A stretch of DNA of 64,000 nucleotides from an uncultured Atopobiaceae bacterium (lineage in GTDB: Bacteria; Actinomycetota; Coriobacteriia; Coriobacteriales; Atopobiaceae): positions 165,163 through 229,162 of the forward strand of contig CALULO010000002.1 of NCBI GenBank assembly GCA_944321515.1, in the 5' to 3' direction. How positions within the stretch are numbered: position 1 is the first letter of the stretch; each line of letters begins with the position of its first letter. The translations under genes and the position numbers were made by a program. The notes below the pieces were generated by a model. It made no database searches. It was not told the DNA's origin and saw only the letters and a program-made list of their open reading frames with translations. Below, piece by piece: positions 1 to 64,000 of the stretch.

Positions 1-1
1 G

Positions 2-913
2 GACGTCGAGGACGTCTACCTGACCACCGACGGCCTCATCCGCTCCGCCAAGAAGGGCGCCTGGCTCATCGACCTCACCACGAGCTCCCCGCAGCTCGCG
101 CGTGACATCCACGACGCTGCCGAGGTCGAGGACAAGCACGCCTTCGACTGCCCGGTCACGGGCGGCGAGCAGGGCGCCATCGACGGCACCCTCACGCTCA
201 TCATGGGCGTCACCGAGCAGGAGGCCGCCCCGGTGCTCCCGCTGCTCGAGTGCTTCTCCAGCCGCCGCTTCTACTTCGACGTGCCGGGCGGCGGCCAGAC
301 GGCCAAGCTCTGCAACCAGGTGAGCCTCGCCTCCTGCATGATGGGCTACGCCGACGCCGTGGCCCTGGCGGAGCAGTCGGGTATCGACGTGGACCGCATG
401 CTCGAGGTGCTCGCCAACGGCACGGGCGGCTCCGGGGCCTCCAAGACGCTCGCGCCGCGCTCGGTGGCCGGCGACTTCAAGCCCGGCTTCATGGCCGAGC
501 ACCTGCGCAAGGACATCGGGCTGGCCCTCCAGCGCTCCGAGGACCTGGACATCACGCTGCCGGGCGCGGAGACGGCCTTCACGCTCTTCGACATGCTCTG
601 CCAGATCGGCGGCTCGCGCATGGGCACCCAGGCCATCACCCTGCTCTATGACGACGAGGCCACCTGCACCGCCGCCGGGCTCGACTGGTCCCTGCTGGAG
701 CAGGACGAGGACGGCTGCGACTGCGGCCACGACCACGGCGACCACGAGTGCTCCTGCGGCCACGACCACGGCGAGGGACACGAGTGCTCCTGCGGCCACG
801 ACCACGACGGCGACCACGAGTGCTGCGGCGGCCACGGTGACGACCACGAGTGCTGCGGCGGCCACGGCCACGACGGCGACCACGAGTGCCACTGCCACCA
901 CCACGACGACTAG
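2..913 (+). CDS. Beta-hydroxyacid dehydrogenase (3-hydroxyisobutyrate dehydrogenase family), 5' truncated, with His/Cys-rich tail
   Basis: The reading frame is open from the first bases, so the NAD(P)-binding N-terminus lies outside the window; 303 codons are visible. The family signature DCPVTGGEQGA (substrate loop) and the GGGQTAKLCNQ segment carrying the catalytic lysine identify a beta-hydroxyacid dehydrogenase that oxidises or reduces small 3-hydroxy acids such as hydroxyisobutyrate or tartronate semialdehyde. The enzyme fold ends near nt 705. From there about 65 residues consist of repeated Cys-Gly-His-Asp-His units ending in a run of histidines, a likely zinc or nickel binding appendage not normal for this family. 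The exact substrate cannot be told. The next gene is 95 bp downstream. Confidence 0.85.
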   Translation, partial: DVEDVYLTTDGLIRSAKKGAWLIDLTTSSPQLARDIHDAAEVEDKHAFDCPVTGGEQGAIDGTLTLIMGVTEQEAAPVLPLLECFSSRRFYFDVPGGGQTAKLCNQVSLASCMMGYADAVALAEQSGIDVDRMLEVLANGTGGSGASKTLAPRSVAGDFKPGFMAEHLRKDIGLALQRSEDLDITLPGAETAFTLFDMLCQIGGSRMGTQAITLLYDDEATCTAAGLDWSLLEQDEDGCDCGHDHGDHECSCGHDHGEGHECSCGHDHDGDHECCGGHGDDHECCGGHGHDGDHECHCHHHDD

Positions 914-1008
914 CCGCCTCGGCCGGCCTGCCGTGACGGGACCCGTCCGTCGCGTGTCGGCCGGCCCGCGGTTCTTCTCGCCCATGGAGAAAGAAGGAAC
1001 CACCGACC

Positions 1009-1791
1009 TTGAACGAAAACGACATCCCGCAGAGCTCCATCGCGGTGCTCATCGACTACGAGAACCTGGCGCTCGGCACCGGCAAGCGCAAGAGGAACGG
1101 CCACCAGGAGCCGGGCCCGCTGCCTGACGTCAAGCTCATCCTGGAGCGCCTGGTCGACAAGGGCCGCATCACGGCCAAGCGCGCCTACTGCGACTGGCAG
1201 CGCTTCTCCGAGGCCGTGACGCCCCTGCACGAGCTCGGCATCGAGCTCATCGAGATCCCGGACCGCGCCTACACGGGCAAGAACTCCGCCGACATCCGCC
1301 TGGCGGTGGACGCCATGGAGATCTGCCTCACCAAGGACCACATCGACACCTTTGCCATCCTCTCCGGGGACTCGGACTTCTCGCCGCTGGTCTCCAAGCT
1401 CAAGGAGTTCGGCAAGACGGTTATCGGCGTGGGCATGAAGGAGGCCACGAGCAGCCTGCTCACCGAGGTCTGCGACGAGTTCCTCTTCTACGAGGACCTC
1501 ACGCGCCGCGCCGGCATCCCCGACTTCACCGGGAAGGTGCCCAAGGAGCGCCAGGAGTGCTACCAGCTGCTCTTTGAGACCATCGACGCCCTGCAGCGCG
1601 AGAGTGACGGCTTCATCCTGGCCTCGCGCCTCAAGGACACCATGAAGCGCAAGCGCCCGCAGTTCGCCGAGGGCACCTACGGGTACCGCTCGTTCACGGC
1701 GCTGCTGCGCGAGGCGGCCAAGCTCGGCTTCATCGAGATTCACCAGGACCCCAAGAGCGGCACCGCCGTGGTCGACGGGTTCTGCGAGTAA
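1009..1791 (+). CDS. NYN-domain ribonuclease-like protein with C-terminal LOTUS/OST-HTH domain
   Basis: 260 residues. The start is TTG at 1009, preceded by a purine-rich GAAAGAAGGAA site; the nearby ATG at 984 is out of frame. Residues about 10-150 form a NYN (PIN-like) domain with the acidic motifs IDYENLAL, NSADIRLAVDAME and ILSGDSDFSPLV that normally hold catalytic metal. Residues about 185-255 look like an OST-HTH/LOTUS domain (SDGFILASRLKDTMKRK, then GYRSFTALLREAAKLGF), an RNA-binding winged helix. This architecture is known from bacterial LabA/DUF88 proteins thought to cut or bind RNA; the target is unknown. Nine bases separate it from the next gene, so the two are probably co-transcribed. 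Confidence 0.85.
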   Translation: MNENDIPQSSIAVLIDYENLALGTGKRKRNGHQEPGPLPDVKLILERLVDKGRITAKRAYCDWQRFSEAVTPLHELGIELIEIPDRAYTGKNSADIRLAVDAMEICLTKDHIDTFAILSGDSDFSPLVSKLKEFGKTVIGVGMKEATSSLLTEVCDEFLFYEDLTRRAGIPDFTGKVPKERQECYQLLFETIDALQRESDGFILASRLKDTMKRKRPQFAEGTYGYRSFTALLREAAKLGFIEIHQDPKSGTAVVDGFCE

Positions 1792-1800
1792 GGAGGACAC

Positions 1801-2364
1801 ATGGCAAACTCGAACAGCGCGCAGATCGCGACTCTCGTCAAGGAGCTCTCCGGCGCGAGCAGGCGCCGTCGCCAGGAGGTCGCCCACCAGCTGGCCCTCA
1901 CGGCCAAGGCGAACCCGCAGCTCATGTTCGACTACGTGGACGAGCTCATCGACGCGCTCTTCCGTCCCGAGGCGCAGACGCGCTGGGAGGTGCTCGACGC
2001 CCTCTCCGCCGTTGCGGAGGCGGACGCCGACAAGGTCGTCGGCGCCTTCGACGGCGCGGAGGCCTCCCTGTTTGACAACGGCTCGGCCACGGTGCGCCTT
2101 GCCGCCTTCGTCTTCCTGTGCCGGCTCGCTGCGAGCTCAGCGGAACGCTCCGACGAGGCCTGGCCGCTGCTGGACGAGGCCATCCAGTGCTACCACGGCG
2201 ACGCCGAGTACCGCGACATGCTCGTTGCCCTGCTCGCCGTGGCGCGCGGCAACGCCTCCGACGCCACCAAGAAGGCGCTCGGCGCGCGCGTGAAGTTCGA
2301 CTCCGAGAACGGCTCGGGCTACGTGAAGACGCTCTCGGCGGAGATTATCGACGCGCTGAAGTAG
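1801..2364 (+). CDS. Hypothetical helical-repeat (HEAT-like) protein
   Basis: 187 residues with a strong AAGGAGG site 4-10 bases before the ATG. The sequence is almost entirely amphipathic helix, with recurring segments such as RWEVLDALSAVAEAD and ATVRLAAFVFLCRLA that resemble HEAT/ARM repeats. There are no membrane segments, signal peptide or catalytic motif. It probably acts as a soluble scaffold or protein-binding partner. Its position directly behind the NYN-LOTUS gene suggests the two products work together, but no specific function can be assigned from sequence. Confidence 0.75.
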   Translation: MANSNSAQIATLVKELSGASRRRRQEVAHQLALTAKANPQLMFDYVDELIDALFRPEAQTRWEVLDALSAVAEADADKVVGAFDGAEASLFDNGSATVRLAAFVFLCRLAASSAERSDEAWPLLDEAIQCYHGDAEYRDMLVALLAVARGNASDATKKALGARVKFDSENGSGYVKTLSAEIIDALK

Positions 2365-2476
2365 GGCTGCGGGGCCCGGACGGCGCCCTCAGCGTGGCTG
2401 CAGGGTTGTGCCGCCCTTGTGGCCTTCCGCGGCGCGCGCCGCGTGGCGACGTAGAATCAACTGGTTGCGTAAAGAC

Positions 2477-2495
2477 GGCCCGCCTCGTGCGGGCC
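2477..2495 (+). terminator. Hairpin before the SurA-like gene
   Basis: Perfect 7-bp arms GGCCCGC / GCGGGCC with a 5-nt loop, followed a few bases later by TTTT. It sits 22 bases before the ATG at 2518, so it could end the upstream two-gene unit or structure the leader of the next gene. A TAGAAT box at 2451-2456 could be a -10 element for the latter. Confidence 0.4.
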
Positions 2496-2517
2496 TGACC
2501 TTTTCAGGGGGGACCTC

Positions 2518-3486
2518 ATGGCAGATTCCAAGACGACTGACGAGAAGCGCGAGGACGAGAAGCCCGTCGAGAAGACCGGCGAGAAGGGCGAGAAGACCGG
2601 CGAGAAGGGCGCGGGCAAGGGCGGCGCGCCCGAGGTCGTGGACGAGCCCGGTGCGCGCTGCGGCCTGCCCACCGCGGCGTGGGTGGTCGTGACCGTGGTG
2701 GTGCTCGTGGTCGGCGTGCTGGCGGGCCACTTCCTGTTCGGAGGGTCGGGCGGCGTGGCGCTCTCCGGCCGTACGACGCTCTCCGCGGGCGAGCTTGACA
2801 GCACCATCGCCACCTACACCTACGAGGGCCGCAGCAGCAACATCACTGCGCGTGAGGTGCTTGAGGAGATCAACGGCTCCAGCCTTGGCGCCAACGATGA
2901 CGGCACCTACGACGTGCCCGCAGCCTCCGACGTGGTCTCCTATGCGCAGAACCAGATCCTGCTGGCCCAGGCCGAGGACCAGGGCATCACCGTCTCGGAC
3001 GACGAGCTCTCCGAGTTCGCGAGCACCAGCTTCGGGACGAGCGACTACGACACCATCGCCTCCAGCTACGGCATCGACGCGGAGACCGTGCAGAGCATGC
3101 TGCGCGAGACGCTCTCCATCCGGAAGCTCCAGGACAGCGTTGTGACCACCGAGCTCCCCGACCAGCCGACCCAGCCCACCGCGCCCGCCGACGGCGAGGA
3201 GGACACCCCCACCGCTGACTACGCGAGCTACGTGATTGCCCTTCTCGGCGACGAGTGGGACGCCGACGCCAACGACTGGGCCCGCACGGACGGCGACTAC
3301 TACGCCACGCTCTCCAGCTACGAGATCAGCAACGACTCGGCCACCTACGCGGCGGCCAGCGCGGCCTACTCCGTGGCGTCCAACCTCTACCAGACCGCCT
3401 ACTCGCAGCGCTCGGACGAGTGGAACACCTACACGGACGCGCTGCTCTCGCAGGCCACCATCCAGCTCGGCTCGCTGGCTGAGTAG
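2518..3486 (+). CDS. Membrane-anchored SurA/trigger-factor-like protein
   Basis: 322 residues. A charged cytoplasmic N-terminus of about 50 residues contains KTGEKGE repeats. One hydrophobic segment follows (residues about 54-76, TAAWVVVTVVVLVVG), and the rest is extracellular. Residues about 110-210 resemble the SurA-N chaperone helices: VSYAQNQILLAQAEDQGI, then VSDDELSEF and a repeated helical hairpin. No peptidyl-prolyl isomerase domain is evident, so a chaperone or adaptor role at the cell surface is the best guess. The acidic, Ser/Thr/Tyr-rich C-terminal half is typical of secreted actinobacterial proteins. The next gene starts 9 bases later. Confidence 0.7.
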   Translation: MADSKTTDEKREDEKPVEKTGEKGEKTGEKGAGKGGAPEVVDEPGARCGLPTAAWVVVTVVVLVVGVLAGHFLFGGSGGVALSGRTTLSAGELDSTIATYTYEGRSSNITAREVLEEINGSSLGANDDGTYDVPAASDVVSYAQNQILLAQAEDQGITVSDDELSEFASTSFGTSDYDTIASSYGIDAETVQSMLRETLSIRKLQDSVVTTELPDQPTQPTAPADGEEDTPTADYASYVIALLGDEWDADANDWARTDGDYYATLSSYEISNDSATYAAASAAYSVASNLYQTAYSQRSDEWNTYTDALLSQATIQLGSLAE

Positions 3487-3495
3487 GGGGCAGGC

Positions 3496-4686
3496 ATGCG
3501 TGTGGCGATAAGCTCGTGCCTGCTTGGCGTCCCGGCCCGCTACGACGGGGGCTCCAAGCCGTGCGACGAGGTCATTGAGCTTGCCAAGAAGGTGGAGGTG
3601 TGCCGCGTCTGCCCGGAGACGGCGAGCGGCCTGCCCGTCCCTCGCCCGCCCGCGGAGCAGCGGGACGGTCGCGTCTTCCTCTCCGACGGGACGGACGTGA
3701 CCGAGGATTTCGACCGGGGCTCGGAGCGGTGTCTGAAGGCGGTACACCGCGCGCAGCCTACGCTCGCCGTACTCAAGGCAAAGAGCCCGTCGTGCGGGGT
3801 CGGTCTGGTCTACGATGGAACCTACTCTGGAAGACTGATACCGGGCCAGGGCGTCTTTGCCGAGAGGCTCGAGAGGGAGGGGATCTGCGTGGTCACCGAG
3901 AACACCGTCAAGGCGTGCAAGCCGAGTGTCGAGCACCCCGTAGCCATCGTCCTGGGGAGCGGCCTGGGGCACCTTGGCTCGCTCGTGCGCCCCGTTCGCC
4001 GCATCGACTACCGTGACATCGAGGGCTTCCCCGTGGACGCGCGCCCGGTGGCGGGCCACAGCTTCGAGGCCACGGTGGGCACCATCGACGACGTGCCGGT
4101 GGTGGTCTACCCCGGTCGCATCCACCTCTATCAGGGATACTCCGCCGCTGAGGTGACCTCGCTCGTGCGTCACGCCCACCACCTTGGCTGCCGTGATATC
4201 GTCTTCGCCTGCGCCACGGGCGCGGTGCCGGGCCAGGCGCACGTGGGCCTGGGTATCCTCACGGACCAGATCAACCTCACCGGGCGCAACCCGCTGGCCG
4301 AGTGGGACGGCCTGCGTGAGGTGGAGAGCCCGTTCGTGGACATGAACGAGGCGTACTCGCCCTACCTGCGCACCATCGCGCGCGGCGTGGCCGACGACCT
4401 TGGCATCGCCGTGGAGGAGGGCGTCTACGCCGGCGTGCTCGGCCCCTGCTTCGAGACGCCGGCCGAGGTGGCCGCGCTGCGTTCGCTCGGCGTGTCCTAC
4501 GTGGGCATGAGCACCGTCAACGAGGTCATCATGGCCAAGGCCCTTGGGATGAACGTGCTCGGGCTCACGCTTGCGGCCAACGAGTCCGGCGCGCCGGCGG
4601 TCAGCCACGAGACCGTGCTCCAGACGGCAGGGGAGTACGCCGACCAGTTCGAGCGCCTCGTGCGCGGCGTCCTGCGCCTGCTGTAG
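3496..4686 (+). CDS. Fusion of TudS/DUF523 desulfidase-like domain with purine nucleoside phosphorylase
   Basis: 396 residues. Residues 1-143 are a DUF523/TudS domain: SSCLLG (Cys8), VCPETASGLPVPRPPAE (Cys39) and KSPSCGVG (Cys100) keep the three cysteines that hold a [4Fe-4S] cluster in thiouracil desulfurase. Residues 147-396 are a class II purine nucleoside phosphorylase: GSGLGHL phosphate loop, PGRIHLYQGYS, DQINLTGRNPL, GPCFETPAEVAALR and VGMSTVNEVIMA, with the base-binding Asn in LAANESG. The phosphorylase part is slightly short at its N-terminus (about 250 instead of 270-290 residues), the missing helix being replaced by the fused domain. One reading frame covers both without interruption. 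The fusion suggests linked salvage and sulfur removal for thiolated nucleosides or bases; that is inference. Confidence 0.88.
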   Translation: MRVAISSCLLGVPARYDGGSKPCDEVIELAKKVEVCRVCPETASGLPVPRPPAEQRDGRVFLSDGTDVTEDFDRGSERCLKAVHRAQPTLAVLKAKSPSCGVGLVYDGTYSGRLIPGQGVFAERLEREGICVVTENTVKACKPSVEHPVAIVLGSGLGHLGSLVRPVRRIDYRDIEGFPVDARPVAGHSFEATVGTIDDVPVVVYPGRIHLYQGYSAAEVTSLVRHAHHLGCRDIVFACATGAVPGQAHVGLGILTDQINLTGRNPLAEWDGLREVESPFVDMNEAYSPYLRTIARGVADDLGIAVEEGVYAGVLGPCFETPAEVAALRSLGVSYVGMSTVNEVIMAKALGMNVLGLTLAANESGAPAVSHETVLQTAGEYADQFERLVRGVLRLL

Positions 4687-4730
4687 CGGGGTTCGGCCGC
4701 GCGGGCATGAGCCCTTCCAAAAAAGGGGGC

Positions 4731-4759
4731 TTGCGCCGAGCGGGCACATCTCGTATAGT
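4731..4759 (+). promoter_or_regulatory. Promoter of tRNA-Thr
   Basis: TTGCGC at 4731-4736 and TATAGT at 4754-4759 with a 17-bp spacer, ending 14 bp before the tRNA 5' end. Confidence 0.7.
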
Positions 4760-4773
4760 TGTTAGCCGCTTAC

Positions 4774-4849
4774 GCCAGCTTAGCTCAGTTGGTAGAGCAC
4801 CGCTCTCGTAAAGCGGGGGTCACCAGTTCGAGTCTGGTAGCTGGCTCCA
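4774..4849 (+). tRNA. tRNA-Thr (anticodon CGU)
   Basis: 76-nt cloverleaf. The acceptor stem GCCAGCT pairs with AGCTGGC, the D stem is GCTC/GAGC, and the anticodon stem CCGCT/AGCGG encloses loop CTCGTAA with anticodon CGT at 4807-4809. The T stem is ACCAG/CTGGT with loop TTCGAGT, and the discriminator is T followed by an encoded CCA (4847-4849). It reads ACG threonine codons. Confidence 0.96.
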
Positions 4850-4859
4850 GCGTAAGTGC

Positions 4860-4893
4860 AAAGCCGTCGGGCATCAGCCCGGCGGCTTTTTCT
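4860..4893 (+). terminator. Rho-independent terminator of tRNA-Thr
   Basis: AAGCCG-t-CGGGC / GCCCG-g-CGGCTT stem with a short ATCA loop, followed by TTTTTC. Confidence 0.85.
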
Positions 4894-5168
4894 GTGACAA
4901 AGGGGACGGAGGTTTCAGACAAAGGGGACGGAGGTTTCAGACAAAGGGGACGGAGGTTTCTGTCCCACTTAAGGGGCGGGTGGGACAAAGGGGACGGAGG
5001 TTTCTGTCCCACTTCAGCGCCCGACAAGGGGGCGCATGACAAGGGGGCGGAGGCTTCTGTCTCGCCTCCGCCCCCTGTCTCGGGCTATGGCCTAACGGGG
5101 CGGTGGGACGAAAACCTCCGTCCCCATCGTCCCAGGTGGGACGAAAACCTCCGTCCCCATCGTCCCAC
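4894..5168. repeat. Dispersed repeat block, family A (GGGACGGAGG type)
   Basis: Array of imperfect copies of GACAAAGGGGACGGAGGTTT. Three direct copies come first (about 4896-4960), then palindromic copies flanked by TGTCCCAC/GTGGGACA, and two reverse-orientation copies at about 5103-5168 with GACGATGGGG variants. Reverse copies read as GACGAAAACCTCCGTCCCC. The block fills the whole gap between the tRNA and the converging transglutaminase gene and holds no credible gene. Confidence 0.85.
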
Positions 5169-7804
5169 TAGAGGAGGGGGACGAGCTTGAGGACGAGGTC
5201 GACGGTGCCGACGTTGTAGCCCGCGGCGGCGTAGCGGCCGCGCAGGCCGTCAGCGCCCGCCTGCGCGAGGATGCACAGCGGCAGCTTCTCCGGGTTCACG
5301 AACATGCGGCGCGCCAGGCGCTCGGGCAGCTCCGAGAAGTCGTCGTAGGCGACCACGGCCCCGTCCAGGGCGGGAAGGGTGCGCGCGAGCGTGAGGTCGT
5401 CAAGCGACTCGGGCCCGGGCACGGCGAGGACGAGCGGGAGCCCCGCGGCGGCGAGCCTGCCCGCCTGCTCGCGCATCTCGTTCAGGAGGTGTTCGGTGGG
5501 CTCCATGCCCGGCTCGAGGAACGCCACGACGAGCGGGCTCCCGGCCCGCGCCACGGCGGAGACGTCAAGCGCCCCGCCCCTCTCGTCGCCCAGCGCGAGG
5601 TGGTCGAGCGGGATGTCGGAGAGCAGCTGGGAGACGTCGGGGCGCCTCACGAGGAGCTCGACCGCGCCCTCCGCGACGCCGCCCTCGCCCACGACGAGCT
5701 CGCGCTCAGCGGCCTGCGTGTCGCCGGAGGGCAGGCGGGACGCCGTGGTGAGCCGGTAGGCGCCGAGGGGAAGGGTCACATCGCAGGAGCCGCCCTCCAG
5801 CGCGACGCCGCGCAGGTCAAGCTCGCGGAAGCTCGTCCGCTCCGCGCCGGCGGGGGAAAGCCCGCGCTCGAGGCGGGCGAGCCCCCACGTCTGGTAGTAG
5901 CCCGCCTCGGGGTCGTCGGCGCTCGTGACCGTGACGGTGGCGAGTCGTCCTGCGCCCTCCACGGGCACGAAGCCGCCGTCACGCCAGTACTCGGCGCCGC
6001 CGTCCGCGGGGTTCACGCGCGCGGGCACGCCCATGGTGCGGCACACGGCCACGAAGAGGAGCCTGCGCCCCTCCTCCCCAGCCTGCCCCGAGAGGACGGC
6101 GCAGCGCGGGGAGCCCACGACCCCCCGCACGTGCTCGCTCGGCGAGAAGGACGTGCGGTCAGCTACCACCTCCCAGGCCACGGCCGGGTCGGCGACGACC
6201 TTGGCCCCAAGCTCGTCGCCGAGCCAGGAGCACAGCAGCGCGCGCCAGGGGGCCAGGCCCTCGAAGTGGATGCGCGGGCAGAGCACGTAGCGGCGGAAGA
6301 TCCCCTCCGCCTCGGCCGCGTCGGTGCAGCCCTCGCGCGCGAGGTAGGAGAGGGCGTCCTCGCGCACGAGGCGCGCGCCGGCGACGTGGTCCTCGAGGAC
6401 GTCGGCCCTAAGGTCGCGGAAGTCCTTGGACGCAAGGGTGGAGAGAAGCTCCGCACGGTCGGCACCGTCGTCCGCGCCGAGGAAGCGCGCGACCTCCGGG
6501 GCGTTCCCGAAGGCGAGCTCGAGGTAGGGGAGGGCGCCCTCGCCAAGGCCCTCGCCCGCGGCCAGGGCGCGGGCCGCCTCGAGCATGCCGGAGACGCGAC
6601 GTGTGCGCGCGAGGTCGTCGGCGCGCTTCCTGGCGCGCCCCGCGGCGGCTTGCTCGGGGGTGAGGGGCTGGGACGGCGCCGGGTGGTCGGAGGGCGCCCG
6701 CACGTCGAGCTCCGTCCAGGAACCGTCCGCGCAGACCTCGCGCGCACCGAGCCCCAGGGTGACCTCCGAGCGCTCCGCCGTGTCGATCGTGAGCTCGGCG
6801 AGCTCGTCCCCGCGCGAGGCGCACACGCGCAGCGTGCCCTCGCCCACGAGGGCGCGAGCGACGCCCGAGGCGTCGGTGACGAGGGACGCCACGTCGCGCC
6901 AGACGGCCTCGTTGAGGATGCGCAGGCACACGTCGGCGCCCTCCACCGGCTGTCCGCCCGCGTCCGTCACGCGCACCGCGAGCGTGGTGGTGGGGGCGTA
7001 GCGGTCGGTGAGATTGACGATCACCTGGCAGCCCTCCCGGGCAAGCAGGTGCCCGTCACGCTCGAAGTCGCAGCCGAAGTCGCCGAACAGGCGCGTGTGG
7101 ACCACGATCGCGCGGCCGGACGCCGCCGTGAACCAGCCGCGGTCGAGCGCCTCCTCGGGCTCGCAGGCGCCGAGGTAGTGCCAGCCGTCGCCCGTGTAGG
7201 CCTCGACCCAGGCGTGGTTGTCGTCGCAGTGGGCCCACCAGGGGGCGTAGAGCTGACGGGCGGGGATGCCCACGGAGCGCAGGGCGGAGACCAGCAGCGT
7301 GGACTCCTCGCCGCACCGGCCGCTGCCCGAGGCGAGCATCCCGAGCGGGCCGAGCGTGCGCCCGTCGGATGCCTGGTACGTGGCGACCTCGCAGCACCAG
7401 TGGTTGACCTCCAGCACGGCCGACGCCGCGTCGAGCCCCTCGAGGCGCGGCGCCAGCGGCTCGTGCAGGGCGGGCCAGGCGTCGGCGACGCGCTCGTTGT
7501 TGACGCGCGGGCATGCCACGTAGTGGACGAAGACGTCCTCGGGCACGTCCGAGCACCAGGGGCTCTCGGCCCTCAGCCGCGCGGCCTGCCGCGCGAAGGA
7601 GGCGAGCGTCGCCACCCCCGCGTCGAAGGCGTCCTCGAGCGGGAGCGTGGCGAGGTAGCCCTTGAGCAGCACGCGCTCGTCCTCGCCCTCGAGCCCCTCG
7701 AGGGCGGCGGCTACCTCCCCGGCGATGGGGGCGAGAAGTTCTTCTCGCCTCGCAAGGCCCTGCTCGACGTATGACTTGTACTCTGCAGAGAGAAGGCTCG
7801 ACAT
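5168..7804 (-). CDS. Tandem transglutaminase-like domain protein
   Basis: 878 residues. The first half contains a transglutaminase core: SGSGRCGEES (Cys164), then AHCDDNHAWVEAY (His197) and WHYLGACEPE as the acidic position, so the Cys-His pair needed for a papain-like hydrolase or crosslinker is present. Around residues 480-640 a second related copy occurs (YVLCPRIHFEGLAPW mirrors YVACPRVNNERVADAW), but its His motif is replaced by AEYWRDGGF, so it is probably inactive. Between them lie beta-rich segments like carboxypeptidase-regulatory domains (ADVCLRILNEAVW). The last about 130 residues resemble a thioredoxin-like fold without redox cysteines. No signal peptide. It follows the fucosidase by 3 bases and is probably translated with it. 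Confidence 0.8.
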   Translation of the reverse strand: MSSLLSAEYKSYVEQGLARREELLAPIAGEVAAALEGLEGEDERVLLKGYLATLPLEDAFDAGVATLASFARQAARLRAESPWCSDVPEDVFVHYVACPRVNNERVADAWPALHEPLAPRLEGLDAASAVLEVNHWCCEVATYQASDGRTLGPLGMLASGSGRCGEESTLLVSALRSVGIPARQLYAPWWAHCDDNHAWVEAYTGDGWHYLGACEPEEALDRGWFTAASGRAIVVHTRLFGDFGCDFERDGHLLAREGCQVIVNLTDRYAPTTTLAVRVTDAGGQPVEGADVCLRILNEAVWRDVASLVTDASGVARALVGEGTLRVCASRGDELAELTIDTAERSEVTLGLGAREVCADGSWTELDVRAPSDHPAPSQPLTPEQAAAGRARKRADDLARTRRVSGMLEAARALAAGEGLGEGALPYLELAFGNAPEVARFLGADDGADRAELLSTLASKDFRDLRADVLEDHVAGARLVREDALSYLAREGCTDAAEAEGIFRRYVLCPRIHFEGLAPWRALLCSWLGDELGAKVVADPAVAWEVVADRTSFSPSEHVRGVVGSPRCAVLSGQAGEEGRRLLFVAVCRTMGVPARVNPADGGAEYWRDGGFVPVEGAGRLATVTVTSADDPEAGYYQTWGLARLERGLSPAGAERTSFRELDLRGVALEGGSCDVTLPLGAYRLTTASRLPSGDTQAAERELVVGEGGVAEGAVELLVRRPDVSQLLSDIPLDHLALGDERGGALDVSAVARAGSPLVVAFLEPGMEPTEHLLNEMREQAGRLAAAGLPLVLAVPGPESLDDLTLARTLPALDGAVVAYDDFSELPERLARRMFVNPEKLPLCILAQAGADGLRGRYAAAGYNVGTVDLVLKLVPLL

Positions 7805-7807
7805 CTC

Positions 7808-9139
7808 CTAGCCCTCCTTGATCTTGACGGCGATGACGGTGTCGACGGGGTCGGGCAGCACCGGCGACGGGCCGAGGTCGGCGAAGGCGATGTCGGGGTA
7901 GTCGCTGTGGACCCAGCTGTTGGAGAGCCTCACCTCGGTGCCGTCGCGCAGGAGCCGGATGGACTCGATTCTGTCCTTGGGCACCCCGAGCAACGGGACG
8001 GGGCCGAGCGCGTTCTCGTAGAGGTGGTAGTAGTAGACGTTCCCGTTGCGGGTGATGGGCCCGTACTCGGGGCGGTCCGGGTCGATGGGGCCGCCGGCGG
8101 CCGGGCCGCAGCCGTAGACGCTGTCGCCGTTGCGCTCCATCCAGGTGCCCATCTCGTCGAGGATGCGGCACGACTGGTCGGGGAAGCGCCCCGTGGCGTC
8201 GGGGCCCACGTTGAGGATGAGGTTGCCCCCCTTGGACACGCACTCGACGAGCTTGTGGAGGAGCAGGGGCGCCGGCTTGTAGTTGGTGTCCGTGGAGCAG
8301 TAGCCCCAGTTGTCGTTCATGGTGATGCAGGCCTCCCAGACGAGCGGGCGGCCCTCGACGTCACGGATGCCGTTGGGCGGCACGATCCTCTCGGGGGTGA
8401 CGAAGTCCCCGTGGTAGGGGGTGGGGCGGCACTCTGCGAGCGAGCCGTACCCCTCGCCGCTCACCTCGATGCGGTTGTTGACGACCACCTGGGGCTGCAG
8501 CTCGCGGACCATGGACATGAGCTCGGTGCCGCGCCACGCCTCCCCGCGTAGGTCGTCGTAGGAGAAGTCGAACCACATCAGGTCGAGCTTGCCGTAGTTG
8601 GTGCAGAGCTCGCGGACCTGCTCGTGCATGTAGTCGAGGTAGCGGTCAAAGACGCGCCCCTCGTTCGACCCGGCCACGGGGTCGTTGCGCAAGGGTGCCT
8701 GCCTGTCGCCGTACTGGGGGAAGTCGGGGTGGTGCCAGTCGATGAGGGAGTAGTAGAGGCCAACGCGCAGCCCCTCCGCCCGGAAGGCGTCGAGGAACTC
8801 GGCCACCACGTCGCGCCCGAGGGGGGTGTTCGTGGACTTGAAGTCGGTCGTGGCGGTGTCAAAGAGGCAGAAGCCGTCGTGGTGCTTGGCGGTGAGCACG
8901 GCGTAGCGCATGCCCGCGCGCCGGGCGCGTCGGGCCCAGTCGCGGGCGTCGAGCGCCGTGGGGTTGAACTCGCGGACGTAGGGGAGGTAGTCCTCCTCGG
9001 GCATCTCCTCGGTGCTCCTCACCCACTCGCCCCGCGCCGGGATGCTGTAGGCGCCGAAGTGGATAAACATGCCGAAGCGGTCGTGCTGGAACCATCGGAC
9101 GCGCTCCTCGTAGCGCTCGCGGTCAAACTGATAGGCCAT
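7808..9139 (-). CDS. Alpha-L-fucosidase (GH29)
   Basis: 443 residues. Typical GH29 features are FGMFIHFGAYS, LTAKHHDGFCLF and LMWFDFSYDD, where Asp191 is the expected nucleophile that attacks terminal alpha-L-fucose. No signal peptide or anchor, so it should act on imported fucosyl-oligosaccharides. It lacks the long C-terminal carbohydrate-binding extensions of secreted fucosidases. The start is supported by a GGGAG purine run upstream. It is the first gene of a two-gene minus-strand unit with the transglutaminase-like protein. The divergent neighbour is a peptide-type ABC importer with no obvious sugar link. A host-glycan degrading role is inferred from the family. Confidence 0.92.
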   Translation of the reverse strand: MAYQFDRERYEERVRWFQHDRFGMFIHFGAYSIPARGEWVRSTEEMPEEDYLPYVREFNPTALDARDWARRARRAGMRYAVLTAKHHDGFCLFDTATTDFKSTNTPLGRDVVAEFLDAFRAEGLRVGLYYSLIDWHHPDFPQYGDRQAPLRNDPVAGSNEGRVFDRYLDYMHEQVRELCTNYGKLDLMWFDFSYDDLRGEAWRGTELMSMVRELQPQVVVNNRIEVSGEGYGSLAECRPTPYHGDFVTPERIVPPNGIRDVEGRPLVWEACITMNDNWGYCSTDTNYKPAPLLLHKLVECVSKGGNLILNVGPDATGRFPDQSCRILDEMGTWMERNGDSVYGCGPAAGGPIDPDRPEYGPITRNGNVYYYHLYENALGPVPLLGVPKDRIESIRLLRDGTEVRLSNSWVHSDYPDIAFADLGPSPVLPDPVDTVIAVKIKEG

Positions 9140-9333
9140 CTCTCGGACTCTCCCTTCTCGCCTGCAGCGCCCTCTCCGCGACGCCTTTTTTGACCCATTC
9201 CCGTGAACGCGCGGTTACGAGGGGATGAAAGGTCGTGAGGCGGGCCGTGGACGGTCGTGCTGCGCAGCGGCAAACGACTATGATTTGGTTGGGCACAGTA
9301 TAGCGAGGAAACCTCGCCTGGCCCCTGTCCGCT

Positions 9334-9358
9334 GGCCTCCGGGAGGCCGATATATAAG
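9334..9358 (+). promoter_or_regulatory. Candidate operator and -10 region for the ABC operon
   Basis: Inverted repeat GGCCTCC-g-GGAGGCC (9334-9348) immediately before TATATAAG (9351-9358), about 40 bp before the start of the binding-protein gene. The palindrome occupies the position of a promoter spacer, as expected for a repressor site. No clear -35 box is visible. Confidence 0.45.
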
Positions 9359-9398
9359 ATGTGTCCGCCCTTTTGGCGGCACGGGAGGGGAGAGATTC

Positions 9399-11108
9399 AT
9401 GAAGAGGAGCGAGAACAACGTCCAGCCCGGGATGACCCGTCGTGGCTTCCTTGGCCTTGCCGCAACCGGCGCCGTGGCTGCCGTGAGCGCCGGCCTCGTC
9501 GGCTGCAGCGGCAACGGCGGCGACACGTCCGCCGACAGCAGCTCGGACGCCGCGGAGAGCACCTCGTCCGTCGAGATGATCGAGGCCGACTCCGACGGCT
9601 TCGTCGTCCGCGCTACCAAGACCGACGGCAAGGCCCCCAAGAACGAGTGCATCATCGCCTTCGAGGGCGACTTCCAGGAGATGCACCCGATGAACTGGTC
9701 GGACAGCAACTCCGGCAACGTTGTGTACTACATCTACGACTGCCTGTACGACCTCGACGAGAACTACGAGCCCGTCCCGCGTGCCGCCGAGTCCTACGAG
9801 GTCTCCGACGACGCCTGCACCTACACCTTCCACCTGCGTGAGGGCATCACCTTCACCGACGGCGCCAAGCTCGACGCCCAGGCGGTCGTGACCAACTACG
9901 AGTGCGCCATCGACCCGGCCAACAACTGGCGTCGTCGCCGCATGTTCATCGAGTCCATCGACGAGAACACCGAGGAGACCCGCGTCGACTCCTGCACCGC
10001 CGTCGACGAGTACACGGTCCAGTTCCACCTTCCGACGCCCTACGCGCCGTTCATGAACTCCATCTCCCAGTTCTACCTCATCAGCCCCAACGCGGTCACC
10101 GACTCCAGCTTCGACTACTCCAAGCAGTCCGTCGGCTCCGGTCCCTACGTCCTGGAGGAGTACGCGCAGGGCGACCACGTGAGCCTCGTCCGCAACGAGG
10201 ACTACTGGGGCGAGAAGCCCTCGATCGAGCGCATCAACTTCCGCGTGGTCCCCGAGGCCGGCTCCCGCATCGCGGCGCTCCAGACCGGCGAGGCCACGGC
10301 GATCTACCCGATGCCGACCGACCAGGTTGCGACCGTCCGCGCCGCCGGCGACATCAACATGATCTCCATCCCCTCCACGACGATGCGCTACGTCACCCTC
10401 AACACCGACTACGAGCCGCTCTCTGACGTCCGCGTCCGTCAGGCCCTCAACTACGCCCTCGACCAGGACGAGTACGTCAAGGTCATGTACTCCGGCGCCG
10501 CCACGCCCGCGACCTCGGTCCTGCCCGCCGCCGTCTCCGGCTACAAGGCCCAGACCCCGTTCGACGTCGACCTCGACAAGGCCAAGAGCCTCCTCGAAGA
10601 GGCCGGCTACGGCGACGGCTTCGAGGTCACCATCATCGGCGATAACTCCACCCAGGAGACCAAGGGCATGACCTTCGTCATGCAGCAGCTCGAGAAGATC
10701 GGCGTCACGGTCAACGTCCAGCCCAACGAGCCCGCGACCAACGCCGACCTCGCCGCCGCTCCCGAGGACGAGACCACGCTCCAGATGTGGTACGTCAACT
10801 GGGCGCAGAACGACGCCGACGGCTTCATGCGCTCCCTGCTCTCCACCCCGATGGTGCCGCCCACCGGCTACAACACCGCCTTCTGGAAGAACGAGGAGTT
10901 CGACGCTGAGCTCGAGGCCGGCAACGCCGCCCCGACCGAGGAGGAGCAGAACGAGCACTACGGCAAGTGCCAGGACATCGTCTGGCCCGAGTGCCCCTGG
11001 CTCTACCTTGCCAGCGACAACATCCTCCTCTCCTACAAGGCCTACCTCAATGACGTCAAGTACGTCCCGGCGGGTATCGACGTCACCCACGCCACGCTCA
11101 ACGTCTAG
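9399..11108 (+). CDS. ABC transporter substrate-binding lipoprotein, family 5 (peptide/nickel type)
   Basis: 569 residues. The start at 9399 is chosen for its GGGAGGGGAGAG site; longer upstream readings cross the promoter. The N-terminus has a twin-arginine motif TRRGFLG (Arg14-Arg15), a hydrophobic stretch and lipobox LVGC with Cys36, so the protein is exported and lipid-anchored. The mature part is a family 5 binding protein (YTFHLREGITFTDGAKL, VGSGPYVLEEY, VRQALNYALDQDEYV) of the Opp/Dpp class, binding oligopeptides or dipeptides. It heads a five-gene operon. A 12-bp stem-loop before the first permease gene probably keeps its mRNA level above that of the membrane genes. Confidence 0.93.
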   Translation: MKRSENNVQPGMTRRGFLGLAATGAVAAVSAGLVGCSGNGGDTSADSSSDAAESTSSVEMIEADSDGFVVRATKTDGKAPKNECIIAFEGDFQEMHPMNWSDSNSGNVVYYIYDCLYDLDENYEPVPRAAESYEVSDDACTYTFHLREGITFTDGAKLDAQAVVTNYECAIDPANNWRRRRMFIESIDENTEETRVDSCTAVDEYTVQFHLPTPYAPFMNSISQFYLISPNAVTDSSFDYSKQSVGSGPYVLEEYAQGDHVSLVRNEDYWGEKPSIERINFRVVPEAGSRIAALQTGEATAIYPMPTDQVATVRAAGDINMISIPSTTMRYVTLNTDYEPLSDVRVRQALNYALDQDEYVKVMYSGAATPATSVLPAAVSGYKAQTPFDVDLDKAKSLLEEAGYGDGFEVTIIGDNSTQETKGMTFVMQQLEKIGVTVNVQPNEPATNADLAAAPEDETTLQMWYVNWAQNDADGFMRSLLSTPMVPPTGYNTAFWKNEEFDAELEAGNAAPTEEEQNEHYGKCQDIVWPECPWLYLASDNILLSYKAYLNDVKYVPAGIDVTHATLNV

Positions 11109-11147
11109 GACTAGTTCGACGCGTTGCCTGCGTGCTTGACTTTGACT

Positions 11148-11181
11148 GGCTGCCAGCCCTCCCATCCGGGGGCTGGCAGCC
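11148..11181 (+). terminator. Intra-operon stem-loop (attenuator or mRNA stabiliser)
   Basis: Perfect 12-bp arms (GGCTGCCAGCCC at 11148-11159, GGGCTGGCAGCC at 11170-11181) with a 10-nt loop and no strong T run. Such hairpins commonly lie between binding-protein and permease genes and reduce read-through or protect the upstream message. Confidence 0.65.
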
Positions 11182-11217
11182 CTGTTGCCGAAGGACGCGT
11201 CAAAGGGAAGGAGTCCC

Positions 11218-12138
11218 ATGGGGAAGTACATCCTCAAGCGGGTCCTCAGCATGATCCCGCTCTTGTTCGTTGTCTCCATTCTTGTCTTCTTGTTCATCCA
11301 CCTCATTCCGGGTGACGCGGCTCGCCAGGTTGCCGGTGCCACGGCGACTGCCGGCGAGGTCGAGGCAGTCCGCAAGCAGCTTGGCCTCGACCAGCCCCTC
11401 ATCCCGCAGTACATCCAGTGGATCACCGGCATCTTCCACGGTGACCTGGGCATCTCGTACACGAACAACACGACGGTGGCCGAGCTCTTCGCACCTCGTC
11501 TGCCCATCACGATCTACCTGACGATCTGCTCGATCACCTGGTCGGTGCTCATCGGCATCGTCATCGGCGTGGTCGCTGCCATCAACCGAGGCCGCACCCT
11601 CGACATGCTCGGCATGCTCATCGCCATCGCCGGCATCTCGCTGCCGAACTTCTGGCTCGGCCTGCAGCTCATGCAGATCTTCTCGGTGAACCTTGGCCTT
11701 CTGCCCACGGGTGGCCTCGAGGACTGGCGAGGCTACATCTTGCCCTCGCTTGCCATGGGCGCGGGCATCATGGCCATCCTCGCCCGCGTCACGCGCTCCT
11801 CGATGATCGAGAACCTCGGGAAGGACTACGTGCGCACCGCGCGGGCCAAGGGGCTTCCGGAGTCCCGCGTCATCATGGCGCACGCGTTCAAGAACTCCTC
11901 GATCGACATCATCACCGTCACCGCCCTCCAGATCGGCGCGCTTATCGCCGGCTCGGTGGTCGTGGAGACGGTCTTCTCGATCCCGGGGCTCGGCCGTCTG
12001 CTCGTCGACTCGATCGGCTTCAGGGACTATGAGGTGATCCAGGCGCTCATCCTGTTCTTCTCGTTTGAGTACATGGTGATCAACCTCATAGCGGACGTGC
12101 TGTACGCCCTGATCAACCCTCGAGTCAGATACGAATAG
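11218..12138 (+). CDS. dppB: Peptide ABC transporter permease (DppB/OppB family)
   Basis: 306 residues. ATG 11218 follows GGGAAGGAG by 5 bases; an in-frame ATG at 11185 lacks a site. About six membrane helices begin with RVLSMIPLLFVVSILVFLFI. The family loop GLDQPLIPQYIQWI and the EAA-type coupling segment (ARAKGLPESRVIMAHAFKN) that docks on the ATPase are present. It forms the transmembrane channel with the next gene product. Confidence 0.93.
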   Translation: MGKYILKRVLSMIPLLFVVSILVFLFIHLIPGDAARQVAGATATAGEVEAVRKQLGLDQPLIPQYIQWITGIFHGDLGISYTNNTTVAELFAPRLPITIYLTICSITWSVLIGIVIGVVAAINRGRTLDMLGMLIAIAGISLPNFWLGLQLMQIFSVNLGLLPTGGLEDWRGYILPSLAMGAGIMAILARVTRSSMIENLGKDYVRTARAKGLPESRVIMAHAFKNSSIDIITVTALQIGALIAGSVVVETVFSIPGLGRLLVDSIGFRDYEVIQALILFFSFEYMVINLIADVLYALINPRVRYE

Positions 12139-12146
12139 GAGCGGCC

Positions 12147-13049
12147 ATGGCAACCACCGAAAAGGGGTCCGCCTCGAGCGGCTTCGCGGCGGGCGAGGAG
12201 CTCCCGCGCGCGCAGAGCCCCGTCAAGCAGTTCATCAAGAAGTTCCTGCGCCGCAAGACCGCGGTCGCCGGCTTTATCTTCATTGTCTTCATCCTCATCC
12301 TGGCGGTTATCGGGCCGAATATCACGCCCTACGACCCCAACGCCTACGACTACAACGCGATCCTCGCAGCGCCCAACGCCGCGCACATCTGGGGCACCGA
12401 CGAGTTCGGCCGCGACGTCTTCTCGCGCATCATCGCCGGCACGCAGCTCTCGCTGGGCACCGCACTCACGGCGTCCATCCTCGGCACCGCCGGCGGCGTG
12501 GTCCTGGGCCTCATCGCGGGCTTCTTCGGGGGCCTCATCGACTCGTTCATCATGCGCGTCTGCGACGTCATGTTCGCGTTCCCGAGCATCCTGCTCGCCA
12601 TCGCGATCGTGGCCATCATCGGCCCCGGCATCACCAACATCATGATCGGCCTCGCCGTCTTCACGGTCCCGTCGTTCGCCCGCATCATCCGCGGCGCCGT
12701 CCTCGAGGTCCGTGGCGAGCTCTACGTCGAGGTGGCCAAGTCGATCGGGTGCAGCCCCGCCCGCATCATGTTCGTCCACATCTTCCCCGGCACTCTCCAG
12801 GCCCTCATCGTCAACTTCACGATGAACGTCGGCGGCGCCATCCTGTCGGCCTCGAGCCTCTCGTTCCTCGGCTTCGGCGCGTCCGTCACACAGGCCGAGT
12901 GGGGCGCCATCCTCTCGCAGGGCCGCAACTACCTTGCGATCGCCCCACACCTCGTCCTGTTCCCGGGCCTCGTCATCTTCCTCACCGTGCTCGCCTTCAA
13001 CCTCTTTGGCGACGGCCTGCGTGACACGCTCGACCCCAAGCTCAACTAA
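12147..13049 (+). CDS. dppC: Peptide ABC transporter permease (DppC/OppC family)
   Basis: 300 residues, 8 bp after dppB with an AGGAG site. The N-terminal cytoplasmic stretch, helix FIFIVFILILAVIGP, and the hallmark GTDEFGRDVFSRIIAGTQLS are typical of DppC/OppC. The EAA loop is SIGCSPARIMFVHIFPG. It is the second half of the inner-membrane channel. Confidence 0.93.
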   Translation: MATTEKGSASSGFAAGEELPRAQSPVKQFIKKFLRRKTAVAGFIFIVFILILAVIGPNITPYDPNAYDYNAILAAPNAAHIWGTDEFGRDVFSRIIAGTQLSLGTALTASILGTAGGVVLGLIAGFFGGLIDSFIMRVCDVMFAFPSILLAIAIVAIIGPGITNIMIGLAVFTVPSFARIIRGAVLEVRGELYVEVAKSIGCSPARIMFVHIFPGTLQALIVNFTMNVGGAILSASSLSFLGFGASVTQAEWGAILSQGRNYLAIAPHLVLFPGLVIFLTVLAFNLFGDGLRDTLDPKLN

Positions 13050-13061
13050 CCGGAGGTCCCT

Positions 13062-14051
13062 ATGGCTGAAACACTGCTAGAGGTCAAGGACCTCAAGACT
13101 GAGTTCAAGCGCGGAAAGAAGGACTGGATCACCGCCGTCAACGGCGTCTCCTTCCAGGTCCGCGCCGGCGAGATCGTCGGCTTGGTGGGCGAGTCGGGCT
13201 GCGGCAAGTCCGTGACCTCGCTCTCCGTCATGCGCCTGCACTCCAAGCACAACACCCGCATCACCGGCGAGGTGACCTTTGAGGGCAAGCACCTGCTTGA
13301 GCTCAAGGAGCCCGAGATGCAGGAGATCCGCGGCAACGAGATCTCGATGATCTTCCAGGAGCCCATGAGCGCCCTCGACCCGATCATGCGCATCGAGGAC
13401 CAGCTCACCGAGGCCATCTCCCTCCACAACCAGGGCCTCTCCAAGAGCGAGGTGCACGCGCGCTGCGTGAGGGCGCTCAAGCTCGTGGGCATCCCCGAGC
13501 CCGAGATGACGCTGCGCAACTACCCGCACGAGCTCTCCGGCGGCATGTGCCAGCGCGTGATGATCGCCATGGCCATGTCCTGCGAGCCCAAGCTCCTCAT
13601 TGCCGACGAGCCCACCACGGCCCTCGACGTGACCATCCAGGCCCAGATCCTCGCGCTCATGGAGCAGATCAGGAACGAGCACAACACGGGCATCCTGCTC
13701 ATCACGCACGACCTTGGCGTCGTCGCCGAGACCTGCAGCCGCGTCATCGTCATGTACGCCGGCAACATCGTCGAGGAGGCCCCGGTCAAGGAGCTGTTCC
13801 GCAACCCGCACCACCCCTACACCAAGGGCCTCATCGAGAGCGTCCCCAGGCTCGGTCGCAGGGTGCGCCGACTCCCGTCCATCCCCGGCTCCGTGCCCGA
13901 CCTCTCGGCCATGCCCTCCGGCTGCCGCTTCGCCCCGCGCTGCGCCTATGCGCGCCCCGAGTGCTCCGCGCGCCTGCCCGAGCTCGTCGAGGTGGGCCCG
14001 GACCACAAGTGCGCCTGCCCGTTCTACGCCAACGTCCGAAAGGAGGCATAG
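13062..14051 (+). CDS. dppD: Peptide ABC transporter ATPase (DppD/OppD family)
   Basis: 329 residues. Walker A is GESGCGKS, the signature motif is LSGGMCQR, Walker B is [12 protein letters not shown] and the switch histidine lies in LLITHDLG. The C-terminal region ([15 protein letters not shown] then CACPF) has the four cysteines that hold a [4Fe-4S] cluster in many DppD/OppD ATPases. It powers transport with the following gene. Confidence 0.94.
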
Positions 14052-14054
14052 GCC

Positions 14055-15044
14055 ATGGGTGACAGCTCGACCGCGCCCCTGCTCTCAGTCAGGAACCTGA
14101 GCAAGCGCTTCCCCGTGGGGAAGAGCTTCTTCGGCAAGCCCAAGAAGTGGGTCCACGCCGTCAACAACGTGAGCTTTGACATCATGCCCGGCGAGACCTT
14201 CGCCCTGGTGGGCGAGTCCGGCTGCGGCAAGTCCACGACGAGCCGCCTCATCAACCGCCTCATCACCCCGGACGAGGGCGAGATCATCTTCGACGGGCGG
14301 GACATCGCGCGCATCTCCGAGAAGGAGATGCGCCCGCTGCGCGCCGAGATGCAGATGGTGTTCCAGGACCCCTACGGCTCCCTGAGCCCGCGCATGCGCG
14401 TCCAGGACATCATCGGCGAACCGCTCCTCGTCCACACCAACATGTCGGCGGGGGAGCGCCTCAAGCGCGTCCACGAGCTCCTCGAGGTCGTCGGCCTGTC
14501 CGCCGCCCACGGCGAGCGCTACCCGCACGAGTTCTCCGGCGGCCAGCGCCAGCGCATCGGCATCGCCCGCGCGCTCTCCGTCAACCCGAAGCTCATCATG
14601 GCCGACGAGCCCGTCTCGGCGCTCGACGTGTCCATCCAGGCCCAGGTGCTCAACCTCCTGCGCGACGTCCAGGAGGAGTACAACCTGACCTACCTCTTCA
14701 TCTCCCACGACCTCGCCGTGGTGGAGATGATCTCCGACCGCATTGCGGTCATGTACCTCGGCTCCATCATGGAGGTCGCGCCCAACGAGGAGCTCTACGG
14801 CAACCCGCAGCACCCCTACACTCAGGCGCTGCTCTCCGCCGTGCCCGTTCCCGACCCCGAGGTCGAGAAGAAGCACGTCCTCATTGAGGGCGACCTGCCC
14901 AGCCCGACCAACATTCCGAGCGGCTGCCCGTTCCACACGCGCTGCCCGCTTGCCACCGAGCGCTGCTCGCGCGAGGTCCCGCAGCCCAAGGAGGTCGCAC
15001 CCGGCCACTTTGTGAGCTGCCACTTCCCCGGCAAGGACATCTAG
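14055..15044 (+). CDS. dppF: Peptide ABC transporter ATPase (DppF/OppF family)
   Basis: 329 residues, starting 3 bp after dppD. Walker A is GESGCGKST, the signature is FSGGQRQR, Walker B is [12 protein letters not shown] and the switch His is in LFISHDLAV. The C-terminal oligopeptide/dipeptide ABC domain has [15 protein letters not shown]. It closes the operon; a family A repeat pair and a terminator-like hairpin follow. Confidence 0.94.
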
Positions 15045-15047
15045 CTG

Positions 15048-15110
15048 GGACAAAGGGGACGGAGGCTTTTGTCCCACTTGGGACGATGGGGACGGAGGCT
15101 TTTGTCCCAT
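15048..15110. repeat. Dispersed repeat, family A, two copies
   Basis: Two adjacent palindromic units beginning GGGACAAAGGGGACGGAGG and GGGACGATGGGGACGGAGG, each closing with CTTTTGTCCCA. Located just after the ABC operon stop codon. Confidence 0.8.
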
Positions 15111-15119
15111 TCACCCGAC

Positions 15120-15160
15120 GGGGGCGGAGGTGCCGCGAAAGCGCGCCTCCGCCCCCTTTG
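15120..15160. terminator. Bidirectional terminator between dppF and arsR-like gene
   Basis: 11-bp perfect arms GGGGGCGGAGG (15120-15130) and CCTCCGCCCCC (15146-15156) followed by TTTG. It lies between converging genes. The arm sequence resembles family A repeats and may be derived from one. Confidence 0.6.
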
Positions 15161-15469
15161 TCACGCCCAGAGGCGGTCGAGGTAGTCACGGACGAGGGCC
15201 GCCCCGTTGGGGCTCAGCACGTAGTGGGCCCATTTGCCGTTTCTCTCGCATGCGACGAGCCCCGCGTCGCAGAGGATTTTCATGTGGTGGGAGAGGGTCG
15301 ACTGGGAGAGCTCCATCGTCTCTAGGAGCTCGCAGGCGCAGATGCCGGGATGCTCGGCTATCGCCTCGAGAAACCTAAGGCGGCTTGCGTCGCCCAGGGC
15401 CTTGAATACCCTTGCCGCGCTCTCAGCGCCCCCCGCGTTGTCGAGAACGATCTCGTCCTGGTTGGCCAT
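15161..15469 (-). CDS. ArsR/SmtB-family metalloregulator
   Basis: 102 residues from ATG 15469, which has a GAGGGGG site. Longer in-frame starts at 15508 and 15547 lack one. A winged helix-turn-helix is clear (ELLETMELSQSTLSHHMKIL, then AGLVACERNGKWAHYVLS). The sequence GICACEL just before the HTH gives two cysteines at the position of the arsenic-sensing alpha3 site (CVCDLC in classical ArsR), though the third cysteine is absent. It is expected to repress in the absence of metal(loid). The thioredoxin and permease genes just upstream on the same strand are its likely targets. Confidence 0.88.
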   Translation of the reverse strand: MANQDEIVLDNAGGAESAARVFKALGDASRLRFLEAIAEHPGICACELLETMELSQSTLSHHMKILCDAGLVACERNGKWAHYVLSPNGAALVRDYLDRLWA

Positions 15470-15583
15470 GGCCCCCTCGCTTCCTCCCCGCCGCCTCTGC
15501 GGTGCCATCAACAGCGAGAATTGTAGTACGCCCCGGCCCGCGCGCACGTGCGGGCCGGGGCGTACGAGCTGCGCAGACGCGCG

Positions 15584-15901
15584 CTACGCGAGTGCGGTGA
15601 TCTCCTCCGGGCTGAGGACCCTCCCACCGCTCACGGCCTTCCCGTCAACAACGAGGGCGGGCAGGGTCATGACGCCGGACGCGGCGACGCGCCCCATGTC
15701 GGTGACGTACTCAACGGCGTTCTCGCCAAGCGCCTCGACGGCGTTCTCGTAGAGGGCGTGGCACTTCTTGCAGCCGGTTCCGAGCACCTGCACGCGCGCC
15801 CCGCGGGCGCCGGAGGCCGTCTCGCACCCCGCCTCGTCGGCCCCGCCGCAGGCGCACTGGCACTCGACCGCAGACTCCTGCTTCCTCTTGAACAGTCCCA
15901 T
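15584..15901 (-). CDS. Small thioredoxin-like redox protein (TM0996/MTH895 type)
   Basis: 105 residues. The C-terminal 75 residues match small redox-active disulfide proteins: VQVLGTGCKKCHALYENA with the CxxC pair, and MTLPALVVDGKAV containing the cis-proline. The N-terminal extension is cysteine-rich (ECQCACGGADEAGC), which adds four cysteines and could bind metal. Genes of this kind are regularly found beside DUF318/ArsP permeases and are thought to deliver or reduce the transported thiophilic species. It lies 27 bp downstream of the permease gene. Confidence 0.85.
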   Translation of the reverse strand: MGLFKRKQESAVECQCACGGADEAGCETASGARGARVQVLGTGCKKCHALYENAVEALGENAVEYVTDMGRVAASGVMTLPALVVDGKAVSGGRVLSPEEITALA

Positions 15902-15928
15902 ACTGATGTCTCCTTTCGTTGGCTGGCC

Positions 15929-16933
15929 CTAGCCGAGCATCGGCTGGAGCGCGTTGAACAGGTAGCCGCTGGCCATCATCCCCACGATGCAGACCCCCAC
16001 GAAGACGACGAGAAGCTTGGGCTTGACGACGCGCGAGAGCATGGTGAGGCTAGGCAGCGAGAGCGTGGTCACGCTCATCATGAAGGCGAGGACCGTCCCA
16101 AGGCCGACCCCCTTGAGGTAGAGGGCCTCGGCGATGGGGATGGCCCCGAAGGTGTCGGCGTAGATGGGGGCCCCGACGACGGTGGCGAGGACGACGGCAA
16201 ACGGGTTGTTGCCGCCGAGCATGAGCTCGATCAAGTCCTGGGGGATCCAGTTGTGGATGAGCGCGCCGATGCCCACGCCGACGAGCACGTACGGGAACAC
16301 CTTGAGGAAGGTGGACCTCGTCTCGGACGCGGCCATGGACAGCCGCTCGCGGCGGCTCATCTCGACGGGCGCCCCCTCCTCGGCGAGGTCCCCGTGGACG
16401 AACGGGGCGAGCTGGTTCTCCATACCGAGCCGCTGTATCACCGCGCCGCCGACGATGGCGACGACGAGACCCACCACGGTGTAGACGACCGCAATGGAGG
16501 GCCCGAAGATGCTCATGATGAGCACGAGGCTCCCCAGGTCGACCATCGGGCTCGAGATGAGGAAGCTGAAGGTGACGCCGAGCGGCAGGCCGGCGCGAGT
16601 GAAGCCGATGAAGATGGGGATGGAGCTGCAGCTGCAGAACGGGGTCACCGTCCCGAGGAGCGCGCCGACCACGTTGCCGCCGATGCCGCGGAACCGACCC
16701 ATAATCTTTCGGCTGCGCTCGGGTGGGAAGTAGCTCTGGACGTAGCTGATGATGAAGATCATCACGGTGAGCAGGATGACGATCTTCACCGTGTCGTAGA
16801 TGAAGAAGTGCAGGCTTGCGCCGACGGGGGAGGAGGTGTCGACCCCTGCCGCGGAGAGCGCGCTGGCGAGAAGACCGCTGAGCCACTGCATCTTCAGGAC
16901 CTGGTCGAGAAGGAACGATCCGATGGCGTCCAT
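15929..16933 (-). CDS. ArsP/DUF318 family permease
   Basis: 334 residues from ATG 16933, preceded by AAAGGTG. Longer readings run into repeat DNA. Two blocks of four to five helices are visible, typical of the DUF318/UPF0718 permease family that includes ArsP, an exporter of trivalent organoarsenicals. The conserved CSCSSIPIFIGFTRAGLPLG motif in the first block carries the cysteine pair implicated in arsenical binding, and GAPIYADTFGAIPIAEAL is its counterpart in the second. A charged cytoplasmic loop (MENQLAPFVHGDLAEEGAP) lies between blocks. With the ArsR regulator and small thioredoxin it forms a three-gene metalloid-resistance unit. The true substrate is unproven. Confidence 0.85.
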   Translation of the reverse strand: MDAIGSFLLDQVLKMQWLSGLLASALSAAGVDTSSPVGASLHFFIYDTVKIVILLTVMIFIISYVQSYFPPERSRKIMGRFRGIGGNVVGALLGTVTPFCSCSSIPIFIGFTRAGLPLGVTFSFLISSPMVDLGSLVLIMSIFGPSIAVVYTVVGLVVAIVGGAVIQRLGMENQLAPFVHGDLAEEGAPVEMSRRERLSMAASETRSTFLKVFPYVLVGVGIGALIHNWIPQDLIELMLGGNNPFAVVLATVVGAPIYADTFGAIPIAEALYLKGVGLGTVLAFMMSVTTLSLPSLTMLSRVVKPKLLVVFVGVCIVGMMASGYLFNALQPMLG

Positions 16934-16951
16934 TTCACACCTTTCATTTTG

Positions 16952-17027
16952 AAGAGTATCGATATGACGGGGGGTAACCATAGCACCGTACAGCGCCGGC
17001 GATACCGACAAATTGAAATTCATCAAT
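16952..17027 (-). promoter_or_regulatory. Control region of the arsR-like unit
   Basis: An AT-rich stretch with two short inverted repeats: TATCGATA (16957-16964), 24 bp before the permease start, and ATTGA-N6-TCAAT (17012-17027). Both resemble the short dyads bound by ArsR proteins. Promoter boxes are not clear. Confidence 0.4.
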
Positions 17028-17029
17028 AT

Positions 17030-17163
17030 GAGTGGGACAAAGGGGACGGAGGTTTTTGTCCCACTCTGCCGATGTCCCCAGGCAGACGGGGTGAGAGCCC
17101 GACGCCCGGCGCCCCGCACCCCGCCCGGAAAGTGGAACAAAAACCTCCGTCCCCTTTGTCCCG
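17030..17163. repeat. Dispersed repeat, family A, inverted pair
   Basis: One palindromic copy (about 17033-17067, GTGGGACAAAGGGGACGG, closing GTCCCAC) and a reverse copy (about 17129-17163, AACAAAAACCTCCGTCCCC). They flank about 60 bp of unique DNA, so the whole block could fold as one large inverted repeat. The rest of the gap to 17306 holds no recognisable gene. Confidence 0.8.
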
Positions 17164-17306
17164 GGTAATGTAAGGTGTTTGTAAGATGCCAGCTAATCAA
17201 AGCCTGGAGCGCCGTTTCTCACCCTTCGGCTCGCATAGCTTACGTTATTCTTATCGAGCGTTTACATATTTGTGACAATGCGTCAGCGAAGGAAGCGAGT
17301 GCGCCA

Positions 17307-18356
17307 TTGATTACGTTTGACCAGTTCCTCGGCGTCCTGTCGAGCAACCCCTTTCTGATCCTGGTCATGGTTCTCGTCATGGGGACCATCTTCGTCAACG
17401 GCGCCACAGACGCCGCCAACGCCATCGCGGAGCCCGTGGGCACGCGTTCGATCAACGTCGACCACGCCATCATGATGAGCGTCATCTGCAACTTCGTCGG
17501 CCTCGTGGCCATGTCGTTCATCTCCACGGCGGTCGCCGACACCATCTCCGGGATGGTCGACTTCGGCGGAGACTCCCACGCCGCGCTCATCGCGCTTGCC
17601 GCCGCCACGGTCGGCATCGTCGCGTGGGGCGTCGGAGCCTGGCTCTTCGGCATCCCCACCTCCGAGAGCCACGCCCTCATCGCCGGCCTCACCGGCGCCG
17701 CCCTGGCCGTCTCCGGCGGGTTCGGCGGCGTCAACTTCAACGAGTGGGTCAAGGTCATCTACGGCCTCGTCCTCTCCACCGTGCTCGGCTTCCTCGCGGG
17801 CTGGGTCATCGCCAAGGTGATACCCATCGCCTGCAAGAACGCCGACCGACGGCGCGCCAACAACTTCTTCGGCCGCATGCAGGTGCTCGGCGCCGCCGGC
17901 GTGGCCCTCATGCACGGCGCGCAGGACGGCCAGAAGTTCATGTCCACCGCCATGCTCGCCATCGCGCTCTCGCTCAACCTCACGGTGGGCGACATGGGCG
18001 GCTTCCCCTTCTGGATCGAGGTGCTCTGCGCCGCCGTCATGGCCATCGGTACCGCGGTGGGCGGCAAGAAGATCATCAAGAAGGTCGGCATGGAGATGGT
18101 CCGCCTCGAGAAGTACCAGGGCTTCTCCGCCTCGGTCAGCGCCACCGCCTCCCTGCTCATCGCCACGCTCACGGGCCTGCCCGTCTCCACCACCCACACC
18201 AAGACCGCGGCCATCATGGGCGCCGGCGCCGCCAAGGACCCCAAGTCCGTCAACTGGGGCGTCGCCAAGGAGATGGTCCTCACCTGGGTCTTCACGTTCC
18301 CCGGCTGCGGCATCATCGGCTTTCTGCTTGCAAAGCTCTTCCTCGTGATCTTCTAG
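17307..18356 (+). CDS. pit: Inorganic phosphate transporter, PiT family
   Basis: 349 residues from a TTG at 17307, preceded by GAAGGAAG. The ATG at 17278 is out of frame and earlier in-frame codons give non-membrane sequence. The duplicated PiT signature is present: GATDAANAIAEPVGTRS near the N-terminus and ALMHGAQDGQK in the second half, the sodium/phosphate sites of the family. About ten hydrophobic segments and the loop TGLPVSTTHTKTAAIMG are visible. It transports phosphate (as metal phosphate or with cations). It pairs with the DUF47 gene that follows by 54 bp, a standard arrangement. Confidence 0.92.
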   Translation: MITFDQFLGVLSSNPFLILVMVLVMGTIFVNGATDAANAIAEPVGTRSINVDHAIMMSVICNFVGLVAMSFISTAVADTISGMVDFGGDSHAALIALAAATVGIVAWGVGAWLFGIPTSESHALIAGLTGAALAVSGGFGGVNFNEWVKVIYGLVLSTVLGFLAGWVIAKVIPIACKNADRRRANNFFGRMQVLGAAGVALMHGAQDGQKFMSTAMLAIALSLNLTVGDMGGFPFWIEVLCAAVMAIGTAVGGKKIIKKVGMEMVRLEKYQGFSASVSATASLLIATLTGLPVSTTHTKTAAIMGAGAAKDPKSVNWGVAKEMVLTWVFTFPGCGIIGFLLAKLFLVIF

Positions 18357-18410
18357 GGGCGCACGCCCGTCCCCTCCCTCAGGCCAAACGCAAAGCAAAG
18401 GAGTTCCCAC

Positions 18411-19037
18411 ATGCCCCGCATCAAGAAGGAAGACGAGTTCTACACCATGCTCAAGGAGCTCGCGTCGCTCATCACCGACGCGGCCGAGGAGTACAACGGC
18501 ATCGTCTGCGACTTCCCTGGCTCCATGAGCCGCATCCCGCAGATGAAGGTCTACGAGTCCAACGCCGACGAGCGCGTCAAGGCCATCATGGCCAAGCTCT
18601 ACACCTCGTTCATCACCCCGATTGACCGCGAGGACATCTCCACGCTCGCCCTGGCCATGGACGACGTCGTCGACTCCATGTACGGCGTCTCGGTGCGCCT
18701 CGACCTGTTCAACATGAGCGACCTGCGCCTTGAGGCCAGGCAGATCTCCGAGCTTACGGTCCACGCCGTCAACGAGATGAAGAGCATGATCGACCACCTT
18801 CCCGACTACAAGAAGGACCGCGTGGTCCTGGAGAAGGCCATCGAGATCGGCAGCGTGGAGGACGAGGGCGACACCGTCTACCAGCAGGCCCTCCGCCGCC
18901 TCTTCAGCGACGAGGAGGACGCGAGCGGCAAGTACGCCGTCACCTGGCTGCGCATCTTCGATCGCATGGAGCTCTGCCTGGACGCGTGCGACCGCGTCGC
19001 CGGCATCGTGCGCGACATCATCATGAAGGACGCCTAG
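18411..19037 (+). CDS. DUF47/PhoU-like PiT accessory protein
   Basis: 208 residues, all helical. The DUF47 signature TPIDREDISTLALAMDDVVD and the closing segment FDRMELCLDACDRVAGIVRD are clear. Such proteins regulate the neighbouring PiT transporter from the cytoplasm. The AAAGGAG ribosome site is strong and the gene sits directly behind pit, so co-expression is likely. Confidence 0.9.
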   Translation: MPRIKKEDEFYTMLKELASLITDAAEEYNGIVCDFPGSMSRIPQMKVYESNADERVKAIMAKLYTSFITPIDREDISTLALAMDDVVDSMYGVSVRLDLFNMSDLRLEARQISELTVHAVNEMKSMIDHLPDYKKDRVVLEKAIEIGSVEDEGDTVYQQALRRLFSDEEDASGKYAVTWLRIFDRMELCLDACDRVAGIVRDIIMKDA

Positions 19038-19097
19038 CGAGAAGAGCGAGAACGGCGAGAAGAACGACGGTCCCCGGGACGCTGCACCCGGGTGGCG

Positions 19098-19132
19098 GGC
19101 CGGGTCGGGGACCTTCCCCGGCCCGGCCTTCT
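19098..19132 (+). terminator. GC-rich terminator-like hairpin after the phosphate genes
   Basis: GGCCGGG-tc-GGGG / CCCC-gg-CCCGGCC, a 13-bp stem with a 5-nt loop (one G-T pair), followed by TTCTC. The remaining spacer to 19351 is CCGG-rich low-complexity DNA with recurring CTCGTG and CCGGCC words and no gene; one exact GGCGAGAAGAAC copy lies at 19054. Confidence 0.55.
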
Positions 19133-19306
19133 CGTGTCTGACCCGGCCTCGACGCGCGTTACCCGGCCCCCTCATGTCCGGCTTGGCCTCGGTACGCCTC
19201 ATCCGGCCTTCTCGTGCCTGGTGGGGCCCGTCACGGCCCCGTGTCTCTCGTGCCAGCCCCTCGCCCCGCGCGCCCAGCCCCGCGTGCGCGACCCGTCCCC
19301 GAGGCG

Positions 19307-19312
19307 TATAAT
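19307..19312 (+). promoter_or_regulatory. -10 element of the aldo/keto reductase gene
   Basis: Consensus TATAAT 39 bp before the start codon. No recognisable -35 box at the right distance. Confidence 0.5.
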
Positions 19313-19351
19313 TCAAGCAACGTAACGTCACTTGAGGAGATGGGAAATCAC

Positions 19352-20488
19352 ATGCTGTATCGTGACTTCAAGGGACTCAGCCTCTCCGCGCTTGGTTTCG
19401 GCGCCATGAGGCTCCCCGTGGTGGACGGGGACGACGCGCAGCCCGACCAGGCCGCTGTGGACGAGATGGTCGACTACGCCATCGAGCACGGCGTCAACTA
19501 CTTCGACACGGCGTGGGGCTACCACGCGGGCAACTCGGAGGTCGTCCTGGGCCGCGCGCTTGCACGCCACCCGCGCGACTCCTTCTACCTCGCCGACAAG
19601 TTCCCCGGCTACGACCTCTCCAACATGGGCAAGGTCAAGGAGATCTTCGAGCGTCAGCTCGAGAAGACCGGCGCCGGCTACTTCGACTTCTACCTCTTCC
19701 ACAACGTGTGCGAGATGAACGTGGACGGCTACCTCGACCCTGCCAACGGCATCCTCGACTACCTGCTTGAGCAGAAGCGCGAGGGCCGCATCCGCCACCT
19801 GGGCTTCTCCGCGCACGGTGCCATCCCGGTGATGGAGCGCTTCCTCGAGGCCTACGGCAAGGAGATGGAGTTCTGCCAGATCCAGCTCAACTACCTCGAC
19901 TGGGAGTTCCAGGACGCTCGCGGCAAGGTCGACCTCCTGCGCAAGTGGGACATCCCTGTGTGGGTCATGGAGCCGGTTCGCGGTGGCAAGCTTGCGCGCC
20001 TTGGCGAGAAGGACGAGGCGCGCCTCGCCGCCCTGCGCCCCGACGAGCGCCCCGTTGCCTGGGCGTTCCGCTTCCTGCAGGGCATCCCCGAGGTCACGGT
20101 GACGCTCTCCGGCATGTCTGACTTCGAGCAGCTGAAGGAGAACGTCCAGACCTACTCCGAGGAGCGCCCGCTGTCCGAGGAGGAGCTCGCCGCCCTCATG
20201 GACATCGCCCACGAGATGGGCGCGCAGGGGACCGTGCCGTGCACGGCGTGCCACTACTGTACGAGCCACTGCCCGATGGGGCTCGACATCCCGCACCTGC
20301 TCTCGCTCTACAACCAGCTCGTGGTCACCGGCAAGGGCGACTTCATCGCCCCGATGGCCCTCTCCGCGCTGCCCGAGGACAAGCGCCCGGCTGCCTGCAT
20401 AGGCTGCGGGAGCTGCGCAGCGGTGTGCCCGCAGCAGATCGACATCCCTGGCACGCTCGCGGACTTCGCAAGCCGCCTGGCGGGCTAG
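19352..20488 (+). CDS. Aldo/keto reductase with C-terminal [4Fe-4S] ferredoxin domain
   Basis: 378 residues. ATG 19352 is chosen because GAGGAG lies 12 bases before it; an in-frame ATG at 19340 is too close to the site. Residues 1-280 form the aldo/keto reductase barrel (ALGFGAMRLP, YFDTAWGYH, IRHLGFSAHG). Residues about 295-378 carry two ferredoxin motifs, CTACHYCTSHCPMGLDIP and CIGCGSCAAVCPQQIDIP, with eight cysteines for two clusters. This oxidoreductase type is common in anaerobes and probably couples a carbonyl substrate to ferredoxin rather than NADPH alone. Substrate unknown. It stands alone with its own promoter. Confidence 0.92.
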   Translation: MLYRDFKGLSLSALGFGAMRLPVVDGDDAQPDQAAVDEMVDYAIEHGVNYFDTAWGYHAGNSEVVLGRALARHPRDSFYLADKFPGYDLSNMGKVKEIFERQLEKTGAGYFDFYLFHNVCEMNVDGYLDPANGILDYLLEQKREGRIRHLGFSAHGAIPVMERFLEAYGKEMEFCQIQLNYLDWEFQDARGKVDLLRKWDIPVWVMEPVRGGKLARLGEKDEARLAALRPDERPVAWAFRFLQGIPEVTVTLSGMSDFEQLKENVQTYSEERPLSEEELAALMDIAHEMGAQGTVPCTACHYCTSHCPMGLDIPHLLSLYNQLVVTGKGDFIAPMALSALPEDKRPAACIGCGSCAAVCPQQIDIPGTLADFASRLAG

Positions 20489-20559
20489 CCTGCGCGGGGA
20501 AGGCCGCCTCGGCGCCCCCTCTGCTACACTCGCGGGACGAGACGAGGGGAGGGGGCGCC

Positions 20560-21201
20560 ATGGCAAGGCCGGAGACCCTGGGGGCGGTCCTGTTTGACTT
20601 CGACGGGACGCTGTGCGACACCGAGCGGCACAACCTCGCACTAGTCCGCGAGGTGCTGGTGGAGCTCGACGCGCCCGTGAGCGACGAGGAGCTCCTCTCC
20701 ATAGCCGGCGGGGACGACCGCGTGGTCATCCCGCCGATCCTGGAGCGCTACGGGTCCCCCTACGATATCGAGGAGTACGAGCGCCGCCGCGACGGCTGCT
20801 ACCGGACCTACTCCCAGGCCCCGCTCGCCCTCGAGCCGGGCGCGCGCGAGCTCGTCTCGTCCCTGCGCGGCCGCGGGGTCGCCGTGGCGCTCGTCTCGAC
20901 GACGGTTGCGCGCTGCGTGCTCACCGCCCTCGACCGCCTGCGCGCCCTCGACCTCTTCGACGTGGTGGTGACGGGCGACATGGTCGAGAGGCGCAAGCCG
21001 CACCCAGACCCCTACCTGCGCGCGCTCGACCTCCTGGGAGCGGACGCGGGGGAGGCCGTGGCGGTGGAGGACTCGCCGGCGGGGATAGCCTCGGCGCACG
21101 CCGCCGGGCTCCATGCTATCGGCTACTCGGGCTGCTCGCTCGGGCAGGACCTCTCCGCCGCGGACGAGGTCGTGGATAGCTATCTCGGCTTCATCCTCTA
21201 G
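20560..21201 (+). CDS. HAD-superfamily hydrolase (phosphoglycolate phosphatase/beta-phosphoglucomutase-like)
   Basis: 213 residues with a GAGGGGAGGGGG site before ATG 20560. All HAD motifs are present: DFDGTLCDT (nucleophile Asp), VALVSTT (motif II), the RRKPHPDPYL lysine (motif III) and VAVEDSPAGIASA (motif IV). The small helical cap and the motif IV form are typical of phosphoglycolate phosphatase or sugar-phosphate mutase relatives. The substrate is not predictable. A TACACT box at 20524-20529 may be its -10 element. Confidence 0.9.
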   Translation: MARPETLGAVLFDFDGTLCDTERHNLALVREVLVELDAPVSDEELLSIAGGDDRVVIPPILERYGSPYDIEEYERRRDGCYRTYSQAPLALEPGARELVSSLRGRGVAVALVSTTVARCVLTALDRLRALDLFDVVVTGDMVERRKPHPDPYLRALDLLGADAGEAVAVEDSPAGIASAHAAGLHAIGYSGCSLGQDLSAADEVVDSYLGFIL

Positions 21202-21214
21202 GGGGGTGATCGCC

Positions 21215-22228
21215 GTGACCGCGCGACACCCCCAGTGCGACCCCATGCCGCTCCTGAGCTCGGCGTTCGAGCCGGGGAGGTGCCGTGAGCTCGTCGAGTC
21301 GATGCCGAAGGGGCCGGCTCGCGACGTGGCCCGCGCCGAGCTCCTCTACTTCACCGGCCAGGCCGAGGCAGCCGCCGCCGCGGCGCGCCCGCTCCTGGCG
21401 AGCGACGACCTCTCCGTGCTCCTCTCCGCGAGCCTCGTCCTCGGCTATGCGAGCTTCTCGCTCGGCCAGGCCGATGACGCCCGCGCGGCGCTCGGCGCCG
21501 CCCGGGCCGCGGTGGGGGAGGGCCTCGACGACGCCGACCCCCTGGCCACGGCAGTCGCCTCGTTCTTCGTCACCACGGCGCGCACCCTTCTCCACCTGCC
21601 GCTCCCCGAGCGCGTTCCGCCCCTCGAAGATTGCGTCGGGCTCCTCCCGGAGGGCCTGCGGCCATTCGCCCTCTACGTGCTGGCGCACCAGGCGTACCTC
21701 GTGGGCGAGCACGGCCGGTGCGTGGGCGTCGCCGAGGCGGCGCTCGCCGTCCAGGGTAAGGAGCGGCCCATCACCAACACCTACCTTCACCTCGCCTGCG
21801 TCATGGGCTACGTAGGCATGCGGGACGTGGGGGCTGCCCGCGCGCACCTGCTGGCCGCGTGGGACCTCGCCCGACCCGACGGCCTCATCGAGCCCTTCGG
21901 CGAGCACCACGGCCTCCTCGGCGGCATGCTCGAGGCGGTCATCAAGCGCGGGTGGCCGGACGACTTCCGGCGCATCATCGACATCACCTACCGCTTCTCC
22001 GCCGGCTGGAGGCTCGTCCACAACCCCGACGCCCTCGACGCGGTGGCGGACAACCTCACGACCACCGAGTTCGCCGCCTCGACGCTCGCCGCGCGCGGCT
22101 GGACCAACCAGGAGATCGCCGACCACCTTGGAGTCTCCGTCAATACCGTCAAGACGCTCGTCTCGTCCTCCCTGCGAAAGCTCGGCGTCTCGAGCAGGCG
22201 GGAGCTCGGCCGCTTCATGCTCCCGTAG
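21215..22228 (+). CDS. LuxR-type transcriptional regulator with TPR-like N-terminus
   Basis: 337 residues from GTG 21215, placed 8 bases after a run of six G (21201-21206). A GTG at 21206 and an ATG at 21245 are alternatives. The C-terminal about 60 residues are a LuxR helix-turn-helix (TTTEFAASTLAARGWTNQEIA, then HLGVSVNTVKTLVSSSLRKL). The preceding about 260 residues are helix pairs resembling tetratricopeptide repeats, like the sensory part of MalT-type regulators but without their ATPase. No receiver domain is present. It overlaps no neighbour and follows the phosphatase by 13 bp. Targets unknown; the adhesin gene downstream is one possibility. Confidence 0.85.
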   Translation: MTARHPQCDPMPLLSSAFEPGRCRELVESMPKGPARDVARAELLYFTGQAEAAAAAARPLLASDDLSVLLSASLVLGYASFSLGQADDARAALGAARAAVGEGLDDADPLATAVASFFVTTARTLLHLPLPERVPPLEDCVGLLPEGLRPFALYVLAHQAYLVGEHGRCVGVAEAALAVQGKERPITNTYLHLACVMGYVGMRDVGAARAHLLAAWDLARPDGLIEPFGEHHGLLGGMLEAVIKRGWPDDFRRIIDITYRFSAGWRLVHNPDALDAVADNLTTTEFAASTLAARGWTNQEIADHLGVSVNTVKTLVSSSLRKLGVSSRRELGRFMLP

Positions 22229-22366
22229 ACGGTCCTCCCCGCGCCGTGGGCGGTCTCATCCTTTTCGGGCCGAAGACGGGCGATGCGGGACGCCGTTACC
22301 CTGCGGGACAATAGGGGGCGAGAAGAACCTGCCGGCTGCGGCGGTCCGGAGAGAAGGGTGGTCCCC

Positions 22367-24525
22367 ATGTTCAAGAAGCTTGTTGCGACCGCATTAGGAG
22401 GTTGCCTCCTGGTGGCGGCGCTCTGCCTGGGCCTGCTGCCCGCCACGGCGCCGGCGGCGGAGACAAGCACCGTTTATGTGGGAGGCGTGGCGCTTGCCGG
22501 AAGTTCTGACGGTATCGTTTACGCCACAACAAACGAAAACGGCGAAGTGACAACGGAAGGTGCAACTGCCGACAACTACAACATCAAGTGGGACGGCAGC
22601 ACGCTGACTCTGCGCGGGGCCACCATAAAAAAGAATTGTATGCCAGCGACCTTCCCCTTACTAATATTACCGGAGCGGCCATTGGCGTGCTCAATCAAAA
22701 CGGGAATGCAGAACTGACCATCCAGTTGGAGAGCAGCAATACAATAGAAGGTGTCAGCTATGGAATTAATGTGCGTGCCCCCTCTATTGGCAGTGCCAAC
22801 CTGACCATCACGGGCGGCGGCACCTTGTTTGTCAACTCATATTTTGGTCCAATCTTTGTTATCAGTTCCAACGGTAATGCTGCCCTGGGCATCGAAAACG
22901 CGAAGGTCACAGCCACAAGTTCCTATGGCAATGGCGTTACCGTGCGGAGCGGTAGTAACGAAACCTCAACACTCACCGTGGATGGTGGCGGTCTGACCGC
23001 TACAGCACAGTCGGAGAATGTTTCAGGAATTAGTCTTTCGGTCGGCGCCGATGGAACCGGCGGCAGCTCGTCCACAGTGACCGTCAGCAACAACGCCATC
23101 GTGCGGGCCAACGGCAGTGCCGGTGGAATTACGAGTGATTCTTCTACTGGGGTTCAGTACGGAACAGGTAGCGATAGTACAGGCGGCATTGTCTTTGACG
23201 GCGATACCGGCACCGTGTACGGCGATGTGACTCTGGACGAAAACCTCACCATCAGCGAGAGCGAAACCCTGACCGTCCCGCAGGGTTCTACCCTCAACAC
23301 CAACGCCAACCTGACTAACAACGGAACCATCATCAACAAGGGCACGCTGACTGGCACGCCGGCAGGAATTGGCACAACCGAAACCGCCCCTGCCATCACT
23401 AGCCAGCCTATAGGCCAGACCGTGACCGAGGACGAAACCGCCACGTTCGCTATCGAAGCCATCGGCGGGAACCTGTCCTACCAATGGCAGAAAAGCAACG
23501 ACGACGGCCAAAGCTGGGAGAATATTGACGGCGCAAATGCCGCCACATACACCACGGAGACTGCCACAACGGCCATAGACGGCTGCAGGTACCGCTGCGC
23601 GGTGGGCAACAGCGTGGGCGGCATCATCAGCAGCGAAGCCATCCTGACGGTTCACGCACACGCATGGGGTGAGCCTGAGTGGAGCTGGTCTGCGGACGGC
23701 AAGAACTGTACGGTGACGTTCACCTGCGAGGGCGACGCGACGCATCAGGAGACCCCGGAGGTAGAGGTCACCTCGGCCGTGAAGACGCCCGCCACCTGCA
23801 CCGAGGCCGGCGTGACTACTTATATGGCCACCGTCGAGTTCGACGGCGAGACCTACACATCCACCAAGGACGTGGCGGACATCCCGGCCGCCGGCCACAA
23901 GCTGACCAAGACGGAGGCCGAGGCCCCCGCCTGCACCGAGCCGGGCAGCGCGGAGTACTGGACCTGCGGGGTCTGCGGCAAGGCCTTCTCCGACGCCGCG
24001 GGCGAGCACGAAATCACCCCCGAGGACGCCGCGATCCCGGCCACCGGCCACGAGTTCGAGGGCGGGCTCTGCTCCGTCTGCGGCGCGCGTGACACGTCCT
24101 TCTCGCCGGCGCTTGTCTCTGGTGAAGGTGCCAAGTGGACCAAGGGCTCCAACAAGGGGCTGACGTTCGTCTCGAGCGCGGCCTTCGCCGACCTCGTGGA
24201 GGTGCGCCTGGACGGGCAGGTCCTCTCCGCCTCCGAGTACGTCGTCCGCGAGGGCAGCACGGTCGTGACGCTTCCCGCGAAGCTCCTCGAGGGCCTCAAG
24301 GCCGGCGACCACGAGCTCCTCATTGTGTCCGGGTCCGGCACGGTGCGCGCTTCCCTTACCGTCGCGGAGACTGCAAAGGTCGAGGAGGCCGCGAAGGCCG
24401 AGAAGGCGTCGGCCGATGAGCTCCCGGCGAGCGGCGACCCCTCTGCGCCCGCGCTTGCCATCGCCGCCGCTGCCGCTGCGGGTGCGGGGCTCGTCGTCCT
24501 CTCCAGGCGTCGCGCAGCGAGGTAG
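22367..24525 (+). CDS. Cell-wall-anchored adhesin-like protein, split by a -1 frameshift
   Basis: The first frame runs 22367-22717 (116 codons: signal peptide ATALGGCLLVAALCLGLLPA, then the domain opening VYVGGVALAG). Homologous sequence continues in the -1 frame to 24525; joined at 22633 the product is about 719 residues. Domains in order: a beta-helix-like domain rich in SNLTITGG repeats (to about nt 23350), an Ig-like domain (SQPIGQTVTEDETATF, YQWQKSNDDGQSWENI), Cys-paired surface repeats (EYWTCGVCGKAFSDAAGEHE), a small beta domain, and a sortase tail (LPASGD, hydrophobic stretch, RRRAAR). The middle, about 22490-23690, has clearly lower GC and different codons than both ends, so it looks imported. 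The frame change coincides with the heptamer A AAA AAG. A mutation or assembly error would look the same. Confidence 0.75.
22627..22633 (+). promoter_or_regulatory. Slippery heptamer A AAA AAG at the adhesin frame change
   Basis: Six A followed by G, with the zero frame read as ATA AAA AAG. This is the phase required for a -1 slip, as at the classical dnaX site. The -1 frame stays open for 630 codons, while the zero frame stops at 22717. GGGG lies about 8 bases upstream. No obvious stimulatory stem follows. Confidence 0.55.
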
Positions 24526-24563
24526 CGTGGGCTGGAACGAGGTCCAGCACATAGGGTAGGAAA

Positions 24564-24598
24564 GGGGCCCCGTCGCGGACGAGTCGCGGCGGGGCCCT
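24564..24598. terminator. Bidirectional terminator between adhesin and aldolase genes
   Basis: Arms GGGGCCCCGTCGCG and CGCGGCGGGGCCC with a short loop (one bulge), between two converging genes. Confidence 0.7.
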
Positions 24599-24627
24599 TC
24601 GTGAGGCGGGTGTGGGCCGGGCGTGGC

Positions 24628-25683
24628 CTACGCGAGCGTGCTAGCTAGGGCAATCAGCTCGTCCACGTCCTTCTCGCCGGTGGCCCAGGAGCACACAAAG
24701 CGCACGACCACCTGCTTGTCGCTGAGCTCGTAGAAGGTCTCGCAGCCGCAGACCGCCTCGAGGGCGTCGCGCTGGGCGGGTGTCACGACAAAGAACTGCT
24801 GGTTGGAGGCAGAGTCACCGTAGGGCTTGAAGCCAAGCTCCACGAGCCCCGCGCGCAGCCGCAGCGCGCACTCGTTGGCGCCCCTTGCCAGGCGCCAGTA
24901 GAGCGCCTCGCCGCCGTCAGCCGGGGCCTCGAAGGCGGCCTCGAACTGCACGCCGAGCAGGCGTCCCTTTGCCATGAGGCCGCCGCGCTCCTTCTGGAGG
25001 AACGGGAACGACTCGCGCAGGCGCGGGTTGGATATGACCATGGCCTCGCCGAAGAGCATGCCGTTCTTGGTGCCGCCGATGTAGAAAGCGCCGCAGCGGC
25101 GGGCGATGTGCTCAAGCGTGAGGCCGCCCGCGGCGGGGGAGGTGAGGGCGCTGCCCAGGCGCGCGCCGTCGAGGAAGACGGGCAGGTCGTGGGAGTCGGC
25201 CCAGTCGCAGATGGCGTCGAAGCGCTCGAGGTCCCACACGCCGCCGAGCTCGGTGGTGTCGGAGATGTAGACGCAGCCGGGGCGCGTCATGTGGCGCCCG
25301 CACGAGTTCTGGAAGCGCCACACGCGCTCGGCCGCCTCGGGGGAGAGGAAGCCGTCGGAGTCGTCGGTGGGCAGCACGGTGCGGCCGCACGCGGCGACGG
25401 CGCCCGTCTCGTGCACGTTGATGTGGGCGTCCTTGGTGCAGACGGCGCCCTCCCACTCGCGCAGGAGGCCGGTCACGCCGATGACGTTGGCGGAGGTGCC
25501 GCCCACGCAGAACTCCACGTCCACGTCGTCGCGCCCGCACGCGACGCGGATGAGCTCGCGGGCGCGCTCGCAGTGGGCGTCGCCCTCGGTGTAGCCGACG
25601 GTCTGCTCGTCGTTGGTGGCGACGAGCGTCTGAAGGACCTCGGGGGCGGCGCCCTCGGAGTAGTCGTTGCGGAACATGCGCAT
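24628..25683 (-). CDS. Low-specificity threonine aldolase-like PLP enzyme (beta-eliminating lyase family)
   Basis: 351 residues from ATG 25683; ATG 25677 is an alternative. A GAGAGGAG site lies upstream. Fold-type I PLP features are clear: FCVGGTSANVIG (phosphate loop), HINVHETGAV, VFLDGARLGSAL (aspartate to the pyridine nitrogen) and YIGGTKNGMLFGEAM with the Schiff-base lysine. It should cleave L-threonine or allo-threonine to glycine and acetaldehyde, or act on a related beta-hydroxy amino acid. Monocistronic and converging on the adhesin gene. Confidence 0.9.
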   Translation of the reverse strand: MRMFRNDYSEGAAPEVLQTLVATNDEQTVGYTEGDAHCERARELIRVACGRDDVDVEFCVGGTSANVIGVTGLLREWEGAVCTKDAHINVHETGAVAACGRTVLPTDDSDGFLSPEAAERVWRFQNSCGRHMTRPGCVYISDTTELGGVWDLERFDAICDWADSHDLPVFLDGARLGSALTSPAAGGLTLEHIARRCGAFYIGGTKNGMLFGEAMVISNPRLRESFPFLQKERGGLMAKGRLLGVQFEAAFEAPADGGEALYWRLARGANECALRLRAGLVELGFKPYGDSASNQQFFVVTPAQRDALEAVCGCETFYELSDKQVVVRFVCSWATGEKDVDELIALASTLA

Positions 25684-25877
25684 GGTGGTGTCTCGCTCCT
25701 CTCGCCGTTTTCTGACGCGCACGATTGTAGCCCGCCCGCGCGTCCCGGCCGCGTGCGGCGCGAACGCCCGACCGCCCTCGCGTGCCCGGCCCCGCGGCCT
25801 CGCCTGCCGACTCCTCTCGCCCCGCCGCGCTTTGTTACAAGCTCGGCAAAGGTGTGTGTCGCCCCGTCGCACAGGGT

Positions 25878-25901
25878 TTATCGTGTGCGCAGCACCGATA
25901 A
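25878..25901 (+). promoter_or_regulatory. Inverted repeat upstream of ilvE
   Basis: TTATCG-N12-CGATAA, 25 bp before the ribosome site region of the aminotransferase gene. It may be an operator. No T-box or leader peptide was recognised. Confidence 0.35.
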
Positions 25902-25926
25902 CAGCTTTTGAGGGGGCATCTCGCAC

Positions 25927-26964
25927 ATGGAGAAGAAGGACATCGACTGGGGCAGCCTCGGCTTCGCCTACCAGCCCACCGACTACAGCTACGTCTGCAA
26001 CTACCGTGACGGCGCCTGGGAGGAGGGCGGCCTCACCACCGACCACAACCTGACGCTCTCCGAGTGCGCGGGCATCTTCCACTACTGCCAGGAGGTCTTC
26101 GAGGGCCTCAAGGCGTACACCACCAAGGACGGCGACATCGTCTGCTTCCGCCCCGACCTCAACGCCTCCCGCATGGCCGACTCCGCGCGCCGCATCGTGA
26201 TGCCGCCCTTCCCGGAGGACAAGTTCGTCGAGGCCGTCAAGATGGTCGTCAAGGCCAACGAGGCCTGGGTGCCGCCCTTCGGCTCCGGCGCCACGCTCTA
26301 CGTGCGCCCGTTCATGGTGGCCACGGGTAACGTCATCGGCGTGAAGCCGGCTGACGAGTACCAGTTCCGCATCCTCGTGACGCCCGTCGGCCCGTACTAC
26401 TCGGGCGGCGTGAAGCCTGTGGCCCTCAAGGTCCCCGAGTACGACCGCGCCGCGCCCCACGGCACCGGCGCCATCAAGGCCGGCCTCAACTACGCCATGA
26501 GCCTCTACCCGAGCGTCCAGGCCCACGCCGAGGGCTTCGCCGACAACATGTTCCTCGACCCGCAGACCCACACCTACGTCGAGGAGTCCGGCGGCGCCAA
26601 CTTCCTGTTCGTCGACGGCGAGGGCACCCTCGTGGTCCCGAAGTCCGCGACCAACTCCATCCTGCCGTCCATCACGCGCCGCAGCCTCGTCTACGTGGCC
26701 GAGAACATGCTGGACATGAAGGTCGTCGAGCGCCCGGTCAAGTTCGAGGAGGTGCGCTCCGGCGAGTTCGTCGAGTGCGGCATGTGCGGCACCGCGGCCG
26801 TGATCTCCCCGGTGGGCAAGGTCGTCAACGGGGACGAGGAGATCGTCTTCGGCAGCGGCATGGAGCACGTCGGCCCCGTCATGGCCAAGCTGCGCGAGAC
26901 CCTCACCGGCATCCAGGCCGGCGAGATCGAGGGCCCCGAGGGCTGGGTCGTCAAGATCTGCTAG
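25927..26964 (+). CDS. ilvE: Branched-chain amino acid aminotransferase
   Basis: 345 residues, the usual length for the long BCAT form. Motifs: YCQEVFEGLKAY, LYVRPFMVATG, GTGAIKAGLNYAMS (PLP lysine), EESGGANFLFVD and ECGMCGTAAVISPVG, where the CGMCG redox pair matches the thiol switch of many BCATs. It transfers amino groups between 2-oxoglutarate/glutamate and Val, Leu and Ile. GAGGGGG precedes the ATG and a strong terminator follows, so it is a single-gene unit. Confidence 0.95.
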   Translation: MEKKDIDWGSLGFAYQPTDYSYVCNYRDGAWEEGGLTTDHNLTLSECAGIFHYCQEVFEGLKAYTTKDGDIVCFRPDLNASRMADSARRIVMPPFPEDKFVEAVKMVVKANEAWVPPFGSGATLYVRPFMVATGNVIGVKPADEYQFRILVTPVGPYYSGGVKPVALKVPEYDRAAPHGTGAIKAGLNYAMSLYPSVQAHAEGFADNMFLDPQTHTYVEESGGANFLFVDGEGTLVVPKSATNSILPSITRRSLVYVAENMLDMKVVERPVKFEEVRSGEFVECGMCGTAAVISPVGKVVNGDEEIVFGSGMEHVGPVMAKLRETLTGIQAGEIEGPEGWVVKIC

Positions 26965-26985
26965 ATCAACCTTATTGGGTTACGT

Positions 26986-27031
26986 GGCCGCCCGGCCCCC
27001 TGGCGCCTGCCGGGGCCGGGCGGCCTCTTTT
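26986..27031 (+). terminator. Rho-independent terminator of ilvE
   Basis: Perfect 14-bp arms GGCCGCCCGGCCCC (26986-26999) and GGGGCCGGGCGGCC (27012-27025), followed by TCTTTTG. Confidence 0.9.
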
Positions 27032-27193
27032 GTGCGCGGGCCCCACGGGCGGCGAGAAGAACGCGCGCGTTGCCCGCGGCCCCGCGCCCGGGCCCGGCCT
27101 GAGCGGCCCCGCCCATTGTTGCGCCCTCGTCTCGGCCCCGTCCGGCCCGGCGGGCCTGTCGTAGAATGTCCCCATCAGACGACAGGAGGACCC

Positions 27194-27511
27194 ATGCCGC
27201 TCACCAGAGAAGAGGTAGCGGGCATCGCGGACTATGCGAGGATCGCCCTTACCGACGCGGAGCTCGACGAGATGACCACGTACATGAACGAGGCCGTCGA
27301 GCTCCTCGAGCCCATCCGCCAGTACGACCTCGAGGGCGTTGAGCCCACGTTCCACCCCATCGGAGACCTCTCCAACGTGATGTCGGACGACGTCCCCGAC
27401 ACGAGCGTCCGCGCACTGCCCATCGACGTGGCGCTTGAGAACGCCGGCGCCAGCCGTGACCGCAGCTTCCGCGTGCCCTCCATCCTGGGTGACCAGGGGG
27501 GTGACCGCTGA
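27194..27511 (+). CDS. gatC: Aspartyl/glutamyl-tRNA amidotransferase subunit C
   Basis: 105 residues. Typical GatC start LTREEVAGIADYARIALT, helix ELDEMTTYMNEAVELLEPI, and the C-terminal region containing PSILGDQGG. It wraps GatA and GatB and stabilises the complex that amidates Asp-tRNA(Asn) or Glu-tRNA(Gln). AGGAGG lies before the ATG, and a TAGAAT at 27162-27167 is a likely -10 box. Its stop shares one base with the gatA start. Confidence 0.93.
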   Translation: MPLTREEVAGIADYARIALTDAELDEMTTYMNEAVELLEPIRQYDLEGVEPTFHPIGDLSNVMSDDVPDTSVRALPIDVALENAGASRDRSFRVPSILGDQGGDR

Positions 27512-29013
27512 TGTGCGCAGCCAACCTTGACCAGCTCTCCGCCAGCCAGATCGCCGCGGGCGTCGCCGCCGGCGACTTCACTGCCGTCGAGGTGGCTCGT
27601 GCCGCGCTCGACGCCGTGGAGCAGCGCGACGGCGAGGTCCAGGCCTTCCTGCAGGTCTCGGCCGACCTTGCGATCGCGGCGGCCGAGGCCACCGACGCCG
27701 CCCGCGCCGCCGGGCGGCCGCTGGGCCCGCTCGCCGGCGTGCCCGTGGCGTTCAAGGACAACATGAACCTCGTGGGCACGCGCACCACCTGCGCCTCCCG
27801 CATGCTCGAGGGCTACGAGAGCCCCTACACCGCCACCTGCGTCCAGCGCCTGCTTGACGCCGGGGCCACGCCCGTGGGCAAGACCAACATGGACGAGTTC
27901 GCCTTCGGCTCCTCCACGGAGTCCTCGGCCTTCCACCCCACGTACAACCCGTGGGACACCACGCGCGTCCCCGGCGGCTCCTCGGGCGGCTCGGCCGCGG
28001 CCGTGGCGGCCGGCGAGGTGACCGTGGCACTGGGCTCGGACACGGGCGGCTCCATCCGCCAGCCGGCGAGCCTGTGCGGCGTGGTGGGCATGAAGCCCAC
28101 CTACGGCGCCGTGAGCCGCTACGGCGTGGTGGCCTTTGGCAGCTCCCTCGACCAGGTGGGCCCGTTCGGCCGGCGCGTGGAGGACGTGGCGCTGGCCATG
28201 AACGCGCTCGTGGCGGCGGGCCGCGACCCGTACGACTCCACCTCGCAGGACTGCCCGGTGGACTTCCTCGAGCACCTCGAGGACCCCGTGGAGGGTCGCA
28301 CCGTGGGCGTGGTCCCGCAGCTCCTTGAGGCGGAGGGCCTCTCCAGGGAGGAGCGCACCGCCATCCAGCAGGCCACCGTGGCCCTTGAGGCGCAGGGCGC
28401 CCGCGTGGTGGAGGTGGAGCTCCCCAACATCGCCTCGGCCATCGCGGCCTACTACGTGATCGCCCCGTGCGAGGCGTTCTCCAACCTGGCGCGCTTCGAC
28501 GGCGTGCGCTACGGCTACCAGGAGCCGGGCTGCTCCACGCTCGCCGAGCAGACCTCGCTCTCCCGCGCTCACGGCTTTGGCGAGGAGGCCAAGCGCCGCC
28601 AGATGCTCGGCGCCTACCTGCTCTCCTCGGGCGTCTACGACAAGTACTACTACCCGGCGCAGCAGGTCCGCACCCTCATCACAGCGGACTACGTGCGCGC
28701 CTACGAGAAGTGCGACGTCATCCTCCTGCCGGCGACCCCCCGCACGGCCTTCCGCTTTGGCGAGATCTCCGACCCCACCGAGATGTACGCCTCGGACATG
28801 TTCACGATCTCCAACAACATCGCCGGCAACGGCGGCATCTCGGTGCCGATGGGCGTGGGCGCGGAGTCCGGCCTGCCGGTCTCCGTGCAGCTCCAGGGCC
28901 CGGCCTTCAAGGATCGCTCCCTGCTCACCTTTGCCCGCGCCATCGAGCGCTCGTGCTCCGCGGAGGGCGTCGTCGCGCCCGCCTTTGCCGGGAAGGGGGG
29001 TGAGCTCCAGTGA
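27511..29013 (+). CDS. gatA: Aspartyl/glutamyl-tRNA amidotransferase subunit A
   Basis: 500 residues. The amidase-signature triad is complete: Lys82 (VPVAFKDNMN), cis-Ser157 (GGSSGGSAAAVAAG) and nucleophile Ser181 (GSDTGGSIRQPASLCG), with the spacing known for GatA. It releases ammonia from glutamine and passes it to GatB. It overlaps gatC by one base and gatB by four, so translation of the three is coupled. Confidence 0.96.
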   Translation: MCAANLDQLSASQIAAGVAAGDFTAVEVARAALDAVEQRDGEVQAFLQVSADLAIAAAEATDAARAAGRPLGPLAGVPVAFKDNMNLVGTRTTCASRMLEGYESPYTATCVQRLLDAGATPVGKTNMDEFAFGSSTESSAFHPTYNPWDTTRVPGGSSGGSAAAVAAGEVTVALGSDTGGSIRQPASLCGVVGMKPTYGAVSRYGVVAFGSSLDQVGPFGRRVEDVALAMNALVAAGRDPYDSTSQDCPVDFLEHLEDPVEGRTVGVVPQLLEAEGLSREERTAIQQATVALEAQGARVVEVELPNIASAIAAYYVIAPCEAFSNLARFDGVRYGYQEPGCSTLAEQTSLSRAHGFGEEAKRRQMLGAYLLSSGVYDKYYYPAQQVRTLITADYVRAYEKCDVILLPATPRTAFRFGEISDPTEMYASDMFTISNNIAGNGGISVPMGVGAESGLPVSVQLQGPAFKDRSLLTFARAIERSCSAEGVVAPAFAGKGGELQ

Positions 29014-30521
29014 AGAAGCTCGCCGAGGTTCTGCGTGACTGGGAGGCCGTCATCGGTCTCGAGGTCCACACCGAGCTCACCACGCTCGAGACCAAGATGT
29101 TCTGCAACTGCCGACTCAGCCACGACGACGAGCCCAACACCAACGTCTGCCCCGTGTGCCTGGGCATGCCGGGCGCGCTGCCGGTGCCCAACAAGAAGGC
29201 CATCGAGTCCATCGTCATGGCGGGCCTTGCCACCAACTGCGAGATCCAGCGCCACTCGATGTTCTACCGCAAGCACTACTTCTACCCCGACATGGCCAAG
29301 AACTTCCAGACCACCCAGGGCCCCGTCGCCTTCTGCATGCACGGCCACCTTGACCTGGAGGTCTCCGGCGCCGGCGCGGCCGAGCGCCCGGACGGCACGG
29401 GGGTGGAGAAGGCCGGGGACGGCTCGTACGTGGCCCCCGTCAGGATCCTGCGCATCCACATGGAGGAGGACGCGGCCAAGATGGTCCACGTGGGCGGCGA
29501 GGAGGGCCGCATCACCGCGGCCACCGAGTCCCTCATCGACTACAACCGCTGCGGCACGCCGCTGATCGAGCTCGTCACCGAGCCCGACCTCCGCACGCCC
29601 GAGGAGGCCCGCCTCTTCATGGAGAAGCTGCGCGAGACCTTCCTCACGCTCGGGATCTCCGACTGCTCGCTCGAGAGCGGCTCCATGCGCTGCGACGGCA
29701 ACGTGAGCCTGCGCCGCCGCGGGGAGACGCGCCTGGGCACCAAGACCGAGATGAAGAACATCAACTCGTTCAAGAGCCTCCACGACGCCCTTGAGTACGA
29801 GATTTGCCGACAGGCCGAGGTCCTCGAGGAGGGCGGGATCGTCTACCAGGAGACGAGGCACTGGGAGCCCAGCCGCCGCCGCACCGTGGTCATGCGCGTC
29901 AAGGAGACCGCCGACGACTACCGCCTGTTCCCTGACCCGGACCTCGCGCCGTTCGACCTCACCGATGAGTTCATCGAGCACTGCAGGGAGCGCATCCCCG
30001 AGCTGCCGGACGCCAAGCGCGAGCGCTACATGGCCGACTACGGCCTCAAGAAGAAGGACGCGGCGCAGCTTGCGGGCGACCCGAAGGTCGCGGCCTTCTT
30101 CGAGGAGGCACTCTCCGGCGTGGGCGAGAAGGTCGTGGGCACGCTGGCCAACGTCATGGTGAACCTCGTCCCGAGCTTCCCGGGGCTCACCGTGGAGCAG
30201 GTCCGCGGCATCTCCGGTCTTCTCGCCGAGGACGCGGTGACGTTTGCCCAGGCGCGCGAGGTGCTGGAGGCGGTCAGCCAGAGCAGCGAGGACCCGGTGG
30301 CCTACGTGGACGCCCACGGCATGCGGCAGTCCACCGACGAGGGCGCGCTCGGCGCCATCGTGGACGAGGTGCTCGGCCGCTGCACGGACCAGGTCCAGCA
30401 GTATCGTGACGGCAACAAGAAGGTTCTCGGGTTCCTGGTAGGCCAGTGCATGAAGGCGGCCAAGGGCTCGGGCAACCCCAAGGCGTTCAACAAGATGCTC
30501 GCCGAGCGCCTGGGGGCCTAG
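29010..30521 (+). CDS. gatB: Aspartyl/glutamyl-tRNA amidotransferase subunit B
   Basis: 503 residues from GTG 29010, in a GTGA overlap with gatA. Family blocks: WEAVIGLEVHTELTT, CPVCLGMPGALPVPN, RKHYFYPDMAKNFQTTQ, RCDGNVSLRRRG, and a C-terminal YqeY-like tail. The kinase-like site activates the tRNA-bound Glu or Asp, and the tail binds tRNA. Presence of GatCAB implies that the host lacks GlnRS or AsnRS (or both), usual for Gram-positive anaerobes. Confidence 0.96.
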   Translation: MKKLAEVLRDWEAVIGLEVHTELTTLETKMFCNCRLSHDDEPNTNVCPVCLGMPGALPVPNKKAIESIVMAGLATNCEIQRHSMFYRKHYFYPDMAKNFQTTQGPVAFCMHGHLDLEVSGAGAAERPDGTGVEKAGDGSYVAPVRILRIHMEEDAAKMVHVGGEEGRITAATESLIDYNRCGTPLIELVTEPDLRTPEEARLFMEKLRETFLTLGISDCSLESGSMRCDGNVSLRRRGETRLGTKTEMKNINSFKSLHDALEYEICRQAEVLEEGGIVYQETRHWEPSRRRTVVMRVKETADDYRLFPDPDLAPFDLTDEFIEHCRERIPELPDAKRERYMADYGLKKKDAAQLAGDPKVAAFFEEALSGVGEKVVGTLANVMVNLVPSFPGLTVEQVRGISGLLAEDAVTFAQAREVLEAVSQSSEDPVAYVDAHGMRQSTDEGALGAIVDEVLGRCTDQVQQYRDGNKKVLGFLVGQCMKAAKGSGNPKAFNKMLAERLGA

Positions 30522-30527
30522 CGGCGC

Positions 30528-30556
30528 GCGGGCGCCCCTCTGTCGCGGGCGCCCGC
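30528..30556 (+). terminator. Hairpin after gatCAB
   Basis: Perfect 10-bp arms GCGGGCGCCC / GGGCGCCCGC with a 9-nt loop, starting 7 bp after the gatB stop. It lacks a T run, so termination strength is uncertain. Confidence 0.5.
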
Positions 30557-30634
30557 CAGCCGTTCGTGCTTCTCGCCGGGCGCCTGCCGCAAACCTGCTA
30601 GACTCGCGAGCCGAGGGCGTCGAGAGGGGAGAGC

Positions 30635-31597
30635 GTGGAGGAGAGCGAGGCGCGTGACGCGCAGGTCGAGCAGGCGGTCGAGCCCGTCTCCGAGGTGGTG
30701 AGCGACGAGGAGGCGAGAAGGGCCGAGAAGCTCGCGACCCGGCGCGGGGCGTACAGCTTCCCCACGTTCTTCGCCCTGCTCAACGTGGGCCTCATCCTCA
30801 CGGCGGTGGCCCTCGTGCTCTTCAAGACCCCCAACCACCTTGCCTTCGGCGGCACGTCGGGCCTCTCGATCCTGCTTGCCACGGCGTTTCCGGTGCTGCC
30901 GGTCTCGGCCTACATGTGGATCCTCAACGCCGTCCTCGTGCTCCTTGGCGTGGTGTTCCTCGACCGGAAGGCGGTGCTCTGGAGCGCCTTCGCCTCGTTT
31001 GCCCTCTCGGGCTACACGTCGCTCTTTGAGTGGCTGTTCCCCGTCACGAGCTCGATAACCGGGGACCTCTGGCTCGACGTCTGCTTTGCCGTGCTGCTGC
31101 CTGCCGTGGGCTCGGCCATCGTCTTTGACATCGGTGCCTCGACGGGCGGCACCGACATCGCGGCCATGATCTTGCGCAAGCGCACCGACATTGAGATCGG
31201 CAAGGCGCTCTTTGCCGTGGACGCCGGCATCGTCGTGGCGGCCATCGGGCTCTATGGCCCGCGCGTGGGCCTCTACTGCGTGCTCGGCCTCATCGGGAAG
31301 ACCTTCGTGGTGGACGGCTTCATCGAGTCCATCCGCCAGCGCAAGGTCTGTCAGGTCATCTGCTCGCGGCCGCGCGAGGTCGAGGAGTTCATCGTGAAGA
31401 AGCTCGGGCGTACCGCGACGCTTCAGTTTGGGTGGGGCGCGTACTCGGGCAAGCGCGTCATCGTGCTCACGAGCGTGCTCTCGCGCCGCGAGGCCATGCG
31501 CCTGCGCCTCTTTGTGCGCTCGAAGGACCCCAACGCCTTCATCACCATAGTGAGCAGCTCGGAGATCGTCGGCCGCGGCTTCCGCGGCGTGAACTAG
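30635..31597 (+). CDS. YitT-family membrane protein with DUF2179 domain
   Basis: 320 residues from GTG 30635 with a GAGGGGAGAG site. An acidic N-terminus of about 40 residues is followed by five to six helices (FFALLNVGLILTAVALVLF first). The conserved membrane motif GASTGGTDIAAMILRKRT is present. The cytoplasmic DUF2179 domain is at residues about 230-320 (VCQVICSRPREVEEFIVKK, then VLTSVLSRREAMRLRLFV). YitT proteins are widespread and of unknown function, perhaps exporters. No operon partner. Confidence 0.88.
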   Translation: MEESEARDAQVEQAVEPVSEVVSDEEARRAEKLATRRGAYSFPTFFALLNVGLILTAVALVLFKTPNHLAFGGTSGLSILLATAFPVLPVSAYMWILNAVLVLLGVVFLDRKAVLWSAFASFALSGYTSLFEWLFPVTSSITGDLWLDVCFAVLLPAVGSAIVFDIGASTGGTDIAAMILRKRTDIEIGKALFAVDAGIVVAAIGLYGPRVGLYCVLGLIGKTFVVDGFIESIRQRKVCQVICSRPREVEEFIVKKLGRTATLQFGWGAYSGKRVIVLTSVLSRREAMRLRLFVRSKDPNAFITIVSSSEIVGRGFRGVN

Positions 31598-31708
31598 AGA
31601 CAGGGGGACGGGCGGCCTGCGGTCCCGCCTGGCTGGGCGCCTTGCCGGTCGGCCCGCCCGCGCGAAGGCCCCGCCTGCGGAGGCCACCGCCCGCGGCGGC
31701 CCTGGGCC

Positions 31709-32371
31709 CTACGCGTTCTTCTCGCCGTTCTTTGCCTCGTCGAGGTAGCTGTAGAGGGTGTACTTGGAGATGCCGAAGAACTTGCAGACCTTGGGGCCCG
31801 ACTTGGTGATGAGGAAGGCGCCGGTGTCGTTGAGGTAGCGGATCGCGCGGACCTTCTCCTCCTTGGTCATGAGCGCCACCGGCGTGCCCACCAGCTCCAC
31901 GCTCTGCTCGATGAGGTCGTCCAGGAGGTCGGCGACGTTGCGGACGATGGGCTCGGGCTCGCGCGCCTCGCTTGGCTCGGTGCCCACGAGCCAGCTGATG
32001 GCGTCGTTCGCGGCGCGCAGCACCGTGATGTCGTAGTTGATGGCAAAGATGCCCACCGCGCGGCCGTCGTCGTCGCGGATGAAGACCGTCGAGGACTTGA
32101 GGATCTTGCCGTCCGCCGTCCGGGTGAGGTAGGAGAGACGGTCGTCGAGCTGGGCGCCGTCGGCGTGGAGCGCCTCAAGCACCACGTGGCTCGGGCCGTC
32201 GCCCAGGCGCCTGCCCGTGACGTGCCCGTTCTCAATGGCCACGATGGAGTGGCTTGGGTCGGCCGACTCGAGATCGTGGACCACGACCTCGCAGCCGCTG
32301 CCAAACTGCAGGGCAAGCGCGTGGGCGATTCTCTTGTAGAAGTCGAGCTGAGTCTCGGTCAACGAGGGCAC
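31709..32371 (-). CDS. YheO-type PAS/HTH transcriptional regulator (DauR family)
   Basis: 220 residues. Residues 10-130 are a YheO-like PAS domain (GSGCEVVVHDLE, IKSSTVFIRDDDG-like segment, VGIFAINYDI). Residues about 165-215 are the family helix-turn-helix (TKEEKVRAIRYLNDTGAFLI, then VCKFFGISKYTLYSYL). Relatives such as DauR control amino-acid and nucleobase catabolic operons in response to a small ligand. It is divergent from the purine permease and separated from it by a 300-bp AT-rich control region. It is the best local candidate to bind the TGTTTGG sites at 32443, 44011 and 56819. Confidence 0.87.
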   Translation of the reverse strand: MPSLTETQLDFYKRIAHALALQFGSGCEVVVHDLESADPSHSIVAIENGHVTGRRLGDGPSHVVLEALHADGAQLDDRLSYLTRTADGKILKSSTVFIRDDDGRAVGIFAINYDITVLRAANDAISWLVGTEPSEAREPEPIVRNVADLLDDLIEQSVELVGTPVALMTKEEKVRAIRYLNDTGAFLITKSGPKVCKFFGISKYTLYSYLDEAKNGEKNA

Positions 32372-32442
32372 CTCCTAGGTAGGCGGGGGCGTATGTGGTC
32401 GGGTGTGGTGCTATGGTACCCGAAGTGTCCGCCAGAACTTAC

Positions 32443-32464
32443 TTTTTGTCAGCCAAACAAACCA
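32443..32464 (-). promoter_or_regulatory. TGTTTGG-type operator in the regulator/permease gap
   Basis: On the minus strand this reads GGTTTGTTTGG, CT, then GACAAAAA. It shares TGTTTGG and GACAAAAAGT with the large palindrome at 44011-44041, differing by four bases of spacer. It is about 70 bp before the PAS-HTH start. Confidence 0.5.
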
Positions 32465-32506
32465 AAGGTACTATCTGCGTGGTGAGCGGCACACCTGCTG
32501 ACATGG

Positions 32507-32530
32507 CGTTATAGTGCGTTGAGTGTAACG
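32507..32530 (+). promoter_or_regulatory. ModE-like box upstream of the purine permease
   Basis: 24-bp dyad with halves CGTTATA and TGTAACG separated by 10 bp; 6 of 7 half-site pairs are complementary. The length and half-sites fit the E. coli ModE operator form as recalled (CGTTATA ... ATAACG). TATAGT inside it could be a -10 box. Confidence 0.5.
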
Positions 32531-32585
32531 AGATTTTCACCATAGCCGGCGTGCGCGTCAACCGTTCGCGTTTCGTAACCTACCG

Positions 32586-32622
32586 TCTAACAGATTTTCA
32601 TCAAAGCAGACATTTTGTTAGA
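32586..32622 (+). promoter_or_regulatory. Inverted repeat before the purine permease gene
   Basis: TCTAACA (32586-32592) and TGTTAGA (32616-32622), perfect 7-bp arms 23 bp apart, in the AT-rich leader 54 bp before the start codon. Operator or mRNA leader structure. Confidence 0.4.
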
Positions 32623-32675
32623 TATTCCACGTGAATAATGTAGGCCATAGTCGCAGACTCGTGGAGAGGACGATC

Positions 32676-34076
32676 ATGGCGAAGTCACGTCCGACGGGCG
32701 ACGGTGGTTCGTCCGCAATTCTGTTCCAGCGCGAGGGGATGCCGCCGATCGGGGCGATGCTGCCCTGTTCGCTCCAGCACGTTCTGGCGTCGTTTGCGGG
32801 CATCATCACGCCGGCCATCCTCATAGCCGCCACCTTCAACTTCACCACCCAGCAGCGAACCGACATCATCCAGGTGGCGCTGATCCTCTCGGCCATCGAC
32901 ACGGCGCTGCAGGCCTTTGCCCCGTTCCGTCGCATCGGCGGCGGCCTGCCCATTGTGATGGGCGTCTCGTTTGCGTTCCTGCCCGCGCTGCAGGCGATGG
33001 GCGCTACGTTCTCCTTCGGCGCGCTCCTGGGCGGCGAGATCGTGGGCGGCATCGCGGCCATCCTCTTTGGCCTCTTCTACAGCAAGCTCAAGAACCTGTT
33101 CCCGCCCGTGGTCACCGGCACGGTGATCTTCACCATCGGCGTCTCCCTCTACCCGACGGCCATCAAGTACATGGCCGGCGGCGAGGGCACCGAGCTCTGG
33201 GGCACCCCGCAGGCCTGGCTCGTGGCGCTCATCACCTTTGCCGTGGTCTTTGGCCTCAGCAACTTCGCCAAGGGCACGCTCAAGCTCGGCAGCGTGTTCT
33301 TCGGCATGATCGTGGGCATCATCGTGTCCGCGCCCTTCGGCATGCTGGACTTCTCCGCCGTGGGCCAGGCGGGCGTCTTCGCGTTCCCCAAGATCATGCC
33401 GTATCAGATCGAGTTCGCCCCGGAGGTCTGCATCACGCTTGCCGTGGTCTACCCAATGGTGGCCATCCAGGTCATCGGTGACGTCTCGGCCGCCTGCCTC
33501 GGCTCCATGGACCGCATGCCCACCGAGCGCGAGCTCTCCGGTGCCATCGTCTCCCAGGGCGCCACGTCCATCGTCTCCGCGTTCCTCGGCGGCCTGCCCA
33601 CCAGCGCCCTCGGCCAGAACGTCGGCATCATCTCGTCCAACAAGGTCGTCAACAAGTGGGTCTTCGTGATCGTGGCGGCGGTCTTCGCCGCGGCCGGCCT
33701 GCTGCCGCAGCTCTCCGCCGTGCTCACCGCCATCCCGCAGCCGGTCATCGGCGGCGCCACGGTGGGCGTCTTCGGCACCATCACCATGAACGGCGTGCGC
33801 ATGTTCACCAAGGACGGCCTCACGCCGCGCACCACCACCATCGTGGGCACCTCGGTGGTCTTTGGCCTCGGCATCTGGATGGCTTCGGGCTGCCTGGCCG
33901 GCCCCGGCATGCCCAGCTGGGTCACCACCGTCATCGGCTCCAACGCCATCACCCCGGCCGCCATCATGGCCATCGTCCTCAACCTCATCCTGCCGGTTGA
34001 CCCGCCGCACGAGATCCGCCAGGCGGCCACCAAGGAGCAGGCCGTCGCCAAGGTCATGCCCGCCAGCAAGGAGTAG
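32676..34076 (+). CDS. NCS2 uracil-xanthine permease (purine uptake)
   Basis: 466 residues. ATG 32676 has GGAGAGGA 5 bases before it; a GTG at 32631 is an unlikely longer start. About 12 to 14 helices. The NCS2 hallmarks are IGAMLPCSLQHVLASFAGII near the N-terminus, NVGIISSNKV and the QPVIGGATVGVFGTI block typical of xanthine/uric acid carriers. It imports xanthine, urate or another purine by ion symport. As first gene of the degradation island, downstream of a ModE-like box, it supplies substrate to the hydroxylase and SsnA. Confidence 0.92.
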   Translation: MAKSRPTGDGGSSAILFQREGMPPIGAMLPCSLQHVLASFAGIITPAILIAATFNFTTQQRTDIIQVALILSAIDTALQAFAPFRRIGGGLPIVMGVSFAFLPALQAMGATFSFGALLGGEIVGGIAAILFGLFYSKLKNLFPPVVTGTVIFTIGVSLYPTAIKYMAGGEGTELWGTPQAWLVALITFAVVFGLSNFAKGTLKLGSVFFGMIVGIIVSAPFGMLDFSAVGQAGVFAFPKIMPYQIEFAPEVCITLAVVYPMVAIQVIGDVSAACLGSMDRMPTERELSGAIVSQGATSIVSAFLGGLPTSALGQNVGIISSNKVVNKWVFVIVAAVFAAAGLLPQLSAVLTAIPQPVIGGATVGVFGTITMNGVRMFTKDGLTPRTTTIVGTSVVFGLGIWMASGCLAGPGMPSWVTTVIGSNAITPAAIMAIVLNLILPVDPPHEIRQAATKEQAVAKVMPASKE

Positions 34077-34085
34077 CCAGGACGC

Positions 34086-34147
34086 GACGGTCCCGGCCCG
34101 GCGGCGCGGGCGCCCTGCACCCCGCCCCCGCCGTCGGGCGGACCGTC
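34086..34147 (+). other. Long-range inverted repeat between permease and ssnA
   Basis: GACGGTCC (34086-34093) and GGACCGTC (34140-34147) enclose GC-rich DNA, followed by CTTCTCGCC. Probably folds in the mRNA and may weaken transcription into ssnA. Confidence 0.4.
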
Positions 34148-34184
34148 CTTCTCGCCAGAGCTCTCCCAGAGAACAGGAGTAGAA

Positions 34185-35537
34185 ATGCTGCTCGTAGCAA
34201 ACGGTCGCGTCATCGCGCGCGACGCAGACAACACTTACCTCGAGCACGGGGCCGTCGCCATTGACGGCGAGAAGATCGTGGAGGTGGGGCCCGAGGAGGC
34301 CCTGCGCGAGAAGTACCCCGACGCCGAGTACGTGGACGCCCGCGGCGGCGTGATCATGCCGGGTCTGGTGAACTGCCACACCCACATCTACTCCGGGCTG
34401 GCGCGCGGCCTGTCCATCAAGGGCTGCGACCCGCACAACTTCCTGGAGAACCTCGAACAGCAGTGGTGGAAGATCGACGACAACCTCACGCTCGACGGCA
34501 CCCGCGCGAGCGCCTACGCCACGGTGCTCGACTCCATCCGCGACGGCGTGACCACCATCTTCGACCACCACGCGAGCTTCTGCGAGATCCCCGGCAGCCT
34601 CTTTGCCATCAAGGACGTCTGCGAGGAGGTCGGCATCCGCTCGTGCCTGTGCTACGAGACCTCCGACCGCCGCGGCGACGAGAAGCGCGACCAGTCGATC
34701 GCCGAGAACGCCGAGTTCGCGCGCTGGGCGGCCGAGCAGCAGGCGGACGGCAACCACATGGTGGCCGCGATGTTCGGCGGGCACGCCACCTTCACGCTCT
34801 CTGACGAGACCATGGACAAGATGGCCGAGGCCAACGACGGCCTCACGGGCTTCCACATCCACGTCTGCGAGGGCATGAACGACGTCTGGGACTCCCGCAC
34901 CAAGCGCGGCGGCATCCCGCCGGTGGAGCGCCTCCTGCAGCACGGCCTGCTGGGGCCCAAGACCATGCTCGGCCACTGCATCCACATCACGCCCGCCGAG
35001 ATGGACATCATCAAGGAGACCGGCACCCACGTGGTCAACAACCCCGAGTCCAACATGGGCAACGCCGTGGGCTGCGCGCCGGTGCTCGAGCTCTTCCGCC
35101 GCGGCATTCCGTGCCACCTGGGTACGGACGCCTACACCCACGACATGCTGGAGAGCCTCAAGGTCTTCCTCATCATCCAGCGCCACAACGCGGCCATGCC
35201 CAACGTGGGCTGGGTCGAGGACATGACGATGCTCTTCAAGAACAACCCCGCGATGGCGAGCGCGTACTTCGGCGAGAAGGTCGGCGCGCTCGAGCCGGGC
35301 GCGGTGGCCGACGTCATCGTGATGGACTACCCGGCCTTCACGCCCTTCTCGGGGGAGAACATCGACGGGCACATGCTCTTCGGGATGATGGGCAAGAACT
35401 GCTGCACCACGATCATCAACGGGCGCGTGGTCTACAAGGACCGCGAGTTCGTGGGCATTGACGAGGAGCGCATCAACGCGTGGACCCTCGAGCAGGCCAA
35501 GCAGCTCTGGGGGGAGCTCAACGGCCGCGCCTACTAG
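34185..35537 (+). CDS. ssnA: SsnA-type aminohydrolase
   Basis: 450 residues, amidohydrolase superfamily. Metal ligands: His65 and His67 in NCHTHIYSG, a His in GFHIHVCEG, another in MLGHCIHIT, and the Asp in HLGTDAYTHD. The closest known relatives are SsnA and guanine/chlorohydrolase-type deaminases. SsnA is part of the gene set shown in gut anaerobes to be needed for purine and uric-acid breakdown, where it would deaminate or open a purine-derived ring. No signal peptide. An ACAGGAG site precedes the ATG. A repeat block separates it from ygfK, but orientation and spacing suggest one transcript. Confidence 0.9.
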   Translation: MLLVANGRVIARDADNTYLEHGAVAIDGEKIVEVGPEEALREKYPDAEYVDARGGVIMPGLVNCHTHIYSGLARGLSIKGCDPHNFLENLEQQWWKIDDNLTLDGTRASAYATVLDSIRDGVTTIFDHHASFCEIPGSLFAIKDVCEEVGIRSCLCYETSDRRGDEKRDQSIAENAEFARWAAEQQADGNHMVAAMFGGHATFTLSDETMDKMAEANDGLTGFHIHVCEGMNDVWDSRTKRGGIPPVERLLQHGLLGPKTMLGHCIHITPAEMDIIKETGTHVVNNPESNMGNAVGCAPVLELFRRGIPCHLGTDAYTHDMLESLKVFLIIQRHNAAMPNVGWVEDMTMLFKNNPAMASAYFGEKVGALEPGAVADVIVMDYPAFTPFSGENIDGHMLFGMMGKNCCTTIINGRVVYKDREFVGIDEERINAWTLEQAKQLWGELNGRAY

Positions 35538-35552
35538 CACCGAACCGGGCCG

Positions 35553-35676
35553 CGTGACAAAGGGGACGGAGGTTTTTGTCACGCAGGGGGCCCGAGTGTC
35601 AGCGACGGTGGCGGCGTCCGCAAGCCCGCCGCCACGGAAGGAAATGTGACAAAAACCTCCGTCCCCTTTGTCACAC
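35553..35676. repeat. Dispersed repeat, family A, inverted pair inside the purine operon
   Basis: GTGACAAAGGGGACGGAGG unit closing GTCACG (about 35553-35583) and a reverse unit ending CCCCTTTGTCACAC (about 35646-35677), enclosing 60 bp. Here the outer bases are GTGAC/GTCAC instead of GTCCC/GGGAC. The last copy ends directly before the AGGAGAGGAG ribosome site of ygfK. Confidence 0.8.
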
Positions 35677-35692
35677 AGGAGAGGAGAACGAA

Positions 35693-38689
35693 ATGAGCGA
35701 CGTCATGAGGCCGATGCCGTTTGCGCAGGTCATGGACTGGGCCCTGACCGAGTACGAGACCCAGGGGTCCATCTTCGGGGTGCGCAAGGCCTACGTCCAC
35801 GAGGGCGGCGCCGAGCCGATCTTCGACGAGCGCATCGAGACGCCCTTTGGCCCGGCCGCCGGCCCCAACACGCAGCTCGCGCAGAACATCATCGCCTCCT
35901 ACGTGGCGGGCTCGCGCTTCTTCGAGCTCAAGACCGTCCAGATCATGGACGGCGAGGAGCTCTCCGCCTGCGTGAACAAGCCCTGCATCGTGGCCGAGGA
36001 CGAGTGCTACAACTGCGAGTGGTCCACCGAGCTCACGGTGCCGCAGGCCTTCGCCGAGTACGTGAAGGCGTGGTGGGCGTGCAAGCTCATCGCCCGTGAG
36101 TACGGCCTGGGCGACCCCGACGGCTTCGTCTTCAACATGTCCGTGGGCTACAGCCTCGAGGGCATCAAGTCGCCCAAGGTGGATGCCTACATCGAGGGCA
36201 TGAAGGACGCCTCCGGCTCAGAGGTCTGGGCCGAGTGCAAGTCCTGGGCGCTCGCCAACCTCGACCGCTTCCAGAACGTTGACGCGGCCTTCGTGGAGTC
36301 CGTCTCGCCGCGTGTGTCCAACTCCGTGACCGAGTCCACCCTCCACGGCTGCCCGCCGGACGAGATCGAGCGCATCGCCACCTACCTCATCACCGAGAAG
36401 GGCGTCAACACCTACATCAAGTGCAACCCGACGCTTCTTGGCTACGACTTCGCTCGCGGCCGCCTCGACGAGCTGGGCTTCGGCTACATCGCCTTTGACG
36501 ACAAGCACTTCCGCGAGGACCTCCAGTGGGCCGACGCGGTGCCGATGTTCGAGCGCCTGACCAAGCTCTGTGCCGAGAAGAACCTCGCGTTCGGCGTCAA
36601 GCTCACCAACACGTTCCCGGTGGACGTGACCCGCGGCGAGCTGCCGAGCGAGGAGATGTACATGTCCGGCCGCTCGCTCTTCCCGCTGACCATCGAGCTG
36701 GCGCGCCGCATCTCCCGCCAGTTTGACGGCAGCCTCCGCATCTCCTACTCCGGCGGCGCGGACGCCCGCAACATCCGCGAGCTCTACGCGGCGGGCATCT
36801 GGCCCATCACGATGGCGACCAACGTCCTCAAGCCCGGCGGCTACGAGCGCTTCCACCAGATCGCGGGCCTTCTCGCCGGTGCCGAGCGCCTGGACCACGT
36901 GGACGTGGACGCCGTGACCGAGCTCGCGGCGCGCACGGCCTCCGGCGCCGAGTACCGCAAGCCCATCAAGCCGGCCAAGCCGCACAAGATCGACGCCGAG
37001 CTGCCGCTCATGAGCTGCTTCACGGCCCCCTGCCGCTCCGGCTGCCCTATCAGCCAGGACATCCCGGCCTACCTCTCCCGCGTCGACGAGGGCAAGTTCG
37101 CCGAGGCCCTGCGCATCATCGTGGAGCGCAACGCCCTGCCGCACATCACCGGCAACCTCTGCCCGCACCCCTGCGGCGCCAAGTGCGAGCGCAGCTTCTA
37201 CGAGCCCGAGGGCGCGCGCATCCGCGGCCACAAGCTCACGGCCGCCCACGAGGGCTTCGACGAGGTCATCGGCGCCCTGCGCGCCGCCGGCCCCGAGCGC
37301 CTCGCCTCCGCGGCCGACAAGAACGTGGCCGTCATCGGCGGTGGCCCGGCCGGCCTGGCCACCGCGTTCTTCCTCACGCGCGCCGGCGCCAAGGTCACCG
37401 TCATCGAGCGCACGGACGCGCTCGGCGGCATCGCGCGCCACGTGATCCCGGAGTTCCGCATCCCGTCCGCCGACATCGACAAGGACGTGGCGCTCTGCCT
37501 GGCCTTCGGCGCGCAGGTCCAGATGGGCCGCGAGGTCACGAGCGTCTCCGAGCTCTTTGACGAGGGCTTCACGGACGTGGTGGTTGCCACGGGCGCCTGG
37601 GCGCCCGGCAGGGTCGGCCTCACCTCCGGCGAGGAGATCGACGTCCTGGAGTTCCTCGAGGCCGCCAAGTCCGGCGAGCCGATGGACCTGGGCACCGACG
37701 TGGTCATCGTGGGCGCCGGCAACACCGCCATGGACGCCGCCCGCGTGGCCAAGCGCGCCGCGGGCGTGGAGCACGTGAGGATCGTCTACCGCCGCACCGT
37801 TCACGAGATGCCCGCCGACGAGGAGGAGCTGCAGCTGGCGCTTGACGAGGGCGTGGAGCTGATGGAGCTCGTGGCGCCGCTCGGCGTGGTCGACGGCGTG
37901 CTCAGCTGCGAGCGCATGCGCCTCGGCGAGCCCGACGAGTCCGGCCGCCGCCGTCCCGAGGGGACCGGCGAGACCGTCGAGGTCCCGGCCACTGCCGTCA
38001 TCTGCGCGGTGGGCGAGAAGATCGAGGCCGGGCTCTACGAGGGCGCCGGCGTGGAGTGCGACCGCCGCGGCCGCCCGTCTGGCACCGCCACGGGCGTGGC
38101 CCACGTCTGGGCCGCCGGCGACTGCCGCCGCGGGCCGGCCACCTTCGTGGAGGCCATCGCCGACGCGCAGGCCGTCGCGCGCGATCTCGCGGGCGTCGAC
38201 TTCAACGCCTACGCCGAGAAGAACGTCCGCGCCGACAAGCTCGACGCCATCATGGGCCGCAAGGGAGAGCTGTGCCTGGACGTGGCCGGCTGCACCACGA
38301 GCCGCTGCCTGGGGTGCGCCACGGTCTGCGAGGTGTGCTGCGACGTCTGCCCCAACCGCGCCAACGTGGCCATCAAGGTGCCGGGCCTGGCGCAGCAGCA
38401 GGTGGTTCACGTGGACGGCATGTGCAACGAGTGCGGCAACTGCGCCGTGTTCTGCCCGTGGAGCGGCCGCCCCTACAAGGACAAGCTCACGCTCTTCTGG
38501 AGCGAGCAGGACATGGACGCGAGCGAGAACCGCGGCTGGCTGCCGCTCGCTGACGGGCGCGTCCGCGTGCGCCTTGCCTCCGGCGAGGGCGTCTACGACG
38601 TCGACGACGCCGCGTGCGGCCTGCCCGAGGACGTGCGCCTCACCATCCGCGCCGTCCGCGACGACTACGCCTACCTGCTCGCCAAGTAA
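35693..38689 (+). CDS. ygfK: YgfK: FAD/NAD and Fe-S oxidoreductase (putative selenate reductase-type subunit)
   Basis: 998 residues from ATG 35693. Residues about 1-430 are a dihydroorotate dehydrogenase-like barrel (SVGYSLEGIKSPKVDAYIEG, STLHGCPPDEIERIATYL). Residues 440-530 form a GltD-type Fe-S region (CFTAPCRSGCPISQDIPAYL, CPHPCGAKCERSF). Residues about 540-820 hold FAD and NAD(P) loops (NVAVIGGGPAGLATAF, VVIVGAGNTAMDAARVA). The last about 130 residues carry cysteine clusters (CTTSRCLGCATVCEVCCDVC, CNECGNCAVFC). It resembles glutamate synthase small subunit/NfnB electron bifurcators and PreT. In the purine cluster it should move electrons between NAD(P)H, ferredoxin and the hydroxylase or reduce a purine ring. 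Essential in reported urate-degrading clusters. Confidence 0.92.
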   Translation: MSDVMRPMPFAQVMDWALTEYETQGSIFGVRKAYVHEGGAEPIFDERIETPFGPAAGPNTQLAQNIIASYVAGSRFFELKTVQIMDGEELSACVNKPCIVAEDECYNCEWSTELTVPQAFAEYVKAWWACKLIAREYGLGDPDGFVFNMSVGYSLEGIKSPKVDAYIEGMKDASGSEVWAECKSWALANLDRFQNVDAAFVESVSPRVSNSVTESTLHGCPPDEIERIATYLITEKGVNTYIKCNPTLLGYDFARGRLDELGFGYIAFDDKHFREDLQWADAVPMFERLTKLCAEKNLAFGVKLTNTFPVDVTRGELPSEEMYMSGRSLFPLTIELARRISRQFDGSLRISYSGGADARNIRELYAAGIWPITMATNVLKPGGYERFHQIAGLLAGAERLDHVDVDAVTELAARTASGAEYRKPIKPAKPHKIDAELPLMSCFTAPCRSGCPISQDIPAYLSRVDEGKFAEALRIIVERNALPHITGNLCPHPCGAKCERSFYEPEGARIRGHKLTAAHEGFDEVIGALRAAGPERLASAADKNVAVIGGGPAGLATAFFLTRAGAKVTVIERTDALGGIARHVIPEFRIPSADIDKDVALCLAFGAQVQMGREVTSVSELFDEGFTDVVVATGAWAPGRVGLTSGEEIDVLEFLEAAKSGEPMDLGTDVVIVGAGNTAMDAARVAKRAAGVEHVRIVYRRTVHEMPADEEELQLALDEGVELMELVAPLGVVDGVLSCERMRLGEPDESGRRRPEGTGETVEVPATAVICAVGEKIEAGLYEGAGVECDRRGRPSGTATGVAHVWAAGDCRRGPATFVEAIADAQAVARDLAGVDFNAYAEKNVRADKLDAIMGRKGELCLDVAGCTTSRCLGCATVCEVCCDVCPNRANVAIKVPGLAQQQVVHVDGMCNECGNCAVFCPWSGRPYKDKLTLFWSEQDMDASENRGWLPLADGRVRVRLASGEGVYDVDDAACGLPEDVRLTIRAVRDDYAYLLAK

Positions 38690-38705
38690 GCGCCCCCTTG
38701 CGTCC

Positions 38706-38727
38706 GGCCCGCCGCTCGCGGCGGGCC
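38706..38727 (+). other. Hairpin between ygfK and ferredoxin genes
   Basis: Perfect 9-bp arms GGCCCGCCG / CGGCGGGCC with a CTCG loop and no T run; likely an intra-operon attenuator or processing site. Confidence 0.5.
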
Positions 38728-38768
38728 GGCCCGTTTCCCACTGACCCCACGCACGATGAGGAGCGAAC

Positions 38769-39290
38769 ATGGAAGACTCCCGCTCAAGTGCAAGGAAGCC
38801 CGCGGCAAAGAGGCCGCGCCGCCCGCGCCCCGTGGCGTTTGTGCGCTGCGGGGGAGGGAGCCCCCTCTCCGAGGGCGGACCCTGCTGCGACCAGGGCTGC
38901 GTCGGCTGCGGCGCATGCGTCGAGGCGTGCAGGTTCGGCGCCGTTTCTATCAACGAGCGCGGCGTCGCCTTCGTGGACCGCGACGCCTGCAAGGGCTGCG
39001 GCCTCTGCGCGCGCAGCTGCCCCCAGGGCGTCATAGAGATGGTCGACCCGTCCCAGCCCATCTCGGTGCGCTGCGTCAACGCCGACCCCGGCCCCGCCGC
39101 CCGCAAGCTCTGCTCCACGAGCTGCATCGCCTGCGGCATGTGCGAGCGCGTCTGCCCGGCGGGGGCCGTCACCGTCACTGACAACTGCGCGCACATCGAC
39201 CACTCGCTCTGCCTGGCGTGCGGCATGTGCGCCACCAAGTGCCCCCGCGGCGCCATCGCGGACGCGTTCGGCCTCTTTGCGGGCAGGTAG
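38769..39290 (+). CDS. Four-cluster polyferredoxin of the purine operon
   Basis: 173 residues. After a basic N-terminus four ferredoxin motifs follow: CVGCGACVEACRFGA, CKGCGLCARSCPQG, CIACGMCERVCPAGA and CLACGMCATKCPRGA, with additional cysteines at GGPCCDQGC. This is like RnfB-type or hydrogenase polyferredoxins. It lies between ygfK and the hydroxylase gene, 10 bp before the latter, so it is the expected electron carrier linking the FAD-less hydroxylase with YgfK. The MEDSRSSARK start is supported by GAGGAG-like bases upstream. Confidence 0.9.
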   Translation: MEDSRSSARKPAAKRPRRPRPVAFVRCGGGSPLSEGGPCCDQGCVGCGACVEACRFGAVSINERGVAFVDRDACKGCGLCARSCPQGVIEMVDPSQPISVRCVNADPGPAARKLCSTSCIACGMCERVCPAGAVTVTDNCAHIDHSLCLACGMCATKCPRGAIADAFGLFAGR

Positions 39291-39299
39291 GAGGAAAAG

Positions 39300-42068
39300 A
39301 TGGCTGCAAACGACGAGTTTCGCTTTACCGTCAACGGCGTCGAGCGCGTCGTGACGGAGGACAAGCCGCTCCTCCGCTACCTCCGCGACGACCTTCACAT
39401 CCACTCCGCCAAGGACGGCTGCTCCGAGGGCGCCTGCGGGACCTGCACCATCATGGTCGATGGCCGCGCCGTGCGCGCCTGCGTGCTCACGACCCGCCTT
39501 GCCGCCGGCCGCGACATCGTCACCGTGGAGGGGCTCACCCACGAGGAGCAGGAGGCCTTCGTCTACGCCTTCGGCGCCGTGGGCGCGGTCCAGTGCGGCT
39601 TCTGCATCCCCGGCATGGTCATGAGCGGCGCCACGCTGCTCCGGCACAACCCCGACCCCACCGAGGACGACGTCAAGCAGGCCATCAAGGGCAACGTCTG
39701 CCGCTGCACGGGATACAAGAAGATCCTCGAGGGCATCATGCTCGCCGCCGCCATCCTGCGCGGCGAGAAGAGCATCGACGAGGGCCTCGAGCGTGGCGAC
39801 GCCTACGGCGTGGGCGAGCGCGCCTTCCGCGTGGACGTGCGCCCCAAGGTCCTCGGCTTCGGCAAGTACCCCGACGACCTCGACGAGACGGACTACCCGG
39901 GCCTCACGTACGGCTCTGCGGTGCGCTCCAAGTACCCGCGCGCCCGCGTGCTCAAGATCGACACCTCCAAGGCGGAGGCCGTGCCGGGCGTGGTGGGGGT
40001 CCTCACCGCCAAGGACGTGCCTGTCAACCAGGTGGGCCACCTCATCCAGGACTGGGACGTCATGATCGCGGAGGGCGACGTCACCCGCTGCGTGGGCGAC
40101 GCGATAGCCCTCGTCGTTGCGGAGAGCGAGGAGGCCCTCGCAAAGGCCAAGAGGCTCGTGAAGGTCGACTACGAGGAGCTCGAGCCCGTCCGCAGCATCG
40201 AGGAGGCCCGCGCGGAGGGCGCCCCGATCCTGCACAAGAGCTTCAACGCCTTCGGCAACACCGTGGTCCTGGAGAACAACATCTGCCAGCAGCGCCACGT
40301 GACCCGCGGCGACGCCGCCACGGCGCTCGCCAACTCCGCCTACATGGTCACGGAGACCTTCGAGACCCCGTTCACCGAGCACGCCTTCCTGGAGCCCGAG
40401 TGCGCCGTGGCGCACCCCTACAAGGACGGCGTGTGGGTGCAGTCCACCGACCAGGGCGCCTACGACTCGCGCCACGAGATCGCCCACATGTTCGGCTGGG
40501 ACGACCAGCAGGACCGCGTGGTCGTGGAGACCATGCTCGTGGGCGGCGGCTTTGGCGGCAAGGAGGACGTCTCCGTCCAGCACCTGGCCGCGCTCGCCGC
40601 GTACCGCTTCCAGCGCCCGGTCAAGGTGAAGCTCACGCGGCAGGAGTCCATCAACTTCCACCCGAAGCGCCACCCCATGATCGGCACGTTCACGCTCGGC
40701 TGCGACGAGGACGGCATCTTCACCGGCCTCGACTGCGAGATCAACTTCGACACGGGCGCCTACGCGAGCCTCTGCGGCCCGGTCCTCGAGCGCGCCTGCA
40801 CGCACTCCGTGGGCCCCTACCGCTACCAGAACACCGACATCCGCGGCTACGGCTGGTACACCAACAACCCGCCCGCGGGCGCCTTCCGCGGCTTCGGCGT
40901 GTGCCAGAGCGAGTTCGCCCTCGAGAGCCTCATCGACCTTCTCGCCGAGAAGGTGGGCATCTCGCCGTGGGAGATCCGCTTCAGGAACGCCATCGAGCCC
41001 GGCGAGGTGCTGCCCAACGGCCAGATCGCCGACTGCTCCACGGCCCTCAAGGAGACCCTGCTGGCCGTCAAGGACGTCTACGAGGCCCACCCCGGCCACG
41101 CCGGCATCGCCTGTGCCATGAAGAACGCGGGCGTGGGCGTGGGCCTGCCCGACGCGGGCCGCTGCAAGATTCGCGTGGAGAACGGCGTGGCCGTGGCCTA
41201 CGCGGCCACCTCGGACATCGGCCAGGGCTGCAACACCGTCTTCCTGCAGGACATCGTCGAGGCCACCGGCCTCCCGCGCGCCCAGGTTGCCAACGGGGAG
41301 TGCTCCACCGAGGCCGCGCCCGACTCCGGAACCACCTCGGGGTCCCGCCAGACCGTGGTCACCGGCGAGGCGGTGCGCGGGGCGTCCTTCCTGCTGCGCG
41401 ATGCCATGCTGCGCGTCGAGGCGGGGGAGCCCGCCCCCACCGAGCCCGTGCGGGCCAAGGGCGACGGCATCACCTCCGAGTTCCTCGACGGCACGCCGTA
41501 CGAGGGCTGGGGCTCCCACCTGCACGCGGGCGAGGGGCTGCACCCCAAGGACCCCGGCGCGGCCATACGCGCGCTCGAGGGCTGCGAGTTCTCCTACGAG
41601 TACCTCGAGAAGACCGACAAGCTGGGTGCCGACGTCCCCAACCCCAAGAGCCACATCTGCTACGGCTTTGCCACGCACGTGGTGATCCTGGACGACGACG
41701 GCCGCGTGAGCGAGGTCTACGCCGCGCACGACTCCGGCAAGGTGGTCAACCCCACCGCCATCCAGGGCCAGATCGAGGGCGGCGTGCTCATGGGCATGGG
41801 CTACGCGCTCACCGAGAGGTTCGACCTCAAGGACTGCGTGCCCACCGTCAAGTACGGCACGCTCGGCCTGTTCCGTGCGACTGACATCCCCGACATCCAC
41901 GCGATCTACGTCGAGAAGGACGAGCTGCTGCCCGTTGCCTACGGCGGCAAGGGCATCGGCGAGATCGCCACGATCCCCACGGCGCCGGCCGTCCAGAACG
42001 CCTACCACGCGCTCACGGGCAAGCTGCAGACCAAGCTGCCGCTTCAGAACACGTACTACTCCCGCTGA
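39300..42068 (+). CDS. xdhD: XdhD-type molybdenum hydroxylase (xanthine dehydrogenase family, fused 2Fe-2S and Mo domains, no FAD domain)
   Basis: 922 residues. Residues 1-160 hold two [2Fe-2S] clusters: Cys41, 46, 49, 61 (plant type) and Cys99, 102, 134, 136. Molybdopterin domains follow: GGGFGGKEDVSVQHLAAL, AFRGFGVCQSEFALESL, GSRQTVVTGEAV, and the catalytic Glu in GGKGIGEIATIPTAPA. The FAD domain of xanthine dehydrogenase is missing, so electrons must leave to another carrier, probably the adjacent polyferredoxin. With YqeB and YqeC encoded 15-20 kb away, it is likely a selenium-dependent hydroxylase acting on purines. Start supported by GGAGGA. A strong terminator ends the unit. Confidence 0.92.
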   Translation: MAANDEFRFTVNGVERVVTEDKPLLRYLRDDLHIHSAKDGCSEGACGTCTIMVDGRAVRACVLTTRLAAGRDIVTVEGLTHEEQEAFVYAFGAVGAVQCGFCIPGMVMSGATLLRHNPDPTEDDVKQAIKGNVCRCTGYKKILEGIMLAAAILRGEKSIDEGLERGDAYGVGERAFRVDVRPKVLGFGKYPDDLDETDYPGLTYGSAVRSKYPRARVLKIDTSKAEAVPGVVGVLTAKDVPVNQVGHLIQDWDVMIAEGDVTRCVGDAIALVVAESEEALAKAKRLVKVDYEELEPVRSIEEARAEGAPILHKSFNAFGNTVVLENNICQQRHVTRGDAATALANSAYMVTETFETPFTEHAFLEPECAVAHPYKDGVWVQSTDQGAYDSRHEIAHMFGWDDQQDRVVVETMLVGGGFGGKEDVSVQHLAALAAYRFQRPVKVKLTRQESINFHPKRHPMIGTFTLGCDEDGIFTGLDCEINFDTGAYASLCGPVLERACTHSVGPYRYQNTDIRGYGWYTNNPPAGAFRGFGVCQSEFALESLIDLLAEKVGISPWEIRFRNAIEPGEVLPNGQIADCSTALKETLLAVKDVYEAHPGHAGIACAMKNAGVGVGLPDAGRCKIRVENGVAVAYAATSDIGQGCNTVFLQDIVEATGLPRAQVANGECSTEAAPDSGTTSGSRQTVVTGEAVRGASFLLRDAMLRVEAGEPAPTEPVRAKGDGITSEFLDGTPYEGWGSHLHAGEGLHPKDPGAAIRALEGCEFSYEYLEKTDKLGADVPNPKSHICYGFATHVVILDDDGRVSEVYAAHDSGKVVNPTAIQGQIEGGVLMGMGYALTERFDLKDCVPTVKYGTLGLFRATDIPDIHAIYVEKDELLPVAYGGKGIGEIATIPTAPAVQNAYHALTGKLQTKLPLQNTYYSR

Positions 42069-42101
42069 TCGTCTCCAACCTGACGATCGACCCCCTCAGA
42101 A

Positions 42102-42144
42102 GGGACCCGCCGGTTCTGCCATGCCCGGCGGGTCCCGCTTTTTT
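42102..42144 (+). terminator. Rho-independent terminator of the first purine unit
   Basis: Perfect 12-bp arms GGGACCCGCCGG / CCGGCGGGTCCC with an 11-nt loop, then GCTTTTTT. Confidence 0.93.
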
Positions 42145-42212
42145 GTGGGTTGGTTTTGCGTGGGGCCGCTGGGGCTCACCCGCGCGGACTGTCCGTGGGC
42201 CGCGCGCCTGCG

Positions 42213-42773
42213 CTACATGAGCTCCTTGCCGGTCTTCCAGGCAAAGCCGACCTCGTCGCCCACCACGCGGTAGCTCATGTGCGAGGAGTCGTACACCAGC
42301 GGCTTGAACTTGCCAAAGTCGACCTTGCCGTCCTCGCCGAGGATCTTCTCGTCAACCAGCACGTTTACGATCCTGCCCACCACGCGGGCGCCGTGCTCGT
42401 CGCCGTCGATGCTCGTGACCTCGCACTCCATGGTGAGCGGGTACTCCTCGATCACGGGCGCGTCCACGTGCTCGGAGCGCGTGAAGGTCAGCCCGCTCTG
42501 CTCGGCCTTGTTGACCTTGGTGCCGGTGGCGATGCCAAAGTAGTCGGCGGAGACCACGTTGGCCAGGTCGGCCGGGGCCACGGTGAAGGCGCCCTTCTTG
42601 ACGATATTGGCCGTGGTCTTGTGGTCGCCGATGTTGAAGCAGATCTCGTGGCGCGTGCACTCGCCGGCCCACGCCGCGTTCATGGCGTTGGGGATGCCGT
42701 CCTCGTCGTAGCTCGCGATGATGAACACCGACTGCGGGAACAGCTCGCCCATGTCGCCCAGGCTCTTCTTCAT
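42213..42773 (-). CDS. Flavin reductase-like FMN-binding protein (flavoredoxin)
   Basis: 186 residues, a flavin-reductase-like split barrel: FPQSVFIIASYDEDGIPNAM, then GECTRHEICFNIGDHKTT and DYFGIATGTKVNKAEQSGL. It binds FMN and transfers electrons, as in flavoredoxin of anaerobes. It is divergent from an HxlR-type regulator, a standard arrangement in which the regulator senses redox or electrophile stress and controls the flavoprotein. Its insertion between the two halves of the purine island could be accidental. Confidence 0.88.
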   Translation of the reverse strand: MKKSLGDMGELFPQSVFIIASYDEDGIPNAMNAAWAGECTRHEICFNIGDHKTTANIVKKGAFTVAPADLANVVSADYFGIATGTKVNKAEQSGLTFTRSEHVDAPVIEEYPLTMECEVTSIDGDEHGARVVGRIVNVLVDEKILGEDGKVDFGKFKPLVYDSSHMSYRVVGDEVGFAWKTGKELM

Positions 42774-42811
42774 GTGGACTCCTCTCGTCGAAGACCGGCA
42801 GGCCCGTGCCT

Positions 42812-42854
42812 TACTTGCAGTATCGTCGTAGTCATACGTTGATACCAGTACTGG
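42812..42854. promoter_or_regulatory. HxlR-type operator region
   Basis: Dyad TACT-tgc-AGTA (42812-42822) and palindrome CCAGTACTGG (42845-42854) lie between divergent flavoredoxin and hxlR-like genes. TACT/AGTA half-sites are typical for HxlR/YodB regulators. Confidence 0.55.
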
Positions 42855-42886
42855 CTTTCACCACAGGTACTTACTTGGAGGCAAGC

Positions 42887-43231
42887 ATGGGAGAGAAGTG
42901 CCGTGACATCTCGCAGGCCCGCTTTGAGGACACGGGCTACAGCTATACGCTCTCCCTCATCCAGGGCAAGCACAAGATGGCCATCCTCTACTGCCTGATG
43001 GAGTACCAGCCGGTGCGCTTCAACGAGATGCGCCGCTACCTCGGCGGCATTGCCGACAAGACGCTCTCCACCAACCTCAAGGAGCTCGAGCGGGACGGCC
43101 TGGTGCACAGGTGCGAGTACCCGCAGGTCCCGCCCAGGGTCGAGTACTCCCTCACCGACCTTGGGGTCTCGCTCATGGACGTGCTCGACCAGCTCTGCGT
43201 CTGGGGCGAGGGGCACCGTCCGGGCAGGTAG
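42887..43231 (+). CDS. HxlR-family transcriptional regulator
   Basis: 114 residues from ATG 42887 with a TTGGAGG site; the longer in-frame start at 42806 would cover the operator. Winged HTH: YTLSLIQGKHKMAILYCLM, RFNEMRRYLGGIADKTLSTN, LKELERDGLVHR. One N-terminal cysteine (MGEKCRD) may be the redox sensor, as in YodB/HypR. It likely represses or activates the divergent flavoredoxin gene and itself. Confidence 0.9.
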   Translation: MGEKCRDISQARFEDTGYSYTLSLIQGKHKMAILYCLMEYQPVRFNEMRRYLGGIADKTLSTNLKELERDGLVHRCEYPQVPPRVEYSLTDLGVSLMDVLDQLCVWGEGHRPGR

Positions 43232-43337
43232 CCGCGCTTACCCCGTCACAGGCCCCAGGGGTCTGCCGATCTGCCACGCCGGGGGCAATTGGCCTAGGCA
43301 CACATGGTTCGCTTGTCTCAAGCCTCTATCTTTGGGG

Positions 43338-43371
43338 TATACAATGTAGGACTATGTAGGATATTGTGATA
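43338..43371 (+). promoter_or_regulatory. Promoter/operator of the antitoxin gene
   Basis: Imperfect inverted repeat TATACAAT / ATTGTGATA around two direct TATGTAGGA-like copies, 10 bp before the ribosome site. TACAAT is a possible -10 box. RelB-type antitoxins usually bind such sites to autoregulate. Confidence 0.45.
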
Positions 43372-43381
43372 AGGAGTTGAC

Positions 43382-43666
43382 ATGGCCACCGCAGCTGCGA
43401 CCGAGTCCATCTCTGCCAAGCTCCGCAAGGACGAGAAGGACCGCTTCTCCATGATCTGCGACGAGATCGGCACCTCTCCGAGCAACGCAATCCGCATGTT
43501 CGTCTCCGCGTTCAACCGCCGCGGGGGCTTCCCGTTTGACCCGTCCAACCCCTATGGGTTCAGCCAGGAGACGCTTGCCGCGATGGACGATGCTGCGACG
43601 GGCAGGAACCTCTCCGGCCCCTATCGCACCGTCAGGGAGGCGATGGCCGCACTCGACGAGGAGTAG
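43382..43666 (+). CDS. RelB/DinJ-family antitoxin
   Basis: 94 residues, ATG after AAGGAG. The N-terminus is a ribbon-helix-helix domain (SISAKLRKDEKDRFSMICDE, GTSPSNAIRMFVSAFNRRGG, FPFDP), exactly as in DinJ. The C-terminal tail, which would wrap the toxin, is intact (TVREAMAALDEE). In DinJ-YafQ pairs the toxin gene follows at once; here only its end remains. Confidence 0.88.
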   Translation: MATAAATESISAKLRKDEKDRFSMICDEIGTSPSNAIRMFVSAFNRRGGFPFDPSNPYGFSQETLAAMDDAATGRNLSGPYRTVREAMAALDEE

Positions 43667-43668
43667 GT

Positions 43669-43797
43669 GGGACGTATCGCGGTCATCGCGAGTGCCACAT
43701 CGAGCCGGACTGGCTGCTCATCTATCGGGCGGACGAAGAGGGGCTTGTGCTCGTGGCTACCCGCACGGGGAGCCATAGCGAGCTGCTGGGGCTGTGA
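43669..43797 (+). pseudogene. Remnant of a YafQ/RelE-family toxin
   Basis: Frame 1 directly after the antitoxin stop encodes GHRECHIEPDWLLIYRADEE, then a tail ending RTGSHSELLGL and TGA at 43795-43797. This matches the C-terminal half of YafQ-type mRNA interferases, including the catalytic-region histidines. The N-terminal half is absent: the frame has no start codon or ribosome site and runs back into antitoxin coding sequence out of register. An internal deletion of about 150 bp would explain it. The toxin is not expected to be made. Confidence 0.75.
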
Positions 43798-44010
43798 CGG
43801 CGCCGGGGACGACGGCGCCACGCTGAGCGCGTGAAGTCGCGGTCGGTTCCCTTCATGTCGAAGCCTCGTCTGGTTCTTCTCGCCCCACCGATGTCGGAGC
43901 GTCTGCAGGTTCTTCTCGCCCCACCGCTCACCGCTCCAAATACAACGTTTGCCGGGTCACGAAAATTCCCCTTGAAACCCCCTTGAAATGTGCCACCATA
44001 TGCAGTAACA
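43798..44010. other. Intergenic stretch with a 12-mer pair
   Basis: No gene seen. Two copies of GGTTCTTCTCGCCCCACCG (43872-43890 and 43908-43926), 36 bp apart, contain the genome-wide word GTTCTTCTCGCC. The stretch becomes AT-richer towards the palindrome at 44011. Confidence 0.5.
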
Positions 44011-44041
44011 AACTTTCTGTTTGGTAATCAGACAAAAAGTT
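44011..44041 (+). promoter_or_regulatory. 31-bp palindromic operator before ygeX
   Basis: Symmetric about 44026: AACTTT, TGT and TG on the left pair with CA, ACA and AAAGTT on the right; 12 of 15 positions are complementary. The core TGTTTGGTAATCAGACA (44018-44034) matches 12 of 17 bases with 56819-56835. It ends 30 bp before the ygeX start. Confidence 0.65.
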
Positions 44042-44071
44042 GGCAGGCCGCAGAGAGCAAAGGAGCGAGCG

Positions 44072-45286
44072 GTGAGCGAGAAGATCAAGTGGGTGGCAAA
44101 CAAGATGCCCAAGAGCGACGACCGTCACCTTGGCATCATGTCCCTGGAGAACGTGGCGGCTGCGCGCAGCTTCCACCAGAGCTTCCCCCAGTACAGCGTC
44201 ACGCCCCTTGCGAAGCTCGACGCCCTCGCCGCTGACCTGGGCGTCGCCAACCTTGCGATCAAGGACGAGTCCTACCGCTTTGGCCTCAACGCGTTCAAGG
44301 TCCTCGGCGGCTCCTTCGCCATGGCCAACTACATCGCGCAGAAGATCGGCCGCCCGGTCTCCGAGATGACCTACGACTACCTCACGAGCGACGAGCTCGC
44401 CCGTGACTTCGGCCAGGCCACCTTCTTCACCGCCACCGACGGCAACCACGGCCGCGGCGTCGCCTGGGCCGCCAACAAGCTCGGCCAGAAGGCCGTCGTG
44501 CACATGCCCAAGGGCAGCGTGAAGAGCCGCTTTGACAACATCGCCGCCGAGGGCGCCCAGGTCACCATCGAGGACGTCAACTACGACGAGTGCGTCCGCA
44601 TGGCCGCCGCCGAGGCCGAGGCCTGCGAGAACGGCGTGATCGTGCAGGACACCGCCTGGGACGGCTACGAGGAGATCCCCTCCTGGATCATGGAGGGCTA
44701 CGGCACCATGGCGTCCGAGGCCGCCGAGCAGTACGCCGCGGCCGGCGTCGAGCGCCCCACGCACGTCTTCGTCCAGGCGGGCGTCGGCTCCCTTGCGGGC
44801 GGCGTCGTGGGCTACTTCACCAACCTCTTCCCGGACAACCCGCCCACCTTCGTGGTGATGGAGGCCGACACGGCCGCCTGCCTCTACAAGGGCGCCCTTG
44901 CCGGTGACGGCGACCCGCGCATCGTCGACGGCGACATGCCCACCATCATGGCCGGCCTCGCCTGCGGCGAGCCCAACACCCTGGGCTGGGACATCCTGCG
45001 CAATCACGTCTCCGTCTTCGTGAGCTGCCCCAACTGGGTGGCCGCAAAGGGCATGCGCGTGCTCGGCGCCCCCAAGAAGGGCGACCCGCGCGTCATCTCC
45101 GGCGAGTCCGGCGCCGTGGGCGCGGGCCTCGTCACCACCCTCATGGAGTCCGACGAGTACGCCGAGCTCCGCGAGGCCATCGGCCTGGACGAGAACAGCT
45201 CCGTGCTGCTCTTCTCGACCGAGGGCGACACCGACCCGGTGAACTACCGCAAGGTCGTGTGGGAGGGCGCCTACCCCGAGGAGTAG
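44072..45286 (+). CDS. ygeX: Diaminopropionate ammonia-lyase
   Basis: 404 residues from GTG 44072 with AGGAGCGAG upstream; an ATG at 44021 lies within the operator. Fold-type II PLP enzyme: Lys76 in GLNAFKVLGG matches the PLP lysine of the E. coli enzyme, TATDGNHGRGVAW holds the substrate loop, and QAGVGSLAGGVVGY the phosphate-binding glycines. It splits 2,3-diaminopropionate into pyruvate and two ammonia. In anaerobic purine breakdown this is the step that turns the opened ring skeleton into a central metabolite. First gene of the second purine unit. Confidence 0.95.
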   Translation: MSEKIKWVANKMPKSDDRHLGIMSLENVAAARSFHQSFPQYSVTPLAKLDALAADLGVANLAIKDESYRFGLNAFKVLGGSFAMANYIAQKIGRPVSEMTYDYLTSDELARDFGQATFFTATDGNHGRGVAWAANKLGQKAVVHMPKGSVKSRFDNIAAEGAQVTIEDVNYDECVRMAAAEAEACENGVIVQDTAWDGYEEIPSWIMEGYGTMASEAAEQYAAAGVERPTHVFVQAGVGSLAGGVVGYFTNLFPDNPPTFVVMEADTAACLYKGALAGDGDPRIVDGDMPTIMAGLACGEPNTLGWDILRNHVSVFVSCPNWVAAKGMRVLGAPKKGDPRVISGESGAVGAGLVTTLMESDEYAELREAIGLDENSSVLLFSTEGDTDPVNYRKVVWEGAYPEE

Positions 45287-45369
45287 CCCCGAGGGAAGAC
45301 GTCACGTGCGGGGAGGCAGCCGCCGGGCCCGCGAGCAAGCAACCGTAAAGCGTCAGAAAGGACGTAGAG

Positions 45370-46776
45370 ATGGCCAAGGAACTGAACTTCGACGAGATCA
45401 AGAGCGCGGCCGCCGCGTACGGCAAGGACATGACCGCGTTCCTGCGCGCCATGATCTCCCACCCGTCGGAGTCCTGCGAGGAGGGCGAGGTCGTGGCCTG
45501 CATCAAGGCCGAGATGGAGAAGCTCGGCTTTGACAAGGTGGAGGTCGACGGCCTGGGCAACGTCATCGGCTGGATGGGCGAGGGCGACAAGATCATCGCC
45601 ATCGACTCCCACATCGACACCGTGGGCATCGGCAACCGCGAGAACTGGGAGGCTGACCCCTACGAGGGCTACGAGACCGAGGACCTCATCTACGGCCGCG
45701 GTGGCTCCGACCAGGAGGGCGGCATGGCCTCCGCAACCTACGCTGCCAAGATGATGAAGGACATGGGCCTCATCCCGGAGGGCTACAAGATCATGGTCGT
45801 CGGCTCGGTCCAGGAGGAGGACTGCGACGGCATGTGCTGGCAGTACATCGTCAACAAGTACTTCGACGGCCCCGAGGACGCGCGCAACAAGATCGAGTTC
45901 GTGATCTCCACCGAGCCCACCGACGGCGGCATCTACCGCGGCCACCGCGGCCGCATGGAGATCCGCGTGGACGTCCACGGCGTCTCCTGCCACGGCTCCG
46001 CCCCCGACCGCGGCGACAACGCCATCTACAAGATGGCCGACATCATCGCCGACGTGCGCGCCCTCAACAACAACGGCTGCGACGAGTCCACCGACATCAA
46101 GGGCCTCGTCAAGATGCTCGACCCCAAGTACAACCCGGAGCACTACGCCGACGCCCGCTTCCTCGGCCGCGGCACCTGCACCGTCTCCCAGATCTTCTAC
46201 ACCAGCCCGTCGCGCTGCGCCGTGGCCGACTCCTGCGCCATCTCCATCGACCGCCGCATGACCGCCGGCGAGACCTGGGACTCCTGCCTCCAGGAGATCC
46301 GCGACCTGCCCTCCGTCAAGAAGTACGGCGACGACGTCAAGGTCTCCATGTACATGTACGACCGCCCGAGCTGGAAGGGCACCGTCTACGAGACCGAGGC
46401 CTACTTCCCCACGTGGATCAACGCCGAGAACGCCGCCCACGTGCAGGCGCTCGTTGACGCGCACCACGCCCTCTTCGGCGACGAGCGCATCGGCTGCGAG
46501 GCCTCCATGGACAAGCGCGCCGGCCGCCCGCTGACCGACAAGTGGACCTTCTCGACCAACTGCGTCTCCATCCAGGGCCGCTACGGCATCCCGTGCGTGG
46601 GCTTCGGCCCCGGCGCCGAGAGCCAGGCGCACGCCCCCAACGAGGTCACCTACAAGCAGGACCTCGTGACCTGCGCCGCGCTCTACACCGCCGCGCTCAA
46701 CCTCTACGACCCGTCCAAGAAGACCGGCGACGTCACCGTCTTCCGCGCCGGCGCCACTGACAACGACATCAAGTAG
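45370..46776 (+). CDS. ygeY: YgeY: M20-family metallohydrolase
   Basis: 468 residues, AAAGGA before the ATG. M20 peptidase/deacylase motifs: [20 protein letters not shown] (bridging Asp), [10 protein letters not shown] (general base and metal Glu) and ESQAHAPNE (final His), all metal ligands in place. A dimerisation domain lies at about 210-330. In the purine cluster the likely reaction is hydrolysis of an N-acyl or carbamoyl bond of a ring-opened intermediate, before YgeX. An older annotation as selenium-metabolism hydrolase reflects genomic context only. Confidence 0.92.
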
Positions 46777-46791
46777 CAGCCAGCCCCCGAC

Positions 46792-46817
46792 GTCCCTCCC
46801 GTCCCGGCGGGAGGGAC
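46792..46817 (+). other. Hairpin between ygeY and ygeW
   Basis: Perfect 10-bp arms GTCCCTCCCG / CGGGAGGGAC with a 6-nt loop and no T run; probable attenuator or stabiliser within the unit. Confidence 0.55.
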
Positions 46818-46870
46818 CCCAACGACCCCCGACGCGGGGGAGACCCCGCGACACAAGAAAGGACTTCACC

Positions 46871-48073
46871 ATGGCCAAGGACTTCTCCGCACTTCTCGAC
46901 GAGCTCGGCTCCTACGACTTCTCCGGCATGTACAACGCCGACTTCCTGCACACCTGGGACAAGACCACCGACGAGCTCAAGGCCCTCTACGCCACCGCCG
47001 CCGCCCTGCGCAACCTGCGCGAGCGCAACATCTCGCCGCGCATCTTCGACTCCGGCCTCGCGGTCTCGCTCTTCCGCGACAACTCCACGCGCACGCGCTT
47101 CTCGTTCTCCAAGGCAACCAACCTCCTGGGCCTGCAGCTCCAGGACCTCGACGAGAAGAAGTCCCAGATCGCCCACGGCGAGACCGTCCGTGAGACCGCC
47201 ACGATGATCTCCTTCATGGCTGACGTCATCGGCATCCGCGACGACATGTACATCGGCGAGGGCGACGCCTACATGGCCGAGGTCGCCAACTCCGTGGCGG
47301 GCGCCTACGAGGAGGGCGTGCTCGACCACCGTCCGACGCTCATCTCGCTGCAGTCCGACTCCGACCACCCGACGCAGTCCTCCGCCGACATGCTCTACCT
47401 CATCGAGGAGTTCGGCGGCCTGGAGAACCTGCGCGGCAAGAAGGTCGCCGTGACCTGGGCCTACTCGCCCTCCTACGGCAAGCCGCTCTCCTGTCCGCAG
47501 TCGCTCATCTCGCTGCTGCCGCGCTTCGGCATGGACGTGACGCTCGCCCACCCCGAGGGCTACGACCTCATGGGCGACCGCGTGGAGGCCGCCAAGGCCT
47601 ACGCTGCCGAGTCCGGCGCCACCTTCAAGCAGGTCAACACCATGGAGGAGGCCTTCGAGGGCGCCGACATCGTCATCCCCAAGAGCTGGGCTCCGTACGC
47701 CGCCATGGAGAAGCGCACCAAGCTCTACGCCGCGGGCGACGACGAGGGCATCAAGGCCCTCGAGAAGGAGCTGCTGGCCCAGAACGCCACGCACCAGGAC
47801 TGGTGCTCCACGACCGACCTCATGGCGAAGACCGCCAACGGCCAGGACACCATCTACATGCACCCGCTGCCCGCCGACATCTCCGGCGTCTCCTGCGAGC
47901 ACGGCGAGGTCATGGCCGACGTCTTTGACATGCACCGCGTGGGCATGTACAAGGAGGCCAGCTACAAGCCCTACGCCATCGCGGCCATGATCTTCCTGCA
48001 GAAGGTCAAGGACCCGGTTGCCACGCTTCGCGCGATCGAGGAGCAGGCCAAGCCGCGCTGGAACCAGGCGTAG
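46871..48073 (+). CDS. ygeW: YgeW: knotted carbamoyltransferase
   Basis: 400 residues. Transcarbamylase motifs: FRDNSTRTRFSF (carbamoyl-phosphate site, Arg74/Arg76), SDHPTQSSADM and MHPLPADI. The C-terminal half fits the knotted subclass (as in acetylornithine transcarbamylase) and the length matches E. coli YgeW. In these clusters it probably works in the breakdown direction, making carbamoyl phosphate from an N-carbamoyl diaminopropionate-like compound for the kinase encoded next. AAAGGA precedes the ATG. Confidence 0.93.
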   Translation: MAKDFSALLDELGSYDFSGMYNADFLHTWDKTTDELKALYATAAALRNLRERNISPRIFDSGLAVSLFRDNSTRTRFSFSKATNLLGLQLQDLDEKKSQIAHGETVRETATMISFMADVIGIRDDMYIGEGDAYMAEVANSVAGAYEEGVLDHRPTLISLQSDSDHPTQSSADMLYLIEEFGGLENLRGKKVAVTWAYSPSYGKPLSCPQSLISLLPRFGMDVTLAHPEGYDLMGDRVEAAKAYAAESGATFKQVNTMEEAFEGADIVIPKSWAPYAAMEKRTKLYAAGDDEGIKALEKELLAQNATHQDWCSTTDLMAKTANGQDTIYMHPLPADISGVSCEHGEVMADVFDMHRVGMYKEASYKPYAIAAMIFLQKVKDPVATLRAIEEQAKPRWNQA

Positions 48074-48093
48074 TCAAAACGCTCGTCCGGGTG

Positions 48094-48163
48094 GGGGCCG
48101 CCCATAAGTCGTTCGCTCGCTGCGCCTGGCGCAGAAGTCGCTCACTGACTTATGGGCGGCCCC
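48094..48163 (+). repeat. 70-nt cruciform-forming element between ygeW and carbamate kinase
   Basis: Perfect 17-bp outer arms (GGGGCCGCCCATAAGTC at 48094-48110; complement at 48147-48163) enclose a second perfect hairpin CTGCGCC-t-GGCGCAG (48120-48134). The second arm ends 24 bp before the kinase start. No T run follows. Could be a mobile palindromic unit or an RNA control element. Confidence 0.75.
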
Positions 48164-48187
48164 GCCCTTATCTTGAGAGGGCATAAA

Positions 48188-49129
48188 ATGTCTAAGAGAA
48201 TCGTCATCGCGCTGGGTGGCAACGCGCTTGGCAAGAACCTTCCGGAGCAGATGGAGGCGGTGCGGAACACGGCGCGCGCCATCGTGGACCTCATCGAGCA
48301 GGGCAACGAGGTCGTCGTGGCGCACGGCAACGGCCCGCAGGTGGGCATGATCCAGGAGGCCATGACCCAGCTCACGCGCTTCGACCCCGAGAAGTACATC
48401 CCGTGCCCGCTCTCCGTCTGCGTGGCCATGAGCCAGGGCTATATCGGCTACGACCTGCAGAACGCGCTTCGCGAGGAGATGCTGGACCGTGGCATCGACA
48501 AGGGCGCGGCCACCGTGCTCACCCAGGTCGAGGTCGACCCGGACGATCCCGCCTTCGCCCACCCCACCAAGCCCATCGGCGCCTTCATGACGCGCGAGGA
48601 GGCCGACCGCATGATCGCCGAGCGCGGCTACGAGGTGGTGGAGGACGCCGGGCGCGGGTTCCGCCGCGTGGTGGCCTCGCCCAAGCCGGCCGGCATCGTG
48701 GAGCTGGACACCATCCGCTCGCTCGTGGAGACCAACCACGTGGTCGTGGCCTGCGGTGGCGGCGGCATCCCGGTCTTCAAGACCGAGGGCAACCACCTCA
48801 AGGGTGCCGCTGCCGTCATCGACAAGGATTTCGCTGCGGCCAAGCTCGCCGAGCAGCTTGACGCGGACTTCCTCGTGATCCTCACCGTCGTGGAGAAGGT
48901 CGCCGTGAACTTCGGCAAGCCCGACCAGCAGTGGCTCGACGAGATCACGCCCGAGACCGCGGAGCGCTACATCTCCGAGGGGCAGTTCGCCCCCGGCTCG
49001 ATGCTCCCCAAGGTCCAGGCTGCGCTGGCGTTCGCGCAGTCCGCGCCCGGCCGCTCGTCGCTCATCACGCTCCTTGAGCGGGCGAGCGACGGCATCGCCG
49101 GCAAGACGGGTACCATCGTTCGCGGGTAG
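48188..49129 (+). CDS. Carbamate kinase (YqeA/ArcC type)
   Basis: 313 residues from ATG 48188, with GAGAGGG before it. Amino-acid kinase fold: RIVIALGGNALGKN, VVAHGNGPQVGMIQEAM, VVACGGGGIPVF and AAVIDKDFAAAKLAEQL are all diagnostic for carbamate kinase. It makes ATP from carbamoyl phosphate and ADP. Next to ygeW this gives one ATP per carbamoyl group, the probable energy-conserving step of the purine pathway. Confidence 0.95.
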   Translation: MSKRIVIALGGNALGKNLPEQMEAVRNTARAIVDLIEQGNEVVVAHGNGPQVGMIQEAMTQLTRFDPEKYIPCPLSVCVAMSQGYIGYDLQNALREEMLDRGIDKGAATVLTQVEVDPDDPAFAHPTKPIGAFMTREEADRMIAERGYEVVEDAGRGFRRVVASPKPAGIVELDTIRSLVETNHVVVACGGGGIPVFKTEGNHLKGAAAVIDKDFAAAKLAEQLDADFLVILTVVEKVAVNFGKPDQQWLDEITPETAERYISEGQFAPGSMLPKVQAALAFAQSAPGRSSLITLLERASDGIAGKTGTIVRG

Positions 49130-49138
49130 CGAGAAGGA

Positions 49139-49225
49139 CCCGCGGCCCGCGACGGGGTGGCCTGGAGACGGGTGGCCGCGCGGCTGGGAGGGTCCCGCGA
49201 CCGGAGCGGCCCCGCGGGCCGCGGG
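49139..49225 (+). other. Long-range inverted repeat before the ModE-MocA gene
   Basis: Perfect 13-bp arms CCCGCGGCCCGCG (49139-49151) and CGCGGGCCGCGGG (49213-49225), 61 bp apart, in a GC-rich gap that holds no gene. Likely mRNA structure inside the unit. Confidence 0.45.
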
Positions 49226-49254
49226 CGTCTCTTGAGAGGGGAGCGACCTACCTC

Positions 49255-50208
49255 ATGCGTCCTGACCTCAGGGCATACGTTTTGAGCGACGGCGGGAACC
49301 GGGTCTTCGGGCCCGGCCCCGCCGACCTGCTGGAGCGCGTCGGCGAGCTGGGCAGCCTGCGCGCCGCCGCCATCAGCATGGGCATGGCCTACACCAAGGC
49401 CACACGGATCGTGCGCGAGGCCGAGGAGGCCTTCGGATTCCCGCTCACGGAGCGCACGGTGGGCGGCGCGGGCGGCGGCGGCTCCCGCCTCACGGCGGAG
49501 GCGCGCGAGCTCGTGGAGCGCTACCGCTCCTTCGAGCGCACGAGCGAGGACGCTCTGGCCTCGGCCTACGCCACGTGCTTCGCGGGCTTCGCCGGAGTGC
49601 GGCGCCTGGGCTGCGTGGTTATGGCGTCTGGCGCGGCGGCGCGCTTCGGGGGAGCCCCCGGCGAGAAGCTCACGGCGCCCCTGGCGGGCGCGCCGGTGCT
49701 GGAGCGGACGCTCTCCGCGCTGCCGGCCGACCTGCTCGACGTGGTGGTGGTGAGCGGGCACGCCGACGTGGCGGCGCTCTGCGGTCGCCTCGGGGTGCGC
49801 TGCGTGGCCCCTGGTGGCCCGCTCAAGAGCGACACGGTGCGCGCCGGCCTCGCCGCCCTCGGCGGGCGCGCGGGGTGCCTCTTCGTCCCCGGCGACCAGG
49901 CTCTTCTCGCCGAGAAGAGCGTGCGTGCGCTGGCGTCCGAGCTTACGCGCAGCCCGCGTGCCATCGTGCGCCTCGCCTGGCATGGGAGGCCGGGCAGCCC
50001 CGTGCTCTGGCCGGCCGACGAGCTGCCGGCGCTGGCGGGGCTTACCGGGGACGACGGCGGCACGGCGCTCCTCTCCGGCCACGCCGAGCTGGGGAGGCGC
50101 GTGCGGCTGGTGGAGGCCGCCGACGAATGGGAGCTTGCGGATGTTGACACGCCGGATGACCTTGCGCGCATGGAGGACGCCCTGACGGAGAAGGGAGGGT
50201 CCAAGTGA
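49255..50208 (+). CDS. ModE-type HTH fused to MocA-like molybdopterin cytidylyltransferase
   Basis: 317 residues. Residues 1-105 form a ModE N-terminal winged helix (LLERVGELGSLRAAAISMGM, AYTKATRIVREAEEAFGFPL, then the GGSRLTAEARELVERYR wing). Residues 113-317 are a MobA/MocA nucleotidyltransferase: CVVMASGAAARFGGAPGEKL is the nucleotide loop and FVPGDQALL the metal-binding GD motif. MocA attaches CMP to molybdopterin for xanthine-dehydrogenase-family enzymes, so it serves the XdhD hydroxylase. The fused ModE domain makes it a candidate regulator for the ModE-like boxes at 32507, 56782 and 61702. The ModE molybdate-binding (TOBE) domain is absent. It overlaps the next gene by four bases. Confidence 0.88.
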   Translation: MRPDLRAYVLSDGGNRVFGPGPADLLERVGELGSLRAAAISMGMAYTKATRIVREAEEAFGFPLTERTVGGAGGGGSRLTAEARELVERYRSFERTSEDALASAYATCFAGFAGVRRLGCVVMASGAAARFGGAPGEKLTAPLAGAPVLERTLSALPADLLDVVVVSGHADVAALCGRLGVRCVAPGGPLKSDTVRAGLAALGGRAGCLFVPGDQALLAEKSVRALASELTRSPRAIVRLAWHGRPGSPVLWPADELPALAGLTGDDGGTALLSGHAELGRRVRLVEAADEWELADVDTPDDLARMEDALTEKGGSK

Positions 50209-51587
50209 GGATTCTTGCAGGGGGTACGCTCGTCACGCCGGAGGGCCTGCGCCGAGGCGACCTCGCGCTGGACGGCGGGAGGATCGCAGGTCTGGCGGCC
50301 CACATAGAGCCTGGTCCGGGCGACGAGGTGGAGGACGTGCGCGGCTGCTGGGTCTTCCCCGGCTTCATCGACGCGCACACGCACCTGCAGTGCTGGACGG
50401 GCATGGACTGGACGGCCGACAGCTTCGAGACGGGCACGCGCGCCGCCGCCTGCGGAGGCACCACGTGCGTGGTGGACTACGCCACCGCCGACCGCGGCGT
50501 GACGATGGACGAGGCCCTGGCCGAGTGGCACCGCCGCGCCGAGAGTGGGGCGGGCTGCACCGCCAACTACGGCTTCCACATGGCCATCTCCGAGTGGGGC
50601 GAGGACTCGCCCGAGCAGATGCGCCGCATGCGCGAGGCGGGCGTGAGCTCGTTCAAGACCTACCTTGCCTACGACCACCTGCGCCTGACGGACGCGGAGA
50701 CGCTGCGCTGCCTCGAGGCGGTGCGCGACCTCGACGCCGTGCTCTGCGTGCACTGCGAGAACGGCGACGTGGTGAACGAGCTGCAGCGCCAGGTGCTGGC
50801 GCGCGGCGTCACGGGCCCGGAGGGGCACCCGCTGAGCAGGCCCGCCGAGGCCGAGGCTGACGCCGTGAGCAGGCTTCTGTACCTGGCCCAGATCGCGGGG
50901 GCGCGCGTGAACGTGGTGCACCTCTCAACCGAGCTGGGTCTTCTCGCCGTCCGGGCGGCCCGGGCGCGCGGGCAGCGCGGCGTCTACGTCGAGACGTGCC
51001 CGCAGTACCTCACGCTCGACGAGACGCGCTACCTGGAGGGCGGCGCGGACGGCTTTGCGGGCGCCAAGTACGTGATGAGCCCGCCGCTGCGTGCGGCCTC
51101 CGACGTGCGCGCGCTGCGCGGTGCGGTGCTCGGCGGCGAGGTGGACTCCATCGCCACGGACCACTGCTCGTTCAACCTGGTGGGGCAGAAGGATCGCGGC
51201 AAGCCGGAGAACGGCGGGGACTTCACCAAGATTCCCAACGGCGGCCCCGGCATCGAGCACCGCCCGGCCGTGGTGGCCACGACCTTTGAGGGGCAGCTCG
51301 GCCCGAGCGAGCTCTGCCGCCTGCTCTCCGAGGGCCCGGCGCGCGTGTTCGGCCTGTGGCCCGAGCGCGGGCGCCTCGCCGTGGGCGCGGCCGCGGACGT
51401 GTGCGTCTGGGACCCGGCCGCCCGCTGGGTCATCAGCGCCGCCACGCAGCACCAGGCCGTGGACTACACGCCGTGGGAGGGCTTCGAGGCCCACGGCCGC
51501 GCGCACCTGGTCTACGTGGGCGGGGAGCTCGTGGCCCGCGACGGCGAGCCGACCGGCGCCACGCCCGGCCAATACGTGGCAAGATAG
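50205..51587 (+). CDS. hyuA: Dihydropyrimidinase/hydantoinase-type amidohydrolase
   Basis: 460 residues from GTG 50205 in a GTGA overlap. The binuclear metal site is complete: GFIDAHTHLQ, SSFKTYLAY (lysine to be carboxylated), VHCENGD, VVHLSTE and IATDHCSFN. Enzymes of this family open six- or five-membered cyclic amides, such as dihydropyrimidines and hydantoins. HyuA is part of the reported urate-degradation gene set and should open the imidazole- or pyrimidine-derived ring. It ends before a repeat pair. Confidence 0.92.
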   Translation: MRILAGGTLVTPEGLRRGDLALDGGRIAGLAAHIEPGPGDEVEDVRGCWVFPGFIDAHTHLQCWTGMDWTADSFETGTRAAACGGTTCVVDYATADRGVTMDEALAEWHRRAESGAGCTANYGFHMAISEWGEDSPEQMRRMREAGVSSFKTYLAYDHLRLTDAETLRCLEAVRDLDAVLCVHCENGDVVNELQRQVLARGVTGPEGHPLSRPAEAEADAVSRLLYLAQIAGARVNVVHLSTELGLLAVRAARARGQRGVYVETCPQYLTLDETRYLEGGADGFAGAKYVMSPPLRAASDVRALRGAVLGGEVDSIATDHCSFNLVGQKDRGKPENGGDFTKIPNGGPGIEHRPAVVATTFEGQLGPSELCRLLSEGPARVFGLWPERGRLAVGAAADVCVWDPAARWVISAATQHQAVDYTPWEGFEAHGRAHLVYVGGELVARDGEPTGATPGQYVAR

Positions 51588-51592
51588 GGGCT

Positions 51593-51656
51593 GGGACGAT
51601 GGGGACGGAGGTTTTCGTCCCACTTTGGGACGATGGGGACGGAGGCTTTCGTCCCG
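51593..51656. repeat. Dispersed repeat, family A, two direct copies
   Basis: Two copies of GGGACGATGGGGACGGAGG...TTTCGTCCC, 80 bp before the ridA-like gene. Confidence 0.8.
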
Positions 51657-51737
51657 CCTGAGTCCCTCGCCCCTTTTGCCGACCCGGCGCCGACCTGGCG
51701 CGCGGGCCAATAGAGGAACCGAGAAGAAGGAGAACAA

Positions 51738-52124
51738 ATGGCTATCGAGGCAATCGTCACCGACAAGGCGCCTGCGGCGCTCGGCCCCTACTCCGCGGCG
51801 GTGTCCGCTCCGGCCACCCGTGCCATCCACGTGTCCGGCCAGCTGCCGATCGACCCCGCCACCGGCGAGTTCGCCGGCGAGGACATCCAGGCGCAGACCC
51901 GCCAGAGCCTGACCAACATCAAGAACATCCTCGAGGCCGCCGGCGCGAGCATGGCCGACGTGGCCGAGGTCACCGTGCTGCTGGACGACATCAACGACTT
52001 CGGCGCGATGAACGAGGTCTACGGCGAGTTCTTCATGGCCCCGTACCCCAGCCGCGCGGCGTTTGAGGTCGCGGCGCTGCCGAAGGCCGCCAAGGTCGAG
52101 ATCAAGGCCGTGGCGTACCTGTAG
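51738..52124 (+). CDS. ridA: RidA/YjgF-family enamine deaminase
   Basis: 128 residues. Family landmarks: ALGPYSAAV, IHVSGQLPIDPATGEF, QSLTNIKNILEAAG, and the closing YPSRAAFEVAALPKAAKVEI, which contains the arginine that binds the substrate carboxylate. RidA hydrolyses reactive enamine/imine intermediates set free by PLP enzymes. YgeX is such an enzyme (aminoacrylate), so RidA is a fitting last member of the purine unit. AGAAGGAG precedes the ATG. Confidence 0.94.
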   Translation: MAIEAIVTDKAPAALGPYSAAVSAPATRAIHVSGQLPIDPATGEFAGEDIQAQTRQSLTNIKNILEAAGASMADVAEVTVLLDDINDFGAMNEVYGEFFMAPYPSRAAFEVAALPKAAKVEIKAVAYL

Positions 52125-52171
52125 CTCTGATCTGCTGGTTTCGCGCGCCCGCGAACGGGGCGTGCGCGGAG

Positions 52172-52205
52172 GCCCCCGGGTCGTTGCGACGGCCCGGGGG
52201 CTTCG
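52172..52205 (+). terminator. Terminator-like hairpin after ridA
   Basis: Perfect 9-bp arms GCCCCCGGG / CCCGGGGGC with a 12-nt loop followed by TTCGTG. Marks the end of the purine island. Confidence 0.6.
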
Positions 52206-52312
52206 TGTGGGACGATGGGGACGGAGGTTTTCGTCCCACCTTGGGCGGCGGCCTCTGCCCCCTCTGCCTCGCTACCTCGAGTGGGACGAAAGCCTCCGTC
52301 CCCTCTGTCCCG
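52206..52312. repeat. Dispersed repeat, family A, inverted pair
   Basis: Forward copy 52207-52240 (GTGGGACGATGGGGACGG) and reverse copy about 52280-52312 (GTGGGACGAAAGCCTCCGTC), enclosing 40 bp. It ends at the stop codon of the XRE gene. Confidence 0.8.
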
Positions 52313-52660
52313 CTACCTCTCGACCTCGCGGAGGAGCTCGGCGGGGTCGACGCCGTAGAGACGGGCGACCTTCATGAGGTTGGTGGTGCTCGGCTCGGAG
52401 GCGCCGGACTCCCACTTGCTCACGGCCTGCCGGCTCACGCCGATCTGCTCGGCGACGAACTCCTGCGTCATCTTGCAGCGCTCGCGGTGGGATTTCAGGA
52501 CCTCGGCGAGCGAGCGGCGCGTCGCCACCGACTCCGGGTCCTTGCTCGCCCGCTCCTGGCGGAGGAACCAGCGGATCGCGAGGACGCATACCACCACGAA
52601 GAGCACCCAGGGGATCACGTTGACGAGGAGGACTATCCAGACAACCAGACTCCCAAGCAT
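52313..52660 (-). CDS. Membrane-anchored XRE-family regulator
   Basis: 115 residues from ATG 52660 (AAAGGGGTGGG upstream); a longer in-frame start at 52735 lacks support. One N-terminal helix (VVWIVLLVNVIPWVLFVVVC) is followed by a cytoplasmic XRE helix-turn-helix at residues about 57-110 (CKMTQEFVAEQIGVSRQAVS, KWESGASEPST). Membrane-tethered XRE proteins are known but little studied. Its targets are unknown. It is flanked on both sides by family A repeats. Confidence 0.88.
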   Translation of the reverse strand: MLGSLVVWIVLLVNVIPWVLFVVVCVLAIRWFLRQERASKDPESVATRRSLAEVLKSHRERCKMTQEFVAEQIGVSRQAVSKWESGASEPSTTNLMKVARLYGVDPAELLREVER

Positions 52661-52767
52661 CTTTGTTCCCACCCCTTTCGTCGTATGACTCGTCTGCGCC
52701 GATTCTACCCGGGTATCTTCGGTTGCGAACAGCACCTATCGCGCAACGTGCGGTTGCGGGGTGGGGT

Positions 52768-52876
52768 GGGACAACGGGGACGTGGGACAAAGGGGACGGA
52801 GGTTTTCGTCCCACCTTGGGAGGCGGCCTCTGTCACCTCTGGAGTGGGACGAAAACCTCCGTCCCCTTTGTCCCAG
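52768..52876. repeat. Dispersed repeat, family A, inverted pair
   Basis: Forward copy about 52785-52815 preceded by a partial GGGACAACGGGGACG, and reverse copy about 52843-52876. Same layout as the pair on the other side of the XRE gene. Confidence 0.8.
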
Positions 52877-53001
52877 TTTGTCGGAAATCGTCGGATTTAT
52901 GACGCAATGACGTAAAACGCCGACCCTCTCGGCTTCATATACTTCTCACGGACGCGGTCCGGACCCGCTTGCCACCAGAAGGAGACGTCGAGAGGACGCG
53001 T

Positions 53002-53913
53002 ATGGAGTCGATTCTCATAGGCCTTGTCCCCGCACTTGGGTGGGGCTTCCAGGGCATCGTCATGCAGAAGATTGGCGGGACTACCGCGAACAAGCAGATG
53101 GGCATGGTGCTGACCGCGCTCGTCATGAGCGTGTTCGTGGCGCTGGTGAACCCGATTGCGTGGACGCCCGCGCTTGTTGCCGCCGCCGCGGTCAACGGCA
53201 TCCCCTGGGCCATCGCCCAGATTCTGCAAATCAAGAGCTTCGAGTACCTGGGCGTCTCGCGCACCATGCCGCTGACCTCGGGCGAGCAGCTCGTGTTCAC
53301 GGCGCTCATCGGCACCTTCTGCTTTGGCGAGTGGACCACGACCACGCAGCTTGCGCTCGGCTTCGGGGGCATCGCCCTCATCATCCTCGGAACGGTCTTC
53401 ACCGCCTTCACCGAGAAGTCCGACGGCGACGACGCGGGACGGGACGCGGGCGCCTACGTGAAGGGCATCGTCATCACGACGATCTCCTCGCTGCTCTACG
53501 TGGCATACGCCACGGCCGCGAGGTTCTTCTCGGTCGATAGCTTCCAGATTCTTCTCCCCCAGGCGCTCTTTATGCTCGCTGCCACCATCGTCATCGCGGT
53601 CTTCGTGAGCAGGGGAGAGTCCAAGGACGGCGTCCTTGGCCGCGAGGAGGGCGTCTTCGGCATCAAGAGCTGGCAGAACATGGTCACCGGCGTGCTGTGG
53701 TCCGTGGCCAACATCGCCGTGCTCTTCTCCAACCAGGTGAACGGCGTCGCGGTGGGCTGGACGCTCGCCAACATGAACCTCATCTTTGCCACGCTCGGCG
53801 GCCTCTTCATCCTGCACGAGAAGAAGACCCCCAAGGAGCTGCGCTTCGTCATCGCGGGCATGGTGCTCATCGCCCTCGGCGGCGTCGCCATAGGAATCAC
53901 CAAGCTCGGCTAG
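53002..53913 (+). CDS. GRP/GlcU-family sugar transporter
   Basis: 303 residues from ATG 53002 with GAGAGGA upstream. Ten hydrophobic segments with an internal two-fold repeat, like the drug/metabolite superfamily. Family landmarks are GLVPALGWGFQGIVMQKIGG, SVSRTMPLTSGEQLVFTAL-like segment (GVSRTMPLTSGEQL) and GVLWSVANIAVLFSNQVNGV. Relatives GlcU and RbsU take up glucose or ribose with protons. Probably co-transcribed with the dehydrogenase that follows 88 bp later. Confidence 0.9.
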   Translation: MESILIGLVPALGWGFQGIVMQKIGGTTANKQMGMVLTALVMSVFVALVNPIAWTPALVAAAAVNGIPWAIAQILQIKSFEYLGVSRTMPLTSGEQLVFTALIGTFCFGEWTTTTQLALGFGGIALIILGTVFTAFTEKSDGDDAGRDAGAYVKGIVITTISSLLYVAYATAARFFSVDSFQILLPQALFMLAATIVIAVFVSRGESKDGVLGREEGVFGIKSWQNMVTGVLWSVANIAVLFSNQVNGVAVGWTLANMNLIFATLGGLFILHEKKTPKELRFVIAGMVLIALGGVAIGITKLG

Positions 53914-54001
53914 CGCCGGGGCCCGCAACGCGGGGGCGCCGCGGCCAAAAGCTCGGCCGGCGCCAAGGCCCGCAACACGCGAGAGAAAGGAACAAACGAA
54001 C

Positions 54002-54793
54002 ATGGCCATCACGTTCAACAAGTACGACTTCGACGGCAAGGTAGTCATCGTCACCGGCAGCGCCCGCGGCATCGGCCGGGCCATCGCCCGCGCCTTCTGC
54101 GAGAACGGCGCGAAGGTCGTCGCCGTCGACCTCAACCTCGAGGGCGCGCAGGAGACGGTCGCGGGCTTCGAGGGCTCGTGCGCCATGGCGTGCAACATCG
54201 CCGACGAGGAGGCCTGCAAGGACCTCGTCGAGTCGGTCGTCGAGAAGTACGGTCGCCTCGACGTGCTCATGAACAACGCGGGCATCTTCACCCAGGCGCC
54301 CGTGACCGACATGCCGGCCTCCGACTGGCACAAGCTCTTCTCGGTCAACGTGGACAGCATGTTCTACCTGACCAAGTACGCCATGCCGTACCTGATCGAG
54401 ACCAAGGGCAACATCGTCCAGACCGCCAGCGTCAACGGCCTCGGCGGCGACTACATGTCCTGGGCCTACAACGCGACTAAGCACGCGGTCGTGGGCATGG
54501 TGCGGAGCCTCTGCATCGACTACGGCGAGAAGGGCGTGCGCATCAACGCCGTCGCCCCCGCGATGACCGCCACGGACATGAACCGCAGCGTCTGGAGCGT
54601 CCCCGAGAAGGTCGCCCCGTTCATCGAGCGCATCCCGATGAACCGCATCGGCCAGGTCGAGGACATCGCCCGCGCGGTCATGTTCCTCGCCTCGGAGGAC
54701 GCCGGCTACATCACCGGCCAGGTCCTGTGCGTCGACGGCGGCGTCACCGCGTCCGACGGCCAGGCACCGGGAGAGTATGACGAGAAGCTCTAG
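54002..54793 (+). CDS. Short-chain dehydrogenase/reductase
   Basis: 263 residues. Classical SDR: TGSARGIGRAIARAF (cofactor loop), NNAGIF, catalytic Ser in QTASVNGLG, Tyr-x3-Lys in AYNATKHAV, and the GYITGQVLCVDGGVT end. Asp in VAVDLNLEG suggests NAD(H) preference. It resembles glucose 1-dehydrogenase and 3-oxoacyl-ACP reductase relatives. Next to a GlcU-type carrier, oxidation of a sugar or polyol is a reasonable guess. Confidence 0.9.
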   Translation: MAITFNKYDFDGKVVIVTGSARGIGRAIARAFCENGAKVVAVDLNLEGAQETVAGFEGSCAMACNIADEEACKDLVESVVEKYGRLDVLMNNAGIFTQAPVTDMPASDWHKLFSVNVDSMFYLTKYAMPYLIETKGNIVQTASVNGLGGDYMSWAYNATKHAVVGMVRSLCIDYGEKGVRINAVAPAMTATDMNRSVWSVPEKVAPFIERIPMNRIGQVEDIARAVMFLASEDAGYITGQVLCVDGGVTASDGQAPGEYDEKL

Positions 54794-54831
54794 GCTCGCT
54801 GACGGGAGAGTCCGGGAAGACCGCTCCTGGG

Positions 54832-54867
54832 AGGTGCCCCGCGACCACGGCGTCGCGGGGCACCTTG
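54832..54867. terminator. Strong bidirectional terminator
   Basis: Perfect 14-bp arms AGGTGCCCCGCGAC / GTCGCGGGGCACCT with a 6-nt loop, then TGTCT; between converging SDR and GlxA-type genes. Confidence 0.88.
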
Positions 54868-54868
54868 T

Positions 54869-55894
54869 CTAAATGGGCGAGAAGCGCCTGCGGTGCGCGC
54901 TCGGGGACTCCCCGTACCTGTCGCGGAAGAGGCGGTAGAGCACGTCCGCGCTGCCAAGCCCCACGCGCTGGGCTACCAGGGGTAGGGGGAGGTCGGTCTG
55001 CTCGAGCAGCGCGGCGGCGAGCTCGATGCGCTGGGTGCCGAGCCAGGCCTTGGGGGTCTCGCCCGTCCCCTGCAGGAAGCGCCGCTGCAGGGTCCTCTCG
55101 CTCATGCCGGCGCGCCGCGCCATCTCGCTCACGGTCCACGGGTGGGAGAGGTCGCTCCGGACGACCTTGCGGAGCGTGTCGATGTCGCTCATCGCGAGCT
55201 CGCCGACCGTGGTTTCGGGCATGCCGAACGCCTCCTGCCGTGCGTCGGGGGAGTGCGGCCGCCAGAGGCTCATCGCCCCCGCCACAGCCGCCGCGCGGCG
55301 CGGCCCGGCGAGCGCAGAGAGCAGGGAGAGGCAGAGGTCGAGTCCCGAGGCCCCGCCCGCCGACGTCCAGATCCCCAGCCGGGCGTCGTGGGTGAGGATG
55401 AGCTCGGGCTCTAGAGGCACGCGCGGGAAGAGCGACCGGAAGAACTCGGCGTAAGCGTGGTGCGTGGTGCAGGGGGCCTCGTCCAGCAGGCCGGCGCGCG
55501 CCAGCAGGAACGACCCGGTGCCGAGCGAGGCCACCTGTGCGCCCGCGTCATGCGTGTCGCGGAGCCATGCGGTGCAGGCGTCGAGGTCCCTCTCCGCCGC
55601 GCGCCCGCCCGGGCTCTGGGGGAGAAGGGAGCTCGCGGGGTCGGTGAAGCCGGGGACGCACACGAGGTCCGGCCGCCACGGGAAGTCCTCGAGCGGGACC
55701 GCCCGGGCGGAGAGCCCGTGGTCAAGCTCGACCCTCTCCGTCGGTGCCACGAACACGAGCTCGCAGGCCGGTGCCTCGCCGAGGGTCACGCTGTCCCCGA
55801 AGACCTGGATGACGTTGGCGAGGTCGTGCGACCACATGCCGTCCGTGAGCAGGGCCGCTACGAGCGGTCGTTTGGGCTGCGTCTCTGCGGGCAC
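54869..55894 (-). CDS. GlxA-type regulator: DJ-1/PfpI domain plus AraC HTH
   Basis: 341 residues. Residues 1-190 form a DJ-1/GATase1-like domain (LVAALLTDGMWSHDLANVIQ, PDLVCVPGFTD, VASLGTGSFLLARAGLLD). The position of the nucleophilic cysteine reads GTGSF, so it is a sensor rather than an enzyme. Residues about 235-341 are an AraC DNA-binding domain (TVSEMARRAGMSERTLQRRF, LPLVAQRVGLGSADVLYRLF). Known relatives control amino-acid or quaternary-amine use. Targets unknown. Confidence 0.9.
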   Translation of the reverse strand: MPAETQPKRPLVAALLTDGMWSHDLANVIQVFGDSVTLGEAPACELVFVAPTERVELDHGLSARAVPLEDFPWRPDLVCVPGFTDPASSLLPQSPGGRAAERDLDACTAWLRDTHDAGAQVASLGTGSFLLARAGLLDEAPCTTHHAYAEFFRSLFPRVPLEPELILTHDARLGIWTSAGGASGLDLCLSLLSALAGPRRAAAVAGAMSLWRPHSPDARQEAFGMPETTVGELAMSDIDTLRKVVRSDLSHPWTVSEMARRAGMSERTLQRRFLQGTGETPKAWLGTQRIELAAALLEQTDLPLPLVAQRVGLGSADVLYRLFRDRYGESPSAHRRRFSPI

Positions 55895-55908
55895 GTCGCT
55901 CCCTTCTC

Positions 55909-56094
55909 TTGGGACAAAGGGGACGGAGGTTTTCGTCCCACCCTAGGGCAGCGGCCTCTGTCCCATCTGATGCGGGACGAAAACTTCCGCCCCTCTCTGC
56001 CAAGTGGGACGAAAGCCTCCGTCCCCTTTGTCCCGTCCGTCCCCCTTGTCCCCAAGTGGGACGAAAACCTCCGTCCCCCTTGTCCCGTCATTGT
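55909..56094. repeat. Dispersed repeat, family A, four-copy block
   Basis: Forward copy 55909-55942, reverse copies about 55973-56003, 56003-56036 and 56056-56092, with partial ones between. Fills the gap between the GlxA-type gene and the yqeC stop codon. No gene. Confidence 0.82.
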
Positions 56095-56095
56095 C

Positions 56096-56746
56096 TCAGA
56101 AGCGACGCTGGCGCAGGCTGCCCACGAGGGCCGGTACGTCGAGGAGGGTCGCCAGCTCGCGCGCCGCGTCCGGCGTCACGTCCGCCTGGTTGACGAGGGC
56201 GACGTCCGCGAGGGCCTCGGCGTTTGCCGCGCGAGCCACGAGCCCCGGCGTCGCCGCGTCGCCCGCCGCGCAGCCTGCGAGCTCGCAGAAGACCTCCGGC
56301 CGGTGCACCGCCTCCTCGACGGGTCGCCCGAGCCCGCTCGCGCCCACCACAAGGACGGTCCTCCGCGCGCAGGCGGGGATGACGGGCTCCCAGGCGGCGT
56401 GCGCCTTGAGGGGGAGTCTCCTCGCGCCGTCGGCCTCGACTAGCACGTGGTCGGCGAGCCCGGCGAGCGCCTCGATGCCCAGCGCGGGCTCCGTGAGCTT
56501 GCGCCCGTCCTCGGCGCGAGAGGCCACGCAGACCACGCGCCCTTTGCGCAGCGCCGCCTCGACCTCGCGCTCGGTGGGGGAGGTCAGCAGCGGCACCTCG
56601 GGGAAGGGGAGGATGTGCGTGGTGGTGGTAAGCACGACCGTGCCCGGCAGCTCCTGCGCCAGCTCGGCAAGCAGCGACGTCTTGCCGCCGCTGCCTACGA
56701 CCGCCGTCACGCCCGTGCCCACGCCGAGCATTTCCGCAAGCTCCAT
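56096..56746 (-). CDS. yqeC: YqeC: selenium-dependent molybdenum hydroxylase maturation protein
   Basis: 216 residues from ATG 56746 with GAGGAGG 6-12 bases upstream; ATG 56779 lies inside the control region. P-loop near the N-terminus (VTAVVGSGGKTSLLAEL), then VLTTTTHILPF, LVEADGARRLPLKAH and ALVNQADVT. YqeC is one of two marker proteins (with YqeB) of the selenium-cofactor-dependent molybdenum hydroxylase trait; its chemistry is unproven. It is divergent from the double-cubane reductase gene, with a ModE-like box and a TGTTTGG palindrome between them. Confidence 0.92.
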   Translation of the reverse strand: MELAEMLGVGTGVTAVVGSGGKTSLLAELAQELPGTVVLTTTTHILPFPEVPLLTSPTEREVEAALRKGRVVCVASRAEDGRKLTEPALGIEALAGLADHVLVEADGARRLPLKAHAAWEPVIPACARRTVLVVGASGLGRPVEEAVHRPEVFCELAGCAAGDAATPGLVARAANAEALADVALVNQADVTPDAARELATLLDVPALVGSLRQRRF

Positions 56747-56781
56747 GTCACGCCTCCTCGACGCAATCCTACCGCTCACAG

Positions 56782-56805
56782 CCTTGTAGTTTCCAAACTA
56801 TAACG
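56782..56805. promoter_or_regulatory. ModE-like box in the yqeC/reductase gap
   Basis: 24-bp site with left half CCTTGTA (5 of 7 to CGTTATA) and right half TATAACG (perfect), spacing identical to the boxes at 32507 and 61702. It is followed by AT, as at 61726. Confidence 0.42.
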
Positions 56806-56818
56806 ATGTATTACTCTT

Positions 56819-56835
56819 TGTTTGGGTGCCAAACA
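56819..56835. promoter_or_regulatory. TGTTTGG palindrome in the yqeC/reductase gap
   Basis: Perfect 7-bp arms TGTTTGG-gtg-CCAAACA. Twelve of 17 bases match the core of the operator before ygeX, which suggests the same DNA-binding protein. Confidence 0.6.
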
Positions 56836-56899
56836 CTGTTTTTGTACGCCGTCGGCGCGTCCGCGACCCGCGGGCGCGGCCGGAGAGAGGAGACCCCCC

Positions 56900-58108
56900 A
56901 TGAGCGACGCCCTCGCCGACACCGTAGCCGCAGACGCCGCAACCGCCGCAGCTGCCACCGCAGCCGCCCCCGCCGCCGAGCTCCCGCGCACCTTCGAGGA
57001 GTTCAACGAGCAGCGTCGCCAGAGCTTCCTCAAGGTCAAGGACTTCAAGCAGGCCGGCGGCCGGCTGGTGGGGTACCTCTGCAGCTACACGCCGCTCGAG
57101 GTCATCGACGCGGCTGGCGCCTCGGCGGTCGGGCTCTGCGGCACCTCCGACGAGGTGATCCCCGCTGCCGAGGAGGTCCTGCCGGCCAACCTCTGCCCGC
57201 TCATCAAGTCCACCTACGGCTTTGCATACTCGCAGAAGTGCCCGTTCACGCACTTCTCCGACCTCATCGTGGGCGAGACCACCTGCGACGGCAAGAAGAA
57301 GATGTACGAGCTCCTGGGCGAGCTCAAGCCCACGCACATCCTGCACCTGCCGCAGGGCCGCTCGCGCGCGCACGAGCGGGAGGGCTGGTACCAGGAGGTC
57401 CTGGGCCTCAAGGAGGCGCTCGAGCGCACGTATGGCATCCAGATAACTGACGACGACCTGCGCGAGGCCGCCCGCCTGCGCAACCGCCTGCGCCGCGCCA
57501 CGCTGGCCCTCTTCGAGCTGCAGCGCTCCGAGCCGCCGGCCATGAGCGGCGTCGAGCTCATGAGCACGATGTTCGCGGGGACGTTCAACTTCGACGTGCG
57601 CGCCTACGTGGAGAGCCTCGAGCGCCTCTACGAAGAGCGTTGCGCCGCCCCCGCCGCCGGCGCGCCCGCCGCCAAGCGCATCCTCATCACCGGGTGCCCG
57701 GTGGGCGGCGTCATCGGCAAGGTCGGCGCGACCATCGAGCGCAACGGCGGCGTGGTGGTGTGCGAGGACGACTGCGGCGGCGAGCGCACCAACCGCTTCA
57801 TGGTGGACGAGGACGCCCCGGACATCCTGCGCGCCATCGCGGACCGCTACCTCAAGATCAACTGCTCGGTCATGACGCCCAACGACGACCGCTTCGCCGC
57901 GACGCGCGAGATGATCGAGAAGTACCACGTAGACGGCGTCATCGAGTGCGTGCTCACGGCCTGCCACACCTTCAACGTGGAGGCCGTGCGGATGGAGCGC
58001 GCGGTTGAGGAGGCCGGCGTGCCGTACATGAAGGTGGAGACCGACTACTCCTCCGGCGACCTCGGCCAGCTGGAGACGCGCATCGCCGCGTTCATCGAGA
58101 CGCTCTAG
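56900..58108 (+). CDS. Double-cubane-type reductase (HgdB/YjiM family)
   Basis: 402 residues from ATG 56900, with GGAGAGAGGAG upstream. An Ala-rich N-terminal segment precedes the 2-hydroxyacyl-CoA dehydratase D-subunit fold. Cysteines lie in [62 protein letters not shown] and [12 protein letters not shown]. Single-subunit members paired with an activase are double-cubane cluster proteins: they use ATP-driven low-potential electrons for small-molecule reductions. It lies among Se/Mo maturation genes and not with acyl-CoA genes, so the substrate may be a selenium or purine compound. That is inference. Confidence 0.88.
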
Positions 58109-58118
58109 GGGTTTCGGC

Positions 58119-59018
58119 ATGGGGTCTGGCGAGAAGAACGCGGGGGCTGCGAGCACACGCGCGGCCACGGCTGCGGGCCCGGCCGCCTGCACGGCCGCGG
58201 CTTCGGGTCCCGCCGCCACGGCCGCGGCTGCGCCCGCGGGCCCGGCCGGCCGCGCGGGCGTGGGCGTCGACGTGGGCTCCACGGCCACCAAGGTCGCCGT
58301 GGTCGACGCGTACGGCGAGCTCGTGTACACCGCGCTCATGCCCACGGGCTACTCGAGCGTGGACGCCGCGGCCCGGGCGAGGGAGTGCCTCGAGGCCGCG
58401 GGCTTCTCGCCCGACCGGTCGGGGGTGCGCGTGGTGGCCACCGGCTACGGGCGCGTGGCGGTGCCCTTTGCCGACAAGGTGGTGACCGAGATCACCTGCC
58501 ACGGTCGCGGCGCGGCGCGCCTCTTCGGCGGGCAGGGTACGGTGGTCGACGTGGGCGGCCAGGACACCAAGGTCATCCGCCTGCGGGGCGGCCGCGTGAT
58601 CAAGTTCGTGATGAACGACAAGTGCGCGGCGGGCACGGGCCGCTTCCTGGAAGTGATGGCGGACCGCCTCGGGGTGGGGCACGACGAGCTCTCCGAGCTT
58701 GCCCGCGCCGGCGAGCCCATCAAGATCTCCAGCATGTGCACGGTCTTCGCGGAGAGCGAGGTCATCAGCCTCGTGGGGCGCGGGGAGCCGCGCGAGAGCA
58801 TCGCCCGCGGCGTGGTGGAGAGCGTGGTGGGTCGCGTGGCCACCCTCGCGGGGTCGGCGGGAGGTGCGGCGCCGTACTTCCTCACCGGCGGGCTCTGCGA
58901 CAACGCCTACGTGGTCGAGCGCCTCTCGGCGACGCTTGGGGCCCCGGTGACTACGTGCCCGGAGGCGCGCTACGCTGGTGCCATCGGGGCCGCGCTCGCG
59001 GCGCTCGACCTGGGATAG
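58119..59018 (+). CDS. ATP-dependent activase of the double-cubane reductase (HgdC/YjiL family)
   Basis: 299 residues. Ala-rich, low-complexity N-terminus (about 45 residues) starting with the GEKN word, then the ASKHA fold: VGVDVGSTATKVAVVD, VVDVGGQDTKVIRL, FLTGGLCDNAYVVERL. NDKCAAGTGRF and SSMCTVFAESE supply the two cysteines per subunit for the shared [4Fe-4S] cluster of the dimer. It hydrolyses ATP to fire an electron into the upstream protein, 10 bp away. Confidence 0.93.
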   Translation: MGSGEKNAGAASTRAATAAGPAACTAAASGPAATAAAAPAGPAGRAGVGVDVGSTATKVAVVDAYGELVYTALMPTGYSSVDAAARARECLEAAGFSPDRSGVRVVATGYGRVAVPFADKVVTEITCHGRGAARLFGGQGTVVDVGGQDTKVIRLRGGRVIKFVMNDKCAAGTGRFLEVMADRLGVGHDELSELARAGEPIKISSMCTVFAESEVISLVGRGEPRESIARGVVESVVGRVATLAGSAGGAAPYFLTGGLCDNAYVVERLSATLGAPVTTCPEARYAGAIGAALAALDLG

Positions 59019-59103
59019 TGACGGGCCCGCGCGGGGAGGTTCTTCTCGCCGGACGGGCCCTTGGACAAGACGACGGCCCCTGGGGGCCGGACGGGAGGAA
59101 GAC

Positions 59104-59739
59104 ATGGCAGAGACGACGCTCACGATTGACGCGCGGGGCGAGGCGTGCCCCATCCCGGTGGTGCGGACGCTCAAGGCGCTCGGCGCGCTGGCGGGGCCGG
59201 GCTCGGTGGAGACGATCGTGGACAACGAGATCGCGGTTCAGAACCTCACGCGCATGGGCGAGGGCAAGGGCTGCGCGGTGAGCTCGGAGCGGACCGGCGA
59301 GAAGGAGTGGCACGTCACCGTGACGGCGAGCGAGGCGGTTGTCGTGGCGTCGGGCGAGCCGGAGGCCGTGACGTGCGACGTCCCGGGGGCGGCCCCGGCG
59401 CCGCGCAACGTGGTCGTGGCCATCACGGCCGAGACCATGGGCACGGGCGACGACGTCCTGGGCAGGAAGCTCATGGGGAGCTTCATCTACTCGCTCACGC
59501 AGCTCGACGAGCTGCCCGCCACGATCGTGCTCTACAACGGCGGCGCCCACCTGAGCTGCGAGGGCTCGCCCGCCCTTGACGACCTGCGCGGGCTCGCCGA
59601 GTCCGGCGTGGAGGTGCTCACCTGCGGGACCTGCCTGGACCACTACGGCATCGCCGACACGCTCGCCGTCGGCGAGGTTACCAACATGTACGTGATCGCG
59701 CAGCGTCTGACTGGCGCAAGCCTCGTGGTGAGGCCGTAG
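59104..59739 (+). CDS. yedF: YedF: TusA-like selenium metabolism protein
   Basis: 211 residues. Residues 1-75 are TusA/SirA-like with the Cys15-Pro-Ile-Pro motif (ARGEACPIPVVRTL). Residues about 100-211 are DsrE-like (VVAITAETMGTGDDVLGRKL, EVLTCGTCLDHYG). YedF co-occurs with selenium traits and is presumed to carry reactive selenium from a desulfurase to its acceptor. GGAGGAAG precedes the ATG. The DUF3343 gene follows by 2 bp. Confidence 0.92.
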   Translation: MAETTLTIDARGEACPIPVVRTLKALGALAGPGSVETIVDNEIAVQNLTRMGEGKGCAVSSERTGEKEWHVTVTASEAVVVASGEPEAVTCDVPGAAPAPRNVVVAITAETMGTGDDVLGRKLMGSFIYSLTQLDELPATIVLYNGGAHLSCEGSPALDDLRGLAESGVEVLTCGTCLDHYGIADTLAVGEVTNMYVIAQRLTGASLVVRP

Positions 59740-59741
59740 GA

Positions 59742-59996
59742 ATGGCGCGCGTTCGTGTGCCTTCGCTCGTGGTGAGCTTCCCCACCACGGCGGCGGCGAT
59801 GGCGTGCGAGGAGTGCTGCGGGCGTCGCGGCCTGCCGGGTCGGATGATCCCGCTGCCCGGCGAGGTATCGGCCGGGTGCGGGCTGGCTTGGAAGGCCTCG
59901 CCGGGGGACCGCGACGCGCTGGCGACGGCCTTGGCCGACGACGGCGTGCCCGTGGAGGCCATGACGGTGGTGGAGCTGCTGGAGTTCGTTCGGTAG
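59742..59996 (+). CDS. DUF3343 protein (putative Se/S carrier)
   Basis: 84 residues. Matches the small DUF3343 family: VVSFPTTAAAMACEECCGRR, LIPLPGEVSAGCGLAW-like segment (MIPLPGEVSAGCGLAW). The cysteines in CEECC and GCGL could carry persulfide or selenide. It is linked with YedF and a class V desulfurase-like enzyme, as elsewhere. Function not shown experimentally to my knowledge. Confidence 0.88.
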   Translation: MARVRVPSLVVSFPTTAAAMACEECCGRRGLPGRMIPLPGEVSAGCGLAWKASPGDRDALATALADDGVPVEAMTVVELLEFVR

Positions 59997-60013
59997 GCGT
60001 GCGTGGGGCTTCG

Positions 60014-60092
60014 GCGCCCCGGTGGCGAGCCGGCAGCGCCCCGGCGGCGAGTCGGTTGCACCCCGGCAGCGAGCCGGCAGCGCCCCGGCGCC
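60014..60092. repeat. 22-bp tandem repeat, 3.6 copies
   Basis: Units GCGCCCCGGYGGCGAGYCGG(CA/TT) at 60014-60035, 60036-60057 and 60058-60079, plus a partial at 60080-60092, in the 140-bp gap before the desulfurase-like gene. Each unit has one to five changes. Confidence 0.8.
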
Positions 60093-60136
60093 CCCCGCGC
60101 CCCGTCGTACCGGCTGGCGAGAAGGACGTGAGGTCG

Positions 60137-61285
60137 ATGATCTACCTGGACAACGCCGCAACCACGCTGCACAAGCCGCAGGAGGTGGTCGACGCCGTGG
60201 TGGCGGCGATGGGCTCGCTCGGCAACGCCGGCCGCGGCGCGTCGGCGGGCGCGCTCGACGCCGGGCGCGTCATCTGGCACTGTCGCGAGGCGGTCGCGCG
60301 CCTGCTGGGGTGCCCGCGCGCGGACCACGTGTGCTTCTCGGCAAACTCGACCGCCGCTCTCAACGCCGCCCTGTCCGGGCTCATCGGCCCGGACGGCCGC
60401 GTGGTGACCACCGTGCTGGAGCACAACTCCGTGCTGCGCCCGCTCGCGCGCCTCGCCGACGAGCGGGGTGTCACGGTGGAGTACGCGCCCGCCGACGCCC
60501 ACGGCTTCCTGGACATGGGCGCGCTCGAGCGGCTGGTGACGCCGGGTACGCGCGCCGTGGTGGTGACGCACGCCTCCAACGTGACGGGCAACCTCGTGGA
60601 CGTGGCGCGCGTGGCGCGGGTCGCGCACACCGCGGGGGCCCTCTGCGTGGTCGACGCGTCCCAGACGGCCGGGGCCGTGCCCATAGACATGGATGCGATG
60701 GGCCTCGACGTGGTGTGCTTCACCGGGCACAAGGGGCTCATGGGCCCGCAGGGCACGGGCGGCATGGTCGTGGCCGAGGGCGTGGACGTGCGCCCGTGGG
60801 CTGAGGGTGGCACCGGGGTGCACTCGTTCGACCGGCGTCAGCCGCTCGAGTGGCCCACTCGGATGGAGGCGGGGACGTCCAACGCGCACGGGCTCGCCGG
60901 CCTCGCGGCGGGCGTGGGGTTCATCGAGAAGAACGGCGGGCCAGCCGCGGTCGGCGCGCGCGAGCACACCCTGGCGCGCCGGCTCTACGAGGGCGTTCGG
61001 GACGTGCCCGGCGTGACGGTCTACGGCGGCTGGGGGACAGACCCGGGGCGCTGCGGCAATATCGTGGCCCTGAACGTGGGCGAGCTGGGGTCCGGCGAGG
61101 TGGCCGACGCCCTTGCGGAGGGCTGGGGCATCGCGTGTCGCGCCGGGGCGCACTGCGCGCCGCTCATGCACCGCGCGCTCGGGACCGAGCGGCGCGGCAT
61201 CGTGCGGCTGAGCACGTCCTGGTTCACCACCGAGGACGAGGTCGACGCGGCGGCGGGGGCCGTGCGCGCAATCGCCGAGGGGTAG
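60137..61285 (+). CDS. Class V aminotransferase: cysteine desulfurase/selenocysteine lyase-like
   Basis: 382 residues from ATG 60137. Typical start MIYLDNAATTLHKP; PLP lysine Lys199 in TGHKGLMGPQGTGG; Asp in LCVVDASQTAGAV; catalytic Cys340 in CRAGAHCAPLMHR. Closest to the CsdB/SufS-like group often encoded beside YedF and DUF3343. It should release sulfur or selenium from (seleno)cysteine as persulfide-type species for the selenium-modified molybdenum cofactor. Long low-complexity DNA precedes it, so it may have its own promoter. Confidence 0.92.
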   Translation: MIYLDNAATTLHKPQEVVDAVVAAMGSLGNAGRGASAGALDAGRVIWHCREAVARLLGCPRADHVCFSANSTAALNAALSGLIGPDGRVVTTVLEHNSVLRPLARLADERGVTVEYAPADAHGFLDMGALERLVTPGTRAVVVTHASNVTGNLVDVARVARVAHTAGALCVVDASQTAGAVPIDMDAMGLDVVCFTGHKGLMGPQGTGGMVVAEGVDVRPWAEGGTGVHSFDRRQPLEWPTRMEAGTSNAHGLAGLAAGVGFIEKNGGPAAVGAREHTLARRLYEGVRDVPGVTVYGGWGTDPGRCGNIVALNVGELGSGEVADALAEGWGIACRAGAHCAPLMHRALGTERRGIVRLSTSWFTTEDEVDAAAGAVRAIAEG

Positions 61286-61366
61286 CGGGCGCGCGGGCGC
61301 GGGCGGGCGACGGGTTCCCGGGGGGGCGGGCGTCCCCCGAAGCCCCCGAACCCGGCAGTTCCGGAA

Positions 61367-61568
61367 GGGTACGTACACTCCTCCGAGCCCCCTGAAGGGT
61401 ACGTACACTCCAGCTTGAGGGTACGTACACTTTTCAGTTGGTTGGTTCTTCTCGACAGGCCTGTGAGCTGCGGAAACGTGAGACTAACTTAAATTTAGGC
61501 ACGCATACCCGATGAATGGGTGTACGTACCCTGTGGAGGGGGCGACGGGAGTGTACGTACCCTTCAGG
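61367..61568. repeat. Dispersed repeat, family B: five TACGTA palindromic sites
   Basis: GGGTACGTACAC at 61367-61378, 61397-61408 and 61419-61430, and its complement GTGTACGTACCC at 61520-61531 and 61551-61562. The copy at 61391-61411 and that at 61548-61568 are 21-bp perfect inverted repeats. Between them lies an AT-richer core (61431-61519). No gene in this block; the translated words VYVP and VRTL are by-products. Confidence 0.8.
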
Positions 61569-61695
61569 CCGTCAGCCCCGGCGCCGACCCGACCGCCTGG
61601 CAGCCCTTCCGCGCCGCCTGCGGCCCGCGGGGTTGCCCGCGGCAGCACCATACTTTTTGTAAGCTATACTCACAAGATGGAATACATGGCTGTGC

Positions 61696-61731
61696 GGTAA
61701 TCGTTATACTTTTCAAAATACAACGATTACC
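61696..61731 (+). promoter_or_regulatory. ModE-like palindrome upstream of yqeB
   Basis: Outer arms GGTAATCGTT / AACGATTACC are perfect over 10 bp; 15 of 18 pairs match over 36 bp. The inner 24 bp (61702-61725) have halves CGTTATA and TACAACG, the spacing of the ModE operator. A TATACT box at 61665-61670 may be the promoter, putting the box just downstream of the start of transcription. Confidence 0.62.
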
Positions 61732-61756
61732 AGCAGTGAAGGCAGTGAAAGGGTGG

Positions 61757-61835
61757 GCGCGTCAAGCTCGGGCGCACGCCAGACGCCGACGCGCGTCAAG
61801 CTCGGGCGCACGCCAGGCGCCAACGCACGCCGGAC
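61757..61835. repeat. 34-bp tandem repeat, 2.3 copies
   Basis: 61757-61790 and 61791-61824 differ at two positions; a partial third follows to 61835. Unit starts GCGCGTCAAGCTCGGGCGCA. Lies in the leader of yqeB. Apart from this, the ModE-like site and family B repeats, the 638-bp gap 61286-61923 holds nothing recognisable. Confidence 0.8.
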
Positions 61836-61923
61836 ACTAGTGCGCTCTGGGAGCGGTGGCGTCGGCGTCCGGGTGTGAAGGCGTCGGCGACCGGGCGCGG
61901 GCGCGCTCGTTGGAGGGGGAGAC

Positions 61924-62778
61924 ATGCTGGTAGAGATCAGGGGCGCGGGCGACATCGCCACGGGCATCGCGCTGCGCCTGCACCGGGCGGGCATGGGGGT
62001 CGTGATGTGCGACCTGCCCGTGCCCACCTCCATCCGTCGGACCGTCTGCTTCTCCGAGGCCATCCGCCTGGGCGAGACCGAGGTCGAGGGCGTCCGCGGG
62101 GTGCTCTGCGCGGACGCGACCTCGGCGCGAGCGGCGGCGCAGGCCGGGGACGTGGCAGTGCTCGTGGACCCCGAGGCGGCAAGCACGGTCGAGCTCGCCC
62201 CGGACGCGCTCGTGGACGCGATCCTGGCCAAGCGCAACCTCGGCACAACGCGCGACATGGCGCCCGTGGTCGTGGGCGTGGGGCCGGGCTTCACGGCGCA
62301 GGTTGACTGCGACGCGGCCGTGGAGACGATGCGGGGCCACTACCTGGGGCGCGTCTACTACGAGGGCTCGCCGATCCCCAACACCGCGGTGCCCGGGCTC
62401 ATCGGCGGCTACGCGGGCGAGCGCGTGATGCGCGCCCCGGCCGACGGGGCCTTCGAGCCCTGCGTGGAGATTGGCGCGGAGGTGCGCGCCGGTGACGTCT
62501 GCGCGACGGTCGCCGGCGAGCCCATGCGCGCGACGATCGACGGCGTGGTGCGCGGCCTGCTCCAGGCCGACGTGCGGGTGACGGCCGGCATGAAGAGCGG
62601 CGACGTGGACCCCCGCTGCCACCCGGAGTACATCCGGACCGTCTCGGACAAGGCGTCGGCCGTGGGAGGGGGCGTCCTGGAGGCCATCCTCGCGCTCTCC
62701 GGTGCGCTTGCCGACAAGGACGGCGAGAAGGGCGCTGACGAGAAGAACTCTGGCGAGAAGAACGGGGGCGCTGCATGA
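61924..62778 (+). CDS. yqeB: YqeB: selenium-dependent molybdenum hydroxylase system protein
   Basis: 284 residues. Landmarks: VEIRGAGDIATGIALRLHRA, VMCDLPVPTSIRRTVCFSEA and PVVVGVGPGFTAQVDCDAAV, plus a biotinyl-like C-terminal part (GAEVRAGDVCATV). YqeB marks genomes with selenium in the molybdenum hydroxylase cofactor and is assumed to insert or prepare it. The end (DEKNSGEKNGGAA) is encoded by two GAGAAGAAC words and is probably not conserved. GGAGGGGGAG precedes the ATG. It overlaps the next gene by four bases (ATGA). Confidence 0.94.
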   Translation: MLVEIRGAGDIATGIALRLHRAGMGVVMCDLPVPTSIRRTVCFSEAIRLGETEVEGVRGVLCADATSARAAAQAGDVAVLVDPEAASTVELAPDALVDAILAKRNLGTTRDMAPVVVGVGPGFTAQVDCDAAVETMRGHYLGRVYYEGSPIPNTAVPGLIGGYAGERVMRAPADGAFEPCVEIGAEVRAGDVCATVAGEPMRATIDGVVRGLLQADVRVTAGMKSGDVDPRCHPEYIRTVSDKASAVGGGVLEAILALSGALADKDGEKGADEKNSGEKNGGAA

Positions 62779-63767
62779 ACGGCTCGCTTTCCGACCTCGA
62801 GTTCGTGGGGGCGCTCGTCGCGGAGCTCGCCGCCGGCCGCGCCGTGGGCCTCGCGAGCCTGCTCGCCACGCGGGGCTCGATGCCCCGGCACGCCGGCGCC
62901 CGCCTCGCCGTCACGGAGGACGGACGGGCGCTCGGCACCGTGGGCGGCGGGGCGATCGAGCTGATAGCGACGGCGCGCGCGAGGGAGGCGCTCGCCGGCG
63001 GCGAGCCGAGCATCGAGTGGGTGACGAGCGGCAGGAGCGAGATGGCCTGCGGCGGTGACGCCCTGCTCGCGGTCCGCGCGCTCGGTCCTGACGACCTCCC
63101 CGCGCTGCGGGAGCTCGAGGGCGCCCTGGGCCGCTGCGAGCCGGTCGCCGTCGAGGAGGGCTGGCGGGACGTTGCCGCACCGTCGCTGCGCGTGACGCCG
63201 CCCGCGCACCCCACCAACGTGGGGTGGGACGAGGGCCGCGCGCTCTACCGCGAGCCCGTCCTCGCCCCCTCGCGCCTGCACGTCTTCGGCGCGGGCCACG
63301 TGGGCTCGGCGCTGGTCCCGATCGCCGCGGCGGTGGGGTTCGAGGTCCTGGTCTACGACGATCGCCCCGAGCTCGCAAACGCGCGCAACCTCCCAGCGGC
63401 GACGTCTGTGACCTGCGGCTCGTTTGATGATCTTGCCTCGGGCGCCGCCATCGGGCCGCGCGACTTCGTCGTCGTGCTCACGCACGGGCACGTCGCCGAC
63501 GAGCTCGTGCTCAAGCACGTCCTCACGCGCGACGTCGAGCCTGCGTACGTGGGCTGCATCGGGAGCCGGCGCAAGTCGGCGCTCGCGCGGGAGCACCTCG
63601 TGGCCGCCGGCGTCCCGCGGGCGCGCGTCGACGCCGTGAGCATGCCCATCGGCATCGCCATCGGCGCCGTGACGCCGCCCGAGATCGCGCTTGCCATCGC
63701 CGCCCAGCTCGTCCGTGCCCGCGCGGCCCTGCGCGGAGAGGGCCCGGGCAAGGGGGAGGGCGCGTGA
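62775..63767 (+). CDS. XdhC/CoxI-family molybdenum hydroxylase maturation protein
   Basis: 330 residues. The N-terminal XdhC domain (LATRGSMPRHAGARLAV, LGTVGGGAIE) and C-terminal Rossmann domain (LHVFGAGHVGSALVPIAA, VLTHGHVADELVLKHVL, YVGCIGSRRKSA) are both present, the full two-domain form. XdhC binds molybdenum cofactor, promotes its sulfuration and inserts it into xanthine-dehydrogenase-type enzymes. In this context it may perform the selenium variant. Translationally coupled to yqeB and to the permease that follows. Confidence 0.94.
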   Translation: MNGSLSDLEFVGALVAELAAGRAVGLASLLATRGSMPRHAGARLAVTEDGRALGTVGGGAIELIATARAREALAGGEPSIEWVTSGRSEMACGGDALLAVRALGPDDLPALRELEGALGRCEPVAVEEGWRDVAAPSLRVTPPAHPTNVGWDEGRALYREPVLAPSRLHVFGAGHVGSALVPIAAAVGFEVLVYDDRPELANARNLPAATSVTCGSFDDLASGAAIGPRDFVVVLTHGHVADELVLKHVLTRDVEPAYVGCIGSRRKSALAREHLVAAGVPRARVDAVSMPIGIAIGAVTPPEIALAIAAQLVRARAALRGEGPGKGEGA

Positions 63768-64000
63768 GGCCGGCGCAGCCAGGACAATTGCGGCCGACGC
63801 CGTCGCAGCAAGGTCGGCCGCGCCCGGGCCAGGAGCCCGCGGGCCAGCTGCGCCTGGGCCAGGAGCCCACGGGCCAGCCGCGCCCGACGCGGTCGCGCCT
63901 GGTGATGGTTCTTCTCGCCCTTGCCCTCGTGGCGGCGGTCCTGGTCTCGCTCGCGCTCGGCCGCTACCCGATCAGCCCGGCCGACGCGGCGAGCATGATA
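63764..64000 (+). CDS. FecCD-family ABC permease, 3' truncated by window end
   Basis: 79 codons from GTG 63764 (GTGA overlap with the XdhC gene). A basic, Pro/Gln-rich segment with PGQEPAGQ/LGQEPTGQ repeats of about 45 residues precedes the first helix (VMVLLALALVAAVLVSLALG) and the family motif GRYPISPADA. FecCD permeases import metal chelates. Coupling with XdhC and YqeB suggests molybdate, tungstate or another oxyanion, but iron or cobalamin carriers look the same at this end. Confidence 0.8.
   Translation, partial: MRPAQPGQLRPTPSQQGRPRPGQEPAGQLRLGQEPTGQPRPTRSRLVMVLLALALVAAVLVSLALGRYPISPADAASMI

Follow-up and report, generated by a model that had tools for sequence, protein, structure and literature searches.

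A TudS desulfidase-purine nucleoside phosphorylase fusion protein in two related families of gut bacteria

Results

A fusion gene with conserved neighbours

We analysed a window of 64,000 nucleotides (the whole stretch of DNA). The gene at 3496-4686 on the plus strand starts with ATG and encodes 396 amino acids in one open frame with no internal stops (Table 1). Pfam matched PF04463 (2-thiour_desulf) to residues 3-136 (E 8.5e-40; profile 1-140 of 141) and PF01048 (PNP_UDP_1) to residues 148-394 (E 2.2e-36; entire profile covered). An initial annotation of this DNA had described a single 396-residue frame joining TudS to a purine nucleoside phosphorylase (PNP), and the two full profile matches and the unbroken frame bear this out. 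Genomes that carry the fusion share the locus, with the SurA-like gene upstream and the tRNA-Thr gene downstream. Elsewhere in the window, the ORF at 203-913 ends in a His/Cys-rich repeat (648-913; CGHDHG... type) that, from its composition, is probably metal-binding.

Table 1. Coordinates of the fusion gene, its parts, its neighbours and the TudS-GNAT fusions of other genomes
Feature	Position	Strand	Basis or remark
TudS-PNP fusion gene	3496..4686	+	396 aa + stop; single copy in genome
TudS (DUF523, PF04463) domain, residues 1-142	3496..3921	+	Pfam, fold match
Cys8 codon, putative [4Fe-4S] ligand (TudS Cys10)	3517..3519	+	alignment to TudS
Cys39-Pro40-Glu41: putative [4Fe-4S] ligand (Cys43) and catalytic Glu (Glu45)	3610..3618	+	alignment; invariant in 23 fusions
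Ser97-Pro98-Ser99-Cys100: putative catalytic serines (Ser101, Ser103) and third [4Fe-4S] ligand (Cys104)	3784..3795	+	alignment
Junction, residues 135-149: last TudS helix (135-141) straight into PNP strand 1	3898..3942	+	alignment, model
Class-I PNP domain (PF01048), residues 144-396, without its own N-terminal helix	3925..4683	+	Pfam, NCBIfam, structure
Arg208, His210, Tyr212 (human Arg84, His86, Tyr88), phosphate/ribose site	4117..4131	+	alignment; invariant in 23 fusions
Cys239 at human Asn115 position, signature of this PNP lineage	4210..4212	+	alignment
Phe319-Glu320 (human Phe200, Glu201), purine recognition	4450..4455	+	alignment
Asn362 (human Asn243), purine recognition	4579..4581	+	alignment
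SurA/PrsA-like gene, conserved neighbour	2518..3486	+	ends 9 bases upstream of fusion start; synteny; weak Pfam SurA_N below cut-off
tRNA-Thr(CGT), conserved downstream neighbour	4774..4849	+	synteny
TudS-GNAT fusions	L065:1103-2206, L102:901-1953, L103:1631-2749, L104:1146-2258, L107:1096-2322, L114:1569-2585		Pfam PF13302

The AlphaFold2 model of the full chain was of high confidence (pLDDT 95.9, pTM 0.93), and the two domains are predicted to hold a fixed orientation in it. Among solved chains, the C-terminal part came closest to PNPs and the N-terminal part to TudS (6z92). Comparison with 19 close relatives indicated purifying selection on both halves (dN/dS 0.24 for TudS and 0.13 for PNP); the junction was as conserved as the two domains (dN/dS 0.06, from few codons). 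A chance ORF is ruled out by the full Pfam domain matches together with these dN/dS values, and an assembly error by the presence of the full-length fusion in 94 species. We conclude that the TudS-PNP fusion is genuine, intact, old and widespread in two related families of gut bacteria.

The N-terminal domain retains the TudS residues

Modelled alone, the TudS part matched the TudS structures 6zw9 and 6z9x (Z 22.7, rmsd 1.8 over 142 residues, 40% identity), and the next unrelated fold reached only Z 6.0. All three cluster cysteines are kept, as first annotated: Cys8, Cys39 and Cys100 align with Cys10, Cys43 and Cys104 of the TudS crystal sequence. In the same alignment, Glu41, Ser97 and Ser99 correspond to the catalytic Glu45, Ser101 and Ser103, and Arg15, Tyr16, Pro98 and Tyr106 correspond to Arg17, Tyr18, Pro102 and Tyr110. 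Seven of these residues (Cys8, Cys39, Cys100, Glu41, Ser97, Pro98 and Arg15) were invariant across 23 diverse fusions. Roles in the uridine pocket of TudS have been reported, with Arg17, Tyr18, Pro102 and Tyr110 docked around the uracil, ribose and phosphate of 4-thio-UMP (PMC10611767). All residues reported to hold 4-thiouridine nucleotides are kept in the fused domain, and its pocket is predicted from the alignment to be the canonical uridine pocket.

The likeness to TudS (thiouracil desulfidase, DUF523Vcz; PDB 6Z92-6Z96, 6ZW9) extends over the whole 142-residue domain, including the cluster, the catalytic residues and the uridine/phosphate contacts. However, that enzyme stands alone, whereas here TudS is the N-terminal half of a two-enzyme protein.

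The domains are joined without a linker

Structural alignment to solved PNPs begins at model residue 144, which corresponds to PNP residue ~19-25. Because TudS superposes over residues 1-142 and PNP from 144, the model leaves no linker between the domains. The first ~20 residues of the PNP are predicted to be gone, with the TudS helix 135-141 in their place, in agreement with the earlier suggestion that the PNP had lost its N-terminal helix to the fusion.

The C-terminal domain is a diverged class-I PNP

The PNP part superposed from residue 144 on T. thermophilus PNP 6tk9 (Z 36.2, rmsd 1.8 over 250 residues). Ser155, His188, Arg208, His210, Tyr212, Phe319, Glu320, Met338, Ser339 and Asn362 align with residues of the phosphate, ribose and purine sites of human PNP, so that the phosphorylase motifs named in the initial annotation are indeed kept. 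The equivalents of human Ser33, Arg84, His86, Tyr88, Phe200, Glu201, Met219, Ser220 and Asn243 are all present. Those of Glu201 and Asn243 were retained in fused PNPs with almost no exceptions, and the pocket is predicted to be a canonical 6-oxopurine pocket (Glu320, Asn362).

Family scores were low. The PNP part exceeded the cut-off of PRK08202 (purine-nucleoside phosphorylase, NCBIfam; 229.6 bits, cut-off 218) and was just over that of TIGR01697 (197.9 bits, cut-off 197.1). It failed TIGR01700, the inosine/guanosine-specific PNP I equivalog (183 bits vs a cut-off of 293.35); the two unfused Coriobacteriia PNPs tested were likewise below this cut-off (279-284 bits). On PRK08202 the fusion lineage scored 220-253 bits, far under the unfused Coriobacteriia PNPs (320+). 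Cys occupies the Asn115 position in almost every fused protein and PNP-only relative, whereas deeper-branching Coriobacteriia PNPs keep Asn. Because of the low PRK08202 and TIGR01697 scores, the failed TIGR01700 match and the Cys in place of Asn115, we regard the fused PNP as a diverged one, and its substrate may be altered.

The domain resembles the class-I (trimeric) PNPs of T. thermophilus (6TK9) and C. perfringens (8SWU) and E. coli XapA in fold (Z up to 36.2) and in its phosphate, ribose and purine residues. Unlike these proteins, it has the last TudS helix in place of the N-terminal helix, Cys for Asn115 and a low inosine/guanosine equivalog score.

Distribution

The full-length fusion was found in 94 of 398 sampled Coriobacteriia genomes and spans 24 genera in two families. 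Eighty-three of these genomes belong to the host's own family (f1, Atopobiaceae by named loci) and 11 to family f3, which, judged by kinship, is probably Coriobacteriaceae/Collinsella. In the other Coriobacteriia families, TudS and PNP are encoded by separate genes. Among the matches listed in the phylum sample there was no fusion outside Coriobacteriales. No plasmid or phage record covered 80% of the fusion query, and the fusion was not found in viral contigs. Scanning contigs with peptides of close relatives returned Atopobiaceae-type loci only. In one genome (G044; L068:2072-3261) a mutation or a sequencing error interrupts the fusion frame within the PNP part.

One fusion event and repeated domain loss

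We found that the fused proteins of f1 and f3 group together in both the PNP and the TudS trees. Forms reduced to one domain nest within the fused clade: PNP alone in f1 genus g13 and at three points in f3, TudS alone in f1 genera g5 and g15. The PNP-only descendants still have the last TudS helix at the N-terminus, a scar of the junction (e.g., L072 MAFEDEIRACKPSVEHPVAIV; in L081 the helix is retained near the protein start (MDEKLVEFCKPSMEHPVAIV)). Because of this scar and the nesting, we interpret the separate forms as products of later domain loss. The trees point to a single fusion event before the f1/f3 split, followed by repeated loss of either domain, and within f3 PNP-only forms arose on three or more occasions. 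The initial annotation had named the occurrence of the two parts as separate genes in close relatives as a sign of assembly error. Such forms do exist; they arose by later domain loss, and it is likewise ruled out that the closest relatives have the two genes side by side.

The surroundings of these loci are conserved: upstream lie the 187-aa ORF and the SurA/PrsA-like gene, as far as the stretch examined extends, and downstream lies tRNA-Thr(CGT). At L084 and L090 there was no tRNA inside the stretch examined. Two loci of genus g15 (L069:2086-2919 and L070:2386-3129) encode TudS followed in frame by a remnant of ~100 aa at the PNP position, which is open and not recognised by Pfam.

In family f9, separate TudS and PNP-like genes are adjacent in the same order, 61-94 bases apart, and an ORF related to the 187-aa one lies upstream of them. 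The f9 PNPs branch beside the fused clade (UFBoot 100/SH-aLRT 94) on a long branch, they lack both purine-recognition residues, and the gene pairs adjoin MtnA-like (IF-2B family) or AdoHcyase genes. Despite the lost purine residues, the long branch and the different neighbours, this arrangement looks like the pre-fusion state. Adjacent TudS and PNP-like genes beside MtnA-like (IF-2B) or AdoHcyase genes lie at L062:499-3211 and L063:3037-6043, and their PNP-like proteins may form a distinct nucleoside phosphorylase group.

The f9 pairs bear on two alternative explanations. The fusion might be neutral, the stop codon between two neighbouring salvage genes having been lost with no benefit from coupling. 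The shared gene order, the nearby relative of the 187-aa ORF, the position of the f9 PNPs beside the fused clade and the several losses of each domain are consistent with this. However, full-length maintenance across 24 genera of two families, purifying selection and a junction as conserved as the domains argue against it, and we judge it fairly unlikely. Alternatively, the diverged PNP might now serve a thiolated-pyrimidine pathway, as a phosphorylase of 4-thiouridine before TudS acts or of the product uridine afterwards. The Cys for Asn115, and the f9 TudS gene beside a PNP-like gene without both purine residues, would fit. In contrast, the fused PNPs almost always keep the Glu201 and Asn243 equivalents, PNP-only descendants without TudS retain the same signature, and the MtnA-like and AdoHcyase neighbours of the f9 pairs indicate methionine salvage instead. 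We regard such a pathway as quite improbable.

Fused and free TudS replace each other

The genome that contains the window has no TudS other than the fused one. The fusion also contains its only class-I PNP, since the sole other PF01048 gene is an MTA/SAH-nucleosidase-like ORF (identified by sequence only). Genomes carrying the fusion had no second TudS. In f3, free TudS was present in 0/11 clear fused genomes vs 30/33 non-fused genomes (Fisher p 5e-8, kinship ignored; G220, with two partial hits at contig ends, was omitted). Of the f3 genomes whose fusion had lost TudS, 6/7 had a free TudS. The two free TudS proteins in the tree (L067 and L080) form a separate clade with Lys in place of Arg15. 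Fused and free TudS thus substitute for each other between genomes, and the fused domain therefore most likely does the usual TudS task, salvage of 4-thiouridine or 4-thio-UMP. In Atopobiaceae genus g13, TudS was lost and no free TudS gained, so TudS is dispensable there.

We found thiI, the maker of s4U in tRNA, in 58/58 genomes tested. s4U-containing tRNA is therefore a plausible home-made source of substrate; thiI can also serve thiamine synthesis. There was no intact copy of mnmA in the genome's own assembly (92% complete), and it was present in nine relatives.

Other TudS fusions

TudS architectures have been reported as 58.9% stand-alone and 40.1% fused to DUF1722 (RudS; PMC11417400), which leaves about 1% for all others. 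Like RudS, the protein described here has TudS at the N-terminus of a fusion. Unlike RudS, whose DUF1722 partner directs it to tRNA, its partner is a PNP. Membership in RudS is ruled out, as Pfam places PNP_UDP_1 behind TudS and gives no DUF1722 match. RudS is the precedent for an added domain redirecting TudS to tRNA (PMC11417400), and by analogy the fusion might remove s4U from intact tRNA. Given that DUF1722 is absent and that TudS is here joined to an intact metabolic enzyme instead of an RNA-binding domain, we consider this very improbable.

Genomes of f2 (Eggerthellaceae-like) and f10 encode TudS with a C-terminal GNAT acetyltransferase (PF13302; Table 1). The f2 proteins have TudS at the N-terminus, in the same order as the TudS-PNP fusion, and differ from it in having an acetyltransferase as partner. 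We did not find the TudS-GNAT architecture in the literature searched. At L106:965-2041, TudS is followed by a C-terminal part of ~190 aa with no Pfam match.

Discussion

We think it reasonably probable that the fusion is a bifunctional RNA-salvage enzyme, one protein that carries out two salvage reactions in parallel. We favour two parallel jobs because of the kept pockets, the exchange of free and fused TudS, the presence of thiI and the published preference of TudS. TudS enzymes studied so far prefer 4-thio-UMP (PMC10611767), and C. difficile TudS removes 4-thiouracil toxicity (PMC12210855).

In the proposed mechanism, the N-terminal TudS would carry a [4Fe-4S] cluster on Cys8, Cys39 and Cys100, whose open iron would bind the sulfur of 4-thiouridine compounds, of which 4-thio-UMP is the best known as a substrate, from degraded tRNA or from the gut. 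Glu41, Ser97 and Ser99 would aid water in replacing the sulfur, giving UMP or uridine and sulfide. The C-terminal PNP would convert inosine or guanosine and phosphate to the base and ribose-1-phosphate; the purine residues argue for these substrates, and the low family scores leave room for change. The two reactions would use different products of the same RNA breakdown, with no product passed from site to site, and the fusion would combine both steps of salvage in a single gene and a single multimer, presumably a trimer.

No natural substrate is known that both domains would accept, because one pocket is that expected for uridines and the other that expected for 6-oxopurines, and class-I PNPs of this kind are not, to our knowledge, known to cleave uridines. 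The choice of a PNP over a pyrimidine enzyme as fusion partner is not explained by two parallel salvage jobs.

The initial annotation had proposed a single enzyme for thiolated nucleosides or a purine-directed desulfidase. On the latter reading, the PNP would free 6-thiopurines for TudS to convert to hypoxanthine or guanine, or TudS would desulfurate the nucleoside first. No substrate class other than thiopurine nucleosides could serve both domains: class-I PNPs are known to accept 6-thiopurine nucleosides, and the thiopurine C6=S is the chemical counterpart of the 4-thiouracil C4=S. The fixed domain orientation predicted by AlphaFold2 would also suit this proposal. However, the TudS residues that sandwich uracil and hold phosphate are unaltered, a free TudS of another clade replaces the fused one, and we know of nothing that would supply thiopurine nucleosides naturally where these bacteria live. 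The literature searched contained no paper tying TudS to thiopurines and no known family defined as a thiopurine (purine-directed) desulfidase. Canonical separate pockets, the replacement by free TudS and the repeated loss of each domain alone do not support the proposal, which we hold to be unlikely. It is distinctly doubtful that gut Atopobiaceae and their Collinsella-like relatives cleave and desulfurate natural or drug-derived thiopurine nucleosides in one protein, which would be the first purine-directed [4Fe-4S] desulfidase.

We found no paper on a TudS/DUF523-PNP fusion in the literature searched; automatic domain databases may list it. TudS and class-I PNPs were already known separately, and the protein that joins them is a second TudS fusion, parallel to RudS. 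The TudS field is young and has so far comprised the stand-alone form (4-thio-UMP salvage) and the DUF1722 fusion (tRNA eraser). A lineage-wide PNP fusion connects the removal of sulfur with the salvage of nucleosides in bacteria that are common in the gut. It is a compact system in which to ask at which level (nucleotide, nucleoside or base) thiolated products of RNA breakdown are processed. If thiopurines are also accepted, it would be relevant to the alteration of thiopurine drugs by gut bacteria.
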